From Aquificota bacterium (GTDB lineage: Bacteria > Aquificota > Aquificia > Aquificales > QOAS01): DNA of 38,249 bases. The translations under genes and the position numbers were made by a program. The number at the start of each line of letters is the position of its first letter. The stretch's first letter is position 1. The DNA lies in contig JAADES010000025.1 of assembly GCA_013153315.1 (NCBI GenBank), positions 1 to 38,249 on the forward strand, given 5' to 3'. Shown here one piece after another: positions 1-38,249 of the stretch. Below the pieces are notes generated by a model. That model was not told the origin of the DNA and did no database searches. It saw only the letters and a list, made by a program, of their open reading frames with translations.

Positions 1-705
1 ATGGGCTGTATCTTTCCCTGTATATCCATCACAATCCCAATAAGCTGCTAAAAATTTACTTATTAAGCTTGGTTTTAAGTCAAATACAAACTCAGGAATA
101 AATTTTTCGGCACTTTTTCTATGGCGTAATCCTAACTCTTCCAACCAATTTAATAAGGGATTAGATTTATATCTAGTCCTAACATTACTAACAACAAAAA
201 TATTTGTGACATCTCTGGTCCTTACGTATTCTAAAAATTTTACATTGGTAAAACCTTTTAGAGTGTTAGATTTAAAGGAGTTTAAAAGTATAGGGTCTTT
301 ATTTACAAAGGCTACCCCACTTTTACCAGAAATATACCCATCAGCTAAAAGGTATGCCAAAACAAGTAGTTTATGTATATTGAACTGTTTTCCAGCCGTA
401 GGAATTTTTTTTGGAACGGCCAATAAATCTTCCTTGGGTTTTAAATCTTTTAATTCTTTCCAACCGTCGGGTGTTAAAAATTTATGGTCGGAGGTAGCCT
501 TTATGCGTAAGCCGTTAGTTAAAACTATCTCGTAAACCTCTTTCATACCGTTATCGAATACTCTTGTTACTTTAGATGGCTTAAGCTTATAAGTTTCCTC
601 GTCTAGGGATAGAACTTCTAACCCAACGAGGTTATTTTTCACAATTTCTTCCAAAGTTAGAGTTCTACCGTCAGCTAATGTGATTTCAGTATCACCGGTA
701 AGACA
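1..705 (-). mobile_element. DnaE intein 2 (incomplete, N-terminal 235 residues)
   Basis: The polymerase sequence is broken after ETYGL by a classic intein block A, CLTGDTEITLADG. A block-B-like segment follows (TSDHKFLTPDGW, with the T-x-x-H-like pattern SDH), then two LAGLIDADG-type motifs: VLAYLLADGYISG and FLAAYWDCDGYTG. Both keep their acidic residue, so the homing endonuclease could be active. The C-terminal splicing blocks F and G and the downstream extein lie outside the window. The host residue after the intein should be Cys, Ser or Thr; in uninterrupted DnaE proteins the local context is TYG-x-x-x-YQEQ. Confidence 0.9.
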
Positions 706-3700
706 AAGTCCATAAGTTTCCTTCAATATAGGTTCCAACTCAGGGAAATCGTAAGTAATAGGTTCTTTACCGTGCTTTCTACGAACAAAACTTTCGACCA
801 ACCCCGATTTCAAGGGGCCGGGGCGGTATAGGGCCAAAACCGCTATAATGTCGTCAAAGCGGTCGGGTTTTAGTTTTTTTAGAAGATTTTGCATTCCGCG
901 GCTTTCTAACTGAAACACTCCCGTGGTTCTTCCGCTTTTTAAAAGCTCGTAAACTTTGGGGTCTTCGTAATCCAATTTCGCAAAGTCTATATCTTTACCG
1001 TATAGCTGTTTTACCATTTTTTTCATTCGGTCTAACTCTGTTAGGGTTTTTAATCCGAGAAAGTCCATTTTGAGGAGCCCGATTTCTTCCAGAACCCCCA
1101 TGTCGTATTGGGTTGCTACAATGAATTTCTCCTTTTTGGTTTCCTTATCTTTTTCCTTTCTCGCATATAGGGGAACCAAATCCTTTAAGGGTTGGGGTGC
1201 TATAACTACCCCCGCGGCGTGGAATCCTGTATGTCGGGTTAACCCGTCAAGTTTTTTACCTATTTCTACAACCTCTTGGAGGGTGGGGTCTTCATTAATC
1301 ATTTTTCGGAACTTTAAAACGGCATCTTCTATATCGGGTCTTTCTCCATATTTGGCTTTTAACTCTTGGAGTGTCCAATCGGTCATCTCTTCCAAAGAGA
1401 GTTGACTACCTTGGGTATCCCCCTGGGGGATAAGTTTGGCCAGTTTGTCGGCTTTATCCAAAGGAACACCCAACGCACGGCATACGTCCCTTATTACCGA
1501 TTTGGATTTCAAAACGTTGTAGGTAATTATTTGGGAAACGTTATCGCGTCCATATTTTTGTCGAACGTATTCTATAACTTCCTCCCTTCGGTCTTTACTG
1601 AAGTCCACATCTATATCGGGCATGGATACACGGTCGGGGTTTAGGAATCGCTCGAAAAGCAAATCGTGCTTTATCGGGTCTATGTCGGTAATTCCCAAAG
1701 CGTAAGCTACCAACGAACCGCCGGCCGAGTTGTGAATGGCCACCGCCGAAGTTGTATAGGAATGGTCTATGGGAACGGTTATGTCGTAAACTTTTCCCTT
1801 ATACGGAACTTTTTCAACTTTCCTAACCTTTACATAGATAAATTTGTCATCCACAAAGAAGGAATCGTTTCTAAAAAACCTTTGTTGGGGGATTTTTATA
1901 GGAAATCCTTCAAAGGTTTCGTTCCATTTTAACAGTTGTGCCCCCGAAAGCTTAACCGAATATTCGGGATTCCAATTTTTGTTTTTTCTTTTTCTAACTG
2001 TTATAGAAGCCCAAAAGCCGAAGCGGGCCAACAACAAGCGTAATTGATAGGCTAAAGTTTTGGAAACTGTAGAGTATTTTATTGAAAGGGTTTTGAAGCC
2101 TTTTCCATCGTAGCCATCCCCTCTAAAGAGGTAAGCAATTAAGGTTTTTACATATTCATCTTTTCCCTTTAAGACAATTTGAATCGGTATTTTTTTGTTT
2201 TCCGCTTTACTACCGCACAGCTTTCTTAAGAATTGGGCCACTATTTTGGTTTTAAATTCAACAGTTAAAGCTTTACGGTTTTTGGCCTTGTAAATTTTCC
2301 CTTTTACCTTAAAAACTTCTTCAAATAAGCTTAGGATTTCTTGGGCATACTCTTCTTCCTCAATATGGAAACCAAATCCTACAACTCCACCGTCGGCGTT
2401 GACTTTAGTATAACCCTCGGAAATGAAATAACCGAGGATTTTAGCCAGTTTGTGGTCAAATTTTATAAATCTGGGAACTTTTGTAGTTTGGAGTTTATTT
2501 GTTCCTCTTTCGTAGTAAATAAATTTTTCATTCCACCTTAGGGCGGGGCTTTTTTCAACAAACTCCAATAGGTCAAAAACAATTTCTTTATTCGCCGAGG
2601 GTTGTCTTGGAAAAACTAAAAAGTCTCCTTTTTTAAGTTTATCGGCGGGCAACCAGGTAAGTTTATACTCCTTATAAGGTTTTTCTTTGCAATACCTTCC
2701 ACAGGTGGGTTTGCAAACTGTATCTTTTACAGATTTAACCTTACATTTTTCCGTTTTTAGGGCTAAAACTTTATGGTCGTGGGTTAGGGTTAATTCTTCG
2801 TTGCCCGCCTCAATTTTTACGAGGTTTTCATCAACATCGTAAACAAACTTATTTAATACTGGCAAAACCGCCCCGCGGTGGGTAAGCACAAAGTCGCCAA
2901 CTTCTACTTTTTCTATAGGTTTTAGCTCTCCGCTTCCGAGCATTACATTGGTATCGGGCAAAACGCACCCCCTACCCGGGCCCACGGGGATACCTTGGCT
3001 TTTAGCCCAGTTTATGAAATCCTGAACTATAAGGAAGTAGCCGGGAAAACCCATTTTTGAGATTACATCCATTTCGTATTCCAGTCTTTCCCAATAAACC
3101 TTTTCGTCCTTTGCAACCCCTCTTTCCTTTATCCTTTTTTTGAGGCCTTCTATTGCCAACTTGCGGAAATAGGTTTCCAGGGTTTCTCCTTCGGGAACTT
3201 CGTATACGGGCATTTTGTATTCTTTGTTTTCGAAATACTCCAGTTTGTCCGCTACCTTTTCGGCCACCTCCAAGGTGTTTAAGAGAGCTTCTTCCCAGCC
3301 TTCGAATTTGTTTTCAAAGCGTCGCCACATCTCTTCGGGCGAGGCGAAATGAAGCTCCATAGAGCGGAGTTTTTGACCTATAGGCGACTGGAGTAGTTCC
3401 TGATAGGTTTTCTTCATTTGGAGGGCCGTCAGTATCATGTGGGCAGTTTTGTCTTCGGGCCTTAAATAGTGCACGTCGGCGGTCGCCACCAGTTTTAAAC
3501 CGTGTTTTCGAGCCAGTTTTATAAGAATCCTATTTGCGGTATCTTGTTCCTCTAAATGCCAATGGTGTTGAATTTCTACATAAAGGTCTTCCTTTCCGAA
3601 TATATCCAATAGTTTCAAAAGCCAACGCTCGGCCTCCTGCTCTTGCCCGCGGGCGGCGTAATAGGTAGGTAGACCTTTCAAACAGGCGGTTAAACAAATT

Positions 3701-4119
3701 AAACCTTCCCTATGTTGGTTTAAAACTTCCAAATCTATCCTAGGTTTGTAATGGAAACCTTCCAAAAACCCTATGGAGGATAATTTCATTAAGTTTTTTA
3801 AACCGACGTCGTTTTTGGCTATTAAAACTATATGGTGGTTTTGGTTGTCGGTGTAATTATCTTCGGAGCCCTTTCCTATTTTTGTCTTTAAGGAGCCTTT
3901 GGTTATGTAGGCCTCCATACCTATAATGGGTTTCAACCCCGCTCCCTTTAGGGTTGTATAGAACTTATATGACCCAAAAAGGTTTCCGTGGTCGGTTATA
4001 GCAACGGCTTGGTAGCCTAGCTGTTGTGCGTATTCGGGTAGCTCTTTTATTTTTATTGCCCCGTCAAGTAAAGAAAACTGTGTATGCAAATGGAGGTGGA
4101 CAAATTCTTTAGAGGCCAT
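1..4119 (-). CDS. dnaE: DNA polymerase III alpha subunit, with two inteins (3' end outside window)
   Basis: This is the catalytic subunit of the replicative polymerase, which extends both strands at the fork. The reading frame is open from ATG 4119 to the window edge (1373 codons visible). The N-terminal PHP domain starts with HLHTQFSLLDGA and has AITDHGNLFG. The palm has VGPGRG and the catalytic aspartates in PDIDVDFS, and the later TGVFQLES and YRPGPL motifs follow. Two inteins interrupt the frame: intein 1 after residue 384, between GPGRG and SAGGS, and intein 2 after residue 1138, at ETYGL. About 725 extein residues are seen; the fingers end, OB fold and C-terminus lie beyond base 1. The start is the first ATG that gives the family N-terminus. 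There is no Shine-Dalgarno sequence, and a promoter lies so close that the leader would be only about 6 nt. The gene is divergent from rsmI. Confidence 0.97.
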   Translation of the reverse strand, partial: MASKEFVHLHLHTQFSLLDGAIKIKELPEYAQQLGYQAVAITDHGNLFGSYKFYTTLKGAGLKPIIGMEAYITKGSLKTKIGKGSEDNYTDNQNHHIVLIAKNDVGLKNLMKLSSIGFLEGFHYKPRIDLEVLNQHREGLICLTACLKGLPTYYAARGQEQEAERWLLKLLDIFGKEDLYVEIQHHWHLEEQDTANRILIKLARKHGLKLVATADVHYLRPEDKTAHMILTALQMKKTYQELLQSPIGQKLRSMELHFASPEEMWRRFENKFEGWEEALLNTLEVAEKVADKLEYFENKEYKMPVYEVPEGETLETYFRKLAIEGLKKRIKERGVAKDEKVYWERLEYEMDVISKMGFPGYFLIVQDFINWAKSQGIPVGPGRGCVLPDTNVMLGSGELKPIEKVEVGDFVLTHRGAVLPVLNKFVYDVDENLVKIEAGNEELTLTHDHKVLALKTEKCKVKSVKDTVCKPTCGRYCKEKPYKEYKLTWLPADKLKKGDFLVFPRQPSANKEIVFDLLEFVEKSPALRWNEKFIYYERGTNKLQTTKVPRFIKFDHKLAKILGYFISEGYTKVNADGGVVGFGFHIEEEEYAQEILSLFEEVFKVKGKIYKAKNRKALTVEFKTKIVAQFLRKLCGSKAENKKIPIQIVLKGKDEYVKTLIAYLFRGDGYDGKGFKTLSIKYSTVSKTLAYQLRLLLARFGFWASITVRKRKNKNWNPEYSVKLSGAQLLKWNETFEGFPIKIPQQRFFRNDSFFVDDKFIYVKVRKVEKVPYKGKVYDITVPIDHSYTTSAVAIHNSAGGSLVAYALGITDIDPIKHDLLFERFLNPDRVSMPDIDVDFSKDRREEVIEYVRQKYGRDNVSQIITYNVLKSKSVIRDVCRALGVPLDKADKLAKLIPQGDTQGSQLSLEEMTDWTLQELKAKYGERPDIEDAVLKFRKMINEDPTLQEVVEIGKKLDGLTRHTGFHAAGVVIAPQPLKDLVPLYARKEKDKETKKEKFIVATQYDMGVLEEIGLLKMDFLGLKTLTELDRMKKMVKQLYGKDIDFAKLDYEDPKVYELLKSGRTTGVFQLESRGMQNLLKKLKPDRFDDIIAVLALYRPGPLKSGLVESFVRRKHGKEPITYDFPELEPILKETYGLCLTGDTEITLADGRTLTLEEIVKNNLVGLEVLSLDEETYKLKPSKVTRVFDNGMKEVYEIVLTNGLRIKATSDHKFLTPDGWKELKDLKPKEDLLAVPKKIPTAGKQFNIHKLLVLAYLLADGYISGKSGVAFVNKDPILLNSFKSNTLKGFTNVKFLEYVRTRDVTNIFVVSNVRTRYKSNPLLNWLEELGLRHRKSAEKFIPEFVFDLKPSLISKFLAAYWDCDGYTGKDTAH
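1729..2967 (-). mobile_element. DnaE intein 1 (complete, 413 aa, LAGLIDADG)
   Basis: The intein runs from Cys1 (codon 2967-2965) to a terminal His-Asn (Asn codon 1731-1729) and is followed by extein Ser, as class 1 splicing requires. Block A is CVLPDTNVM and block B is LTLTHDHKVLA. The two LAGLIDADG motifs are KILGYFISEGY and LIAYLFRGDGYDG, both with an acidic catalytic residue. Block F is KVYDITVPIDHSY and block G is SAVAIHN. Excision restores GPGRG-SAGGSLVAYALG, a conserved pol III alpha motif close to the active site. An unusual Cys4 segment lies between block B and the endonuclease at intein residues 75-93. Boundaries were placed from extein continuity and the codon frame. Confidence 0.95.
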
Positions 4120-4132
4120 TACAGTTTTTGGG

Positions 4133-4161
4133 AAGATAGTTAACCCTTTTGTAGGTTTCAA
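4133..4161 (-). promoter_or_regulatory. dnaE promoter
   Basis: On the minus strand a TTGAAA -35 box (4161-4156) and a TATCTT -10 box (4138-4133) are separated by exactly 17 bp. Transcription would start about 6 nt upstream of the dnaE ATG, leaving no room for a ribosome binding site. The -35 box sits inside an odd-centred palindrome, GTTTCA-A-TGAAAC (4155-4167), a possible operator. Confidence 0.55.
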
Positions 4162-4179
4162 TGAAACTTTATTCCCACT

Positions 4180-5001
4180 ATGGGAAAGCTTTATGTGGTT
4201 GCCACTCCAATTGGAAACCTTAAAGATATTACCCTTCGGGCGTTGGAGGTTTTAAAGTCGGTTCCAGTTATAGCCTGCGAAGATACCCGCCAAACTATGA
4301 AGCTTTTAAACCATTACCAAATAAAGGGTAAAAAATTAATTTCCTACTACCAACCGAAGGAAGATATTCAAATTCCCAAAATTTTGGAAATACTAAAAGA
4401 AGGGTTAAACGTTGCCTTGGTTACCGACGCTGGAACTCCTGCAATTTCCGACCCCGGCTACCGTCTAATAAAAAAGTGCATAGAAGAAGGTATAGATGTG
4501 GAGGTTATCCCCGGGCCTTCGGCCGTAATTACCGCCCTGGTTGGAAGCGGCTTGCCCACCGACAGGTTTCTATTTTTAGGTTTTCCTCCAAAGAAGGGTT
4601 TAAAAAATTTTTTTGAAAACTTTTCGGGGGTCGATGCCACCTTTGTCCTTTACGAGGCTCCAACCCGAGTTTTAAAAACCCTTGAGGTAATTAAAGAAGT
4701 TTTTAAAAATCCTCCCACCGTTGTAGCCAAAGAATTAACTAAACTCCACGAGGAATTTATTAGAGGTGAAACAACCCAAGAGGTTATTGAATTCTTTAAA
4801 CAAAATCCCGACCGCCTAAGGGGGGAATTTGTGATAATGTTCCGCCCCGGGGAGGAAATTAAAGAGGAACTTCCTTTGGAGGATATTGTTTCCAAACTAA
4901 AGGAAGAAGGACTTTCGGCTAAAGATATTTACAAAAAACTAAAAGAGGAAGGTTATAAAGTTGACCGTCGGAAGGTTTACGAGATTTATAACCAATCCTG
5001 A
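4180..5001 (+). CDS. rsmI: 16S rRNA (cytidine(1402)-2'-O)-methyltransferase
   Basis: RsmI 2'-O-methylates C1402 of 16S rRNA in the decoding centre, using SAM. The 273-residue protein begins GKLYVVATPIGNLKDITLRA, the hallmark N-terminus of the family, and continues with ACEDTR, VTDAGTPAISDPG and PGPSAVITAL, the tetrapyrrole-methylase fold signatures. Its length is normal. The C-terminal 40 residues form the small helical tail seen in the family. It starts at ATG 4180 with no obvious Shine-Dalgarno sequence and is divergent from dnaE. Its last 16 bases overlap the 3' end of the convergent murE. Confidence 0.95.
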   Translation: MGKLYVVATPIGNLKDITLRALEVLKSVPVIACEDTRQTMKLLNHYQIKGKKLISYYQPKEDIQIPKILEILKEGLNVALVTDAGTPAISDPGYRLIKKCIEEGIDVEVIPGPSAVITALVGSGLPTDRFLFLGFPPKKGLKNFFENFSGVDATFVLYEAPTRVLKTLEVIKEVFKNPPTVVAKELTKLHEEFIRGETTQEVIEFFKQNPDRLRGEFVIMFRPGEEIKEELPLEDIVSKLKEEGLSAKDIYKKLKEEGYKVDRRKVYEIYNQS

Positions 5002-6437
5002 GTTTCCTCTTTTAGTTTTAAAACCTCTTGGCGGTCGCTAAAGGGATATTTAATCCCCTTTATTTCCTGATAGTCTTCGTGACCTTTGCCGGCTATAACA
5101 ATAATGTCCCCCTCTTGGGAGATTTCCAATATAGCCCTTTTTATGGCTTTTCTTCGGTCTACTTCTACCACAGTTGGGATATTGGAATTTACCCCTTCCA
5201 AAATGTGGTTAATTATTTCCTGAGGCTCTTCCCAACGGGGATTGTCGGAGGTTATAACCAAAATATCGGAATATTTGGACGCTACTTTTCCCATTAAAGG
5301 GCGTTTGGTTTTGTCCCTATTTCCTCCTGCACCAAATAGGGTTATTAACCTACCCCCTCTTTGGAGTTTTTTAACCGACCTTAGGAGGTTGTCCAAAGCG
5401 TCGGGTGTGTGGGCATAATCGATTATCACCGTCCGCCCGCCTATTTGGATAACTTCAAACCTTCCGGGGATAGGTTTTAGGTTTTTAATTCCCTCCAGAA
5501 GGTCGTTTAAATTCCAACCCAAGGTATGGAGCAAAGCAAAAGCTCCCACGGTGTTGTAAATTTGGAATTCTCCCAAGAGGGGAATTTCCAAAACAACCTT
5601 CCTTTTATCGGGGAGTTGTAAATAGACCTTAGAACCCTCCAAGGTTAGGGAATAATCCAAAATCCTGTAATGGGCATCGGGGCTTTTTCCAAAGCTTACC
5701 AAATTGGGTATTTCTTGAAATAACCTTCTCCCGTAGGGATTATCGATATTGGTTATCCCTACCTTGTATTGGTAATCGGTAAATAACCTTTTTTTGGACA
5801 GATAATATTCCTCCATTGATTGGTGATAATCCAGATGGTCCTGGGAAAGGTTGGTAAAAACAACCCCCTCGAAATTGGTTGAATAAATTCGGTATTGGTC
5901 GAGGGCGTGGGACGAAATTTCCGCACTTACGGCTTTTGCTCCATCTAAGAGCATTTGGGTCAAGGTCTTAAACCAAACCTTGGGGTGAGGGGTGGTTTGT
6001 CCCTTTCCGTAGATTTTGGAGCCTAAACGGTATTCCACCGTTCCTATAATTCCCGTAGGGCAACCGCTATTTTCCAAAAGTTGGGCCAATATATGGGAGG
6101 TGGAAGTTTTCCCGTTGGTGCCCGTTATCCCGAACATTTTAAGCCGCTCGTCGGGTTTGCCGAAAAATTCTTTACAAGCCTTGGCAAAACTTTTTCGAGT
6201 ATTTTCAACCTTTATAAGGTGGGTCGAGGAAAAATCTAAACCTTTTGGAGGTTTATAACTTTTTTCCACGACCACCGCGAGGGGGGATTTTTTTAAAACT
6301 TCTCCTAAAAAGGTATGTCCGTCAAATTTAGTTCCCTTTATGGCGAAAAAAATAGAACCTTTTTTAACCTCTTTGGAGTTGTCGGTTATATCTACCGCTT
6401 TGGGAAGAAGTTCCAAAAAAAGTTTTTCTTGAGGCAT
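4986..6437 (-). CDS. murE: UDP-N-acetylmuramoyl-L-alanyl-D-glutamate--2,6-diaminopimelate ligase
   Basis: MurE adds the third residue to the peptidoglycan stem peptide in the cytoplasm. The ATP-binding motif GITGTNGKTST is at residues 103-113. The DNPR motif at residues 398-401 marks enzymes that use meso-diaminopimelate, which agrees with the nearby dapL. The 483-residue length is normal. I chose ATG 6437 because the longer open frame (to 6539) runs through a tRNA-Ser gene and translates tRNA sequence. The start codon is only 14 nt after the tRNA CCA, with no Shine-Dalgarno sequence, so murE is probably expressed from the tRNA promoter and freed by tRNA 3' processing. Its 3' end overlaps rsmI by 16 bp. 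Confidence 0.95.
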   Translation of the reverse strand: MPQEKLFLELLPKAVDITDNSKEVKKGSIFFAIKGTKFDGHTFLGEVLKKSPLAVVVEKSYKPPKGLDFSSTHLIKVENTRKSFAKACKEFFGKPDERLKMFGITGTNGKTSTSHILAQLLENSGCPTGIIGTVEYRLGSKIYGKGQTTPHPKVWFKTLTQMLLDGAKAVSAEISSHALDQYRIYSTNFEGVVFTNLSQDHLDYHQSMEEYYLSKKRLFTDYQYKVGITNIDNPYGRRLFQEIPNLVSFGKSPDAHYRILDYSLTLEGSKVYLQLPDKRKVVLEIPLLGEFQIYNTVGAFALLHTLGWNLNDLLEGIKNLKPIPGRFEVIQIGGRTVIIDYAHTPDALDNLLRSVKKLQRGGRLITLFGAGGNRDKTKRPLMGKVASKYSDILVITSDNPRWEEPQEIINHILEGVNSNIPTVVEVDRRKAIKRAILEISQEGDIIVIAGKGHEDYQEIKGIKYPFSDRQEVLKLKEETQDWL

Positions 6438-6451
6438 TGAAATAGATATAG

Positions 6452-6545
6452 TGGCGGAGGGGGCGGGATTCGAACCCGCGGAGCGGGCGTGCACCCGCTC
6501 AAGGGATTTCGAGTCCCCCGCCTTCGTCCGCTCGGCCACCCCTCC
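6452..6545 (-). tRNA. tRNA-Ser(CGA), CCA encoded
   Basis: This is a class II tRNA with a full cloverleaf on the minus strand. The acceptor GGAGGGG pairs with CCCCUCC, the anticodon loop is CUCGAAA, the long variable arm has GAGCGGG paired with CCCGCUC, and the T arm contains GUUCGAAUC. It is 91 nt plus an encoded CCA (6454-6452). It lies directly upstream of murE on the same strand. Confidence 0.96.
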
Positions 6546-6567
6546 AGCCTGTTTAACAAAGATAAAA

Positions 6568-6596
6568 AAGATAGGTTAAAAAAAGCAAAAATTCAA
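6568..6596 (-). promoter_or_regulatory. Promoter for tRNA-Ser and murE
   Basis: On the minus strand TTGAAT (6596-6591) and TATCTT (6573-6568) are spaced by 17 bp. The -35 box overlaps the argF stop codon. The start site would fall about 15 nt before the mature tRNA 5' end. Confidence 0.55.
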
Positions 6597-7513
6597 CCGA
6601 TTTGCTCAAAAAGCATTTCCATTAAAGCCATTTGGGCCCACATTCGGTTTTCGGCTTGGTTGAAAATTTCTTCGGCATGTTTTTCGAAAGTATCTTCCGC
6701 TATCTCTTGACCTTTTTTAGCGGGCAAACAGTGGAAAACCTTAACATCGGGTGCGGCATAGGAGAGCAACCTTTCATTTACCTGATAGGGTTGGAGAAAT
6801 TTAATTTTTGTATCCCCATCGGTGTCGCCCATAGAAACCCATACATCGGTGTAAACTATGGAGGCTTCTTTTACCGCTTCAAGGGGGTCGTTAACAATTT
6901 GAACACTTCCCCCCGTATGTTTGGCTAACTCCAAAGCTTTTTGGTAGGCCATAGCGTTGGGTTCGTAACCGGGCGGTGTGGCTACCACAAGGTGCAAACC
7001 GAACAATCCGGCCCCAACTAAAAGGGAATTGGCTACATTATTACCGTCTCCCACATAGGCAATTTTTATTTTTTTTGTATCCTCACCAAAATATTCGTAA
7101 GCGGTCATAACGTCGGCCAATATTTGGCAGGGGTGGGAAAAGTCGGTTAAGGCGTTTATAACCGGTATGGAAGCGTATTGAGCCAATTCAACCAACCAAG
7201 CATGGGCATATGTCCTTACTATTAAAGCGTCCAAATAACGGCTTAAGGTTCGGGCTGTATCTTTAACATCTTCACCGCGGGAAATTTGCATCTGGGAGGA
7301 GGTTAGATATACCGCCCTACCTCCCAAACGGTTTATTCCTACTTCAAAGGAAACCCTTGTGCGGGTGGAGGGTTTGGAAAACAACAATCCGAGGTTTTTA
7401 TTTTTCAAAATCTCCGAATGTCGTTTTCCTTTTTTAAAATCCAAAGCTCGGTTTATTATTTCCCAACCTTCCAGGGGAGTTATGTCGGATAAACAGAGAA
7501 AATCCTTTTTCAT
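6593..7513 (-). CDS. argF: Ornithine carbamoyltransferase
   Basis: The enzyme makes citrulline from ornithine and carbamoyl phosphate in arginine biosynthesis. The 306-residue protein has the carbamoyl-phosphate loop SKPSTRTRVSFE, the catalytic HPCQ (in DFSHPCQILAD) and the ornithine-side HCLPA motif, with D-x-W-x-SMG (TDVWVSMG) in the SMG loop. SMG distinguishes it from aspartate carbamoyltransferase. Length is normal. A -10-like GATAAT lies 8 nt before the ATG with no Shine-Dalgarno sequence, suggesting a nearly leaderless transcript. Confidence 0.96.
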   Translation of the reverse strand: MKKDFLCLSDITPLEGWEIINRALDFKKGKRHSEILKNKNLGLLFSKPSTRTRVSFEVGINRLGGRAVYLTSSQMQISRGEDVKDTARTLSRYLDALIVRTYAHAWLVELAQYASIPVINALTDFSHPCQILADVMTAYEYFGEDTKKIKIAYVGDGNNVANSLLVGAGLFGLHLVVATPPGYEPNAMAYQKALELAKHTGGSVQIVNDPLEAVKEASIVYTDVWVSMGDTDGDTKIKFLQPYQVNERLLSYAAPDVKVFHCLPAKKGQEIAEDTFEKHAEEIFNQAENRMWAQMALMEMLFEQIG

Positions 7514-7591
7514 AGGAAAATATTATCGGGAGCGACCGAAGGAAATAGGTTTTTAAAACCCTTGAAGGGAAATAAAAAAAGAAAAACAACC

Positions 7592-8194
7592 TTAGGAAGT
7601 AGCTTCTTCTCCTTCTTGAGTTTCTTCTCCTTCGGTTTTTTCCTCTTCGGGTTCGAGGAGAACAATAACAACCTCGTCGGGGTTGTCAACAATTTTTGTT
7701 CCTTCGGGAACGGGCAGGTCTTTTACATAAATAACATCACCAAGGTCGAGGTTGGAAACATCGATAACAATCTGTTCAGGCAATTTTGCGGGGGGAGCTT
7801 TAACGGTAATGGTGGGCATAACAATTTCGAGGGTTCCGCCTTTTTCGATTCCTTTAGGTGTTCCAACCACGTGAACGGGAATTTCGGCTTCAATTTCGGC
7901 GGTGTAGGTTAGGTCTTGTAAATCCACGTGGATGGGGTTGGTTCCTGTCCAGTCGGTTTGTACCTCTTTAACTATGCAAACGCGGGGTTCTTTTTCGCCC
8001 TCAACTTCAAGGTTTATTAGGTAGGCCTCGCCGTGAGGGAGCTTTTCAAAGTCCTTTTTAGATATATAGACGTGCAAGTTTTCTACGCCTTTACCGTAAA
8101 CTTCGGCGGGTAGCCACCCCTGCTTACGCATCCTTTTGAGTTCGCTTTTTCTGCCTATTTTTCTGGGAATTGCCTTTAAGGGTATCCTTCTCAT
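7592..8194 (-). CDS. rplY: 50S ribosomal protein L25 (CTC family)
   Basis: bL25 binds 5S rRNA on the large subunit. The 200-residue protein has the N-terminal 5S-binding domain (MRRIPLKAIPRKIGRKSELK, then LPAEVYGKG and HVDLQDLT) and the C-terminal TL5/CTC beta domain with GVVEGTPKGIEKGG-like sequence at VVGTPKGIEKGG. It ends in a very acidic tail (EEEKTEGEETQEGEEATS). The long CTC form is a stress-type variant also found in Thermus. A strong Shine-Dalgarno (GGAGG) precedes the ATG. Confidence 0.94.
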   Translation of the reverse strand: MRRIPLKAIPRKIGRKSELKRMRKQGWLPAEVYGKGVENLHVYISKKDFEKLPHGEAYLINLEVEGEKEPRVCIVKEVQTDWTGTNPIHVDLQDLTYTAEIEAEIPVHVVGTPKGIEKGGTLEIVMPTITVKAPPAKLPEQIVIDVSNLDLGDVIYVKDLPVPEGTKIVDNPDEVVIVLLEPEEEKTEGEETQEGEEATS

Positions 8195-8334
8195 CGCCTT
8201 ATTAACCTCCGTTTAGTGTTTTTAGCCCCCCAAAAGGGAGAAAAATTTTTAGGCTACCTTCAGGAAACCAAGGGTTATTAGTTTATTCCCAAAATGGTTT
8301 TAGGCAATCTTTAAACCTTTTGTTGGGGTTAACT

Positions 8335-8397
8335 TTTTTTTCGCTATAAAGGGAACTAAATTTGATGGACATTCCTTTTTAGGGTAAGTTTTAAAAA
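8335..8397 (+). pseudogene. Decayed fragment of murE in inverted orientation
   Basis: These 63 bases match murE (6352-6290, opposite strand) at 58 positions. Translated, the copy reads FFAIKGTKFDGHSFLG followed by a stop, against FFAIKGTKFDGHTFLGE in MurE. The differences are two silent changes, Thr to Ser, GGA to GGG, and a Glu codon turned into TAA. Weaker matches may extend on both sides: TTCCCAAA at 8286, and a downstream stretch to about 8440 reading KGYKKEKPKEGL against KSYKPPKGLDF after indels. It fills much of the 249-bp gap between rplY and dapL. Confidence 0.7.
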
Positions 8398-8403
8398 CCA
8401 CAG

Positions 8404-8417
8404 AACCTTTAAAGGTT
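8404..8417 (-). terminator. Possible dapL terminator hairpin
   Basis: A perfect palindrome, AACCT-TTAA-AGGTT, lies 27 bp after the dapL stop on the minus strand and is followed by CTGTGG and five T. The stem is short and AT-rich, so the call is tentative. Confidence 0.3.
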
Positions 8418-8443
8418 ATAAGAAAGAAAAACCGAAAGAAGGA

Positions 8444-9619
8444 TTATAGAACCAAGTTTTTAATTCTTTCGGCGGCTTCAAGTAATCTTTCGGTGGGAAC
8501 GGTAAGGGATATTCTAAAGTATCCTTCTCCGGCCTCTCCAAAACCGTTTCCGGGAGTTACAACAATACCCGCTTTATCCAACATTAGTTTGGTAAACTCG
8601 GCCGATGTAAAGCCTTCGGGAACTTTTACCCATAGGTAGAAGGTTGCGTTGGATTTGTAGGGTTTTAGTCCTATTTTTTCGAGGGCTTCGGTCATCACCT
8701 TTCTTCTTTCTTCGTAAATGGGGATTATTTGACTGCGATATTTTTCGCTGTTTCTTAGGGCCTCTATGCCCGCTATTTGAACTGCGTTGAATTGTCCGCT
8801 ATCTACATTGGTTTTTACTTTACCCAAACCTTGAACTAGTTCTTTATTACCAACAGCCATACCTATACGCCAGCCGGTCATGTTGTAGGTTTTGGAGAGC
8901 GAATGGAATTCTATAGCCACATCTTTAGCACCGGGAATTTGCAAGATGGATAGGGGTTTTTCGTTTTCGTCGAAATAGATTTCCGAATAGGCAAGGTCGG
9001 AGGCCACTATAACATTGTAGGTTTTAGCCCAGTCAATTAGCTTTTCGTAAAATTCGCGGGTTGCGGTGGCAGAAGTGGGATTGTTGGGGTAGTTTACCCA
9101 TATTATTTTGGCTCGGCGGGCTATTTGTTCGGGAATGCTGTCGAGGTCTATTAAGAAGTTGTTTTCTTCCTTTAGGGGAACTGTGTAGGGTATTCCTCCC
9201 GCAAATAGGGTTCCGATTTTATACACAGGGTAGGCAGGGTCGGGACATATTACGATATCGCAGCTGTCAACAAAAGCCAGCGGAAAGTGGGCTATACCTT
9301 CCTTGGAACCTATTAGAGTTATAACTTCGCTTTCGGGGTCTAAATCTACGTTGAAACGTTCTTTATACCAGTCGGCCACAGCCTGCCTAAAGGCGGGTAG
9401 GCCTTTGTAGGAAGGATAACGGTGGTTGGAGGGGTCTTCACAGGCTCTTTTTCCCGCTTCAATTATCTCTTTAGGGGTGGGCAGGTCGGGGTCTCCCACT
9501 CCCAGGTCGATAACGTCTACACCTTGCTTAATTTTTTCTTCTTTGAGTCTATCAAGCTCCGCAAATAGATAAGGAGGTAATTGTTTCAACCTCTGAGAGT
9601 ATTCAAAACGGTTTCCCAT
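8444..9619 (-). CDS. dapL: LL-diaminopimelate aminotransferase
   Basis: DapL converts tetrahydrodipicolinate directly to LL-DAP, by-passing the acyl-blocked steps of lysine and peptidoglycan synthesis. The 391-residue fold-type I aminotransferase has an N-terminus (RLKQLPPYLFAELDRLKEEK) and GVGDPDLPTP typical of the DapL group of Aquifex and relatives. The PLP lysine is in HSLSKTYNMTGWRIG, NYPNNPTSA is the substrate loop, and FRISLT is the C-terminal arginine site. It fits with murE of meso-DAP type in the same window. An aspartate aminotransferase role is possible but less likely given the DapL-like N-terminus. Confidence 0.85.
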   Translation of the reverse strand: MGNRFEYSQRLKQLPPYLFAELDRLKEEKIKQGVDVIDLGVGDPDLPTPKEIIEAGKRACEDPSNHRYPSYKGLPAFRQAVADWYKERFNVDLDPESEVITLIGSKEGIAHFPLAFVDSCDIVICPDPAYPVYKIGTLFAGGIPYTVPLKEENNFLIDLDSIPEQIARRAKIIWVNYPNNPTSATATREFYEKLIDWAKTYNVIVASDLAYSEIYFDENEKPLSILQIPGAKDVAIEFHSLSKTYNMTGWRIGMAVGNKELVQGLGKVKTNVDSGQFNAVQIAGIEALRNSEKYRSQIIPIYEERRKVMTEALEKIGLKPYKSNATFYLWVKVPEGFTSAEFTKLMLDKAGIVVTPGNGFGEAGEGYFRISLTVPTERLLEAAERIKNLVL

Positions 9620-9632
9620 AGCAGTCTAAATT

Positions 9633-9672
9633 CTAAGGAAACCCCTTAGTGCCAAAAGTAGGAATTTCTACT
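9633..9672. promoter_or_regulatory. Two small inverted repeats in the dapL / channel intergenic
   Basis: Between the divergent dapL and channel genes are two hairpin-capable repeats: CTAAGG-AAACC-CCTTAG (9633-9649) and AGTAG-GAATTT-CTACT (9657-9672). They sit where the dapL 5' leader and promoter should be. They could be operators or leader hairpins. Confidence 0.3.
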
Positions 9673-9735
9673 TAAAGTAGGGAAAAGGTTTTTGGTTTTG
9701 AACCTTCAAAAGAAGGGAAGATTCTATTATCCTTT

Positions 9736-10974
9736 ATGGGTCTATTAGAAAGTAATAACTACGAGGGAAAAATTTCTTTTGAAGACAACACCAAGAAGAA
9801 AATAAAAAAATCTCTCCGAAAATGGTTTTTACAGTTAAAACAAAAACTTAAGAAGAAAAAATATGCCTACAAATATAGGGAAATAAATCGATTGGAATTC
9901 CTCGAAAGGAAATTTTTTCAACTATTAGCCCGTTTAAGGGAGCCCTTGATTTTAATCATTTTGGTTCACTACATAGGAACTATCGGCTATATGGCTATAG
10001 AACATTTTCCCCCGCTGATAGCTTTTTATCAAACCTTTATAGGGGTTTCAACCATAGGCTACGGCGAAATATTGCCGATGGATTCGGCGGGACGGCTTTT
10101 TACAATATTCCTCGACTTTGCAGGTATAACCGCCTTTTTCTACGCTACCGGTATTTTGGCCGACCTCTTTTTTAAGGAGGATATCCTCGAAATCTATAGG
10201 GAGTGGAGAATGTTAAAGGAAATTCAAAAACTGAAAAACCATTACATAATTGTGGGTTTCAACACCGTAGCAAAAGAATTAATAAGGTTCCTTAAGGAGC
10301 GAGGCTATAAAGTTGTTGTAATCCTTGATGAGGAAAACGAAAACATAAAAAAACAACTTGAGTTGGAACACGTTAAATATTACGTAATAGGGAAACCTTA
10401 TAAAAAATCGACCCTATATTTGGCAAATATTAAAAACGCCCGAGGTTTGATATCCACCTACGATAGCGAAGCAGAAAATATTTCGGTTATAGTTACCGCC
10501 CGACTGCTTAGACCGGATAAGGATAAGTTTGAAATTATTGCGATAGCCAAAAACTACGAAACCGCTATGAAACTTCGCGAACTGGGGGCAAACCACGTAA
10601 TAGTCCCCGACCATATAGTAGCCGGACGTATAGCAGCCCTGTTGTTCCACCCGCACACTTATGTTATAGCCGATATTTTGGAAAAAATAGCCTTCGGAGA
10701 GGAAACAGAAATCGACCTTGCCGAGTTTGAAGTAAAAGAAGGTTCTCCATTAGTTGGTAAAACCCTTATGGAATTAGACCTACGGAAAAAGTTCGGCGTT
10801 ACCGTTGTCGCTATAAGAAAAGCCGACGGAACATTAGACTTTAACGTTCACGGTAATACAAAGATAGAGGAAGGAGATGTCCTAATTCTGTTGGGTAAAC
10901 CCAAAAACCTTGAAAGGGCTTTAAAGTATTTAGAAGAACTTCAAGAGGAAAATCTTCAAAAGAAACCCAATTAA
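9736..10974 (+). CDS. Two-TM potassium channel with RCK (TrkA-N/TrkA-C) regulatory domain
   Basis: This is a ligand-gated K+ channel of MthK-like layout in the inner membrane. A basic cytosolic N-terminus (1-68) is followed by TM1 (about 70-89), a pore helix and filter TIGYGE (106-111), TM2 (120-146), an RCK/TrkA-N domain (169-290) and TrkA-C (325-405). The filter has Ile for Val and Glu for the usual Asp of TVGYGD. The Rossmann glycine motif is degenerate (GFNTVA instead of G-x-G-x-x-G), so NAD binding is doubtful. The MthK calcium-site acidic residues do not appear at the equivalent places. TATTAT ends 5 nt before the ATG and no Shine-Dalgarno is present. Confidence 0.9.
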   Translation: MGLLESNNYEGKISFEDNTKKKIKKSLRKWFLQLKQKLKKKKYAYKYREINRLEFLERKFFQLLARLREPLILIILVHYIGTIGYMAIEHFPPLIAFYQTFIGVSTIGYGEILPMDSAGRLFTIFLDFAGITAFFYATGILADLFFKEDILEIYREWRMLKEIQKLKNHYIIVGFNTVAKELIRFLKERGYKVVVILDEENENIKKQLELEHVKYYVIGKPYKKSTLYLANIKNARGLISTYDSEAENISVIVTARLLRPDKDKFEIIAIAKNYETAMKLRELGANHVIVPDHIVAGRIAALLFHPHTYVIADILEKIAFGEETEIDLAEFEVKEGSPLVGKTLMELDLRKKFGVTVVAIRKADGTLDFNVHGNTKIEEGDVLILLGKPKNLERALKYLEELQEENLQKKPN

Positions 10975-11054
10975 TGACTTTCTTTTTTACTTTACCCCGT
11001 TGTTTTTTTTCAGTTTAGGAGTGTTAAACCTTTTGATTGTAAATTTGCAAACCC

Positions 11055-11101
11055 TTGCCGTCAAGAAACCCCAACCTATAATTCATTTAACGAAGCGTTA
11101 A
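11055..11101 (+). promoter_or_regulatory. Porin promoter with palindrome at the start site
   Basis: TTGCCG (11055-11060), a 16-bp spacer and a consensus TATAAT (11077-11082) form the strongest promoter in the window. A perfect inverted repeat, TTAACG-AAG-CGTTAA (11087-11101), covers the expected transcription start and could be an operator or a 5' end stem. A G-rich Shine-Dalgarno lies just before ATG 11123. Confidence 0.65.
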
Positions 11102-11122
11102 CAAATTTGGGGGGTTGAAAAA

Positions 11123-12520
11123 ATGAAAAAAACACTAGCTGCTTTGGCAATATTCTCCGGAGCGGCACTAAGCGCAAACGCCGCTATGCTCAAAGTTAGC
11201 GACCAAACTTTTGCCAACTTTGGTTTGAAATTGCAAATATATGGCCAAGCTTTGGAAGATGCTGCTACTTACAATGGTGATTATAAAAACGCTATAGACT
11301 TTACTATCCAAAACGCCCGTGTTTACTTCAGCGGTCAGCTAAACCCCATAGTTCAGTTCGGTGCTAACTTGGACTTTACCGTAACCGGAGCTAATACTTC
11401 CCACGAAGGAACTTCTACAACCAAAGTAAGGGATGCATTCATTAACTTCAGATTCATGCCCGAACTCAATGTAATGGCCGGTTACTACAGACTACCCTTC
11501 TCCAGAGAAACCCTAACTGGAAGATACGACAGAATATTTATGCCTCAAGATGGTTGGGTAAACTTAAACAATGGTGTATATAAAGACCAAATATTGCCTA
11601 CATTGCAAATCGCTACAGGTAACTATCAAGCTGTACACCTAACCGCTGCAAACGTATTAGGCGGCCCTTCGCTTGGCAATGCTGTAGCTATAACAGGAAC
11701 AACAGATGAAGCCGACTTTGCAAGGGACGCAGGGGTAACAGTTTGGGGTGATATTCTTGGCGGAATGGTTAAATACTATGTTGGCGTGTATGATGGTTTT
11801 GGAGACCACAACGCCGCAGAAGTTGTTAACGGTGGTGGAAAAGATAACTTAGGATATGCCTTCAGAGTTCAATTTACCCCCACAATGCTCGGATTCCAAC
11901 CCGAAAAAGGCTATCTTCTAAGCGAAACTTACCTCGGACAGAAAAATACATTATCCTTCGGCCTAGGTTATGCGGCTAGCAAATTAGATGTGGCCCCTGG
12001 GGCAAGTTTCAATTTCAAATCTTGGACTCTCGACGCAAACTGGGAACAAAAGCTAAGCCAGTTTGGATTACCTTTAGTTCCTAAGGTAGAATTGGGTTAT
12101 GTTTACACCGATGGAGATAATTTGCCCCTTCAGACGGGTCAAAATATAACAATAGGAAATACTCCTGTACCATCTGGAACTTATATTGGAAAACTTGACA
12201 GTGTTAAAACTTACTACATTACCTTAGGAACTTTGTTTGACCAGCAAATTTGGCTTGGAAAATTAGGAGTCTATCTTAAATATCAAAAAACTACGGTTAA
12301 GTTGACAGAAGTTCCTGCAGCGGTTCAACAATTAGTAGGCTCTAAAATTAAACCTTCCGTATGGAGTGTAGCTATCCCCTACTACTTGGCAGGTCAAAAC
12401 GCCAAAATCGTTCTCCAATACAACAAATATAACTACGATATTAACGGTTTTGACCCCAGAAATACAAACAACGACGATAGCAACTCCGACTGGACTTTAG
12501 CCTTCCAAGTACAGTTCTAA
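11123..12520 (+). CDS. Outer-membrane beta-barrel porin
   Basis: This is a 465-residue outer-membrane protein. Residues 1-20 are a signal peptide (MKKTLAALAIFSGAALSANA) with likely cleavage after ANA. The rest is an alternating polar/aromatic beta pattern, including QNARVYFSGQLNPIVQFGANL and AGYYRLPFSRETL, resembling the phosphate-selective porin O/P-like family. The last residue is Phe in a strand ending FQVQF, the usual recognition signal for BAM insertion. It is a single gene behind a strong promoter, so probably abundant. Substrate specificity cannot be read from the sequence. Confidence 0.8.
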   Translation: MKKTLAALAIFSGAALSANAAMLKVSDQTFANFGLKLQIYGQALEDAATYNGDYKNAIDFTIQNARVYFSGQLNPIVQFGANLDFTVTGANTSHEGTSTTKVRDAFINFRFMPELNVMAGYYRLPFSRETLTGRYDRIFMPQDGWVNLNNGVYKDQILPTLQIATGNYQAVHLTAANVLGGPSLGNAVAITGTTDEADFARDAGVTVWGDILGGMVKYYVGVYDGFGDHNAAEVVNGGGKDNLGYAFRVQFTPTMLGFQPEKGYLLSETYLGQKNTLSFGLGYAASKLDVAPGASFNFKSWTLDANWEQKLSQFGLPLVPKVELGYVYTDGDNLPLQTGQNITIGNTPVPSGTYIGKLDSVKTYYITLGTLFDQQIWLGKLGVYLKYQKTTVKLTEVPAAVQQLVGSKIKPSVWSVAIPYYLAGQNAKIVLQYNKYNYDINGFDPRNTNNDDSNSDWTLAFQVQF

Positions 12521-12606
12521 GCTGATTTTTCCTTTATTATTCTTTCCTTCAAGAGGTTTATTTCTTTCTATCCTTAATCCCTACCAGGGTCGCAGAGTTA
12601 AATACT

Positions 12607-12623
12607 CCCTTTTAAGGGTTTTT
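12607..12623 (+). terminator. Weak candidate terminator after the porin
   Basis: CCCTT-TT-AAGGG followed by TTTTTC lies 86 bp after the porin stop. The loop is tight and the stem short. The 120-bp gap contains nothing else recognisable. Confidence 0.3.
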
Positions 12624-12640
12624 CTAAAATTTCCCCAATT

Positions 12641-12943
12641 ATGGGTTTGGTCAAAAAAACCAACATAACCAACGAAAGGGAAGTTTACGAAATCCTAAAA
12701 AAGGAAGGATATACAAACCTCTACACTTGGAGTGACCCACCGGGGGCTTTTTACGATTGGCACACTCATACCTACGACGAGATTCGCTGGATATTAGAAG
12801 GAGAAATATTAATAGGAACCGAAGAGGGGGAATTTTTATTAAAACCAGGAGATGTAATGAGAGTTCCGGCCCAAACAAGACATTGGGCTAAGGTAGGAAA
12901 TACAGGTGTTAAATACGTTTGTGGTTCAAAAATTAGGCATTAG
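12641..12943 (+). CDS. Small cupin-domain protein
   Basis: This is a 100-residue single-domain cupin. Cupin motif 1 is HTHTYDEIRWILEGE, with metal-binding His, His and Glu. Motif 2 is PGDVMRVPAQTRHWAKVG, with the fourth His. Cupins of this size are metal-bound barrels with many roles, and no substrate can be assigned. It sits 25 bp before leuD's upstream region, but leuD seems to have its own promoter. No Shine-Dalgarno precedes ATG 12641; TAAAAT lies about 10 nt upstream. Confidence 0.85.
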   Translation: MGLVKKTNITNEREVYEILKKEGYTNLYTWSDPPGAFYDWHTHTYDEIRWILEGEILIGTEEGEFLLKPGDVMRVPAQTRHWAKVGNTGVKYVCGSKIRH

Positions 12944-12949
12944 GGGCAA

Positions 12950-12977
12950 TTCAATTAAATTTCCTCAATGTTATACT
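12950..12977 (+). promoter_or_regulatory. leuD promoter
   Basis: TTCAAT (12950-12955), 16 bp and TATACT (12972-12977) precede ATG 12986 by 8 nt. Transcription would then start at or next to the ATG. The earlier in-frame ATG at 12968 lies upstream of the -10 box and would not be in the mRNA. Confidence 0.5.
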
Positions 12978-12985
12978 TTGATGCC

Positions 12986-13489
12986 ATGGCTATAAAAGGA
13001 AGAGTTTGGAAATTTGGCGACAATGTTGATACTGACCAAATAATTCCCGCAAGGTATCTTAATACCTCCGACCCCCACGAGTTGGCCAAACATGCTATGG
13101 AAGACTCCGAACATCCCAACTTTGCCCAAGAACATAAAGCGGGCGATATTATTTTAGCGGGTAAAAACTTCGGTTGCGGTTCATCCAGAGAACACGCCCC
13201 TATAGCTATTAAATACGCCGGCGTTCCTGTTGTTGTAGCAAAATCCTTCGCAAGGATTTTTTACAGAAATGCTATCAATATAGGTCTTCCCATAGTAGAA
13301 GCTCCCGAGGATTTTATAGATAGAACCCAACACGGGGACGAAATAGAGGTAGACCTTGAGAAGGGAGTTATTAAAAACCTAACCCAAGGTTTTGAAGCCA
13401 ACTTTAAACCTATTCCGCCCGAAATAGCCCAAATTTTAAATGCCGGCGGATTAATGAAGTTCGCTAAGGAGAAACTTCAAAATTCCTAA
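12986..13489 (+). CDS. leuD: 3-isopropylmalate dehydratase small subunit
   Basis: LeuD is the swivel-domain partner of LeuC, which isomerises isopropylmalate in leucine biosynthesis. The 167-residue protein has GRVWKFGDNVDTDQIIPARYL at its start, then AGKNFGCGSSREHAPIA, the conserved substrate-binding loop, and FARIFYRNAINIGLP. Length and sequence fit the short archaeal/thermophile-type LeuD. Homoaconitase small subunit is a close alternative. The ATG at 12986 is preferred to 12968 because homologues begin at M-x-IKG and the promoter lies between the two. No leuC is in the window. Confidence 0.9.
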   Translation: MAIKGRVWKFGDNVDTDQIIPARYLNTSDPHELAKHAMEDSEHPNFAQEHKAGDIILAGKNFGCGSSREHAPIAIKYAGVPVVVAKSFARIFYRNAINIGLPIVEAPEDFIDRTQHGDEIEVDLEKGVIKNLTQGFEANFKPIPPEIAQILNAGGLMKFAKEKLQNS

Positions 13490-13493
13490 GAAT

Positions 13494-13507
13494 AACCTTT
13501 CTAGGTT
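13494..13507. terminator. Candidate terminator between leuD and ppsA
   Basis: AACCT-TTCT-AGGTT starts 5 bp after the leuD stop and is followed by TAGC and a T-rich run. It lies between convergent genes. The stem is short, so it is tentative. Confidence 0.35.
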
Positions 13508-13557
13508 TAGCTTTTTATTTTTCCTTTAAAAGGATTTAAAAAAAAAGAAAGAAACCT

Positions 13558-16128
13558 TTAAGAGATTCCCAAATCTTTTTCTTTAGCAACTACTGTTTTT
13601 AATGTTTTAAGAACCGCGTCGGGGTTTACCGAAATAGTATCTATACCTTGTTCTACTAACCAGCCGGCAAACTCGGGGAAGTCGGAGGGAGCCTGTCCGC
13701 AGATACCCACTTTTTTGCCGTATTCTTTGGCTGTTTTAATAATATGTTCAATAGCACGTTTTACGGCCTCGTTTCTTTCGTCGTAGAGGTAGGCCACCAA
13801 TCCGCTATCCCTATCCAAACCGAGGGTTAGCTGGGTTAGGTCGTTGGAACCTATGGAAAAACCGTCGAATACTTGGGCATATTTGTCCGCCAAGAAGACG
13901 TTCGAAGGCAGTTCGGCCATAACAAAAACTTGGAGGTCGTCCTGACCTTTTTCCAATCCGTATTCTTTCATAACTTCGAGAACTTTTTTGCCCTCTTCGG
14001 GAGTTCGGCAGAAGGGTATCATTACTATGGCGTTTTTCAAGCCCATCTTGTTGCGAACACGGAGCATAGCCTGCACTTCCATACCGAAAGCCTCTTTAAA
14101 AATCGGCGAGTAATACCTAGATGCTCCGCGGAATCCCAGCATAGGGTTTTCTTCTTCGGGTTCGAATAGCTGACCACCTATAAGGTTTGCGTATTCGTTG
14201 GATTTAAAGTCGGAAAATCTAACTATTACGGGATTGGGATAGAAGGCGGCCGCTATTTTTGCCACACCGTAAGAGAGCTTTTTAATGTAGTAGGTAACTT
14301 TATCTTCGTATCCGAAGGTTAGGTCTTCTATATCTTGAATAACCCTTTTGAGGTTTATCCTACGGTTGTCCTTTCCGAGGGCCAATTTGTCTTTTAACCT
14401 ACCGTTGGCAAAGGCATATATAGCCCTAAATTGAACCCACCCTTTGGGGTCTACCAAGCCAGCTTCCTTTAGTTTTTTGTAAAGCTCTTTAATGTCTTCG
14501 AAATGTAGCAAGGCCAGCGGGTGAATTTTTATGTAGTTGTTTATTATAAATTCTTCCCGTGCCAAGCCTACACCGTCAACGGGGAGATAAGCATATCTAA
14601 ACACCGTGTTGGGGTTGGCTACATTCACCAATATTTTGGTTCTCTTAGGTCTTTCTATTTTGGTTAGGTCTACCTCTTCAACTTCGTAGTCTATTTTTCC
14701 TTCGTAGACATAACCTACTTCACCTTCGGCACAAGATACGGTTACTTCCTGACCATCTTTCAGGATTTCGGTAGCTTTACCTGTTCCAACTACAGCGGGA
14801 ATTCCTAGTTCCCTCGCAACTATAGCGGCGTGGGCGGTTCTACCTCCGCGGTTGGTAACTATAGCGGAGGCTTTTTTCATTATTGGTTCCCAGTCGGGGT
14901 CGGTGATGTCGGTAACCAAAACTTCCCCTTCTTTAAAGTCTTTAGCCTCTTCCAAAGAGTGGAGAATTCTGACTTTTCCGCTTCCTATTTTGTCGCCAAC
15001 CGCAATACCGGTAACAAGCACCCTTTTTCTTCTTTCTTCTTCAGGGGTTAGCAATTTATAAACCTTAACTATGTTGGGGTTTTTATTTGCGTGGATAGTT
15101 TCGGGACGGGCTTGAACAACAAATAGTTGATTGAGCTGGCCGTCTTTGGCCCATTCTATGTCCATAGGAGAATAGCGGCCGAGCTTTTTGCTGTAGTATT
15201 CCTCTATTTTTATTGCCCAGTCGGCCAAGGTTAGGATTTCTTCGTCGGTTAGGGCAAATTTCTTCTGTTCTTCCAAAGGCACGGGCACAACTTTGGTGCG
15301 TTCCTCGCCCGCACCGTAAACCATTTTTAGGTCTTTTTTTCCTAGTTTCTTTTCTATAATTGCGGCATAACCCTGTTTAAAGGTCGGTTTGAATACCATG
15401 TATTCGTCGGGAATTACCTGCCCGCCGACTATCATTTCTCCCAAGCCGTATATTGCGTTGATTAGAACAACATCTTTAAATCCGCTTTCGGTGTCGAGAG
15501 TAAACATAACTCCCGATGCACCCAGGTCGGAACGAACCATTTTTTGAACGGCTATCGCCAAAGCCACCTTAAAGTGGTCAAACCCGAACTTTTCCCTGTA
15601 AGCTATAGCCCTAGCGGTAAATAGCGAAGCAAAGGCTTTTTTTACGTGAACCAGCAAAGAAGCGGCCCCAACTACGTTTAGGTAGGTTTCTTGCTGTCCT
15701 GCAAAGGAAGCGTCGGGCAGGTCTTCGGCGGTTGAGGAAGAACGCACCGCTACGTCTACATTTTCCAATCCATATTTTTGACCTAACTCGTAGTAATATT
15801 TTCTTATTTCCTCTTCAAGGTCTTTGGGAAATTCACCACTCTTTATGAGTTCGCGGATTCTGAAAGCTCTCCTTTCAAGGTCTTCTATGTTATCTATATC
15901 CAAACCTTCGAGTTCTTTTTTTATTTTTTCCTTTAGGTTGTTGTATTCGATGTAATACCAATAGGCGTTGGAAGTTATGGCAAAACCATCGGGAATTTGT
16001 ATTCCTAAGGGGGTAAGAGCCCTTATCATTTCCCCCAAGGAGGCGGCTTTACCACCTACCAAGTTAATGTCTTCAATACCAACATCTTTAAACCAAAGAA
16101 CGTAGGCTTTGGATTTATCTACGGTCAT
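13558..16128 (-). CDS. ppsA: Phosphoenolpyruvate synthase (pyruvate, water dikinase)
   Basis: PpsA converts pyruvate, ATP and water to PEP, AMP and phosphate, the entry to gluconeogenesis for an organism that fixes carbon to acetyl-CoA or pyruvate. The 856-residue protein has the ATP-grasp nucleotide domain (NLVGGKAASLGEM, SSSTAEDLPDASFAGQQ), the phosphohistidine domain with GGRTAHAAIVARELG (His433) and the TIM-barrel PEP domain ending in CGQAPSDFPEFA and GSNDLTQLTLGLDR. Its length is slightly above E. coli PpsA. ATG 16128 is chosen because GGAGGGG lies 5 nt upstream; a TTG at 16143 would put the Shine-Dalgarno inside the gene. Confidence 0.96.
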   Translation of the reverse strand: MTVDKSKAYVLWFKDVGIEDINLVGGKAASLGEMIRALTPLGIQIPDGFAITSNAYWYYIEYNNLKEKIKKELEGLDIDNIEDLERRAFRIRELIKSGEFPKDLEEEIRKYYYELGQKYGLENVDVAVRSSSTAEDLPDASFAGQQETYLNVVGAASLLVHVKKAFASLFTARAIAYREKFGFDHFKVALAIAVQKMVRSDLGASGVMFTLDTESGFKDVVLINAIYGLGEMIVGGQVIPDEYMVFKPTFKQGYAAIIEKKLGKKDLKMVYGAGEERTKVVPVPLEEQKKFALTDEEILTLADWAIKIEEYYSKKLGRYSPMDIEWAKDGQLNQLFVVQARPETIHANKNPNIVKVYKLLTPEEERRKRVLVTGIAVGDKIGSGKVRILHSLEEAKDFKEGEVLVTDITDPDWEPIMKKASAIVTNRGGRTAHAAIVARELGIPAVVGTGKATEILKDGQEVTVSCAEGEVGYVYEGKIDYEVEEVDLTKIERPKRTKILVNVANPNTVFRYAYLPVDGVGLAREEFIINNYIKIHPLALLHFEDIKELYKKLKEAGLVDPKGWVQFRAIYAFANGRLKDKLALGKDNRRINLKRVIQDIEDLTFGYEDKVTYYIKKLSYGVAKIAAAFYPNPVIVRFSDFKSNEYANLIGGQLFEPEEENPMLGFRGASRYYSPIFKEAFGMEVQAMLRVRNKMGLKNAIVMIPFCRTPEEGKKVLEVMKEYGLEKGQDDLQVFVMAELPSNVFLADKYAQVFDGFSIGSNDLTQLTLGLDRDSGLVAYLYDERNEAVKRAIEHIIKTAKEYGKKVGICGQAPSDFPEFAGWLVEQGIDTISVNPDAVLKTLKTVVAKEKDLGIS

Positions 16129-16292
16129 AACACCCCTCCGCAAAGTCTAAGGATTTTAAGAAAGTTTGAAGAGCTAAAAGGTTCCTTATCAAAAAGACAA
16201 AAGGAAAATAATTGGCAACAATGGTTTTAATTTTTATAAACCACCCTTTGGAAAAGTAGTTGGGCATAGCCTTTTAGGGAGTGATTTTATTC

Positions 16293-16339
16293 AAATTGTT
16301 AAGAAATTGTTAAGGAAAGTTTTCCCTTCAAAGGAAGGG
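16293..16339. repeat. 11-bp tandem repeat and inverted repeat upstream of gyrA
   Basis: In the 254-bp gap between ppsA and gyrA, AAATTGTTAAG occurs twice head to tail (16293-16303, 16304-16314), one helical turn apart. It is followed by the inverted repeat CCCTTC-AAAG-GAAGGG (16324-16339), which ends 11 bp before the gyrA -35 box. This looks like a regulatory site. The rest of the gap is AT-rich with no gene. Confidence 0.45.
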
Positions 16340-16349
16340 CAAATATTAT

Positions 16350-16378
16350 TTGCATTAAATGGAATGATAAAATATAAC
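16350..16378 (+). promoter_or_regulatory. gyrA promoter
   Basis: TTGCAT (16350-16355), a 17-bp spacer and TATAAC (16373-16378) end only 4 nt before ATG 16383. The start site would fall on or just beside the ATG, predicting a leaderless mRNA. Confidence 0.55.
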
Positions 16379-16382
16379 CCCT

Positions 16383-19300
16383 ATGTCGGAAGAAATAATA
16401 AAGGTTCCAATAGAAGAAGAAGCAAAACAATCCTATTTGGACTATGCAATGTCCGTTATTATAGGGCGGGCAATTCCCGACGCGAGGGACGGGTTGAAGC
16501 CCGTTCAGCGTCGGATTTTATACGGTATGTATGAAATAGGGCTATTGCCCAATAAACCTTATAAAAAAAGCGCCAGGGTTGTGGGTCATATCCTCTCCTT
16601 CTACCACCCCCACGGCGACCAAGCGGTTTACGACACCTTGGTTAGGATGGCCCAACCCTTTACTATGCGTTATCCCTTAATAGACGGCCAAGGAAACTTC
16701 GGGTCAATAGACGGCGACCCGGCGGCCGCTATGCGTTACTGCGTTGTAGGGGATACTTTGGTTTTAACCGATAAAGGATTAATCCCTATAAAGGAGATAG
16801 TTCCCGAAGCGAAACCCAACAGCGATAACGATATAGACCTCAAAGTGGTTTCCATAGACAGGAAAATCCACAAGGCGGATAAGTTTTTCCATTCAGGCAC
16901 CCACCCTGTTTTGAAAGTAACAACCGACCTCGGTTTGGAAATAGAGGGAACTTTTAACCACCCCGTGCTCGTTTGGAAAAGAAACTCCGAAGGAAAACCT
17001 CAATTTGAGTGGAAACTTCTCGAGCAGGTTGAAGAGGGAGATTATTTGGTAGGAATATCCAACAGCCGTTATTTCCCTACCGAGGAAAATATTTCTGAAG
17101 AAGAAATTCCGTATTTAGTTGAAGAAGTTTTGTCGCCTTCTGAAGATACAGATTACTATTCCCCTACCTTAGTGGCATCTAAAACACTTCTCCTTAACAA
17201 GGTTTTCAGTTCTTCAGAGAAACTCCAATTAAAGTTTTTAAAAGCATTACTCGCTAAGGTAGGAAAAGAATTTAAAGAAAAACTCCTATTGGAATTTTCC
17301 GATGAGGAAACGGCCCGTTTTGTTCAGATTGCGTTAATAAACCACGGGGTTGTTCTAAAAAGAGATAAAAACCTTCTATGGGTAGAGAATAGAAAGAAAA
17401 ACCCAATTTTGGAAGAGTTGGAAAATAATAGGAACCAAAAGTGGAAATATCTACTAACTAAAGTAGTCCGAAAAGAGTTCACAGGATTAAAACCCGTTTA
17501 CTCAGTGAGGGTTCAAAGCAAATGTCATTCCTTTGTGGCAAACGGAATAATAAACCACAACACGGAAGCAAGACTAACCCCCCTTGCGGTGGAAATGTTG
17601 GAAGACATAGATAAGGATACCGTAGACTGGCAACCGAACTTTGACGGCTCCGTAAATGAACCTAAAGTATTGCCATCAAAATTTCCTAACCTGATTTGCA
17701 ACGGTTCCACGGGAATAGCGGTAGGTTTGGCCACCTCTATACCGCCCCACAACCTTAAAGAGGTGGCAAAGGCCCTTATAGCCGTGGCCGAAAACCCCCA
17801 AATAACCACAGAGGAAATAGTGGAAAAATATATAAAAGCTCCCGATTTCCCCACCGGGGCAATTATTGAAAATACAAAAGAAGATTTAATAAAAATTTAC
17901 AAAAAAGGTAAGGGCTCTATACATCTGAAAGCAAAAATCCACGTGGAAAAACAAAAAGGTGGAAAAGAACTAATAGTTATTACCGAGCTTCCCTACCAAG
18001 TAAACAAAGCTGACCTAATAAAACGAATTGCCCAGTTGGCGAGGGACAAAAAAATTAAAAACATCACCGACCTAAGGGATGAAAGCGACAAAGAAGGTAT
18101 TAGGATTGTCATAGAAGTTTCCCGTTATGGGGAACCGGAAAAAATTATCCAACAGTTGTTGAAACATACCCAGTTGAAGAAAAACTTCCCCGTCAACATG
18201 GTGGTTCTTATTGATGGTGAACCTAAACAGGTAGGATTAAAAGAGCTCCTATGGCAGTTTGTTAAACACCGTCTGGAGGTAATAACCCGAAGAACAAAAT
18301 ACTTCCTTAGGAAGGCTGAAAAAAGACTCCATATAGTGGAAGGACTATTAAAAGCCGTTTCCGACATAGACAGGGTAATAGAAATAGTCCGCAACAGCCA
18401 AACTGCGGATGAAGCAAAAACCCGCCTTGTGGAGGAATTTAATTTAACCCCCACCCAAGCCCAGGCGGTTTTAGATTTGAAACTACAAAGGTTGACTTCC
18501 TTGGAAACCAAAGCCCTCCAAGAGGAAGCTGAAAAACTTAAAAACCAAATAGAGGATTACAAAAATATTCTCCTTAAACAGGCAAGAAAAATAGACATAT
18601 TCAAACAAGAACTACAAGAGCTGGTTAAAAAATACGGCGACGACCGTAGGAGTTTCGTCGAATATATCCAAGGAGAGTTCTCTAAAGGTTTAATCCCCGT
18701 AGTAGTTTACAAAGATGGAACAGTCCAACCCCTCGAAGATGAAGAACAAAGAGATTTCGATAAACCTGTTGTGGGACTTTTAAAAGTTTCCGCCAAAGAA
18801 GGCTTATATATAGCCACCAACTTGGGAAGAACCTATTGGGTTACAGGGGACAAACTCTTTAAAACCACAAAGGTAAAACTAAAAGAGGGAGAAAAAATAA
18901 TAGGGGTATTCCGCAAAGAGTTCGGAAGATTGTTAATAGCCACCAAAAAGGGGTATGTAAAAAAACTTTCCTTGGAAGACTTTAAATATACCCGTGCGGG
19001 TTCTCCAATAATAAAACTGACCGAAGGGGACGAAGTCGTAGGAATATGGGAAGCCCAAGATTGGGGCGACATTTTAATCTATACCGAAAAAGGAAAAATC
19101 CTAAGATTTCCCACCAACAAGGTAACAACCACAGGCCCCTCTTCCAAAGGCTCGGTTGGTATAAAACTAGACAAAGGGGATAGCGTTAGCGGTATAGCGG
19201 CCCTAAACGAGGAACCCTATGTAATTTTTATCACCCGCACGGGGAAAGTTAAAAAAGTTAGAAGCGACCAAATAAAGGTAAAAAACAAAGGAACAAAAGG

Positions 19301-19547
19301 CCTCGATGCGGGAATTTATAGGGACAAACTTGTAAAGGTAATCCCTACCGATAAAGACCTTGTTGTGGTTCTCAACTTTGAAGACAACGGTTCCGAAGTA
19401 GAAGAAATAAAACTTTCTCAACTTAAGGAACAAAGATTGGACAGTTTCCCTAAAAAGTTCTTTGAATTTGAAAAACCCATTGAAAGTGTTTATAACGATT
19501 GGATACATTACAAGGCTCAAGAAGTTGACAACACAACCACGGTTTAA
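16383..19547 (+). CDS. gyrA: DNA gyrase/topoisomerase IV type A subunit, with intein
   Basis: This is the DNA-cleaving subunit of the type IIA topoisomerase. The open frame codes for 1054 residues, 780 after removal of the intein. The N-terminus has [40 protein letters not shown] and the catalytic Tyr119 in AMRY. The intein follows it immediately and the frame resumes with [13 protein letters not shown]. The coiled coil and the GIVxEVSR-like tower follow. The C-terminal beta-pinwheel blades are recognisable ([33 protein letters not shown]), but no QRRGGKG-like GyrA-box is present. It could therefore act as a decatenase more than a supercoiling gyrase. The gene appears to lead a run of same-strand genes. 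Confidence 0.93.
16740..17561 (+). mobile_element. GyrA intein (274 aa, endonuclease degenerate)
   Basis: The intein begins with Cys (CVVGDTLVL, residue 120 of the precursor) right after catalytic Tyr119 and ends with NHN before extein Thr. Block B is [10 protein letters not shown]; blocks F and G are [23 protein letters not shown] within residues 252-274. The insertion site is the same as in mycobacterial GyrA inteins. The middle (intein residues 105-245) has a [17 protein letters not shown] / [15 protein letters not shown] pattern that looks like the tail of a LAGLIDADG endonuclease, but neither acidic LAGLIDADG motif is visible. Splicing looks competent; homing does not. Confidence 0.95.
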
Positions 19548-19562
19548 ACAAAAATAAAATAA

Positions 19563-20009
19563 ATGTGGGAAAAATTACATGAAGTTAGCGGTTTCCTCGG
19601 TTTAGCTTTTCTTCTCTGTTCTATAGTCCTCGGTGCTATAGCTTTTTACAAATTCCAAAGGCTATTTCCCTTCGTAAGACCAAAATATTTTGTAAGAGCC
19701 CATAAACTGTTTGTAGGATTATTTATAACCGCCCTTTTGGCTCATATATTAACCACAACCTACACAAATTGGTTTTTTATTATTGGGGCCACCCTTTTAG
19801 GTTTAACAATGGTTTTAGCTTACTTGGTCGGTTTTTATCCAAACAGGAGAACCTTAATAATTTACCTAAAACTATTTGTTTTAACCTTAGGATTGGGAAC
19901 ATTGTTTTATGCCCACCAAACGGTTGAAGAAAAACATACCTACCAAGGGATAACGCAAGAAAACCCAATTTGGGAAGAGGAACATGAAGAAGAACATGAA
20001 GAGGATTGA
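19563..20009 (+). CDS. Small four-TM membrane protein with acidic/His tail
   Basis: This is a 148-residue protein of unknown function. Four hydrophobic segments are visible (about 10-28, 46-64, 67-90, 98-118). Histidines lie at or in the membrane segments (His6, RAHKL, LAHIL, YAHQ), reminiscent of small heme-b or quinone-linked membrane proteins, though no family is recognised. The cytosolic or periplasmic tail is EEEHEEEHEED, a likely metal-binding stretch. It starts 15 bp after gyrA and precedes ilvN by 27 bp, suggesting co-transcription. Confidence 0.75.
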   Translation: MWEKLHEVSGFLGLAFLLCSIVLGAIAFYKFQRLFPFVRPKYFVRAHKLFVGLFITALLAHILTTTYTNWFFIIGATLLGLTMVLAYLVGFYPNRRTLIIYLKLFVLTLGLGTLFYAHQTVEEKHTYQGITQENPIWEEEHEEEHEED

Positions 20010-20036
20010 TTTTTTAATTTCCTTAAAATTTCCCTT

Positions 20037-20618
20037 ATGGCGGATACCATAGGAAAAGAAGGGCCTCTAAAGGTTGTTGCAGCTCCAAAGTTCAGAAAGC
20101 TGCCGAAGGGAAAGGTTAGAAAGCACGTCATAGACCTTTTAGTTCAAAACGAACATGGGGTTTTGGCAAGAATAGTAACCTTAATCTCGGGCAAAGGTTA
20201 TAACATCGAAAGCCTATCGGTGGGTGAAACCCATGAAAAAGGACTTTCACGAATGACCATAGTGGTTGAAGGAGATGAGCATGTCATAGAACAGGTTGTT
20301 AAACAATTGAGAAGGCTTATAAACACAATAAAAGTAAGAGATTTAACCGACCTGCCTCACATAGAGCGGGAACTTCTTTTAATTAAGGTAAATCTTCCGG
20401 GCAATAGAGCTAAAGAGGAGGTTTATCGTTTGGCCCAAATATTTAACGCAAAAATAGTAGATGTTTCCCATAATACCTATACCATTGAACTAACAGGAAC
20501 CGGCGAAGAAATCGACAATTTTATAGAGTTGGTTAAACCCTTCGGAATAAAAGAGATGATTAGAACAGGAAAGGTAGCGCTAAAAAGGGAACTCTCTAAA
20601 TTTGAAAGCCATGATTAG
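20037..20618 (+). CDS. ilvN: Acetolactate synthase small (regulatory) subunit
   Basis: IlvN/IlvH binds valine and stimulates the catalytic subunit of acetohydroxyacid synthase in branched-chain amino-acid synthesis. After a 25-residue basic extension, the ACT domain runs HVIDLLVQNEHGVLARIVTLISGKGYNIESLSVGET, followed by SRMTIVVEGDE. The C-terminal domain has ERELLLIKV and ELTGTGEEIDNF. Length (193) is slightly longer than usual because of the extension. No catalytic subunit (ilvB) is in the window. Its stop overlaps the start of the next gene. Confidence 0.95.
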   Translation: MADTIGKEGPLKVVAAPKFRKLPKGKVRKHVIDLLVQNEHGVLARIVTLISGKGYNIESLSVGETHEKGLSRMTIVVEGDEHVIEQVVKQLRRLINTIKVRDLTDLPHIERELLLIKVNLPGNRAKEEVYRLAQIFNAKIVDVSHNTYTIELTGTGEEIDNFIELVKPFGIKEMIRTGKVALKRELSKFESHD

Positions 20619-21123
20619 GACTTTTTTTTCTTTATTTATACCCGCGGCGTTGGTTTTTTCCCAAACCTTTGAGGGAATTCCAAAAACCTATCAAGAACTT
20701 TTAAAGAAACTGTTCAAAAACTCTACAGCCTCCGTAGAAGTTTCTTTGGAAGGTGATACTTTTACAGCCACCGTTAGTAAATCAACCCCCCAAGGGTTTC
20801 TTAGAATAGAAATTACCGACGAGAGTTTTCTTTCCTTCTATTACAAACTTGAGGAGATTCTATTAAGAAAAAAACCTAAAAAGGTTTCCATTAAGGTAGT
20901 TCTTAACAACGAGGTAATCCCTTTTAATCCTTTTTACCAAATTTGGGACAAAAAAAACGAAATTCTTCTATTGAAGTTTTCTAAGTTGCAACCTAAGTGT
21001 AAACCACCAATTATAACCCTTTCAGCGGTTGGTAAAGAAGGTATCCGAATATGGGTAAGTTTTGAAAAGATTAGGAAACTCCTTTTGGAGAAAAATTATC
21101 TTCCCGCCTACTATTGTTTTTAA
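20611..21123 (+). CDS. Secreted protein of unknown function
   Basis: The protein has 170 residues from ATG 20611, which overlaps the ilvN stop (ATGATTAG). The N-terminus [18 protein letters not shown] is a signal peptide with likely cleavage near FSQ. The mature part is mixed alpha/beta with many Lys and Glu, and two cysteines near the end (KCKPP and a C-terminal YYCF) could form a disulfide. I recognise no family. The position between ilvN and hslV suggests read-through expression. The TTG nine bases earlier is a less likely start because it would weaken the signal peptide. Confidence 0.7.
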
Positions 21124-21124
21124 C

Positions 21125-21664
21125 ATGGAAAGAAAAGCAACAACGGTTATTGTGGTTAGAAAAGACGGAAAAACCTGCATGGGAGCCGATGGACAAATAA
21201 CCTTTGGGAATGCTGTTATTAAACATACTGCAAAAAAGGTAAGAAAAATATACAACGACAAGGTATTGGTAGGTTTTGCCGGTGGAGCAGCCGACGGTCT
21301 AGCTTTAATGGAACGTTTGGAAAGAAAATTGGAAGAATACAGAGGAAATTTAACCCGTGCGGCGGTAGAGTTGGCTAAAGAATGGAGAATGGATAAAGCC
21401 CTCAGACGCTTGGAAGCTATTCTATTGGTCGCCGATAAAAACCATATCTACTTAATTTCGGGAATGGGCGATGTGATAGAGCCCGAGGAACCTATTTTGG
21501 CTATCGGTTCGGGAGGTAATTACGCCTTGGCAGCCGCACGGGCTTTATACAGGAATAAAACGGATATGGATGCAAAAGAAATAGTGGAAGAAGCTTTAAA
21601 AATAGCCTCCGAAATTTGTATTTATACAAACGATAAATTTACCATCGAAGAAATTTCCGAATAG
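21125..21664 (+). CDS. hslV: ATP-dependent protease proteolytic subunit HslV
   Basis: HslV is the threonine peptidase ring that works with the HslU unfoldase in the cytoplasm. From ATG 21125 the protein is 179 residues and starts [20 protein letters not shown]. The catalytic Thr is residue 6, so a five-residue propeptide is removed, as in several thermophile and Gram-positive enzymes. [10 protein letters not shown] and [14 protein letters not shown] are family signatures. A start at 21062 would add a 21-residue extension that overlaps the previous gene and is not family-like. No hslU is in the window. Confidence 0.94.
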
Positions 21665-21673
21665 TTTTTTCTT

Positions 21674-23206
21674 TTATTCCCATTCAATTGTTCCGGGCGG
21701 TTTAGAAGTAATATCGTAAACAACGCGGTTTATACCCCTAACCTCGTTAATAATTCTTCTCATAACATGGTCTAAGAAATCGTAGGGTAGGCGGCTCCAG
21801 TCTGCGGTCATTCCGTCGGAGCTATCTACAGCACGAAGGGCTACCACCCTTTCGTAGGTTCTAACGTCCCCCATTACTCCGACAGTTTTTACCGGTAAGA
21901 GAACGGCGAAAGCCTGCCATACCTTGTTGTAAAGTCCCCATTTTTTTAGCTCTTCTATAAAAATTTTGTCCGCCTTTCTTAGCAAAGCCAAATCCTCACG
22001 GGTTACAGGGCCTAAAATCCTTATAGCCAAACCGGGCCCGGGGAAGGGGTGCCTTTGGAGTATTTCTTCAGGGATACCCAAAAGTTTGCCCAACCTTCTA
22101 ACTTCGTCCTTAAAAAGGTCTCTTAAAGGTTCCAACAACTTTAGGTTCATTCTTTCGGGTAAACCGCCCACGTTGTGGTGGCTTTTTATTTTTGCTGCAC
22201 CCTTTACTCCCGCACTTTCTATAACGTCCGGGTAGAGGGTTCCCTGTAATAGAAATTCCACATCGGGGTATTTTTTAGCTTCTTTTTCAAAAACCTCTAT
22301 AAAGGTATGTCCGATAATTTTTCTTTTCTCTTCGGGGTCTTCTACACCTTCCAACCTTTGGAGGAATATTTCGGAAGCGTCTATAACCCTCAAAGGTAAA
22401 CCTAAACCTTTTAGGGCTTTTTCAACTTCTTCCCTTTCACCCTCCCTTAAAAGTCCATGGTCGATAAATATCGGTATTAGATTGTCCCCTATAGCTTTAT
22501 AGGTTAAAACCGCGGCAACTGTACTATCTACACCCCCGGAAAGGGCGGCTATAACTTTTTTGTTACCTACCGTTTTGCGGATTTTTTCAATTTGCTCTTG
22601 GATAAAGTTTTCCATAAACCAGTTTTTGCTGGCTTTGGCAATTTCAAAAACAAAGTTGGCTATTATGTCGGTTCCATATTGGGTGTGGGTTACTTCGGGG
22701 TGAAATTGAACTCCGTAAAAATCTCTGTTTAAATCTGCCACGGCCGCATAGGGTGCATTGTCGGAAATAGCCAAGACTTCGAAACCTTCGGGTAGCTCTA
22801 CTACCTTATCGGCGTGGGACATCCAGACTTGAAATTCCGAAGGAAGCCCTTTAAAAAGTTTGTCTTCTTTTAAAACCTTTAAAGTGGCCCGTCCATATTC
22901 ATGTTTGTCGGCAGGGGCAACCTTTCCACCAAGCTGGTGGGCTAAAACTTGCAGACCATAACATATTCCCAATATCGGAATACCTAATTCATAAATACCT
23001 TTGTCGGGTAAAGGTGCATTTGGTGCATAAACCGATGCAGGGCCACCGGAAAAAATAATCCCTTTAGGGTTTCTTTTTTTTATTTCCTCCAAAGGTGTAT
23101 CCCAAGGTAGTATTTCACTATAAACGTTTAATTCCCTTACCCGTCGGGCTATCAACTGAACGTATTGGGAACCAAAATTTATAACGACAATACCGCCCTC
23201 TTTCAT
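21674..23206 (-). CDS. guaA: GMP synthase (glutamine-hydrolysing)
   Basis: GuaA converts XMP to GMP with glutamine and ATP. The 510-residue protein joins a class I glutamine amidotransferase, with GICYGLQ (catalytic Cys82) and [10 protein letters not shown], to an ATP-pyrophosphatase domain with [10 protein letters not shown], and ends in the dimerisation domain with the canonical PPGTIEWE terminus. Length is normal. It is convergent with hslV with only 9 bp between, and divergent from secG. Confidence 0.97.
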
Positions 23207-23269
23207 AAAGTCCTAATGATATGCTTTAAGTTAACCCCTAAAGGGTTTAGCTCTTTTCGAGAAAAAATT

Positions 23270-23275
23270 TATAAT
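23270..23275 (+). promoter_or_regulatory. -10 box for secG
   Basis: A consensus TATAAT lies 11 nt before the secG ATG, giving a leader of about 5 nt. No convincing -35 box is visible at the right distance. Confidence 0.45.
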
Positions 23276-23286
23276 CTAACTACCCT

Positions 23287-23619
23287 ATGCTTTATACAAT
23301 TCTGATAAGCTTGTTGGTAGTAACGGCTATTTTGTTAATAATTCTGGTGCTTCTACAAAAAGGCTCTTCGGAATTTGCTTTGGCTTACGGTGCCAATCCT
23401 ATGCAAAATCTTTTTGGCGCTACAGAGGCGGACACAATATTAACAAAAATAACCTATTTTTTAGGAGGATTATTTTTAGTCCTTTCTTTGGCTGTAGCTA
23501 TAGTAAAAAAACACCAACAGCAAGAGCTTTTAAAACAGTTAGAAACACCGACTAAAGTTCAAACTGTCAATTCTAACATTGGAACTCTTTCAAATTCCAC
23601 CCCCGGCAGTCATAAATAA
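23287..23619 (+). CDS. secG: Preprotein translocase subunit SecG
   Basis: SecG is the small accessory subunit of the SecYEG channel. The 110-residue protein has two membrane segments (about 1-22 and 54-75). The conserved first-helix end is ILVLLQKGSS, and AYGANPMQNLFGATEADTILTK is the typical cytosolic loop between residues 33 and 54. The C-terminal tail of about 35 polar residues is unremarkable. It is followed 5 bp later by an anchored unknown protein in the same direction. Confidence 0.92.
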   Translation: MLYTILISLLVVTAILLIILVLLQKGSSEFALAYGANPMQNLFGATEADTILTKITYFLGGLFLVLSLAVAIVKKHQQQELLKQLETPTKVQTVNSNIGTLSNSTPGSHK

Positions 23620-23624
23620 TTTCT

Positions 23625-24356
23625 ATGAACTACATCATTATTGCCTTTCTCCTATTTATAAGTCTCCTAACGGGATTAAACACCTATCGACTTTATCTCC
23701 AGTCGGTAGAAAAAAAAGTTCCTTCCACAACGGTAGTAGAAAGAGTTAAACCCAAACCTGGCCAAGAAACTTTTAAAGTTTCTCTCCCTGCAACGGTAGA
23801 TTTTGCACTAACCCTATTAAAGGAAGGTTTTTCAATATCCTACTTGAATGGAAAAGTTTATTTGGAAACCACCGAAAGGACAAAAATCGAAAAAATTCTT
23901 AGCGATTACCAAAAGTTTAAAAAACAACAACAGAAGGAAGAGAATATTAAATCCGTAGTGGCGGTTTTAATAAAAAACCATGTCCTAAGAATCGAGCAAG
24001 ATTATAACGATAGCCTTTCGGAGTATACAAAACTCAAAGCTTTGCTCCAATCGAGGGGTGTTAAAATAGACTTCACCCCTTTTAGGGATTTGATATTGGA
24101 ACTCCAAAAGGAAATTTTTAACAGCTATATCCAATATTGGGATAAAAAACTTCAACAGCTTAGGGAGGGATTTAATATTTTTGTAGAAACTCCGCAAGTT
24201 TCTTATAAAGAGCTACTAAATAGAGCTCGGAATTATTATCAGAACACCTTTATAGTAAATCTTTTCGAAAACTATCTAAGGGTTAAGGTTGATGAAGCTA
24301 TCCTTGAGGCAGATTTATACAAACTGAAAGAATTTAAAGGGAAGGAAAATTATTGA
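23625..24356 (+). CDS. Membrane-anchored protein of unknown function
   Basis: A 243-residue protein with an N-terminal signal anchor ([19 protein letters not shown]). The rest is soluble and largely helical, with long Lys/Gln/Glu-rich stretches ([13 protein letters not shown]) suggesting coiled coil, and probably periplasmic. I recognise no family. It probably forms an operon with secG (5-bp gap). Its last 7 bases overlap the 3' end of convergent rplO. Confidence 0.7.
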
Positions 24357-24802
24357 ATTTCTATAGCCTTTCCGCCGGCGGCTTCAATTTTTTCTTTTGC
24401 AGATTTAGAAAATTTATGGGCTTTAACAATTAAAGGTTTGGTTATTTCACCGTCGCCCAAAATTTTAACAGGTCTATTTTTTCTGGCCAGACCTTTTTGA
24501 ACCAACAACTCGGGGGTTATTTCGGTATTTTCTTCGAACAGTTCGTTCAATTTTCCTACGTTTATTACGCTATACACAACCTTATTAACGGGTCTAAAGC
24601 CCCTTTTGGGAATTCTCATATGGAGGGGAGTCTGACCTCCTTCGAAGAACCAAGGAACGGTTCTGTCACCCGAACGGGATTTTTGTCCTTTGTGTCCTTT
24701 TCCGGCGGTTTTACCTTGACCGGCGGCTATACCCCTACCTACACGCTTCCTTTCTCTGGTTGCTCCTTCGTGGGGTTGAAGATTATGTAATTCAACAGCC
24801 AT
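24350..24802 (-). CDS. rplO: 50S ribosomal protein L15
   Basis: uL15, 150 residues: [24 protein letters not shown] is the family N-terminus (residues 1-24), followed by the Gly-rich [18 protein letters not shown] and [15 protein letters not shown]. It is the last gene of the ribosomal operon here; in most bacteria secY follows, but it does not here. The Shine-Dalgarno is GAGGAGG. Its 3' end overlaps the convergent unknown gene. Confidence 0.97.
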
Positions 24803-24837
24803 AGCTAAACCTCCTCAGAAAATAAAATGGGAAAAGG

Positions 24838-25218
24838 TTAAAGTTCTACAATTTCACCTTTCCAGTTTTTGTATTGTTTATAGCCTTTTTTACGGAGAAA
24901 ATCCTCTAAATCGGGAATGCGGGAGAAGTAATAAACACCTTTCCCGTTGGTATAAACACCGTTTTTTACCAAAATTTTCCTGTCGTTTTCTTCCGATAGG
25001 TCTCTTTCCACAACGGGAATTTCGCCACCGAAATCTATTTTGTAAGCAACCCCTACCAAATACCACGCCTTTTTAATATTTCCCCAAGTTCTGGGGTCAT
25101 CGGCCAGTATTTTCTCGTCTCCGCGTTTCCTCAATCCTAAAGATTTAACGGCAACTTCGTGTTCCTCTCTTTTTCCGGCCAATCCTCTTAAGAGTTTCAC
25201 TTTGATTTTGTCGGACAT
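24838..25218 (-). CDS. rpmD: 50S ribosomal protein L30 with C-terminal extension
   Basis: Residues 1-62 match uL30 (KVKLLRGLAGKREEHEVAVKSLGLRK, WGNIKKAWYLVGVAYKI). A further 64 residues, containing VERDLSEENDRKILVKNGVY and SRIPDLEDFLRKKGY, have no counterpart in the usual 60-residue bacterial protein. Position between rpsE and rplO confirms identity. The Shine-Dalgarno is GGAGGT. Confidence 0.85.
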   Translation of the reverse strand: MSDKIKVKLLRGLAGKREEHEVAVKSLGLRKRGDEKILADDPRTWGNIKKAWYLVGVAYKIDFGGEIPVVERDLSEENDRKILVKNGVYTNGKGVYYFSRIPDLEDFLRKKGYKQYKNWKGEIVEL

Positions 25219-25236
25219 GGTGCTACCTCCGTTGCC

Positions 25237-25830
25237 TTAGTAGAGCTTTATATGTTTGTATCTTTTGGTGGCGTAGAGTTTGTGCTCTTTGAGAATTTCT
25301 TCTACCGGTTTGCCTCTTTTGGCGGCAACCTCTTCGGGTGTTTCCATTTGAAGGAAGGCATCAAAAACGGCCCTTAGAACGTTGTGGGGGTTTGTGGAAC
25401 CGATTATTTTTGTCAAAACATCGGTGTATCCGGCCAATTCAAACACGGGTTTAGCCGCACCACCGGCAACGATACCTGTTCCCTTCCTTGCCGGGAGGAT
25501 TATGATTTTTGTGGGGCCGTAATGTCCGATAACTTCGTGGGGAACGGTTCCGTTTATTATGGGAACTCTGATAACTTTCTTCTTAGCGTCTTGAATAGCC
25601 TTTGCTATAGCTAGGGGAACCTCTTTAGCTTTACCTAATCCGAAACCCACGTGGCCCTTTTTATCTCCAACTACAACCAAAGCGGAGAAGCTAAATCTTC
25701 TACCACCTTCGGTAACCCTTGTAGTTCTTTTTGCTTGTATTAATCTTTCCTCCAGAGGGAGCTCTTCGGGGTTTATTTCTTGCTCCCTCTGTTTCATTTC
25801 TAGCATATGGTCAATGGATTTTCCGCCCAT
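25237..25830 (-). CDS. rpsE: 30S ribosomal protein S5
   Basis: uS5, 197 residues from ATG 25830. [24 protein letters not shown] opens the double-stranded RNA-binding domain, and [17 protein letters not shown] and [12 protein letters not shown] are conserved. The ATG at 25860 would give ten unrelated residues; GGGAGGC sits just ahead of 25830. A long N-terminal segment and a C-terminal [13 protein letters not shown]-like end are normal for thermophiles. Confidence 0.96.
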
Positions 25831-25849
25831 AATAAAGCCTCCCTTTCTA

Positions 25850-26254
25850 TTACATATCAAGGCCTAACTCTCTGCACTTTTCGGCAAAGGCCTTTATTTT
25901 TCCGTGATATTTAAAACCGCCTCTGTCGAAAACTACTTTTTTAATTCCTTTTTCTTTTGCCCTTTCAACCAACAATTCGGCGACTTTTTCAACAACGGGA
26001 ATAGATTTTCCGCCGCGGAAACCGTATTTTTCAACGAATCCTTTATCTATGGAAGAGGCCGAAACCAAAGTGTGGCCTACGGTATCGTCTATGATTTGGG
26101 CATAGAAGTGGTGGTCGCTTCTGTATACGCATAGGCGGGGTCTATCGGGTGTTCCAAATACTTTTTTTCTTATTCTTAAATGTCTTCTTTTTCTTTTTTG
26201 GGCTCTGGTTTTTACTTTACCTAGCTCTCTTTTTATGCTTATTAGCTTAGGCAT
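25850..26254 (-). CDS. rplR: 50S ribosomal protein L18
   Basis: uL18 binds 5S rRNA. The 134-residue protein has [21 protein letters not shown], followed by [15 protein letters not shown] and [18 protein letters not shown], all family signatures. It lies in conserved order between rplF and rpsE, with a purine-rich ribosome binding site. Confidence 0.96.
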
Positions 26255-26270
26255 TTTACCTACCCCCTAA

Positions 26271-26897
26271 TTACTTCTTCTTGGCGGCTTTACCGGGTTT
26301 CAAGTTAAGCACTTCGTCGGCGTATCTGATACCTTTTCCTTTGTAGGGGTCGGGTCTGCGGAAGTCTCTAATTATTGCGGCAACTTGACCGACCAGATAT
26401 TTATCGATGCCTTCAACGTGGATTTCATCAATTTTCTTTTGTTTATTGGAAACGACAGAAATTTTTATTCCTTCGGGAATTTCGTATTTTATAGGGTGCG
26501 AATATCCCAGGTTCAATTCCAAAGTTTTTCCTTTTACGGCCGCCCTATAACCCAATCCGTGGATTTCCAATACAACCTTCCAACCTTCGGTAACGCCCTT
26601 AACCATATTGTTGAGTAGTGCTCTGGTTGTTCCCCATAGTGCTCCGATTTTTCTTTTTGTCAGTTTGAAGGTTTTAGGATTTATTCCTTCTTTAGGTTTT
26701 ACAAATATTGCATCGTATTCTTTTCCGTCTTTGGGGTTAAGCCATTTATCTATGTAAATTTCCATTGCGGGGTGAAACTTTTGAGTAATAGAGCCTTTGG
26801 GGCCTTTTACTTCAACTACGGTTCCGTCGTGCTCGGGTTTTATATTTACTTGAACCCCTTGAGGTATGGGAACGGGTATTTTTCCTATTCTCGACAT
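26271..26897 (-). CDS. rplF: 50S ribosomal protein L6
   Basis: uL6, 208 residues. It begins MSRIGKIPVPIPQGV and ends with PDPYKGKGIRYADEVLNLKPGKAAKKK in the conserved C-terminal domain. It is about 30 residues longer than the E. coli protein, with extra sequence near residues 50-70 (KWLNPKDGKEYDAIFVKPKE) in the N-terminal domain. The Shine-Dalgarno is GGAGGAGG. Confidence 0.96.
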   Translation of the reverse strand: MSRIGKIPVPIPQGVQVNIKPEHDGTVVEVKGPKGSITQKFHPAMEIYIDKWLNPKDGKEYDAIFVKPKEGINPKTFKLTKRKIGALWGTTRALLNNMVKGVTEGWKVVLEIHGLGYRAAVKGKTLELNLGYSHPIKYEIPEGIKISVVSNKQKKIDEIHVEGIDKYLVGQVAAIIRDFRRPDPYKGKGIRYADEVLNLKPGKAAKKK

Positions 26898-26928
26898 TTT
26901 TACCTCCTCCTTACAGTGGGTGTGGTTA

Positions 26929-27438
26929 TTACCAAACGAAGCCTATAACTTCGCCGCCCACGCCCAACTTTCTGGCTTCTTTGTCGGTAATAATCCCTTT
27001 ATCGGTGGACATTATCGCTGTTCCCAGGCCTCTCTTAACGTAGGGAACCAATCTTGCGGGCACATAGATTCTTCTTCCGGGTTTAGAAATTTTTACTAGG
27101 TTTTGAATAGCGGGCTTATTCTTTTTGGGGCCGATGTATTTGAGTTTTACCTTTATGGGGTATTGGGTTCCTTTGTTATACTCGTGGAGTCTTTTGTAGA
27201 GTTGGTATTCTTTGCCCTTTAGGGCTCCCTTCTTTTCCAGTTCTTTATAGTATTTGAGTTCCTCTTCCAACCTTTCACCGGTTAGTCTTTCCCAGCCCTC
27301 TATATAGCCTTCGCGGGTTAGCAGGTCGAGTATTCTCTCTTTCAATTTCGAGGACTGGATATATACGAAATCGTCCCTCCTTTGGAGGGCGTTTTTAATT
27401 GCACTGAACATGTCTGCAATGGGGTCGGTTACGCTCAT
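26929..27438 (-). CDS. rpsH: 30S ribosomal protein S8 with Aquifex-type insertion
   Basis: uS8 binds the central domain of 16S rRNA and in many bacteria also represses its own operon. The protein is 169 residues against about 130 usually. The start MSVTDPIADMFSAIKNA and the end STDKGIITDKEARKLGVGGEV are normal. The extra segment lies at about residues 45-85, rich in Glu, Lys and Tyr (ERLEEELKYYKELEKKGALK). S8 of Aquifex aeolicus is known to carry a comparable extra subdomain that tightens RNA binding. A structured leader lies just upstream. Confidence 0.95.
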   Translation of the reverse strand: MSVTDPIADMFSAIKNALQRRDDFVYIQSSKLKERILDLLTREGYIEGWERLTGERLEEELKYYKELEKKGALKGKEYQLYKRLHEYNKGTQYPIKVKLKYIGPKKNKPAIQNLVKISKPGRRIYVPARLVPYVKRGLGTAIMSTDKGIITDKEARKLGVGGEVIGFVW

Positions 27439-27465
27439 TTTTATCCTCCGTTTTTATTTTTTTCA

Positions 27466-27527
27466 GGGTTGGCAGTTGGCCGACTACGGGGTCGACCCTT
27501 ACCAACCCCACTGGGTTTTACCAACTG
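27466..27527 (-). promoter_or_regulatory. Structured rpsN-rpsH intercistronic RNA with crossing stems
   Basis: In the transcript, CAGUUGG (27527-27521) can pair with CCAACUG (27479-27473) and GGGUUGG (27508-27502) with CCAACCC (27472-27466). The two 7-bp stems cross, so together they would form a pseudoknot, or they could be alternative states. The palindrome GGGUCGACCC (27498-27489) lies between them. The element starts at the rpsN stop and ends 15 nt before the rpsH Shine-Dalgarno. Confidence 0.5.
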
Positions 27528-27706
27528 GCCTTTTTAACGCCAGGCAACTCTCCTTTTAGGGCATATTCCCTAAAGCAGATTCGGCACATTCCGAAATATC
27601 TTCTATAAGCCCTCGGTCTGCCACAGACGGGGCATCTCTTGTGAAGGCGGGTGGTAAATTTTGGTGGTTTTTCCAATTCTTTAATTTTCTTACTTAGGCA
27701 AGGCAT
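27518..27706 (-). CDS. rpsN: 30S ribosomal protein S14, zinc-binding type
   Basis: uS14 of the short C+ form, 62 residues. The zinc ligands are [20 protein letters not shown] in two C-x-x-C pairs, and it ends [11 protein letters not shown], the universal C-terminus. It lies in standard spc order between rplE and rpsH. The Shine-Dalgarno is GGGAGGAG. Confidence 0.97.
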
Positions 27707-27732
27707 TTTACTCCTCCCAAGGTTTTATTAAT

Positions 27733-28302
27733 TTAGGTTGCCCTTATAGGCAATCCCAATAAAGCCAACAACCAAAGGGCCTCTTCGTCGGTTTTTGCTG
27801 TGGTATGGATGTTAATGTCCATACCTCTGATGCGGTCTACTTTGTCGTAGTCTATTTCGGGATAAACAATTTGTTCGGCTATACCGAAGGAATAGTTTCC
27901 TCTTCCGTCAAAAGAACGGGGATTTAGTCCTTTAAAGTCTTTAACCCTGGGTAGAGCCACGGAAATGGTTTTGTCCAAGAAATCCCACATTCTCTCTTTT
28001 CTTAGGGTTACCCTTGCTCCGATGGGCATTCCTTTACGGAGTTTGAATCCGGCTTCCGATTTTTTGGCCCTTCTCAATTGGGGTTTTTGGCCGGTTATGG
28101 CGGCCAAGTCTTCCATAGCCCTTTCTATCTGTCTAACGTCTTGGACTGCTTCACCCACACCCATGTTTACGGTTACTTTCACTATCCGGGGAACTTCCAT
28201 AGGGTTCTTGTATCCGAATTTTTTTATTAGGAGGGGAACCACTTCTTCTTTGTACTTTTTGTAAAGTCTGGGAACATACTTTTCGGTTTTGTTTTCTGCC
28301 AT
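27733..28302 (-). CDS. rplE: 50S ribosomal protein L5
   Basis: uL5 contacts 5S rRNA and the P-site tRNA. The 189-residue protein has [39 protein letters not shown] and [23 protein letters not shown]-like signatures, and ends in [18 protein letters not shown]. Length is slightly above average. Ribosome binding site GAGGTAGG. Confidence 0.97.
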
Positions 28303-28348
28303 TTTTTCCTACCTCTCTTTTTATTTCTCTTTAAAGGGTTGTTAGAGC

Positions 28349-28741
28349 TTATGCTTCTTGCTTCAAAGGTTTTTTGCTGACAACATCCAGGCGGGTTCCG
28401 CTTTTTTTAGCGACCCTGTATTTTACCAAGTAGCCGTTTTCTTCTACGGTTTCGAAACCTACGCGGGTTGGTTTGCGTGTTTTGGGGTCAACCAACATAA
28501 CGTTGGATACATCTATGGGGGCTTCAAATTCTACTATTCCGCCTTCGGAGAATTGGGTTGCTTTTACATGTTTCTTTCTTAGGTTTACCCCTTCAACTAC
28601 AACCCTTACTTTTGTTTCTATAACTTCGCCTTTTTTGTTCCTTTTGTATTTCTTAATAACTTTAAGAACTTTGCCCTGTTTTCCCTTGTCTTTACCTCTC
28701 ATAACCACTACGATGTCGCCGGTTTTAATTTTTGCCGCCAT
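28349..28741 (-). CDS. rplX: 50S ribosomal protein L24
   Basis: uL24, 130 residues. The KOW motif is [20 protein letters not shown]. The later [12 protein letters not shown] and [20 protein letters not shown] are conserved. It is about 25 residues longer than the E. coli protein. It follows rplN in standard order with a good Shine-Dalgarno. Confidence 0.96.
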
Positions 28742-28774
28742 TTTCTTCCTCCGAAGAAAGGTTTTAAAAGGGAT

Positions 28775-29143
28775 TTAGATTACTTCGGGTGCCAAAGATG
28801 CTATTTTGGTATAGCCTTTGTTTCTTACTTCCCTTGCAATAGGCCCAAGTATACGGGTTCCCAAAGGTTCACCGTATTGATTTAACAACACTACGGCGTT
28901 GTCGTCAAATTTTACATAGCTTCCGTCGGGTCTTCTAACTTCTTTTGCGGTTCTAACTACAACCGCACGGTAGATTTTTCCTTTTTTAGCGTTTCCGTCG
29001 GGAGAAGCTTGCTTTACGGTAACGGTTATAACGTCGCCCAATGTAGCATATTTTTTTCTTGCCCCTCCGGGGATACCTATACATTGAACCTTTTTAGCCC
29101 CGGAGTTGTCCGCAACATTTAGGTAGGTATATCTTTGAATCAT
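28775..29143 (-). CDS. rplN: 50S ribosomal protein L14
   Basis: uL14, 122 residues, with the typical start [34 protein letters not shown] in the middle and [24 protein letters not shown] at the end. It is the first gene of this ribosomal operon; rpsQ, which usually precedes it, is absent. The Shine-Dalgarno is GGGAGG, and a promoter-like sequence lies upstream. Confidence 0.97.
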
Positions 29144-29170
29144 GGTTGTTTTCCTCCCGCAAAATAGTTT

Positions 29171-29200
29171 ATAATAACATATTTAAGCTATATTTCCCAA
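29171..29200 (-). promoter_or_regulatory. Candidate promoter of the ribosomal operon
   Basis: On the minus strand TTGGGA (29200-29195), 18 bp, and TATTAT (29176-29171) lie about 28 bp before rplN. The operon needs a promoter here, because the upstream gene is a divergent tRNA. Confidence 0.4.
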
Positions 29201-29239
29201 CCCCAAAGAAAAGGTGGTTCCTTTAGGTTTGAAAAAGGC

Positions 29240-29268
29240 TTGACGAAGATTTTATTTTTTGTTAAATT
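29240..29268 (+). promoter_or_regulatory. Promoter of the CAU tRNA
   Basis: TTGACG (29240-29245), a 17-bp spacer and TAAATT (29263-29268) precede the mature tRNA 5' end by 19 bp. Confidence 0.6.
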
Positions 29269-29287
29269 ATAAATCTTGACTTCGGCA

Positions 29288-29360
29288 GGGCCCGTAGCTC
29301 AGGTGGCAGAGCGGGCGGCTCATAACCGCCCGGTCGGGGGTTCGAGTCCTCCCGGGCCCA
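29288..29360 (+). tRNA. tRNA with CAU anticodon (elongator Met, or Ile2)
   Basis: A complete 73-nt cloverleaf: acceptor GGGCCCG / CGGGCCC, D stem GCUC / GAGC, anticodon stem GGCGG / CCGCC with loop CUCAUAA, and T arm GGGGG-UUCGAGU-CCUCC. The fully paired acceptor excludes the initiator. Met elongator versus lysidine-modified Ile2 cannot be settled by eye. CCA is not encoded (UCA follows). Confidence 0.95.
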
Positions 29361-29391
29361 TCATCAACATCTTCCATCCTGAAGATTAATC

Positions 29392-29419
29392 TTGTAAAAT
29401 CCCCCGTTGGAGTTATACT
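29392..29419 (+). promoter_or_regulatory. Promoter of the zinc-ribbon protein gene
   Basis: TTGTAA (29392-29397), 16 bp, then TATACT (29414-29419). The predicted start site coincides with the second in-frame ATG (29427), not the first (29421). Confidence 0.5.
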
Positions 29420-29426
29420 AATGTTG

Positions 29427-30140
29427 ATGTTGGAATTGTCCAAGGAAGACCTGGAAAAGCTTATCAAACTTCAAGAAATCGATTCAAAAATCATCAAACT
29501 GGAAGTAAAACTAAAAGAACTTCCGCAGGAAATTAAACAGTTGGAAGAGGTTTCCACCAAAAGGAAAAGAAAAATAGAGTTAATCGACGAAAGAATAGAA
29601 GAATTGTCTCAAAAAAGGAAGGAATTGGAAAAAATTATCAACGAAAGTTATAAACAAATAGAAGAATCCAAGAAAAGGAAAGCCCAAGCAAAGAATTTAG
29701 AGGACTATAAAGCGGCCATAAAATTAAAGTCGGAAGCGGAAAAAACAATAATAAAAGCAACAAAAGAGATAGAAGAAATCCTTAAGGAGTTAAATCAACT
29801 TTTCCGTGAAAAGGAAAGATTGGAAGAATCGGTAAGGGAATTTGAGAAAAAAATAAACCGCAAAAGGGAAGAAATAGAAAAAACAAAACAGCAGTTGGAA
29901 AAGAAACTACGGGAATTGGGAGGTTTGAGGGAACAACTGGCCGCATCTATCAGCCCCGAAGTTTTAGAGTTTTATGAAGAAAAAAAATACGAGTTCGGTG
30001 GAAATGTTTTTGTTCCGGTCGTCAACCGAACCTGCAGCGGCTGCTCTATGCAGGTGCCTTCCGCCCAATATACCAAACTTTTAAGGGGTGAAGGTTTGGT
30101 TTACTGTCCCAACTGCGGGAGAGTTTTGTTTATTAAATAA
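29427..30140 (+). CDS. Coiled-coil protein with C-terminal C4 zinc ribbon
   Basis: This protein of about 237 residues belongs to the CT398/HP0958-type family of coiled-coil plus zinc-ribbon proteins. Residues 1-175 are an almost unbroken charged coiled coil (QLEKKLRELGGLREQL near its end). The C-terminal ribbon has CSGC and CPNC, about 26 residues apart. Members have been linked to RNA or flagellar regulator binding in Helicobacter, but the general role is uncertain. ATG 29427 is preferred because the promoter predicts transcription starting there; ATG 29421 would add two residues (Met-Leu). It precedes nusA by 133 bp, in which I see nothing but a weak TAAAAT. Confidence 0.85.
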   Translation: MLELSKEDLEKLIKLQEIDSKIIKLEVKLKELPQEIKQLEEVSTKRKRKIELIDERIEELSQKRKELEKIINESYKQIEESKKRKAQAKNLEDYKAAIKLKSEAEKTIIKATKEIEEILKELNQLFREKERLEESVREFEKKINRKREEIEKTKQQLEKKLRELGGLREQLAASISPEVLEFYEEKKYEFGGNVFVPVVNRTCSGCSMQVPSAQYTKLLRGEGLVYCPNCGRVLFIK

Positions 30141-30273
30141 CCCTCTCAAGGTTTTCTTTTAATATCTCTCCTACATCAAGTTTAGAGCTTTTAAATCTAC
30201 CCATATTTGTTTCCATTCCCAATTCTTTCCATTAAAAGTTCCATCTTAAAATTTTCCCCACGGAGAGGAGACC

Positions 30274-31536
30274 ATGAACAGGATAGATTTAGAACAGCTT
30301 AAAAGGTTAATACAGCAAATAGCCCGTGAGCGGGATGTTAAAGAATCTTTGGTGGAAAAAGCTTTAAAGGATGCCATAGCCACAGCCATAAAAAAGGCAA
30401 AAAAAATTAAGGGAAACCTAATTATAGAATTTACCGAAGAGGGGATAAAACCCTACCTTGTCTACCTCAAAAAAGCTTATGAAGAAGAAAAACGCCAAAA
30501 AGGGGAAATATTTAATGCAGATAAATATCAACAGTTGGAAGGAACAATAATCCACTATTCTCCTAAAGGAGGTCTAAAGGTAAAAACCGAAAAGGGAACC
30601 TTTATTTTTAAGAAAATCCCCAAAGATTTGGATATTGAAAGCGGAAGTAAGGTAAAACTAATTTTGGTTCCTTTGGATATATCCCCCCAAGAGGTGGACT
30701 ATTTGGCCGCTAAGGCGGCAAAAGAAACTTTCCTAAAAGAGTTGGAGGAGGCCATAAGGGAGCAAACCTTCAGGGAATTTAAAGAGCTTGAGGGGGATAT
30801 AGTTTTCGGCTTAGTTCGCAAAGTCCTACCTAAGGGAGACCTTTTGGTGGACTTGGGAAGGATAGAAGCTGTTCTTCCTAAAAGGGAACTTATATCTGCC
30901 GACAACTATAAGGTTAATGACCGTTTAAAAGCCCTCCTTTGGAAGGTGGAAAAAATTAAAGGTAAACCCCATTTGGTATTATCGAGAACCCACCCCCTAT
31001 TTTTAAGAAGACTTTTGGAAACGGAAATTAATGAAATTGAAGAGGGTAAAATTGAGATAAAGAAAATAGTTCGCGAACCGGGGGAAAGGGCCAAGGTTGT
31101 TGTTTATTCCAAGGACAGCAAAATAGACCCGGTGGGCGTAATACTGGGGGTAAGGAGCGAGCGGGTTCAACCCATTTCCAAGGAACTTAGAGGTGAAAAA
31201 ATAGATATAGTCCGCTACGCGGAGGATTTAGCGGAATTTATCAAAAATGCTATGGTGCCCGCCAAAGCCTTAAAGGTAATTCTCTATCCTAAAGAGAAAC
31301 GGGCCGAAGTTGTAGTTCCCGACGACCAGCTATCTTTAGCGATTGGAAAAAAAGGAAGCAATGTAAGGCTGGTGCACCGACTAACCGGCTACAACATCGA
31401 TGTATTAAGCGAAAGCGACTACAAAAAAATAGAAGAATTGCGTTCCAACCCCCAACAGGAAGAAAACAATAACCAACCTGTAGGGGTAGAAAATAAGGAA
31501 ACCGACCAAGAACCTAAAGAGAAAGAACAACAATAA
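30274..31536 (+). CDS. nusA: Transcription termination/antitermination factor NusA
   Basis: NusA binds RNA polymerase and nascent RNA to modulate pausing and termination. Order: N-terminal polymerase-binding domain (1-75, with EKALKDAIATAIKKAKK), an OB/S1-like stretch (about 86-136), a helical segment, the usual S1 domain (about 173-232, VDLGRIEAVLPKREL), KH1 (about 240-312) and KH2 (about 315-378, AIGKKGSNVRL). KH1 reads LGVRSERVQ where most bacteria have a GxxG loop such as GMRG, so one glycine is lost. The tail after residue 385 is polar and acidic. The S1-like segment near residue 90 is not typical. A strong GGAGAGGAG precedes the ATG. Confidence 0.92.
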   Translation: MNRIDLEQLKRLIQQIARERDVKESLVEKALKDAIATAIKKAKKIKGNLIIEFTEEGIKPYLVYLKKAYEEEKRQKGEIFNADKYQQLEGTIIHYSPKGGLKVKTEKGTFIFKKIPKDLDIESGSKVKLILVPLDISPQEVDYLAAKAAKETFLKELEEAIREQTFREFKELEGDIVFGLVRKVLPKGDLLVDLGRIEAVLPKRELISADNYKVNDRLKALLWKVEKIKGKPHLVLSRTHPLFLRRLLETEINEIEEGKIEIKKIVREPGERAKVVVYSKDSKIDPVGVILGVRSERVQPISKELRGEKIDIVRYAEDLAEFIKNAMVPAKALKVILYPKEKRAEVVVPDDQLSLAIGKKGSNVRLVHRLTGYNIDVLSESDYKKIEELRSNPQQEENNNQPVGVENKETDQEPKEKEQQ

Positions 31537-31550
31537 CCCTTTACAGGGTT
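31535..31550. terminator. Bidirectional terminator between nusA and proS
   Basis: AACCCT-TTAC-AGGGTT starts inside the nusA stop codon and ends one base before the proS stop. T-rich sequence follows on both strands. It is the best-formed hairpin at a convergent junction here. Confidence 0.5.
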
Positions 31551-33275
31551 TTAAATTTCTCCCTTCTGAAGTTTTTCTTTAATTTCTTCGAACTTTTGCA
31601 GGGCTTGTTCTATTGGAACATCAAATTTTTCGCCGGTTTTTCTAATTTGAATTTCCACCAAACCGTCATTGGCTTTGCGTCCCACAACTATGCGGACGGG
31701 TATTCCTACCAAGTCGGCATCTTTGAATTTGAAGCCGGCCCTTTCGTCGCGGTCGTCAATTATCACATCGATACCTTTGCTTAAGGCCTCCTTATAAAGC
31801 TTTTCAGCCACACTTTTTTGAGTTTCGTCGCTAACATTGAGAGGCAAAATTTCCAGTTCGAAGGGGGCTATATTTATCGGCCATATAATTCCATTTTGGT
31901 CGTGGGATTGTTCGATTACCGCCGACATTAGGCGGGATACGCCGATACCGTAGCAACCCATAACGATGGGCTTTTCTTTTCCATCTTTGTCAACAAAGTA
32001 GGCTTGCATAGGCTCCGAGTAGCGGGTTCCCAGTAGGAAGATATGTCCTATTTCCAACCCTCGGGAAATTTTTAGCGGTGCTCCGCATTGGGGACAGGGG
32101 TCGCCGTCTACAACCTGGGCCACATCGTAAAACTCTCCGTAGCTAAAGTCCCTTCCGGGGTTGGCATTTATATAGTGATAGTGGGGCTCGTTGGCGGCCA
32201 CCACAAGGTTTTTAATTCCATATAGGGAGTTGTCCCAAATTATTTTCTTTATTTTTCCCTCGGGTAGGTTTATAGGCCCAACAAATCCCCTTTCGGTGCC
32301 CAAAATTTCTTTTATTTCCTCGTCGGTGGCCAATCTGAAATTATCGGTTCCAAAGACCCGTTCGAGTTTATTTTCGTCCACTTCTCGGTCGCCCCTTATT
32401 AAAACCAAAACGGGTTCACCTTCCACTATGTATAGGAGGGACTTTAATATTTTCCTTGCGGGGACCTTTAAAAATTTGGATAGCTCCTCTATGGTTCTAA
32501 CATTGGGAGTTTCCACCTTTTGGAGGGGCTTTTCTTCTTCCTCTTCCTCTTGGGGTTTGGGTAAGGGAACTATTTCGGCATTTGCGGCATAACCACATTT
32601 TTCACAATAGGCTACTTTAGCTTCACCGTAGGGGGTAAGTGCCACAAACTCTTCCGATTTCTTACCTCCTATTTGCCCCGTATCGGCCAACACTCTTAGG
32701 TATTTAAGCCCTATACGGTCAAATATCTTTTCATAGGTTTCCCCCATAAGGTTATAGGCTTCTTCTGCTCCCTTGTAGTCGGTGTCAAAGGAATAGGCAT
32801 CCTTCATAAGGAATTCCCTTGCCCTTATGAGACCAAAACGGGGTCTTTTTTCATCCCTAAACTTGGTTTGGATTTGATATAAAAGCAGAGGTAGGTCTTT
32901 GTAGGACTTAACTTCCTTCCTTACAAGGTCGGTAATTTCTTCTTCGTGGGTGGGGCCCAAACAGAAATCCCTACCGTGGCGGTCTTGAAGTTTGAAAAGC
33001 TCGTCCCCGTAAAGTTCCCACCTTCCCGTTTCTTCCCATAATTCGCGGGGGTTTAGAACAGTTAATAAAACTTCCTGGGCCCCTGCTTTATTCATTTCCT
33101 CGCGAACTATGTTCTCAATTTTTTTTAGAACTTTTAACCCCAAAGGTAGAAATTCGTATATTCCCGCCGCCACTTGCCTAATGAAACCACCTCTAATGAG
33201 CAAAGCATGGGATGGAGCTATTGCCTCCGAAGGTGCTTCCTTTAAGGTTGGAATAAAAGCTCTGGACCAACGCAT
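31551..33275 (-). CDS. proS: Prolyl-tRNA synthetase (bacterial type)
   Basis: ProRS charges tRNA-Pro. The 574-residue class II enzyme has motif 1 around LPLGLKVLKKIENIVREEM, motif 2 FRDEKRPRFGLIRAREFLMKD-like sequence and motif 3 GCYGIGVSRLMSAVIEQ. The editing INS domain is inserted at about residues 230-400 (FLKVPARKILKSLLYIVEGEP), typical of the bacterial form. Length is normal. An unusual acidic run, EEEEEEKPL, precedes the editing domain. It is convergent with nusA and divergent from tRNA-Trp. Confidence 0.97.
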   Translation of the reverse strand: MRWSRAFIPTLKEAPSEAIAPSHALLIRGGFIRQVAAGIYEFLPLGLKVLKKIENIVREEMNKAGAQEVLLTVLNPRELWEETGRWELYGDELFKLQDRHGRDFCLGPTHEEEITDLVRKEVKSYKDLPLLLYQIQTKFRDEKRPRFGLIRAREFLMKDAYSFDTDYKGAEEAYNLMGETYEKIFDRIGLKYLRVLADTGQIGGKKSEEFVALTPYGEAKVAYCEKCGYAANAEIVPLPKPQEEEEEEKPLQKVETPNVRTIEELSKFLKVPARKILKSLLYIVEGEPVLVLIRGDREVDENKLERVFGTDNFRLATDEEIKEILGTERGFVGPINLPEGKIKKIIWDNSLYGIKNLVVAANEPHYHYINANPGRDFSYGEFYDVAQVVDGDPCPQCGAPLKISRGLEIGHIFLLGTRYSEPMQAYFVDKDGKEKPIVMGCYGIGVSRLMSAVIEQSHDQNGIIWPINIAPFELEILPLNVSDETQKSVAEKLYKEALSKGIDVIIDDRDERAGFKFKDADLVGIPVRIVVGRKANDGLVEIQIRKTGEKFDVPIEQALQKFEEIKEKLQKGEI

Positions 33276-33300
33276 TTAATAGATAAAAATAAGGAAGAGG

Positions 33301-33329
33301 TTGAAAATTCCAACAAAGGGTTATAAAAT
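33301..33329 (+). promoter_or_regulatory. Promoter of tRNA-Trp (and possibly aroE)
   Basis: TTGAAA (33301-33306), a 17-bp spacer and TAAAAT (33324-33329) lie 15 bp before the tRNA 5' end. Confidence 0.6.
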
Positions 33330-33344
33330 AAATAAAATCGCTCA

Positions 33345-33417
33345 GGGGCTGTAGCTCAGTTGGTAGAGCGCGGGACTCCAAATCCCGCGGTCGGGGGTTC
33401 GAGTCCTCCCAGCCCCG
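33345..33417 (+). tRNA. tRNA-Trp(CCA)
   Basis: A complete 73-nt cloverleaf: acceptor GGGGCUG / CAGCCCC, D stem GCUC / GAGC, anticodon stem CGGGA / UCCCG with loop CUCCAAA, T arm with UUCGAGU, and discriminator G73. The 3' CCA is not encoded (CCU follows). It precedes aroE by 31 bp on the same strand. Confidence 0.96.
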
Positions 33418-33448
33418 CCTCTTCCCCCTCAAAAATAATACTTCCTCT

Positions 33449-34279
33449 ATGTTCCCAATTAAAGGTTCAACCAAAATTTACGGCGTTATAGGTAATCCCG
33501 TCCAACACTCCCTTTCGCCGGTTTTTCAAAATGTAGGAATATCCTCTTTGGGTATAGATGCCGTTTATATACCTTTGGAAGTTCCCAAAGAAAAATTTGA
33601 GAAAACCATAAAAGGTTTACTTTTTTTGGAAAACCTCAAAGGGTTCAATATAACCGTCCCATTTAAGGAAAAAATTTTGAAATTCGCCGATTGGGTTTCC
33701 CCCGACGTTGAGCAAATAGGTTCGGCCAATACATTAAAAAAAACCTCCGAAGGGAAAATAGAACTTTATAACACCGACTGGATAGGTTTTTTAAATGCCC
33801 TTAAAGAGGTTGAAGACCCCGAAAATAAAACCGTCTTGGTCTTGGGTGCAGGGGGAACGGCTAAAGCGGTAATTTACGCCCTCAAAAAGTCCAAAGCCAA
33901 AAAAATCCTTCTTTGGAATAGAACAAAAGAGAAAGCCCTCTCTTTGGCCCAAAAGTTTAATATAACCGCGGTGGATAAAGTAGAAGAAGTCCTTAACAAG
34001 GTGGATATTATTGTTAATACCACCTCGGTAGGCTTAAAAGATAACGACCCGCCGCTGTTTGATTACAGCCTTATTCAGCCCCACCATACGGTTTTTGATG
34101 TAATCTACAAAGAGACCCCCCTCCTAAGGGAAGCTAAAAAAAAGGGGGCTAAAACCTTAGATGGTCTAAGAATGCTTCTGCTCCAAGGGGTGGAAAGTTT
34201 CAAAATCTGGTTCGGTGTAGAGCCCCCCATAAATGAGATGTGGGAAGCCCTTAAAAAAGCCTTTAAAGAAAGAAGTTAA
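33449..34279 (+). CDS. aroE: Shikimate 5-dehydrogenase
   Basis: AroE reduces 3-dehydroshikimate with NADPH in chorismate synthesis. The 276-residue protein has the substrate motif IGNPVQHSLSPVFQN, FNITVPFKE with the catalytic Lys, NTDWIGF, the NADP-binding VLVLGAGGTAKAVIYAL and NRTKEKA, and ends normally. It follows tRNA-Trp closely, so may be read from the tRNA promoter; AATAAT lies about 9 nt before the ATG, but no -35 is evident. It probably continues into the ABC ATPase gene (32-bp gap). Confidence 0.96.
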   Translation: MFPIKGSTKIYGVIGNPVQHSLSPVFQNVGISSLGIDAVYIPLEVPKEKFEKTIKGLLFLENLKGFNITVPFKEKILKFADWVSPDVEQIGSANTLKKTSEGKIELYNTDWIGFLNALKEVEDPENKTVLVLGAGGTAKAVIYALKKSKAKKILLWNRTKEKALSLAQKFNITAVDKVEEVLNKVDIIVNTTSVGLKDNDPPLFDYSLIQPHHTVFDVIYKETPLLREAKKKGAKTLDGLRMLLLQGVESFKIWFGVEPPINEMWEALKKAFKERS

Positions 34280-34311
34280 AAATTTTTCCCACCCCGTTAA
34301 CCTCTCTTTTT

Positions 34312-35271
34312 ATGTCCTCCCACCTATTGGAGATAAAAAACCTTTCGGTATCCTTCCGTAGGAACGGTCTTTTTTTTAAAAAGAAACCCTTTTGGGCTTT
34401 GAAAAATATAAACCTAACTTTGGAAAAAGAAGAAACCTTAGCCCTTTTAGGGGAAAGCGGTAGCGGTAAAACCACCTTAGGAAGGGTTATAGTTAGGCTA
34501 ATAAAACCAACCGAAGGGCAAGTTCTTTTCAAAGGGAGAGACATATTTAGTCAATGGAAAAGGGAATACACCAAAGAAGTTTCTATGATTTTTCAAAACC
34601 CACGGGAGGCAATAAATCCGAGGTTCACCGTGTGGGAGGCGGTAAGTGAACCTTTAATAGTTCATAAGGTGAATAAAAATCTCCTTAAGGAGAGGGTAGA
34701 AAAATACCTCCTTTGGGCGGGAATAGATAAAAACCTTTTCCATAGGAGGGTGGAATTTCTTTCGGGCGGTCAGAGGCAGAGGGTGGCAATAGCCCGCTCC
34801 TTGGTATTGGAGCCTACTCTGGTGGTTGCCGATGAACCAACGTCGGCCTTGGATATGTCCCTGCAATATGAAATTTTGAAACTCTTTAAAAAAATAAAGA
34901 CAGAACTAAAAATTTCCCAATTATTTATAACCCACGATATTAGGACGGCCGCCGCCGTAAGCGACCGCGTAGCCGTCATGCTGGGCGGTCGAATTATGGA
35001 AGTGGGCCCGACTAAAGAGGTTATTAAAAATCCCTTGCATCCCTATACCCGCTACCTTTTGGAGAATATGCCCGTATCATCGCCCTTTTTAAGGGACAAA
35101 AACAAAAAAACCGACCAAGGGGAATTATTCCAATCTGTCAGAGACCAAGGTTGTCCCTTTAGGTTTGTATGCCCCCAAAGGGAACTTAAATGCACCCTAT
35201 TTCCTCCCAAAGTGGTGATAGAACAAAACAACCTTAGGAGGGAAGTTTATTGTTGGCATTATTTGGATTAA
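34312..35271 (+). CDS. Oligopeptide/dipeptide ABC transporter ATP-binding protein (DppF/OppF type)
   Basis: A peripheral inner-membrane ATPase, 319 residues. Walker A is GESGSGKTT, the signature is LSGGQRQRVAIARSL, Walker B is LVVADEPTSALD, and the switch His is in FITHD. The C-terminal oligopeptide-transporter extension is present (NPLHPYTRYLLENMP and a Cys cluster CPFRFVCPQRELKC, then CWHY). No permease or binding protein genes are adjacent, so the partner subunits are encoded elsewhere. Its stop abuts the next ATG directly. Confidence 0.9.
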   Translation: MSSHLLEIKNLSVSFRRNGLFFKKKPFWALKNINLTLEKEETLALLGESGSGKTTLGRVIVRLIKPTEGQVLFKGRDIFSQWKREYTKEVSMIFQNPREAINPRFTVWEAVSEPLIVHKVNKNLLKERVEKYLLWAGIDKNLFHRRVEFLSGGQRQRVAIARSLVLEPTLVVADEPTSALDMSLQYEILKLFKKIKTELKISQLFITHDIRTAAAVSDRVAVMLGGRIMEVGPTKEVIKNPLHPYTRYLLENMPVSSPFLRDKNKKTDQGELFQSVRDQGCPFRFVCPQRELKCTLFPPKVVIEQNNLRREVYCWHYLD

Positions 35272-36207
35272 ATGACCCCCACCGACCAACTGAAAGAGGT
35301 AGAAAAATTTTTAGATACCTTAAGAAGATTTTTTAAAAAAAGGGGCTACACCGAGGTTATTACTCCCATTTTATTACCCTACCCCAATTTGGACGACAAC
35401 ATAATACCTATCCGTTGCGAGGTTTCCAAACTTTCCCAAAGGGGGCTTATAAAATACCTCCACACTTCTCCCGAATATTCGATGAAAAAACTTATAGCCC
35501 GATATAAGAAGGATATCTTTCAAATAACCCACACTTTCAGAGATTTTGAAGAAGGAGCCTTCCACGACAACGAATTTTTAATGTTGGAATACTACAAAAT
35601 AGGCAAAGATTACACCTACCTAATGGAGGAATTGGAAATCCTTTTTAAGGAACTTTTCGGAGAAACCATCACCTACCGCGGGAAAACTATAAAAACCACC
35701 TTCGAAAGGATTTCCTTAAAGGAAGCCTTCAAAAGGTTTTTAAACATTGATTTAGAACCTTTAACGGAGGAAAACCTTAAAAAACAACTATCCAAGGCCC
35801 AAATAGAATTCGACCATTCGGAAGATGAAGAAACGCTATTTTGGAGGGCCTATCTGGAACTGGAAAAACATTTGGGTTTTGAAGCCCCCACAATAATTTC
35901 CGGCTATCCGGAAAAATACGGGGCTTTGGCCCGCTGCAGGGCCGGCTATTGCGAAAGGTTTGAGCTTTATGTAATGGGAATAGAGCTTGCCAACGGCTAC
36001 ACCGAGCTAACCGACCCCGTAGAGGTTGAAAAACGTCTGCAAAAGGTGGCTAAAAAGTTAAACCTTCCTATTGACAAAAAATTTATAGAAATTCATAAAC
36101 AGCTTCCAAAGTTGTTGGCGGGGGTTTCGGTCGGGCTGGATAGGCTTTTGGCTATAAAACTAAATTTGGAATCTATAGACCAACTTTACTTTCGAAAAGA
36201 TATTTAA
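35272..36207 (+). CDS. epmA: Elongation factor P lysyl-ligase-like protein (EpmA/GenX/PoxA)
   Basis: A class II lysyl-tRNA synthetase-like enzyme without an anticodon-binding domain. EpmA attaches beta-lysine to EF-P. The 311-residue protein has LHTSPEYSMKKLIA, the motif 2 region FRDFEEGAFHDNEFLMLEYY, ELANGYTELTDP and motif 3 GVSVGLDRLLAI. Length is near the 325 of E. coli. The ATG follows the upstream stop with no gap, so translation is probably coupled. Neither efp nor epmB is in the window, so the modification cannot be confirmed. Confidence 0.88.
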   Translation: MTPTDQLKEVEKFLDTLRRFFKKRGYTEVITPILLPYPNLDDNIIPIRCEVSKLSQRGLIKYLHTSPEYSMKKLIARYKKDIFQITHTFRDFEEGAFHDNEFLMLEYYKIGKDYTYLMEELEILFKELFGETITYRGKTIKTTFERISLKEAFKRFLNIDLEPLTEENLKKQLSKAQIEFDHSEDEETLFWRAYLELEKHLGFEAPTIISGYPEKYGALARCRAGYCERFELYVMGIELANGYTELTDPVEVEKRLQKVAKKLNLPIDKKFIEIHKQLPKLLAGVSVGLDRLLAIKLNLESIDQLYFRKDI

Positions 36208-36213
36208 AACAAA

Positions 36214-36228
36214 AACCTTCAGGAGGTT
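36214..36228. terminator. Bidirectional terminator between epmA and aroK
   Basis: AACCT-TCAGG-AGGTT lies 7 bp after the epmA stop and covers the aroK stop codon. On the plus strand GATTTTT follows; on the minus strand TTTTGTTTT follows. The stem is short. Confidence 0.45.
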
Positions 36229-36728
36229 GATTTTTCCAATTCCTCCAAAAGCTTTTTTAAAGTTAGCTCTACCGACTTTTGGCTTTTAACTTTTATATCG
36301 GCTAAAGAATAGACTTTTTTTCTTTCCTCGAAAAGTTTTTTTAATTTTTCCTCACCCCTTTTAAGGAGGGGACGGTTGGGGTCTTTGGAAGTTCTCCTTA
36401 AGAAGGTATCGAAATCTATATCCAACCAGACAACGGTGCCGTGTTTTTTCATAAATTCCATCGCTCGGGGATTTGCACCCAACCCCCCGCCGGTGGCCAT
36501 TACAAAGGAAGGCAAGGAGAGGGTTATTTCCTTTAAAACCTCCAACTCAAGTTTCCTGAAGTAATTTTCCCCCTTAAGGGCAAAAATTTCGGGTATTTTT
36601 AACCCTTCGCGGATTTCTATTTCTTCGTCTATATCTACAAAGGGAACTTTTAATTTTTTAGCCAACAACCTACCGATGGTTGTTTTTCCACTCCCCATAA
36701 AACCTACAAGGAAGACCTTTTTTTCCAT
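36219..36728 (-). CDS. aroK: Shikimate kinase
   Basis: AroK phosphorylates shikimate in chorismate synthesis. The 169-residue protein has Walker A GFMGSGKTTIGR, the shikimate-binding DIDEEIEIREGLKIPEIF and GENYFRKLE, the Gly loop ATGGGLGANP and the lid NRPLL. Length is normal. It is convergent with epmA and divergent from the next gene; aroE lies 2 kb away on the other strand. Confidence 0.96.
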   Translation of the reverse strand: MEKKVFLVGFMGSGKTTIGRLLAKKLKVPFVDIDEEIEIREGLKIPEIFALKGENYFRKLELEVLKEITLSLPSFVMATGGGLGANPRAMEFMKKHGTVVWLDIDFDTFLRRTSKDPNRPLLKRGEEKLKKLFEERKKVYSLADIKVKSQKSVELTLKKLLEELEKSTS

Positions 36729-36749
36729 ATCTGACCTATTTTCTTTTAC

Positions 36750-37361
36750 ATGTGGCTAAAAGTTTACAACGGAAGGTTTGAAACTATCTTTAACCCCGAC
36801 AGGCTTTACATTTACCAAAGCTACTCCGATTGGAAATCAATTTATGTAGGAAAGTATTTCGGAGTAAACCCCGCCGGGGAGTTGGAAGGAATTACCGAGG
36901 AAATTGTTCGGGTTTATTACACCTTCGTCTACCAAATGAATTTGTTGCTCAATTCGGTAAATGCCCCCCAATACGAGGCTCTAAATACCGCCGTAAAAGA
37001 TTTTGCCGAGGACAAAATTTCGAAAGAGGAATTTATAAAAAGAACTCAAACCCTACCGATAACCGAAGAGCAACTATCCCATTTGGCGGATTTTATTCAA
37101 CAACATCGCGCTTCTATGCCCTCCCTTAAAGAGGATGGACTTTCCGCAATAGGAGACCTAATTAGGAAGGTTGAAAACCAAATAGACCACCTTCTGATAG
37201 AGCTTAAAAACTCCTTTGCAAGGGAGGAAATATTAGACCAACCTAAAATAGAACAACTGGTAAACAAATCCCTCCAAAAGTTTGAAAGTGCGGTTAAAAA
37301 AATAACCAGTTTGGAAAAATTACCCAACCTTTTAAAGGTAGAAATCTTTCCCTTCCCTTAA
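36750..37361 (+). CDS. Protein of unknown function
   Basis: A 203-residue soluble protein without signal peptide or membrane segment. The N-terminal 60 residues are aromatic-rich (RLYIYQSYSDWKSIYVGKYFG). The rest is helical with likely coiled coil (QIDHLLIELKNSFAREE). I recognise no family. Downstream is a terminator that contains its stop codon, so it is probably monocistronic. No Shine-Dalgarno is evident. Confidence 0.7.
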   Translation: MWLKVYNGRFETIFNPDRLYIYQSYSDWKSIYVGKYFGVNPAGELEGITEEIVRVYYTFVYQMNLLLNSVNAPQYEALNTAVKDFAEDKISKEEFIKRTQTLPITEEQLSHLADFIQQHRASMPSLKEDGLSAIGDLIRKVENQIDHLLIELKNSFAREEILDQPKIEQLVNKSLQKFESAVKKITSLEKLPNLLKVEIFPFP

Positions 37362-37381
37362 AAGGGTCTTTCTTCTTTTTA
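37355..37381 (+). terminator. Terminator overlapping the stop codon of the unknown gene
   Basis: CCCTT-AA-AAGGG (37355-37366) encloses the TAA stop and is followed by a T-rich tail with five T at the end. Confidence 0.45.
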
Positions 37382-37412
37382 AATCTGCTTTTGGTGTCAA
37401 AAATAAGCCCTT

Positions 37413-37766
37413 ATGAAGGAGGAGGATTTTAAAAAAGAAGTCCAAACCTTGGTAAAAATGTTTCCCGTCTACTGTAGAGACAAACATAAAGGACAACAAA
37501 AAAGGTCTTATAGCCTTAAATACGGAACATTGGAAATAAATTTTGAAATAGAACTCTGCCCCCAATGTCATGAGTTGTTTGCCTACGCTTTGGAAAGGTT
37601 GAAGGAATGCCCCCATGACCCCAAACCCCGTTGTAGAAAATGCCCAGACCCCTGTTATGAGAGGGAGAAATACAAACAGATGGCCCGCATAATGAGCTAC
37701 GCAGGTATAAAGCTGGGTCTTTCTAAGGCCGCTAAGAAACTTAAAAATTTCTTTAAATTTGGCTGA
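37413..37766 (+). CDS. YgbA-like nitrosative-stress-associated protein
   Basis: A 117-residue protein that matches the pattern of the nitrous-oxide-stimulated promoter/YgbA family. It has YCRDKH near residue 20, then LCPQCHELFAYALERLKEC, RCRKCPDPCYE, and RIMSYAGIKL near the end. Seven cysteines (21, 49, 52, 66, 74, 77, 81) probably bind metal, plausibly an iron or Fe-S site. E. coli YgbA helps recovery from nitrosative stress; the same role here is inferred. No Shine-Dalgarno is evident. Confidence 0.8.
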   Translation: MKEEDFKKEVQTLVKMFPVYCRDKHKGQQKRSYSLKYGTLEINFEIELCPQCHELFAYALERLKECPHDPKPRCRKCPDPCYEREKYKQMARIMSYAGIKLGLSKAAKKLKNFFKFG

Positions 37767-37828
37767 TAAAGCCTTTCTCTTGCAATTTTAAAAATTTATT
37801 GCGTGCGGCTTATTATGCCTTTCAAAAA

Positions 37829-38249
37829 ATGTATGACCTTATAGTTGTGGGTGCGGGGCCGGCCGGCTCGACGGTGGCACGGCTGGCGGCTAAGAAAGGT
37901 TTTAAAGTTTTAATTTTAGATAAAGCCCAATTTCCCCGACCAAAACTTTGCGCAGGGACAGTTTCTTTAAGGGCAAATAAGTATCTACCCCGAGACTGGG
38001 ACAATGCCGTCGTAGCCACCATATACGGGGGCAATTTAGGATGGAAGGGCGAAAGGTATATAAATGCCCGCTATAACCAACCGATAGTTAAAATCGTTGA
38101 CCGAAAAAGTTTTGATTTATACCTACTCCTTAAAGCGGAAGATGAAGGGGCCGTTTTTCAACCGAGGGAAAAATTGGTTTCTTTTTCCGATAAAGGGGAT
38201 TTTGTAGAAATAGAAACGACCAAAGGACACTATAAAACCCGTTTCCTTG
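37829..38249 (+). CDS. FAD-dependent oxidoreductase, geranylgeranyl-reductase-like (N-terminal part)
   Basis: The frame is open from ATG 37829 to the window edge (140 codons). MYDLIVVGAGPAGSTVARLA is the FAD-binding Rossmann motif, LILDKAQFPRPKLCAG is the typical second FAD element of the geranylgeranyl reductase family, and VDRKSFDLYLL the following conserved stretch. Members saturate isoprenoid chains of lipids or quinones. The C-terminus is missing. An inverted GCAAT / ATTGC pair (37782-37802) and TATTAT (37811-37816) lie upstream and may belong to its promoter. Confidence 0.8.
   Translation, partial: MYDLIVVGAGPAGSTVARLAAKKGFKVLILDKAQFPRPKLCAGTVSLRANKYLPRDWDNAVVATIYGGNLGWKGERYINARYNQPIVKIVDRKSFDLYLLLKAEDEGAVFQPREKLVSFSDKGDFVEIETTKGHYKTRFL

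Follow-up and report, generated by a model that had tools for sequence, protein, structure and literature searches.

The dnaE gene of a heat-loving Aquificales-type bacterium almost certainly hosts a selfish, full-length class-1 intein equipped with a homing endonuclease (HEN) of the LAGLIDADG type, and the splicing domain of this intein contains a four-cysteine (Cys4) module with, in our estimate, about an even chance of serving the HEN as a metal-stabilised accessory for DNA recognition. The element belongs to a known type, in which possibly only the Cys4 module is new. Because its boundaries are well defined, and because empty, intact and decaying alleles occur within one genus, the homing cycle becomes testable there; the candidate module, in turn, is relevant to the question, described as elusive (PMC8966425), of why accessory domains are required by some HEN inteins. 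The window, meaning the whole stretch of DNA analysed (38,249 nucleotides), places the intein (site 1) and its host gene as follows.

2968..4119, minus strand: DnaE N-extein, ending GPGRG, with its likely start, picked by similarity to relatives, at the ATG at 4117-4119 (MASKEFVHLHLH) (reading frame, Pfam)
1729..2967, minus strand: DnaE site-1 intein, 413 residues, Cys1 to Asn413 (translation, Pfam, alignment, empty allele in genome G006)
706..1728, minus strand: DnaE C-extein lying between two inteins, with Ser+1 at 1726-1728, ending ETYGL (reading frame, Pfam)

Translation of the minus strand yields 413 stop-free residues from Cys1 (codon 2965-2967) to a terminal His412-Asn413, joined to the DnaE frame as VGPGRG|C...HN|SAGGSLVAY and flanked by the PHP, DNA_pol3_alpha and finger domains (Pfam). 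In G006, a member of the same genus, the corresponding locus (L041) reads GPGRGSAGGS without interruption, which confirms the intein boundaries; the first-pass annotation, which had set a 413-residue intein between GRG and SAGGS of DnaE, thus proves exact to the base. Its description of the insertion as lying next to the catalytic palm holds in the primary sequence only, where the MPDIDVDF motif follows 35 residues after SAGGS. Homologous DnaE proteins do not carry the segment as native sequence. Among 136 genomes of the phylum, the site is uninterrupted in 81 with a TCN serine codon and in 21 with an AGY serine codon, whereas 12 show the exact intein-extein junction; a thirteenth allele, in G091, is fragmented and contains a run of unread residues. 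Recurrence of the junction in these genomes indicates that the intein is not a chance feature. The probability that the segment is instead native to DnaE or arose as an artefact of assembly is vanishingly small: its in-frame position is all that speaks for either. Both were rejected, since the segment is missing at this site from the majority of the phylum's DnaE genes, that of same-genus G006 among them, and since independent assemblies of two families contain the intein.

Within the intein, the following elements were recognised.

2929..2967, minus strand: splicing block A (N1) with Cys1 (sequence; C1 invariant in the alignment)
2758..2793, minus strand: splicing block B, T62-x-x-H65 (T62 and H65 invariant)
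2689..2745, minus strand: Cys4 module, C75-X9-C85-X3-C89-X3-C93, inside the splicing domain (conserved in site-1 alleles)
1888..2487, minus strand: LAGLIDADG homing endonuclease domain, residues 161-360, limits approximate (Pfam, sequence relatives, AF2, Foldseek)
2413..2436, minus strand: LAGLIDADG motif 1, LGYFISEG, with acidic E184 (alignment)
2113..2142, minus strand: LAGLIDADG motif 2, LIAYLFRGDG, with acidic D284 (alignment)
1729..1791, minus strand: splicing blocks F and G, VYDITVPIDHSYTTSAVAIHN (NCBIfam TIGR01443 above cut-off; alignment)

The class-1 residue set (C1, T62/H65, H412-N413 and Ser+1) is complete in the window allele, and C1, T62-x-x-H65, D395 and H412-N413 are invariant across eight aligned DnaE alleles. 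Profile searches agree: Intein_splicing (PF14890) matches the segment at 1.6e-10, above its curated cut-off, as does the NCBIfam C-terminal intein model TIGR01443, while the N-terminal model TIGR01445 scores below its own. The earlier reading that all splicing blocks and both acidic LAGLIDADG motifs are present is borne out by the alignment, including E184 and D284. The precursor DnaE would therefore be expected to self-splice with Cys1 and Ser+1 as nucleophiles and with cyclisation of Asn413, restoring GPGRGSAGGS in an essential polymerase.

LAGLIDADG_3 (PF14528) matches the endonuclease region in two stretches (2.7e-16). By sequence, the closest solved structures are PI-PkoII and the TliVMA/PhoVMA inteins, with matches covering mainly the HEN. 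An AF2 model, built from a two-sequence alignment, is good across the greater part of the HEN and poor elsewhere, including the Cys module; its Foldseek matches comprise 7qss, 7qsu, 7qst, 2cw7, PI-SceI and I-DmoI, so that the predicted HEN fold matches those of intein endonucleases and of I-DmoI. The nearest known systems in both sequence and fold are thus the class-1 inteins of thermophiles, TliVMA, PhoVMA (7qss/7qst) and PI-PkoII (2cw7), which also nest a LAGLIDADG HEN within a HINT domain but reside in other host genes and carry their accessory domains elsewhere (PMC8966425). At the same GRG|S position, the Pol III alpha of Lactococcus phage 949 (ADM73674.1, L089) holds an intein 24% identical over its full length, which is a distant relative, has a phage host and lacks the Cys4 module. 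Cyanobacterial DnaE inteins, by contrast, are split, lack a HEN and occupy another site.

Conservation and distribution suggest that the HEN would cut intein-free dnaE at GPGRG|SAGGS, and that repair of the cut gene would copy the intein in. Occupied alleles are found in family f1, to which the window belongs, and in f3, taken as Hydrogenothermaceae; none was found in f2 within the 136-genome set. Between f1 and f3, inteins are 46-56% and exteins 56-60% identical, which implies an element either old in the order or exchanged long ago. Identities are discordant within f3: the G097-G094 pair shares 88% of intein and 81% of extein positions, and the G016-G040 pair 69% and 92%. Intein and extein trees agree with this discordance, several of their branches being weak, and homing from one lineage to another would be expected to produce such a pattern. 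Patchy occupancy, together with the disagreement between intein and host among some Hydrogenothermaceae, indicates that the element has moved. No recent phage or plasmid donor was found, the best phage and plasmid relatives being 22-28% identical. Distant full-length relatives of the intein include one in a gene of Eggerthella phage LE2-3 annotated as portal protein (L091) and one in a hypothetical protein of Annamia dubia plasmid pANN4383.03 (L090), where a DPPYYG methylase-like motif precedes the insert. As a separate observation on f3, the Ser+1 codon is TCN in all occupied site-1 alleles but AGY in 12 of the 26 empty ones (Fisher p about 0.03, with relatedness ignored); the AGY-serine empty alleles are possible resistant alleles, or the contrast may reflect co-conversion of donor flanks.

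Within the genus of the window, empty G006 nests among occupied members in the extein tree with moderate support (89/87), a placement implying that its site was either vacated or never filled. The HEN is conserved among the intact same-genus alleles, as judged from dN/dS of about 0.09-0.11 (G002-G000, G002-G003 and G000-G003), values that are rough because dS, at about 1.8-1.9, is near saturation. Between G001 and G002 the ratio is 0.35. G001 reads LGCFISEK and LIACIFRK---GG at the two LAGLIDADG motifs, the second acidic residue being gone, and among sites that the remaining alleles share without variation it is changed at 12 of 70 in the HEN versus 1 of 44 in the splicing part (Fisher p = 0.015); G002 or G000, in comparison, is changed at 1 of 71 HEN sites (p = 0.001 against G001), both tests using window, lineage and region limits of our choosing and sites that are not independent. 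The extein of G001 is also fast-evolving. On these substitutions, G001 is an allele with a decayed HEN and an intact splicing part, and the one genus holds empty, HEN-intact and HEN-decayed alleles, corresponding to the empty, full and decaying stages described for the homing cycle (PMC1654191). It is distinctly unlikely that the HEN of the window allele is itself already inactive and that the allele persists by splicing alone. Coexistence of empty sites within the genus would fit such a state, yet both acidic residues are intact, HEN sites are conserved and dN/dS is low, unlike in G001. The earlier prediction that splicing and homing both look competent accordingly gains backing, at the level of sequence, from the conservation of the motifs, the low dN/dS and the patchiness of the distribution.

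The Cys4 module, which the first-pass annotation leaves unmentioned, is an insertion after block B, and such a module is unusual as an intein feature. Its stretch, KCKVKSVKDTVCKPTCGRYCKEKPY, lies after block B and ahead of the conserved strand that comes next, and holds four of the intein's six cysteines within 19 residues (permutation p = 0.004). Among the site-1 alleles read, G001 alone fails to keep all four, and most f3 alleles have the spacing CX11CX3CX3C. G001, the allele with the decayed HEN, shows an in-frame absence of 26 residues spanning the module, with block B and the following strand kept. This joint loss of module and HEN amounts to one event; among the inteins of ribonucleotide reductase (RNR), a search for another independent case turned up none. 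Those RNR inteins, present in six f3 genomes (NQYSS|C...HN|CYVN), share the architecture of the DnaE element and carry a cysteine cluster at the same place, but they differ in host gene and site, form a separate clade in the tree and space their cysteines as CX7CX8CX10C (minus one Cys in G107). HEN-bearing inteins without the module include those of phage 949 and of UgdH in the window's own genome. In the literature searched, nothing relevant was found on a zinc module in inteins or on inteins in Aquificales, and such a Cys module is undescribed in the open-access papers covered, most subscription literature having been out of reach.

A parallel is offered by PI-SceI, the yeast VMA intein, a HEN intein whose HINT domain has an additional insertion, the DNA recognition region (DRR; PMC8966425). 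PI-SceI differs in host and site; the likeness lies in the insertion into the HINT domain, and the metal role is one that we infer for the present module. Conservation, clustering, co-loss in G001, the RNR clusters and the DRR parallel together argue for the accessory reading, under which the Cys4 module would bind metal and help the HEN hold its DNA target, as the DRR does for PI-SceI. The broader proposal, that Aquificales-type DnaE and RNR inteins share a metal-binding Cys4 DNA-recognition module, a metal-dependent counterpart of the DRR that is discarded with the HEN as homing decays, is tentative, and we place it a little short of even.

Two other functions for the module were weighed against the same observations. 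In a real intein, the cysteines could form a zinc- or redox-responsive splicing switch controlling how the replicative polymerase matures, as their place within the splicing domain, directly after block B, might suggest; zinc also inhibits splicing in the DnaB inteins of mycobacteria, albeit through a catalytic Cys that it binds (PMC7360933). We regard a switch as unlikely, since one useful to the host would be expected to stay after loss of the HEN, and G001, with splicing intact and HEN decayed, is without the module. A purely structural cluster, whether an Fe-S site, disulfides or a metal knuckle that steadies a loop in the heat, without a part in DNA recognition or regulation, is doubtful: the genome encodes a reverse gyrase, a sign of a hot habitat, but two families conserve the cluster, the RNR inteins keep one with other spacing, and the cluster is absent where the HEN has decayed. 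The DNA-recognition accessory thus remains our preferred reading of the module.

Finally, the window holds two further inteins, one of them in the same DnaE and not mentioned in the first-pass annotation of site 1.

1..705, minus strand: second DnaE intein, N-terminal part, following ETYGL and cut by the contig end (reading frame, Pfam, NCBIfam)
16758-17561, plus strand: third window intein, about 268 residues, in GyrA at RY|TEARL, seemingly lacking an endonuclease

The C-terminal part of the second DnaE intein and the rest of DnaE lie on another contig of the same genome (L046 1-330, G000:C3). A naturally split dnaE gene, which the ending at the contig edge might have suggested, is less likely, as the intein continues on that contig and the genes of relatives are uninterrupted. 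At this second site, all occupied alleles read have Cys at +1 and empty ones have Ile, Val or Trp, so the nucleophile seems to arrive with the intein. The DnaE of G003 (L037) accommodates three inteins in a single frame of 2213 residues, and a TAA reported for G003 falls outside this frame. The second G003 intein is a mini-intein of 139 residues, and the third shows, ahead of block B, a CX2C...CX2C stretch resembling a zinc ribbon; G003 also has a longer intein at the same place in GyrA. The 1.35-Mb genome of the window (G000) is itself intein-rich, with about seven counting the two in DnaE and that in GyrA; its further intein genes encode UgdH (L002), reverse gyrase (L117), a topoisomerase-like protein (L118) and RtcB (L119). 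The reverse gyrase intein appears to start with Ser, and the topoisomerase-like frame ends early.
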